Below, piece after piece: positions 1-13,273 of a stretch of 13,273 nt of DNA (the first letter of the stretch is position 1; each line of letters opens with the position of its first letter). The notes under the pieces are model-generated. The model searched no databases and was not told the origin of the DNA. It was given only the letters and a program-made list of their open reading frames with translations. The stretch is from positions 1-13,273 of the forward strand of contig JAITAM010000089.1 of NCBI GenBank assembly GCA_031284085.1. Direction: 5' to 3'. This DNA is from Spirochaetaceae bacterium. GTDB lineage: Bacteria; Spirochaetota; Spirochaetia; Treponematales; Breznakiellaceae. The position numbers were made by a program, and so were the translations under genes.

Positions 1-54
1 TGGCTTGTAGGCAAAGAGCTGTGGGCTGCCCTTGATATTAGTGCCGAAGTTTAG
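1..54 (+). CDS. Possible C-terminal end of an unidentified upstream gene
   Basis: The first reading frame is open from the window edge to a TAG at 52-54 and encodes 17 residues ending LDISAEV. The other two forward frames hit stops within about 35 bases. The fragment is too short to assign to a family. Its end lies 60 bases before the gyrB ATG, which fits a gene just upstream of gyrB. It could also be chance open sequence. Confidence 0.3.
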   Translation, partial: WLVGKELWAALDISAEV

Positions 55-60
55 AAATAG

Positions 61-2019
<1,959 letters not shown>

Positions 2020-2335
2020 CTTGAATAAATCTAAGCTTTATAGTAAAGTTATAACTGTTTAGAACAAAACATTAGTTGGGTGCAACTAGGAGAGCAATCA
2101 TCTATCAAATAGACATCCTGTTAATGTTAATTTTTATATTTAGGAAGACGATAAAAAAGTACTGCCGGTTTTCGGCTATTGCTACATGCGTGGCCGGCAT
2201 ATACTATAGGTAATTGTAAGAGGAAGCGGGCGAATACTTGCTGCTATGTGAGTGCGGTCATTACCTGTCGGTAATGGATATGCAGGTACAAAATGCGCTA
2301 GTAAAGCCTGTGCCTCTAGAATTGGCGGTGCGTAT
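2020..2335. other. Non-coding gap after gyrB with small hairpins
   Basis: No recognisable gene lies here on either strand. Three short perfect hairpins are visible. They are TAGTTG/CAACTA with loop GGTG (2073-2088), TCTAT/ATAGA (2101-2113), and CATTACC/GGTAATG with loop TGTC (2259-2276). None is followed by a T-run, so no convincing gyrB terminator is seen. A 41-codon open stretch (2220-2342) has no credible start or family resemblance. The promoter for the first lipoprotein gene probably lies in or just after this gap, but I cannot place it. Confidence 0.5.
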
Positions 2336-2340
2336 TTATT

Positions 2341-2454
2341 GTTGAATAGTTCTGCTAGATACTAGCAGTAATTCCTGGAGTAATTTGGGAAATACTTTTG
2401 TTTTAAGGAGGTCAGGTAAAACTGGCCGGTGTGTTGTTCTACACCGGAGATTGT
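2341..2454 (+). promoter_or_regulatory. Structured 5' leader, copy 1
   Basis: This leader is homologous to the one at 3138-3264. In order it holds hairpin P1 (CTGCTAG/CTAGCAG, 2352-2368), P2 (2372-2391, several G-U pairs), a Shine-Dalgarno AAGGAGG (2405-2411), hairpin A (TCAG/CTGG around loop GTAAAA, 2412-2425), hairpin B (CCGGTGT/ACACCGG, 2426-2447), then seven bases and the ATG at 2455. The Shine-Dalgarno is 43 bases from the AUG in linear sequence but 7 once A and B fold. Hairpin A can also extend to GGTCAG/CTGGCC, taking bases from the Shine-Dalgarno and from B. The helices are seen directly; a role in translation control is inferred. Confidence 0.65.
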
Positions 2455-2985
2455 ATGAAGAGAATTGTTTCTATTACGGCAGCTGCTATTTTTGTGTTTG
2501 CATCGTGTACTAGTAACCCTCCGGCTACTTCTTCTAAAGGAACGGAAGAACAATCTTCTGTTTCAAAAGATGTGGTAGATTTTAGCGTAATTTCATCTGA
2601 AGTATGGAAATTAACGGAAATACGGACTGAGAATGAAATAATAGCGGTGCAACGAGCAGCCGATCAAGCTGATTTGTTTACCCTTGAATTTAAGGAGGGC
2701 CATATTTATGGTAAGGCCGCGCCAAACCGTTACAATGGGCCCTACACGAACGGAGAAGATGAGAGCCTAACAATTGGTAATGCTGCAAGCACTTTGATGA
2801 TGGGTGTTAATATGCCGGCAAGACCTACAGAAGCTGAGTATTTTGCTTATTTAAGCAAGGTTAGTCACTATAAGATAGATGAACAAACATTTGCTTTGTA
2901 TAGTAAAGATGAAGCAGGTAAGGAAGTGATATTGCTCTTTTTACCGCTTATAGAGACGGACGTGGAAGGTTCTCCTCTAAATTAA
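2455..2985 (+). CDS. META/HslJ-type lipoprotein (paralog 1)
   Basis: This is a predicted 176-residue lipoprotein. Its signal peptide (MKRIVSITAAAIFVFASC) ends at a lipobox with acylated Cys18, followed by a Ser/Thr/Lys-rich linker. From about residue 49 the sequence follows the META/HslJ (DUF306) pattern: VWKLTEI, then GKAAPNRYNGPYT, the TIGNAASTLMMG segment, a T-E-x-E-Y-F-x-Y-L helix, and a final LLFL strand. E. coli HslJ is a heat-inducible membrane protein linked to novobiocin tolerance; the biochemical role of the family is not settled. The ATG at 2455 is chosen because it begins the signal peptide; the GTG at 2431 lies inside a conserved leader hairpin. The gene is a paralog of the one at 3265, sharing domain, signal peptide style and leader, which points to tandem duplication. 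No terminator is evident after the stop. Confidence 0.85.
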   Translation: MKRIVSITAAAIFVFASCTSNPPATSSKGTEEQSSVSKDVVDFSVISSEVWKLTEIRTENEIIAVQRAADQADLFTLEFKEGHIYGKAAPNRYNGPYTNGEDESLTIGNAASTLMMGVNMPARPTEAEYFAYLSKVSHYKIDEQTFALYSKDEAGKEVILLFLPLIETDVEGSPLN

Positions 2986-3137
2986 AAAGGTTCGTAAGAA
3001 CGCCCGAAAAGCTAGAAGGAAATTCGCCGGTGAAACGTCAGGTAATGCCTTTTGAGAATATAATTTCGGCTGCGTAACTATCCTTTTAGGGTGAAATAAT
3101 GTTCAATAGTGAGTATCTTGTCCTTGTTGATATTATC
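2986..3137. other. Spacer between the two lipoprotein genes
   Basis: About 150 bases lie between the first lipoprotein stop and the start of the second structured leader. I see no gene, no strong terminator and no consensus promoter here. The clear similarity to the region upstream of paralog 1 begins only at about 3132-3138, so the duplicated unit seems to start at the leader. Confidence 0.4.
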
Positions 3138-3264
3138 ATTGAATAGTTCTGCTAGATTCCTAGCAGGAATATTAAAATTCCTGAAGTATTCAGGAAATAT
3201 TTTTACTAAGGGAGGTCGGGTAAAACCGGCCGGTATTTATCTTTCTTAAATACCGGAATTTTTT
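3138..3264 (+). promoter_or_regulatory. Structured 5' leader, copy 2
   Basis: This is the second copy of the leader at 2341-2454, and it shares the 17-base block GAATAGTTCTGCTAGAT. It holds P1 (CTGCTAG/CTAGCAG, loop ATTC, 3149-3166), P2 (TTCCTGAA/TTCAGGAA, 3178-3196), a Shine-Dalgarno AAGGGAGG (3208-3215), hairpin A (TCGG/CCGG around GTAAAA, 3216-3229), and hairpin B (CCGGTATTTA/TAAATACCGG, 3230-3256). AATTTTTT then leads to the ATG at 3265. The AUG is 49 bases from the Shine-Dalgarno, or 8 when A and B are folded. Compared with copy 1, an A-U pair in hairpin A has become G-C, and hairpin B has changed while staying perfectly paired. Hairpin B with its T-run also resembles an intrinsic terminator. 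Confidence 0.65.
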
Positions 3265-3843
3265 ATGAAAAAGATCGTTGTTCTTTTTGCAGCACTAGCA
3301 TTGGTTTTTGTATCTTGTAAAACGACTACACCTACTGAAGAAGTCGTACCACCAGAACCAAAAACTGTAGAGGCAGAACCTACACCAGAGCCAAAAACTG
3401 TAGAGGTGGAGCCTACTACACCAGAACAAAAAGCTGAAGGTGATCTTGGTGAAATCCAAGGTAGATTTTGGAAATTGAGTGAGGTACGGCTTATTGATGA
3501 TACTATTACTCTTAGAAAGAAGGGAAAACCAGATGATCTCTATGGAGAGTACTATACTGCATTCATTAGTGGTAGTGAAATCAAAGGTACGGCTGCACCA
3601 AGTACTTTTAGCGTTTCCTATACTGGAGATAGCATAGAATCATTGGATTTTGATGTGCTTAAAATCGAAGTAGCACCGTCTAGCATTACTCTTCCAGGCT
3701 TGCCATTCACTGAAGATGACTGCCTTCTTTATATAGAGAAGGGTATTGAACGGATACAAGTGATTAAGAATGAGTCGCTCACTCTCTTTACACGAGATGA
3801 GGATGACAAGGAAGTGGCTTTAGTCTTTATTAGTGAAAATTAG
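3265..3843 (+). CDS. META/HslJ-like lipoprotein with Pro/Glu spacer (paralog 2)
   Basis: This is a predicted 192-residue lipoprotein. The signal peptide MKKIVVLFAALALVFVSC places the acylated cysteine at 18. Residues 19-60 form a low-complexity Pro/Glu/Thr spacer built from 11-12-residue repeats (PEPKTVEAEPT), probably extended and holding the domain off the membrane. From about residue 66 (GRFWKLSEV, W69) a META-like domain follows: an IKGTAAPSTFSVSYTGD segment aligns with the GKAAPNRYNGPYT segment of paralog 1, and LTLFTRDEDDKEVALVF matches its end. The domain is more diverged than in paralog 1 and has lost the clear AST motif. The gene has the same structured leader as paralog 1 and is followed by a plausible terminator, so it may be its own transcription unit. 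The specific function is unknown. Confidence 0.83.
   Translation: MKKIVVLFAALALVFVSCKTTTPTEEVVPPEPKTVEAEPTPEPKTVEVEPTTPEQKAEGDLGEIQGRFWKLSEVRLIDDTITLRKKGKPDDLYGEYYTAFISGSEIKGTAAPSTFSVSYTGDSIESLDFDVLKIEVAPSSITLPGLPFTEDDCLLYIEKGIERIQVIKNESLTLFTRDEDDKEVALVFISEN
3352..3432 (+). repeat. Imperfect tandem repeat, 33-36 bases, inside lipoprotein 2
   Basis: Units begin at 3352 and 3385 (33 bases apart), with a partial third unit at 3421 (36 bases on). They encode PEPKTVEAEPT, PEPKTVEVEPTT and PEQKAEG. The reading frame is kept, so the unit count could change by slippage without breaking the protein. Paralog 1 has no such repeat. Confidence 0.75.
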
Positions 3844-3851
3844 GCTTTGAG

Positions 3852-3910
3852 TTATCAGTTGTCAGTTTGTGTTTGAAATTTCATGTGATCTGGCAACTGG
3901 TAATTTTTCT
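3852..3910 (+). terminator. Wide-loop intrinsic terminator after lipoprotein 2
   Basis: The arms 3852-3865 (TTATCAGTTGTCAG) and 3890-3903 (CTGGCAACTGGTAA) pair over 14 positions with two G-U pairs, followed at once by TTTTTCT. The 24-base loop is long but contains the palindrome TGAAATTTCA, which could fold further. It starts nine bases after the lipoprotein stop and ends 15 bases before the ybaK ATG, so it separates the two units. Confidence 0.55.
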
Positions 3911-3925
3911 ATGGGGGAGGTGCCC

Positions 3926-4393
3926 ATGGCTCTTGAACAAGTGCGTGAATATTTACAGCAATGGAATCGTGAATGGGATATAAAAGAATTAGATAGTTCT
4001 ACGGCTACGGTTGCTGATGCTGCACGTGCATTAAGAGTAAGTGAAGCGCGCATTGCAAAAAGCATTTCCCTTAGAAAGAGTGATGGTGCTATGGTATTAG
4101 TGGTTGCCGGCGATATGAAGTTGGATAACCGAAAATTTAAAGATAGTTTTGCCTTTAAGGCAACAATGCTTTCACCGGCAGAAGCCTTGTCTTTTACTGG
4201 ACATCCAGTCGGTGGAATTTGTCCTTTTGGATTGCCGCCCGGTATTGAAGTTTTTCTTGATATTTCCCTTCAACGTTTTGGAACAGTCTTTCCTGCCTGC
4301 GGTAGTAGTAATTCAGCGATAGAATTAACCATTGCGCAACTACAAGAATATTCCGGCAGTAGTGCTTGGGTTGATGTATGTAAAGCGCAATAA
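3926..4393 (+). CDS. ybaK: YbaK/EbsC-family aminoacyl-tRNA deacylase
   Basis: This 155-residue protein belongs to the YbaK/ProX editing family, whose members hydrolyse mischarged aminoacyl-tRNAs such as Cys-tRNA(Pro) or Ala-tRNA(Pro) in trans. Family features are visible in order: a lysine at K45 in ARIAKSISL, matching the conserved lysine of YbaK; the strand VLVVAGDMKLD; the loop GHPVGGICPFG; and the C-terminal FPACGSSNSAIELT segment. I chose the ATG at 3926, which has a good Shine-Dalgarno (GGGGGAGG) five bases upstream; in-frame starts at 3869 and 3911 lie in or at the edge of the preceding terminator and lack one. The exact substrate cannot be read from the sequence, so the symbol refers to the family. 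tkt follows after 57 bases on the same strand. Confidence 0.88.
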   Translation: MALEQVREYLQQWNREWDIKELDSSTATVADAARALRVSEARIAKSISLRKSDGAMVLVVAGDMKLDNRKFKDSFAFKATMLSPAEALSFTGHPVGGICPFGLPPGIEVFLDISLQRFGTVFPACGSSNSAIELTIAQLQEYSGSSAWVDVCKAQ

Positions 4394-4450
4394 CAATAAA
4401 TCAACAATGAAATCATTCATTTTTTAACTTATGATTAAGGTGGTATTTGT

Positions 4451-6427
4451 ATGGATATTCAAGCTTTAGAAAAAATTGCCTTGAGCATACGGGCATTAAC
4501 TATCGATGCTATCCAAAAAGCTAATTCCGGGCACCCTGGGCTTCCCCTTGGTGCATCTGAATTAGGAGCATTTTTGTATGGAGAATTGTTAAATCACGAT
4601 CCGGATGATCCGCAATGGATCAACCGCGATCGGTTTATTTTGTCTGCCGGACATGGTTCTATGCTTTTATATTCGTTGCTTTATCTGTCCGGTTATCCTC
4701 TTTCGCTTGATGATATAAAACATTTTCGCCAAGTCGGTTCTCCGGCTGCAGGGCATCCAGAATACGGTCTTGTGCCGGGTATTGAAGCGACCACTGGACC
4801 GCTTGGTCAAGGTGTTGCTATGGCAGTCGGTATCGCAATAGCAGAAACCATGCTTGCTGCACGGTTTAATACTGAAAAACACCAGATTATTGATCACTAT
4901 ACCTATGCGTTGGTTGGTGATGGCTGTTTACAAGAAGGAGTCTCATCCGAGGCAAGTTCTCTTGCCGGTCATTTGGCTTTGGGTAAACTTATTGTTTTTT
5001 ATGATTCTAATAATATCACGATTGATGGTAGTACGGATCTGTCTTTTACTGAGAAGGTAGCGGCACGGTATCTAAGCTACGGTTGGCAAGTGCTGCACGG
5101 TTCTATGTATAACTTTGAAAAAATAGCACAGCTTACTACCAGAGCAAAAGCAGAAACTGGCAAGCCGACTCTTATCATTCTGAAATCTATCATTGGAAAA
5201 GGTTCGCCGCATAAGCAAAAGACGGCGGATGCTCACGGAGCGCCACTCGGTACTGAAGAGGCATCTGCAACAAAGCTTGCCCTTGGTATTCCGGATGATT
5301 TTTATGTAGATCCAGTGGCAAAGGATTTTTTTGCTGGTAAGCGGCTGGTATGGAAAGCTAATCGAGAAGCATGGCAGAAAAAATTTGAACAATGGGGAGC
5401 AGAAAATCCGGAAAAACATCAAGAATGGAATAGCTTTTTTAATGATAGCATTGTAGCAAGATCAATGCCGGTCTTTAAGGTAGGTGATTCTGTTGCAACA
5501 CGAGCGGCCGGTAACAAAGCGCTTGGAGCACTTGCAGCAGTAAATGAACAGATTGTCGGCGGTTCTGCCGATTTAAGGGGACCTAATGCTGTCGGTATTG
5601 CCTGCACAGCTGCTTTTTCTGCCACTAATCGGCAGGGACGTTACTTGCATTTTGGTATACGGGAATTTGCTATGGCAGCTATTTCTAATGGTATTGTGTT
5701 GCATGGCGGCTTACGAGCTTTTTGCGCTACGTTCATGGTATTTTCTGACTACTTACGACCGGCATTGCGCCTTTCGGCTTTAATGAAACAACCGGTTATT
5801 TATGTCTTGACTCACGATTCGATTTTTGTCGGTGAAGATGGACCAACACATCAACCGGTAGAACACCTAGCCGCATTGCGGGTAATTCCGGGCTTACGGG
5901 TATTACGACCGGCTGATGCTGAAGAGACAATAGTTGCATGGGAAATGGCACTAGAATGGCACGACGGACCTACAGTGCTTGCGTTAAGCCGGCAAGGTGT
6001 ACCGGTTTTTGTAAAAGAAGATCCGGATTGGCATAGTACAATCCGCACCGGCGCCTATGTTGTTAAAAAAATAAAAGATCCTGAGCTAGTGATTATTGCA
6101 ACAGGCTCTGAAGTAAATCTTGCGCTGGAAGCAGCAGCTCTTGTACCGGAAAAAAAGGTGCAAGTGGTTTCTATGATCAGCAGGGAACTCTTTGAAGCAC
6201 AGGCTAAACCCATTCAAGAAGCTATAGTGCCGCCGGGTATACGCATACTTTGCTGCGAGGCCGGAGTACGATCAGGCTGGGAACATTATGCGGATCGAGA
6301 AGATATTCTTTCTATAGATCGGTTCGGCGAATCAGGTCCAGCTAAAAAAGTTGCGGAACATTTAGGTTTTACCGCTGCCGCCCTTGCAGCAATGCTGCGT
6401 AAACCGGGCAAAGCTCACTGTTGTTAA
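4451..6427 (+). CDS. tkt: Transketolase
   Basis: Transketolase is a thiamine-diphosphate enzyme that moves two-carbon ketol units between sugar phosphates in the non-oxidative pentose phosphate pathway. The length of 658 residues is normal. Visible motifs are H28 in NSGHPG, the substrate-side SAGHGSMLLY, the ThDP/metal motif GDGCLQEG (D157) with SNNITIDG, HGAPLG, and the catalytic glutamate E405 in GIREFAMAAI. A pyrimidine-domain stretch (GEDGPTHQPVEHLAALR) follows, with SRQGVPVF before the C-terminal domain. The ATG at 4451 has AAGGTGG about seven bases upstream. The loop GSPHKQKTADAHGAPLG differs somewhat from the usual GSPNKAGT form but keeps the key histidine. The orphan lipoprotein gene begins 33 bases downstream and may be co-transcribed. 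Confidence 0.96.
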   Translation: MDIQALEKIALSIRALTIDAIQKANSGHPGLPLGASELGAFLYGELLNHDPDDPQWINRDRFILSAGHGSMLLYSLLYLSGYPLSLDDIKHFRQVGSPAAGHPEYGLVPGIEATTGPLGQGVAMAVGIAIAETMLAARFNTEKHQIIDHYTYALVGDGCLQEGVSSEASSLAGHLALGKLIVFYDSNNITIDGSTDLSFTEKVAARYLSYGWQVLHGSMYNFEKIAQLTTRAKAETGKPTLIILKSIIGKGSPHKQKTADAHGAPLGTEEASATKLALGIPDDFYVDPVAKDFFAGKRLVWKANREAWQKKFEQWGAENPEKHQEWNSFFNDSIVARSMPVFKVGDSVATRAAGNKALGALAAVNEQIVGGSADLRGPNAVGIACTAAFSATNRQGRYLHFGIREFAMAAISNGIVLHGGLRAFCATFMVFSDYLRPALRLSALMKQPVIYVLTHDSIFVGEDGPTHQPVEHLAALRVIPGLRVLRPADAEETIVAWEMALEWHDGPTVLALSRQGVPVFVKEDPDWHSTIRTGAYVVKKIKDPELVIIATGSEVNLALEAAALVPEKKVQVVSMISRELFEAQAKPIQEAIVPPGIRILCCEAGVRSGWEHYADREDILSIDRFGESGPAKKVAEHLGFTAAALAAMLRKPGKAHCC

Positions 6428-6460
6428 TAGCTATTTAGTATTGAGGAGAGAACTGGACTA

Positions 6461-7039
6461 GTGAAAGTATATATTGGACTATTTATTGCGATGATAATGT
6501 TGGTCGGCTGTGGAGATGAAGATAATATAACAGTTGCATATAATGCAAAGAATTTACAAGGAGTTGTTACAGGATGGGCAATGGGCGCTCAATCGGTTAC
6601 CTTGATAGAAGATGTTAACGATCTTGAAGGGCTTTTGTTCAAGTCTTTTACTATTCAGCAGGGTAAAACTTTAGTTATTGCAAAAAATAAAACGATTACT
6701 GTCGAGGGTACGATATTAAAAGCCGGTTCGTACACCGGCAGCTACGGGAGTGCAACCCTGACTCAGAGTGGCAATCTCTTGGTTAATTACGGTGGCGTTC
6801 TGTTTGATGCAGATATAACTATTGGAAAGGATAAAAAGATAAGAATACGAAAAGATGCTGCCCTCTGTGTGGGTAAACCGGATGGAGACAACCTGCTTTT
6901 GCAGCCGGATGAAGATGTTCAGAAAGATGGCGCTACTTTCGCAGCAGACGGCAATGCGGTAAAGATTATTGGCGGCAGACAAGGAACTTACACGCTCATT
7001 CCAGAGGGCGGTACGATTTCTAACGAGCTTAACGATTAG
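6461..7039 (+). CDS. Orphan lipoprotein, beta-rich, unknown function
   Basis: I do not recognise a family for this 192-residue product. It begins with a signal peptide (MKVYIGLFIAMIMLVGC) whose lipobox MLVGC makes Cys17 the likely lipidated residue. The mature part is dominated by alternating short hydrophobic strands and glycine/asparagine turns, such as KTLVIAKNKTITVEG, GNLLVNYGGVLFDAD and KKIRIRKDAALCVGK. This pattern is like a beta-helix or stacked-strand fold and suggests a surface or periplasmic domain. The start is GTG at 6461, supported by GAGGAGAG about ten bases upstream and by the signal peptide beginning there. It follows tkt by 33 bases and is closed by a strong terminator. Confidence 0.8.
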   Translation: MKVYIGLFIAMIMLVGCGDEDNITVAYNAKNLQGVVTGWAMGAQSVTLIEDVNDLEGLLFKSFTIQQGKTLVIAKNKTITVEGTILKAGSYTGSYGSATLTQSGNLLVNYGGVLFDADITIGKDKKIRIRKDAALCVGKPDGDNLLLQPDEDVQKDGATFAADGNAVKIIGGRQGTYTLIPEGGTISNELND

Positions 7040-7064
7040 CTGGTAGTGCAAGTGCTTATTTTGA

Positions 7065-7104
7065 GGGCTTTTATCCTGATTGGGGTAAAAGCCCTTGTTG
7101 TTTT
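7065..7104 (+). terminator. Intrinsic terminator after the orphan lipoprotein
   Basis: GGGCTTTTATCC (7065-7076) pairs with GGGTAAAAGCCC (7083-7094) over 12 positions with one G-U pair and a six-base loop, followed by TTGTTGTTTT. The T-rich tail supports termination of + strand transcription. The hairpin also lies just beyond the pepF stop on the other strand, but the tail there (TCAAAATAAG) is not T-rich, so bidirectional use is uncertain. Confidence 0.85.
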
Positions 7105-7114
7105 CCGGCAGAGA

Positions 7115-8905
7115 CTATGAATGAGCAGGTGAATCGACAGAAGACAAGTGCCGCACCCGCTGTTCAAGTATTGCCATGCCTTGCCTCCAAAAACTCCGGC
7201 TGGTAATATCAAAGCCGGCCTTAGAAGCAATATCTTCACACGATGCGTTACCAGTCCCTCTGAGCAAATCTCGATAGAAGGTGCTGCCCTTTTCTTTCGC
7301 CTGAGCATAAAGACATAACGAAAAGACTTGCCCAAAAGCATAAGGGTAATTGTAAAAGGGGACTGCGGCGCTATAATAGTGGCTCTTTACCGCCCACATA
7401 TAGGGATGGAGGATATTGGAATCAAGGCCGTCCCCGTAAGTCCGCTTTTGCGCGTCTATCATTAAGGCGCAAAAATCTGATGGAGAGAGTTCGGAGCTTT
7501 GCCGCCTTTCAAAGACTGCTTGCTCAAAATAAAATCGGCTTAAAATATCAACAGCAGTTTGGCAGCAGTCTTTCAAGCTGTTTTCAATAAGCCCTAAACG
7601 CTGCGCCGAATCGCTCTCTTGGAGCGCTCCTTCGAGAATGATCGTTTCGGCAAAGGTGCTTGCGGTTTCTGCCAAAGTCATGGGGTATAGAGAGGAGCTG
7701 CGCGGCAAATCTCTGATACATTCATGATGCCATGCGTGTCCTAATTCATGCGCTACCGTGCTTACCGAGTCAAATGAACCGGCAAAATTGCAGAGAATAC
7801 GCGACTCGCCTTTAAGCGGAAAGCCGGTGCAGTAAGCGCCGCCGACCTTAGCCGGCCGTCCGCCTGAGTCTATCCAGTTTGAATCAAAAGCCTGTTTGGC
7901 AAAAGCTCCGAAGTCCAGATCAAAATCGCTGAACTGCTTAACAATAAAGGCGGTGCTCTCTTCCCATGTCCATGAGCGCTTCTGGGCTGCTGATGTAAGG
8001 CTAAGCGGCGCAAATAAATCATAAAATGTACAAACTGGAAGCCCGAGAATTCGGGCCTTACTATGCAGATACTCACGGAAGAGCGGAAGATGTTCCTCTA
8101 TGGTAGCGATGAGCGCATCGAGAGTTTCAGGCGCAAGCCGGTTCTGAAATGCAGACTTCTCCAAGACCGTTTTCCAACCGCGCCGTGTGTCAAGACTGAT
8201 CGACCAGCCCTTCACCCCATTCAAACAAGCTGCCAACGGCAGTTCCACGGACTGCCATGCCTCAAGCTCCGCTTTATAGGCACGTTCCCGAACTGTCCGG
8301 TCAGGGCTAAAGGCAAGTGCTCGCAGCGCACTGACCGTCTTTGTCTCACCGCTTGCGCTATCCCAAAGCACGGAGAGGTTTGACGTAATCGCCTCGTGAA
8401 GCCTAGACCACGCATCGGCACCGGAACGGGCAAGGTCCGAGGCCAAATCTTCCTCAGCCTGCGGCATCTGGTGGGCGGCCTTGACAAGCGCCTCCTGAAC
8501 AAAGAACTGGTAGCTCTGATAGTCTTTATGCGCAGCGAGAAGTGGCAAAAGCGACTCACCATGCTTATATAAAAGCTGCTGCAATCCTGTTACAGCCTGC
8601 TTTAAGGGCAGACAGAGCGTCTCTATACCGTTAATTTCTTTCAATGCCCGTTCATTGTGGGTGTCGGCGGTATACACGGCCTGTGCATACGCATCAAGAT
8701 TTTCTGCGGTATCAGACGCAGCCTCCCATGCACGGATCAGCTGCACCAGAGAACCACCTAAATTCTCCTGAAAAGAAGATGCGCCCTCTTCTACCAGCCT
8801 TTTTAAGACCGAGATGCGCTCCTGTAAAAGCTGAATATCCCTGCGATATTCAGGCGAATCAAATGATGGATAAATAGAATCAAGGTTCCATCGTGGTAAA
8901 TCCAT
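7115..8905 (-). CDS. pepF: M3-family oligoendopeptidase (PepF type)
   Basis: This is a cytoplasmic zinc metallopeptidase that cleaves short peptides, 596 residues long and normal for the family. The zinc-binding and catalytic motif is HELGH at 386-390 (catalytic E387), within VAHELGHAWHH. The likely third ligand is E413 in LAETASTFAE, 23 residues after the second histidine. The N-terminus (MDLPRWNLDSIYPSFDS) matches the usual opening W-L-s-Y of PepF proteins, and the C-terminal YNYPYAFGQVFSLCLYAQ is the family's substrate-side helix. I chose the internal ATG at 8905 rather than the one at 8923, because GAAGGAG lies five bases upstream of it and overlaps the longer start. It lies 148 bases downstream of ligA on the same strand and converges with the lipoprotein gene. 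Confidence 0.93.
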   Translation of the reverse strand: MDLPRWNLDSIYPSFDSPEYRRDIQLLQERISVLKRLVEEGASSFQENLGGSLVQLIRAWEAASDTAENLDAYAQAVYTADTHNERALKEINGIETLCLPLKQAVTGLQQLLYKHGESLLPLLAAHKDYQSYQFFVQEALVKAAHQMPQAEEDLASDLARSGADAWSRLHEAITSNLSVLWDSASGETKTVSALRALAFSPDRTVRERAYKAELEAWQSVELPLAACLNGVKGWSISLDTRRGWKTVLEKSAFQNRLAPETLDALIATIEEHLPLFREYLHSKARILGLPVCTFYDLFAPLSLTSAAQKRSWTWEESTAFIVKQFSDFDLDFGAFAKQAFDSNWIDSGGRPAKVGGAYCTGFPLKGESRILCNFAGSFDSVSTVAHELGHAWHHECIRDLPRSSSLYPMTLAETASTFAETIILEGALQESDSAQRLGLIENSLKDCCQTAVDILSRFYFEQAVFERRQSSELSPSDFCALMIDAQKRTYGDGLDSNILHPYMWAVKSHYYSAAVPFYNYPYAFGQVFSLCLYAQAKEKGSTFYRDLLRGTGNASCEDIASKAGFDITSRSFWRQGMAILEQRVRHLSSVDSPAHS

Positions 8906-9053
8906 AAAAACTCCTTCAGTCATAGGCTGTTTTTCCGTTCCGGCGTTGTTATCGAAAGCGGCGTACGACCCTTCATCTGCAAGAGGCAGACGGAAACAGT
9001 CGCTTTCTGGCCTGCAAAAAGCCGTGCACCCACCCTCGATACAATACCGAAGT

Positions 9054-11069
<2,016 letters not shown>

Positions 11070-11112
11070 TCAGGCTGAGGCTGATAGAAGCCGGCAGTCA
11101 TCTTAGTCTTGG

Positions 11113-11141
11113 TTGACAGTGTCGAGTCTGTTTCATATAAT
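11113..11141 (+). promoter_or_regulatory. Perfect consensus sigma-70 promoter for cheR
   Basis: TTGACA (11113-11118) and TATAAT (11136-11141) are both exact consensus boxes with the ideal 17-base spacer. Six bases separate the -10 box from the cheR ATG at 11148. With the usual distance, +1 falls on the A of that ATG, so the mRNA would have no 5' leader. No Shine-Dalgarno is present, which agrees. Confidence 0.85.
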
Positions 11142-11147
11142 TGCGGT

Positions 11148-11969
11148 ATGTCGGATCTTTTATTTCTTAACGATACTGATTTTGAGCAGTATCGCGCGCT
11201 CATCTATAAAGAGAGTGGCATTCATTTCACACAGACTAATCGTTCAATATTGGAAAGCCGGCTTCGTGAGCAGCTGCGGGATAGACGCCTTGATTCAGTA
11301 AAGATCTACTACAACCTAATAACCCATGACAAAGAGACGCTTAAAGACTTTCTTGATTCGGTAACGACTAACTTAACCCGATTCTTTCGTAATCAGGCGC
11401 ACTTTGATGCGCTTGAAAAATACATAGTGCCGGAACTGATGAGAGTAAAAAAGAATACCGGTAATGATTCTATAAAAATCTGGAGCGCCGGTTGTTCTAC
11501 CGGAGAGGAGCCTTATAGTATCGCTATGGTTTTGAGTGAAGCTTTGCCTTTTCCGTGGAAATTTGATATTATCGCCAGTGATTTAAGCCTCAAATGTCTT
11601 ATGATAGGAGAGACCGGATTTTACAGCGATAATCATATTGAGGGAATCCCGGACTACTATCTTAAAAAATATTTTAATAGAGTAAGCGGCGGCTATCAGA
11701 TTCATAGTGATATTAAGTCGAAAATACGTTTTGATTATCATAACTTGAATAATGATTCAGGGTTTCGGAATATCGACATTGTATTTTGCCGAAACGTTAT
11801 TATTTATTTTGATGATGCCGCACAAGTTGCCGTTATAAGACGCTTTTGGGATGTAATGACGCCCAAATCATTTTTATTTATTGGCCACTCCGAGTCGCTT
11901 TTCGGTATGAATACACCATTTGAATTTGTAAAAACACAATGGGCGACTTTCTACCGAAAATCAGTCTAA
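11148..11969 (+). CDS. cheR: Chemoreceptor glutamate methyltransferase
   Basis: CheR uses S-adenosylmethionine to methylate glutamates on chemoreceptors, and with CheB it sets adaptation. The product is 273 residues, a normal single-unit CheR. An N-terminal helical domain (to about residue 80, with TNLTRFFRNQAHFDAL) is followed by the Rossmann-like methyltransferase domain. Its SAM motif is AGCSTGEEP with G115-C-S-T-G-E-E-P122, and the conserved IVFCRNVIIYFD includes R215 and N216. The end GHSESLFG is typical. I chose the ATG at 11148. The upstream start at 11109 would put the coding sequence across the promoter and add residues unlike the family. It is divergent from ligA and 66 bases upstream of cheB. 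Confidence 0.95.
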   Translation: MSDLLFLNDTDFEQYRALIYKESGIHFTQTNRSILESRLREQLRDRRLDSVKIYYNLITHDKETLKDFLDSVTTNLTRFFRNQAHFDALEKYIVPELMRVKKNTGNDSIKIWSAGCSTGEEPYSIAMVLSEALPFPWKFDIIASDLSLKCLMIGETGFYSDNHIEGIPDYYLKKYFNRVSGGYQIHSDIKSKIRFDYHNLNNDSGFRNIDIVFCRNVIIYFDDAAQVAVIRRFWDVMTPKSFLFIGHSESLFGMNTPFEFVKTQWATFYRKSV

Positions 11970-11999
11970 TATTTTATTAGTTGCAATAATTTTATAATG

Positions 12000-12015
12000 G
12001 TACTCTGGAGAGTAC
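12000..12015 (+). promoter_or_regulatory. Hairpin between cheR and cheB, with a TATAAT just upstream
   Basis: GTACTC and GAGTAC (12000-12015) pair perfectly around TGGA and can extend by a G-U and a T-A pair. The hairpin sits between cheR and the cheB Shine-Dalgarno. A TATAAT lies at 11993-11998, but no acceptable -35 is found 16-18 bases before it. It could stabilise or process the mRNA between the two genes, or mark a weak second promoter. No T-run directly follows the stem, so it is not a standard terminator. Confidence 0.4.
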
Positions 12016-12035
12016 TAATTCTAAAGGATTTTTTT

Positions 12036-13220
12036 ATGGCTGACGAAATTTCTGTTTTAATTGTTGATGATTCTGCTTTAATGCGAGGCATTATAGCAAA
12101 GATGATAGAGGGAACTCCCGGTTTAGTTGTAGGGGATCGGGCTATGAATGGACGATTTGCGCTGAATAAAATAGCGCGTGTGAATCCTGATGTCATAGTC
12201 CTTGATCTTGAAATGCCGGAGATGAATGGTATTGAATTTCTTAAAAAACGCAAAGAATTGGATATAAAAATACCGGTTGTTATTCTTTCTTCAACTGCAA
12301 GCCGCGGCGCTCAAATAACGATGGAAGCTCTTGCTTTGGGTGCAAGCGACTTTATTCATAAACCTTCTGATACTTCCTCTGCCGATCTGTATAGCATAAA
12401 AGATTCTTTGACCAGTATGCTTCTTGCTTACGGTACACAATACCGGAAAACAACAGGGAAAAGGGCGCCTGTTATAGATTATACTAAAGAGAGTATTAAA
12501 AATACGGAACATATACAGGATAGCCTGAGTACTCCTGTAAACACGACGGTTTCAGCTCAACAGTCTAATTTTACTACCAATTTATTCCATATAGAACCTA
12601 AACAACCTGCTAAAGCTCCTGAACCCTATCGGAAGCCGGGAAAAATAGAGATTATCGCCATAGGTATTTCTACGGGCGGGCCTGATTCGCTGCGGCATAT
12701 ATTTTCGCGGCTCGATAACGATCTGAACGTACCCATTGTGGTAGTCCAGCACATGCCGCCGGGTTTTACCTTTGAGTTTGCACGGAGTTTGGATAGGATA
12801 TGCCCTCTTGAAGTGAAAGAAGCTGAAGAGGGGGATATTATTAAACCGGGGCGTATCATCATTGCACAAGGCAACAAGCACCTCGTTGTTGAAAAGCGAG
12901 CGCTTGCGGCTGTGGTACACCTATCCGATGATCCTGTGGTGAGTGGACACAGACCATCAGCGGATGTGCTTTTTGAATCGGTAGCAAAGGCTTATACTAA
13001 TCATGTGCTTGGTGTGATTATGACCGGCATGGGTAAGGACGGTGCGGCAAACCTTGGGCTTATTTACCAAGAGGGCGGTATTACCTTGGGGCAGGATGAA
13101 GCTTCATGTGTTGTGTATGGGATGCCGCGTGTTGCTTTTGAATTGGGGCATGTTATGGAGCAAGTGCCGCTTGAAAAAATGGCAAGCCGTATCTGCGCCA
13201 TAGCCAAAACAGAACGATAA
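12036..13220 (+). CDS. cheB: Chemotaxis response regulator methylesterase
   Basis: CheB removes methyl groups from chemoreceptors and can deamidate glutamines; phosphorylation by CheA activates it. The product has 394 residues. The receiver domain (1 to about 120) holds the acidic pair D11-D12, phosphoacceptor D57 in LDLEMPEMNG, T87 in SST, and K109 in HKPS. A variable linker of about 80 residues (roughly 120-200) is rich in Ser, Thr, Asn and Gln. The methylesterase domain has the catalytic triad S212 (GISTGGP), H239 (VQHMPPGF) and D335 (MTGMGKDGA). I chose the ATG at 12036, with AAAGGA six bases upstream; the in-frame ATG at 11997 lies in the upstream TATAAT/hairpin region. It follows cheR by 66 bases, as in other cheR-cheB pairs. 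Confidence 0.96.
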   Translation: MADEISVLIVDDSALMRGIIAKMIEGTPGLVVGDRAMNGRFALNKIARVNPDVIVLDLEMPEMNGIEFLKKRKELDIKIPVVILSSTASRGAQITMEALALGASDFIHKPSDTSSADLYSIKDSLTSMLLAYGTQYRKTTGKRAPVIDYTKESIKNTEHIQDSLSTPVNTTVSAQQSNFTTNLFHIEPKQPAKAPEPYRKPGKIEIIAIGISTGGPDSLRHIFSRLDNDLNVPIVVVQHMPPGFTFEFARSLDRICPLEVKEAEEGDIIKPGRIIIAQGNKHLVVEKRALAAVVHLSDDPVVSGHRPSADVLFESVAKAYTNHVLGVIMTGMGKDGAANLGLIYQEGGITLGQDEASCVVYGMPRVAFELGHVMEQVPLEKMASRICAIAKTER

Positions 13221-13273
13221 GGCCGCAGGGCGCAGCAGGCTAGACTGGATTTTATAATCTATATTTCTTGTTT
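13221..13273. other. Tail of the window after cheB
   Basis: No gene and no convincing terminator is seen in these 53 bases. A TATAAT near 13250 has no matching -35 at normal spacing. Confidence 0.3.

What the first reader, a model, noticed from the sequence alone, without database searches (positions are those of the whole stretch)
2405..3264. Duplicated leader RNA may bridge a distant Shine-Dalgarno to its AUG with two adjacent hairpins
Both META lipoprotein genes have a strong Shine-Dalgarno (AAGGAGG at 2405-2411, AAGGGAGG at 3208-3215) that is 43 and 49 bases from the start codon, too far for normal initiation. In both, all the intervening sequence except the last 7-8 bases folds into two directly adjacent hairpins (A and B). 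If these stack, the effective spacing becomes 7 and 8 bases, close to ideal. The helices are kept although the bases differ: TCAG/CTGG becomes TCGG/CCGG, and a 7-pair stem CCGGTGT becomes a 10-pair stem CCGGTATTTA. The hairpin A loop GTAAAA is identical. No alternative start codon at a usable distance exists in copy 2. Structure-assisted spacing is known from a few phage genes; I do not recognise this element as a described RNA family.
Basis: partly seen in the sequence, partly recalled or inferred. Interest (0 to 1): 0.78.

Follow-up and report, generated by a model that had tools for sequence, protein, structure and literature searches.

The report
Hairpins bridging distant ribosome-binding sites
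In a group of related spirochaetes, dozens of genes have RNA hairpins wedged between the ribosome-docking sequence and the start codon, and the hairpins seem to fold away the extra length so that the ribosome still finds the start at about the normal distance.

Summary
In detail: both META-type lipoprotein genes have a strong Shine-Dalgarno (SD) 43 and 49 nt from AUG, and two flush hairpins leave 7-8 nt. It is not peculiar to this locus. In stretches of four genomes of the genus, 10 of 58 long SD-ATG pairs hold such hairpins, against 10 of 930 for control motifs. A covariance model of a leader shared by unrelated genes gave 36 hits in 39 genomes; 33 are SD-hairpin(s)-AUG leaders, before genes such as metK, tpiA and HU. 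Over 45 leaders raw spacing is 23-78 nt, folded spacing 6-14 nt. Helices covary. Most orthologues examined outside the carriers have the SD at ordinary distance, and in two genes hairpin B is present in one species and absent in the other while folded spacing stays 7-10 nt. Best reading: structure-bridged initiation, as in phage T4 genes 38 and 25, used widely by a bacterium. Nothing was measured. The META leaders share the architecture, but their sequence membership in the model family is unproven (E 0.3), and one of four META leaders has a decayed hairpin B.

The parts
2352..2368 (+). upstream hairpin H1, copy 1 (CTGCTAG/CTAGCAG)
   Evidence: fold; aligned with copy 2 and the congener
2372..2391 (+). 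upstream hairpin H2, copy 1
   Evidence: fold; alignment
2405..2411 (+). Shine-Dalgarno AAGGAGG, copy 1
   Evidence: sequence; the genome's 16S 3' end carries CACCTCCTTT (L088)
2412..2425 (+). hairpin A, copy 1 (drawn by RNAfold as 2410-2427)
2426..2447 (+). hairpin B, copy 1
2446..2449 (+). near GGAG, 5 nt from ATG, half inside hairpin B (rival SD)
   Evidence: sequence
2448..2454 (+). tail AGATTGT, folded spacing 7 nt
   Evidence: sequence
2455..2985 (+). META1 lipoprotein-like gene
   Evidence: PF03724 META, E 2.7e-13; ORF
3149..3166 (+). upstream hairpin H1, copy 2
3178..3196 (+). upstream hairpin H2, copy 2, followed by a T-run
3208..3215 (+). Shine-Dalgarno AAGGGAGG, copy 2
   Evidence: sequence
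3216..3229 (+). hairpin A, copy 2 (drawn by RNAfold as 3214-3231)
3230..3256 (+). hairpin B, copy 2 (also scored as terminator-like with its T-run)
3257..3264 (+). tail AATTTTTT, folded spacing 8 nt
   Evidence: sequence
3265..3843 (+). META2, paralogue of META1 (no Pfam match of its own)
   Evidence: ORF; no family; match to META1

Best explanation
The leaders are split ribosome-binding sites. The 30S subunit pairs with a strong SD; one or two hairpins that start flush with the SD fold away most of the 23-78 nt; a tail of about 6-12 nt, mostly U-rich, puts the AUG in the P site at near-ordinary distance. In this spirochaete genus and at least two related genera many unrelated genes use the arrangement, partly as a dispersed leader RNA (hairpin P0, hairpin P2, SD, hairpin A, optional hairpin B, tail, AUG). 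Shown from sequence: the architecture, its excess over controls, helix covariation, near-constant folded spacing, and hairpins present or absent between orthologues. Inferred: that the ribosome accommodates the folded hairpins, that the far SD is the one used, and any stacking of hairpin A on the SD/anti-SD helix.
For: SD motifs 10 of 58 against controls 3 of 215, 3 of 166 and 4 of 549; the excess is confined to hairpins flush with the SD and 5-11 nt from ATG. 33 of 36 model hits are SD-hairpin-AUG leaders although the model ends 3 nt after hairpin A and knows neither B nor the AUG. Folded spacing 4-12 nt in 43 of 45 leaders, expected 24.7; whole geometry in 24 of 24 tested of the 45, expected 3.65, or 0.05 with stability. 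Double changes in 8 of 15 pairs on 22 sequences; in atpC 3 of 11 pairs between two species. uxaB-like: A and B in G003 (44 nt raw, 10 folded), A only in G000 (24, 7); HlyD-type: A and B in G000 (69, 9), A only in G003 (23, 7). L218: same upstream module, no hairpin, AAGGAG 6 nt from ATG. Orthologues with ordinary spacing: atpK 30 of 30, rplQ 30 of 30, fbpA-like 7 of 7, PEPCK in three congeners, META1 in G002 and jag in G003.
Against: No experiment. Folded spacing alone discriminates weakly, since shuffles fall in 4-12 nt about 55% of the time. G003 META1 has a decayed B. L317 and rpiA fold to 13 and 14 nt. The uxaB-like orthologue of G001 shows no clear SD near its ATG. Many start codons rest on my choice of ATG. 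Hairpin B often holds a conserved GUUUC that a pure spacer would not need (10 of 18 long spacers, 161 of 3600 shuffles).
Confidence: 0.7

Rival explanations
1. Regulatory leader: the hairpins bind a protein, a small RNA or a ligand, or melt with temperature, and so control access to the SD; the constant AUG distance is only a side constraint.
For: Conserved helices P0 and P2 upstream and a conserved GUUUC in hairpin B. Could hold together with bridging.
Against: The genes are unrelated (metK, tpiA, rpiA, HU, MscS-type, mannitol dehydrogenase family and others); stems of A keep pairing but change letters; B is absent in some orthologues; L218 lacks both hairpins. No Rfam match.
Confidence: 0.14
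2. The last hairpin with its U-run is an intrinsic terminator or attenuator placed before the gene, and the SD upstream is incidental or part of a switch.
For: Many tails are U-rich after a GC helix; copy 2 hairpin B scores as terminator-like.
Against: Ordinary SD-AUG spacers of the genus are T-rich too (44% T in 124 spacers; 63% in 20 bridged tails). Copy 1 B, atpC, rplQ and jag tails lack a T-run. Termination would not require the SD to be flush or the AUG to sit 6-12 nt away.
Confidence: 0.06
3. The far SD is not used: initiation depends on a near weak SD, on U-rich tails, or on a standby site with hairpin melting.
For: META1 has GGAG 5 nt from ATG in both species. Standby-site models allow partial unfolding (passages of PMC3936740).
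Against: Copy 2 and most other leaders have no 4-nt SD core near the AUG; the far SD is strong and kept between G000 and G003 in atpC, atpK, META and fbpA-like leaders.
Confidence: 0.05
4. DNA-level repeats: dispersed palindromic elements landed between SD and AUG, and folding has no role in initiation.
For: A leader module is shared by unrelated genes, and these genomes carry other repeats.
Against: Helices covary and the SD-hairpin-AUG register is kept. Repeats may still be the origin, with bridging as the reason they survive.
Confidence: 0.05

Closest known systems
Phage T4 genes 38 and 25, split ribosome-binding sites
   Same: A structure between SD and AUG shortens the distance, 22 to 5 nt and 27 to 11 nt, and destabilising it lowers initiation (passages of the review PMC3014915; primary papers not read)
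   Different: Two phage genes there; here many genes of a bacterial group, up to two outer hairpins, 23-78 nt raw spacing, and a dispersed leader family with upstream helices
E. coli thrS split ribosome-binding site and standby sites
   Same: The ribosome accommodates a folded hairpin in the leader (passages of PMC3936740)
   Different: That model places the accommodated hairpins upstream of the SD, not between SD and AUG
Termite-flg (RF01729) and Termite-leu (RF01730) RNA motifs
   Same: Candidate structured RNAs known only from termite hindgut DNA (table row of PMC2864571)
   Different: Neither model matched the leaders searched here; their structures were not seen
Intrinsic terminators of the form GGAGGTCGGTTAAAACCGACCTCC
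   Same: Two Lachnospiraceae records hold the SD plus hairpin A sequence as a terminator-shaped palindrome (L060, L062)
   Different: There the 3' arm pairs with the GGAGG and a T-run follows; here the GGAGG stays mostly free and an AUG follows

Membership tests
Split (structure-bridged) ribosome-binding site, T4 type | SD too far from AUG for ordinary initiation | tested here: met
   Raw 23-78 nt in 45 leaders; ordinary spacing in the genus peaks at 4-7 nt
Split (structure-bridged) ribosome-binding site, T4 type | Intervening structure brings SD and AUG to a functional distance | tested here: met
   Predicted only: 43 of 45 folded leaders at 4-12 nt; 24 of 24 with the whole geometry
Split (structure-bridged) ribosome-binding site, T4 type | Structure kept in relatives through base changes | tested here: met
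   exception hairpin B of G003 META1
Split (structure-bridged) ribosome-binding site, T4 type | Destabilising the structure lowers initiation; probing shows the helix | not testable with these tools
   Needs reporters, toeprinting and probing
Dispersed leader family of models R1/R2 (defined here) | Significant covariance-model match: do the window's META leaders belong? | tested here: inconclusive
   META2 3165-3234 is the best window place but E 0.3; congener META2 0.32, META1 5.2; window META1 no hit. Architecture shared
Termite-flg / Termite-leu | Match to the Rfam model | tested here: not met
   No match in 18 loci with leaders, in window 2300-3300, or at gathering score in 287 kb of G000
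Metabolite riboswitch | Coherent set of controlled genes | tested here: not met
   Downstream genes are unrelated
Intrinsic terminator | GC-rich hairpin followed at once by a U-run | tested here: inconclusive
   Copy 2 hairpin B yes, copy 1 hairpin B no

The most novel reading that the evidence does not exclude
A dispersed leader RNA class in these spirochaetes acts as a general initiation platform: the SD is shown between helices and the ribosome measures distance along the folded, not the linear, message. Hairpin cassettes between SD and AUG come and go in evolution while the AUG stays about 8 nt from the last helix, and the conserved GUUUC loop of hairpin B may contact the ribosome or a factor.
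Probability: 0.5. Interest if true: 0.88.

Novelty: new variant of a known kind. Interest (0 to 1): 0.8.

Why it matters
Folded SD-AUG spacing is known to me only from isolated cases. A bacterial lineage that uses it in dozens of genes, with natural zero-, one- and two-hairpin versions of one leader, would make the question of how the 30S subunit measures SD-AUG distance directly testable. Start-site predictors that cap SD spacing would misread such genes, and the leader family matches no Rfam model tried here.

Tried and rejected
A pseudoknot between the GTAAAA loop of hairpin A and the upstream TTTTAC was considered; the loop changes to TTAAAA in G003 without a matching change, so it was dropped. 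A scan of genome contigs for GGAGGTCNGNTAAAACNGNCC gave 10 records; only the congener's two places are such leaders, two Lachnospiraceae records look like terminators and the others lack the arrangement by eye. A protein scan of genome contigs found no confirmed relative of META1.

Limits of the counts. Orthologues and hits in G000 and G003 are not independent. The ten hits hold one doubtful case (L215, contig edge) and two ortholog pairs (atpC, atpK); G003's META copies are not among them. Pieces of sixteen other genera gave 0 of 8 pairs, and 0 of 10 with more loci, too few to set a taxonomic limit: G006, one of the sixteen, has two model hits elsewhere. Of the 36 model hits three are not counted as leaders: G000:C218 (cut by a contig end), G007:C28 (unclear), G146:C1 (chance-like). 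Of 46 leaders given to one (atpB) was not located; one search used 24 of the 45. The alignment was fitted to the model. That uxaB-like and HlyD-type genes of G000 and G003 are orthologues was judged by eye from their N-termini.

Full report
What was checked. The window is G000:C67. Both META leaders are as described: strong SD, 43 and 49 nt to ATG, two adjacent hairpins, 7 and 8 nt tail. The congener G003 (its contig C32 matches in length and hit positions a record titled Spirochaetaceae bacterium isolate Im510_bin15) has both genes with homologous leaders. Over the four leaders hairpin A always pairs, with one pair changed on both sides and one on one side; hairpin B pairs in three, and in G003 META1 two of seven pairs are broken. 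Raw SD-ATG lengths are 43, 49, 39 and 62 nt.

Beyond the locus. A weak DNA match in G001 showed the same arrangement before a PEPCK gene, so I scanned stretches of G000, G001, G002 and G003 (1.25 Mb, 1215 crudely called genes). With SD motifs AGGAGG or GGGAGG, 10 of 58 intergenic motif-ATG pairs 15-75 nt apart hold a chain of hairpins flush with the motif and 5-11 nt left to ATG. Permuted motifs give 3 of 215, their reverse complements 3 of 166, mixed motifs 4 of 549. Lengths of 0-4, 12-18 and 19-25 nt left give 2, 1 and 1 genes. Hairpins that start further from the SD are, with one exception, inner or second hairpins of the same leaders. Genes with the arrangement include V-ATPase subunit C (PF01992), a proteolipid (PF00137), L17, a Jag/KhpB protein, PEPCK and a solute-binding protein.

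A shared leader. A solute-binding protein (fbpA-like, my label), a mannitol-dehydrogenase-family gene (uxaB-like, my label), a HlyD-type, an MscS-type and other genes share a leader of about 120 nt: hairpin P0, hairpin P2, SD, hairpin A, optional hairpin B, tail, ATG. Model R1, built from six of them and ending 3 nt after hairpin A, hit 36 places in 39 genomes at E up to 0.01: 12 in G000, 16 in G003, one each in G001 and G002, two each in G006 and G011, one each in G007 and G146. I looked at all 36: 33 are SD-hairpin-ATG leaders (six were seeds), one is cut by a contig end, one is unclear and one looks like chance. R2, built from 22 sequences, added rpiA (E 0.076) and the hairpin-less L218 (E 0.0008) in 791 kb of G000 and G003. 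It also touches, weakly and at the right place, the leaders of atpK (0.0045 and 0.15), PEPCK (0.04), META2 (0.3 and 0.32) and jag (0.95). Downstream proteins include S-AdoMet synthetase, triosephosphate isomerase, HU, ribose-5-phosphate isomerase and, below the curated cut-off, a DAHP synthase domain and a response regulator.

The rule. In 34 family leaders raw spacing runs from 23 to 78 nt (sd 16.8); unpaired length outside helices runs from 6 to 14 nt (sd 1.8), with 32 of 34 within 4-12 nt against 18.9 expected from dinucleotide shuffles. In 11 further leaders (META four, atpC two, atpK two, PEPCK, rplQ, jag) 11 of 11 lie in 4-12, expected 5.8. Because short shuffled sequences also leave about ten bases unpaired, I asked for the whole geometry (first helix within 3 nt of the SD, tail 6-12 nt, at most 12 unpaired) on 24 of the 45: 24 of 24 have it, shuffles expect 3.65, and 0.05 if they must also be as stable (mean z -3.4). 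On 22 aligned sequences 94.6% of cells pair, 8 of 15 pairs have double changes, and sliding the partners by 1-3 columns lowers pairing to 27-51%; that alignment was fitted to the model.

Natural comparisons. uxaB-like: G003 has A and B (44 nt raw, 10 folded), G000 only A (24 raw, 7 folded). HlyD-type: G000 has A and B (69 raw, 9 folded, with a weaker SD AAAGGGGGG), G003 only A (23 raw, 7 folded). L218 has the upstream module, no hairpin, and AAGGAG 6 nt from ATG. Orthologues outside the carriers have an SD at ordinary distance: atpK 30 of 30, rplQ 30 of 30, fbpA-like 7 of 7 of those above 60% identity (a permissive rule: 4-nt core 3-13 nt before an in-frame ATG near the aligned start), PEPCK in three congeners, META1 in G002 and jag in G003. 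The uxaB-like orthologue of G001 shows no clear SD near its ATG. The simplest reading is that hairpins were gained between SD and AUG in this lineage.

How it most likely works. The 30S subunit binds the SD, the flush hairpins stay folded and project away, and the tail reaches the P site. Ordinary spacers of the genus peak at 4-7 nt after GGAGG and are T-rich, which the tails resemble. It works like the T4 gene 38 and 25 sites, where others showed dependence on the structure (passages of PMC3014915). Whether the upstream hairpins and the GUUUC of hairpin B regulate anything is open.

Novelty. Ten searches of the open-licence paper library, three of them worded for termite or Treponema, listed no title or abstract start that describes such a class; most subscription journals are not in that library. 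No Rfam family matched the leaders above chance. The principle is known, the scale and the leader family seem new, hence a new variant of a known kind.

Noticed in passing
L293, L296-L300, L302, L303, L307, L319 (hairpin B of family leaders): A GUUUC lies on the 5' side of hairpin B in 10 of 18 long spacers against 161 of 3600 shuffles; often UUUCC or UUCC stands opposite. A pure spacer would not need it.
   Followed up: partly
L060 and L062 (Lachnospiraceae): AAGGAGGTCGGTTAAAACCGACCTC(C) followed by T-rich sequence: the SD plus hairpin A sequence of G003 META2 occurs there as a terminator-shaped palindrome.
   Followed up: no
L255 (G000:C126), L254 and L258 (G003:C43, C77), L099 minus strand near 1600: Repeats built on GGAGGTCTGAC and GGACAGACCTCTGAC-like units, which resemble the SD region and the GGACAGAC of the leader family.
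   Followed up: no
L265 around 1500-1537 (G000:C48): A family leader whose hairpin B is reduced to its 5' arm and GTTTC; the ATG follows 11 nt after hairpin A.
   Followed up: partly
L314 (G000:C218, contig end): A contig end repeats the upstream half of the fbpA-like leader of G000:C5, cut off before the SD.
   Followed up: no
window 6461-7039: A 192-aa ORF with a lipoprotein-like start and no Pfam match.
   Followed up: no
window 3340-3435: META2 has a repetitive Pro/Glu-rich stretch after its lipobox-like start that META1 lacks.
   Followed up: no
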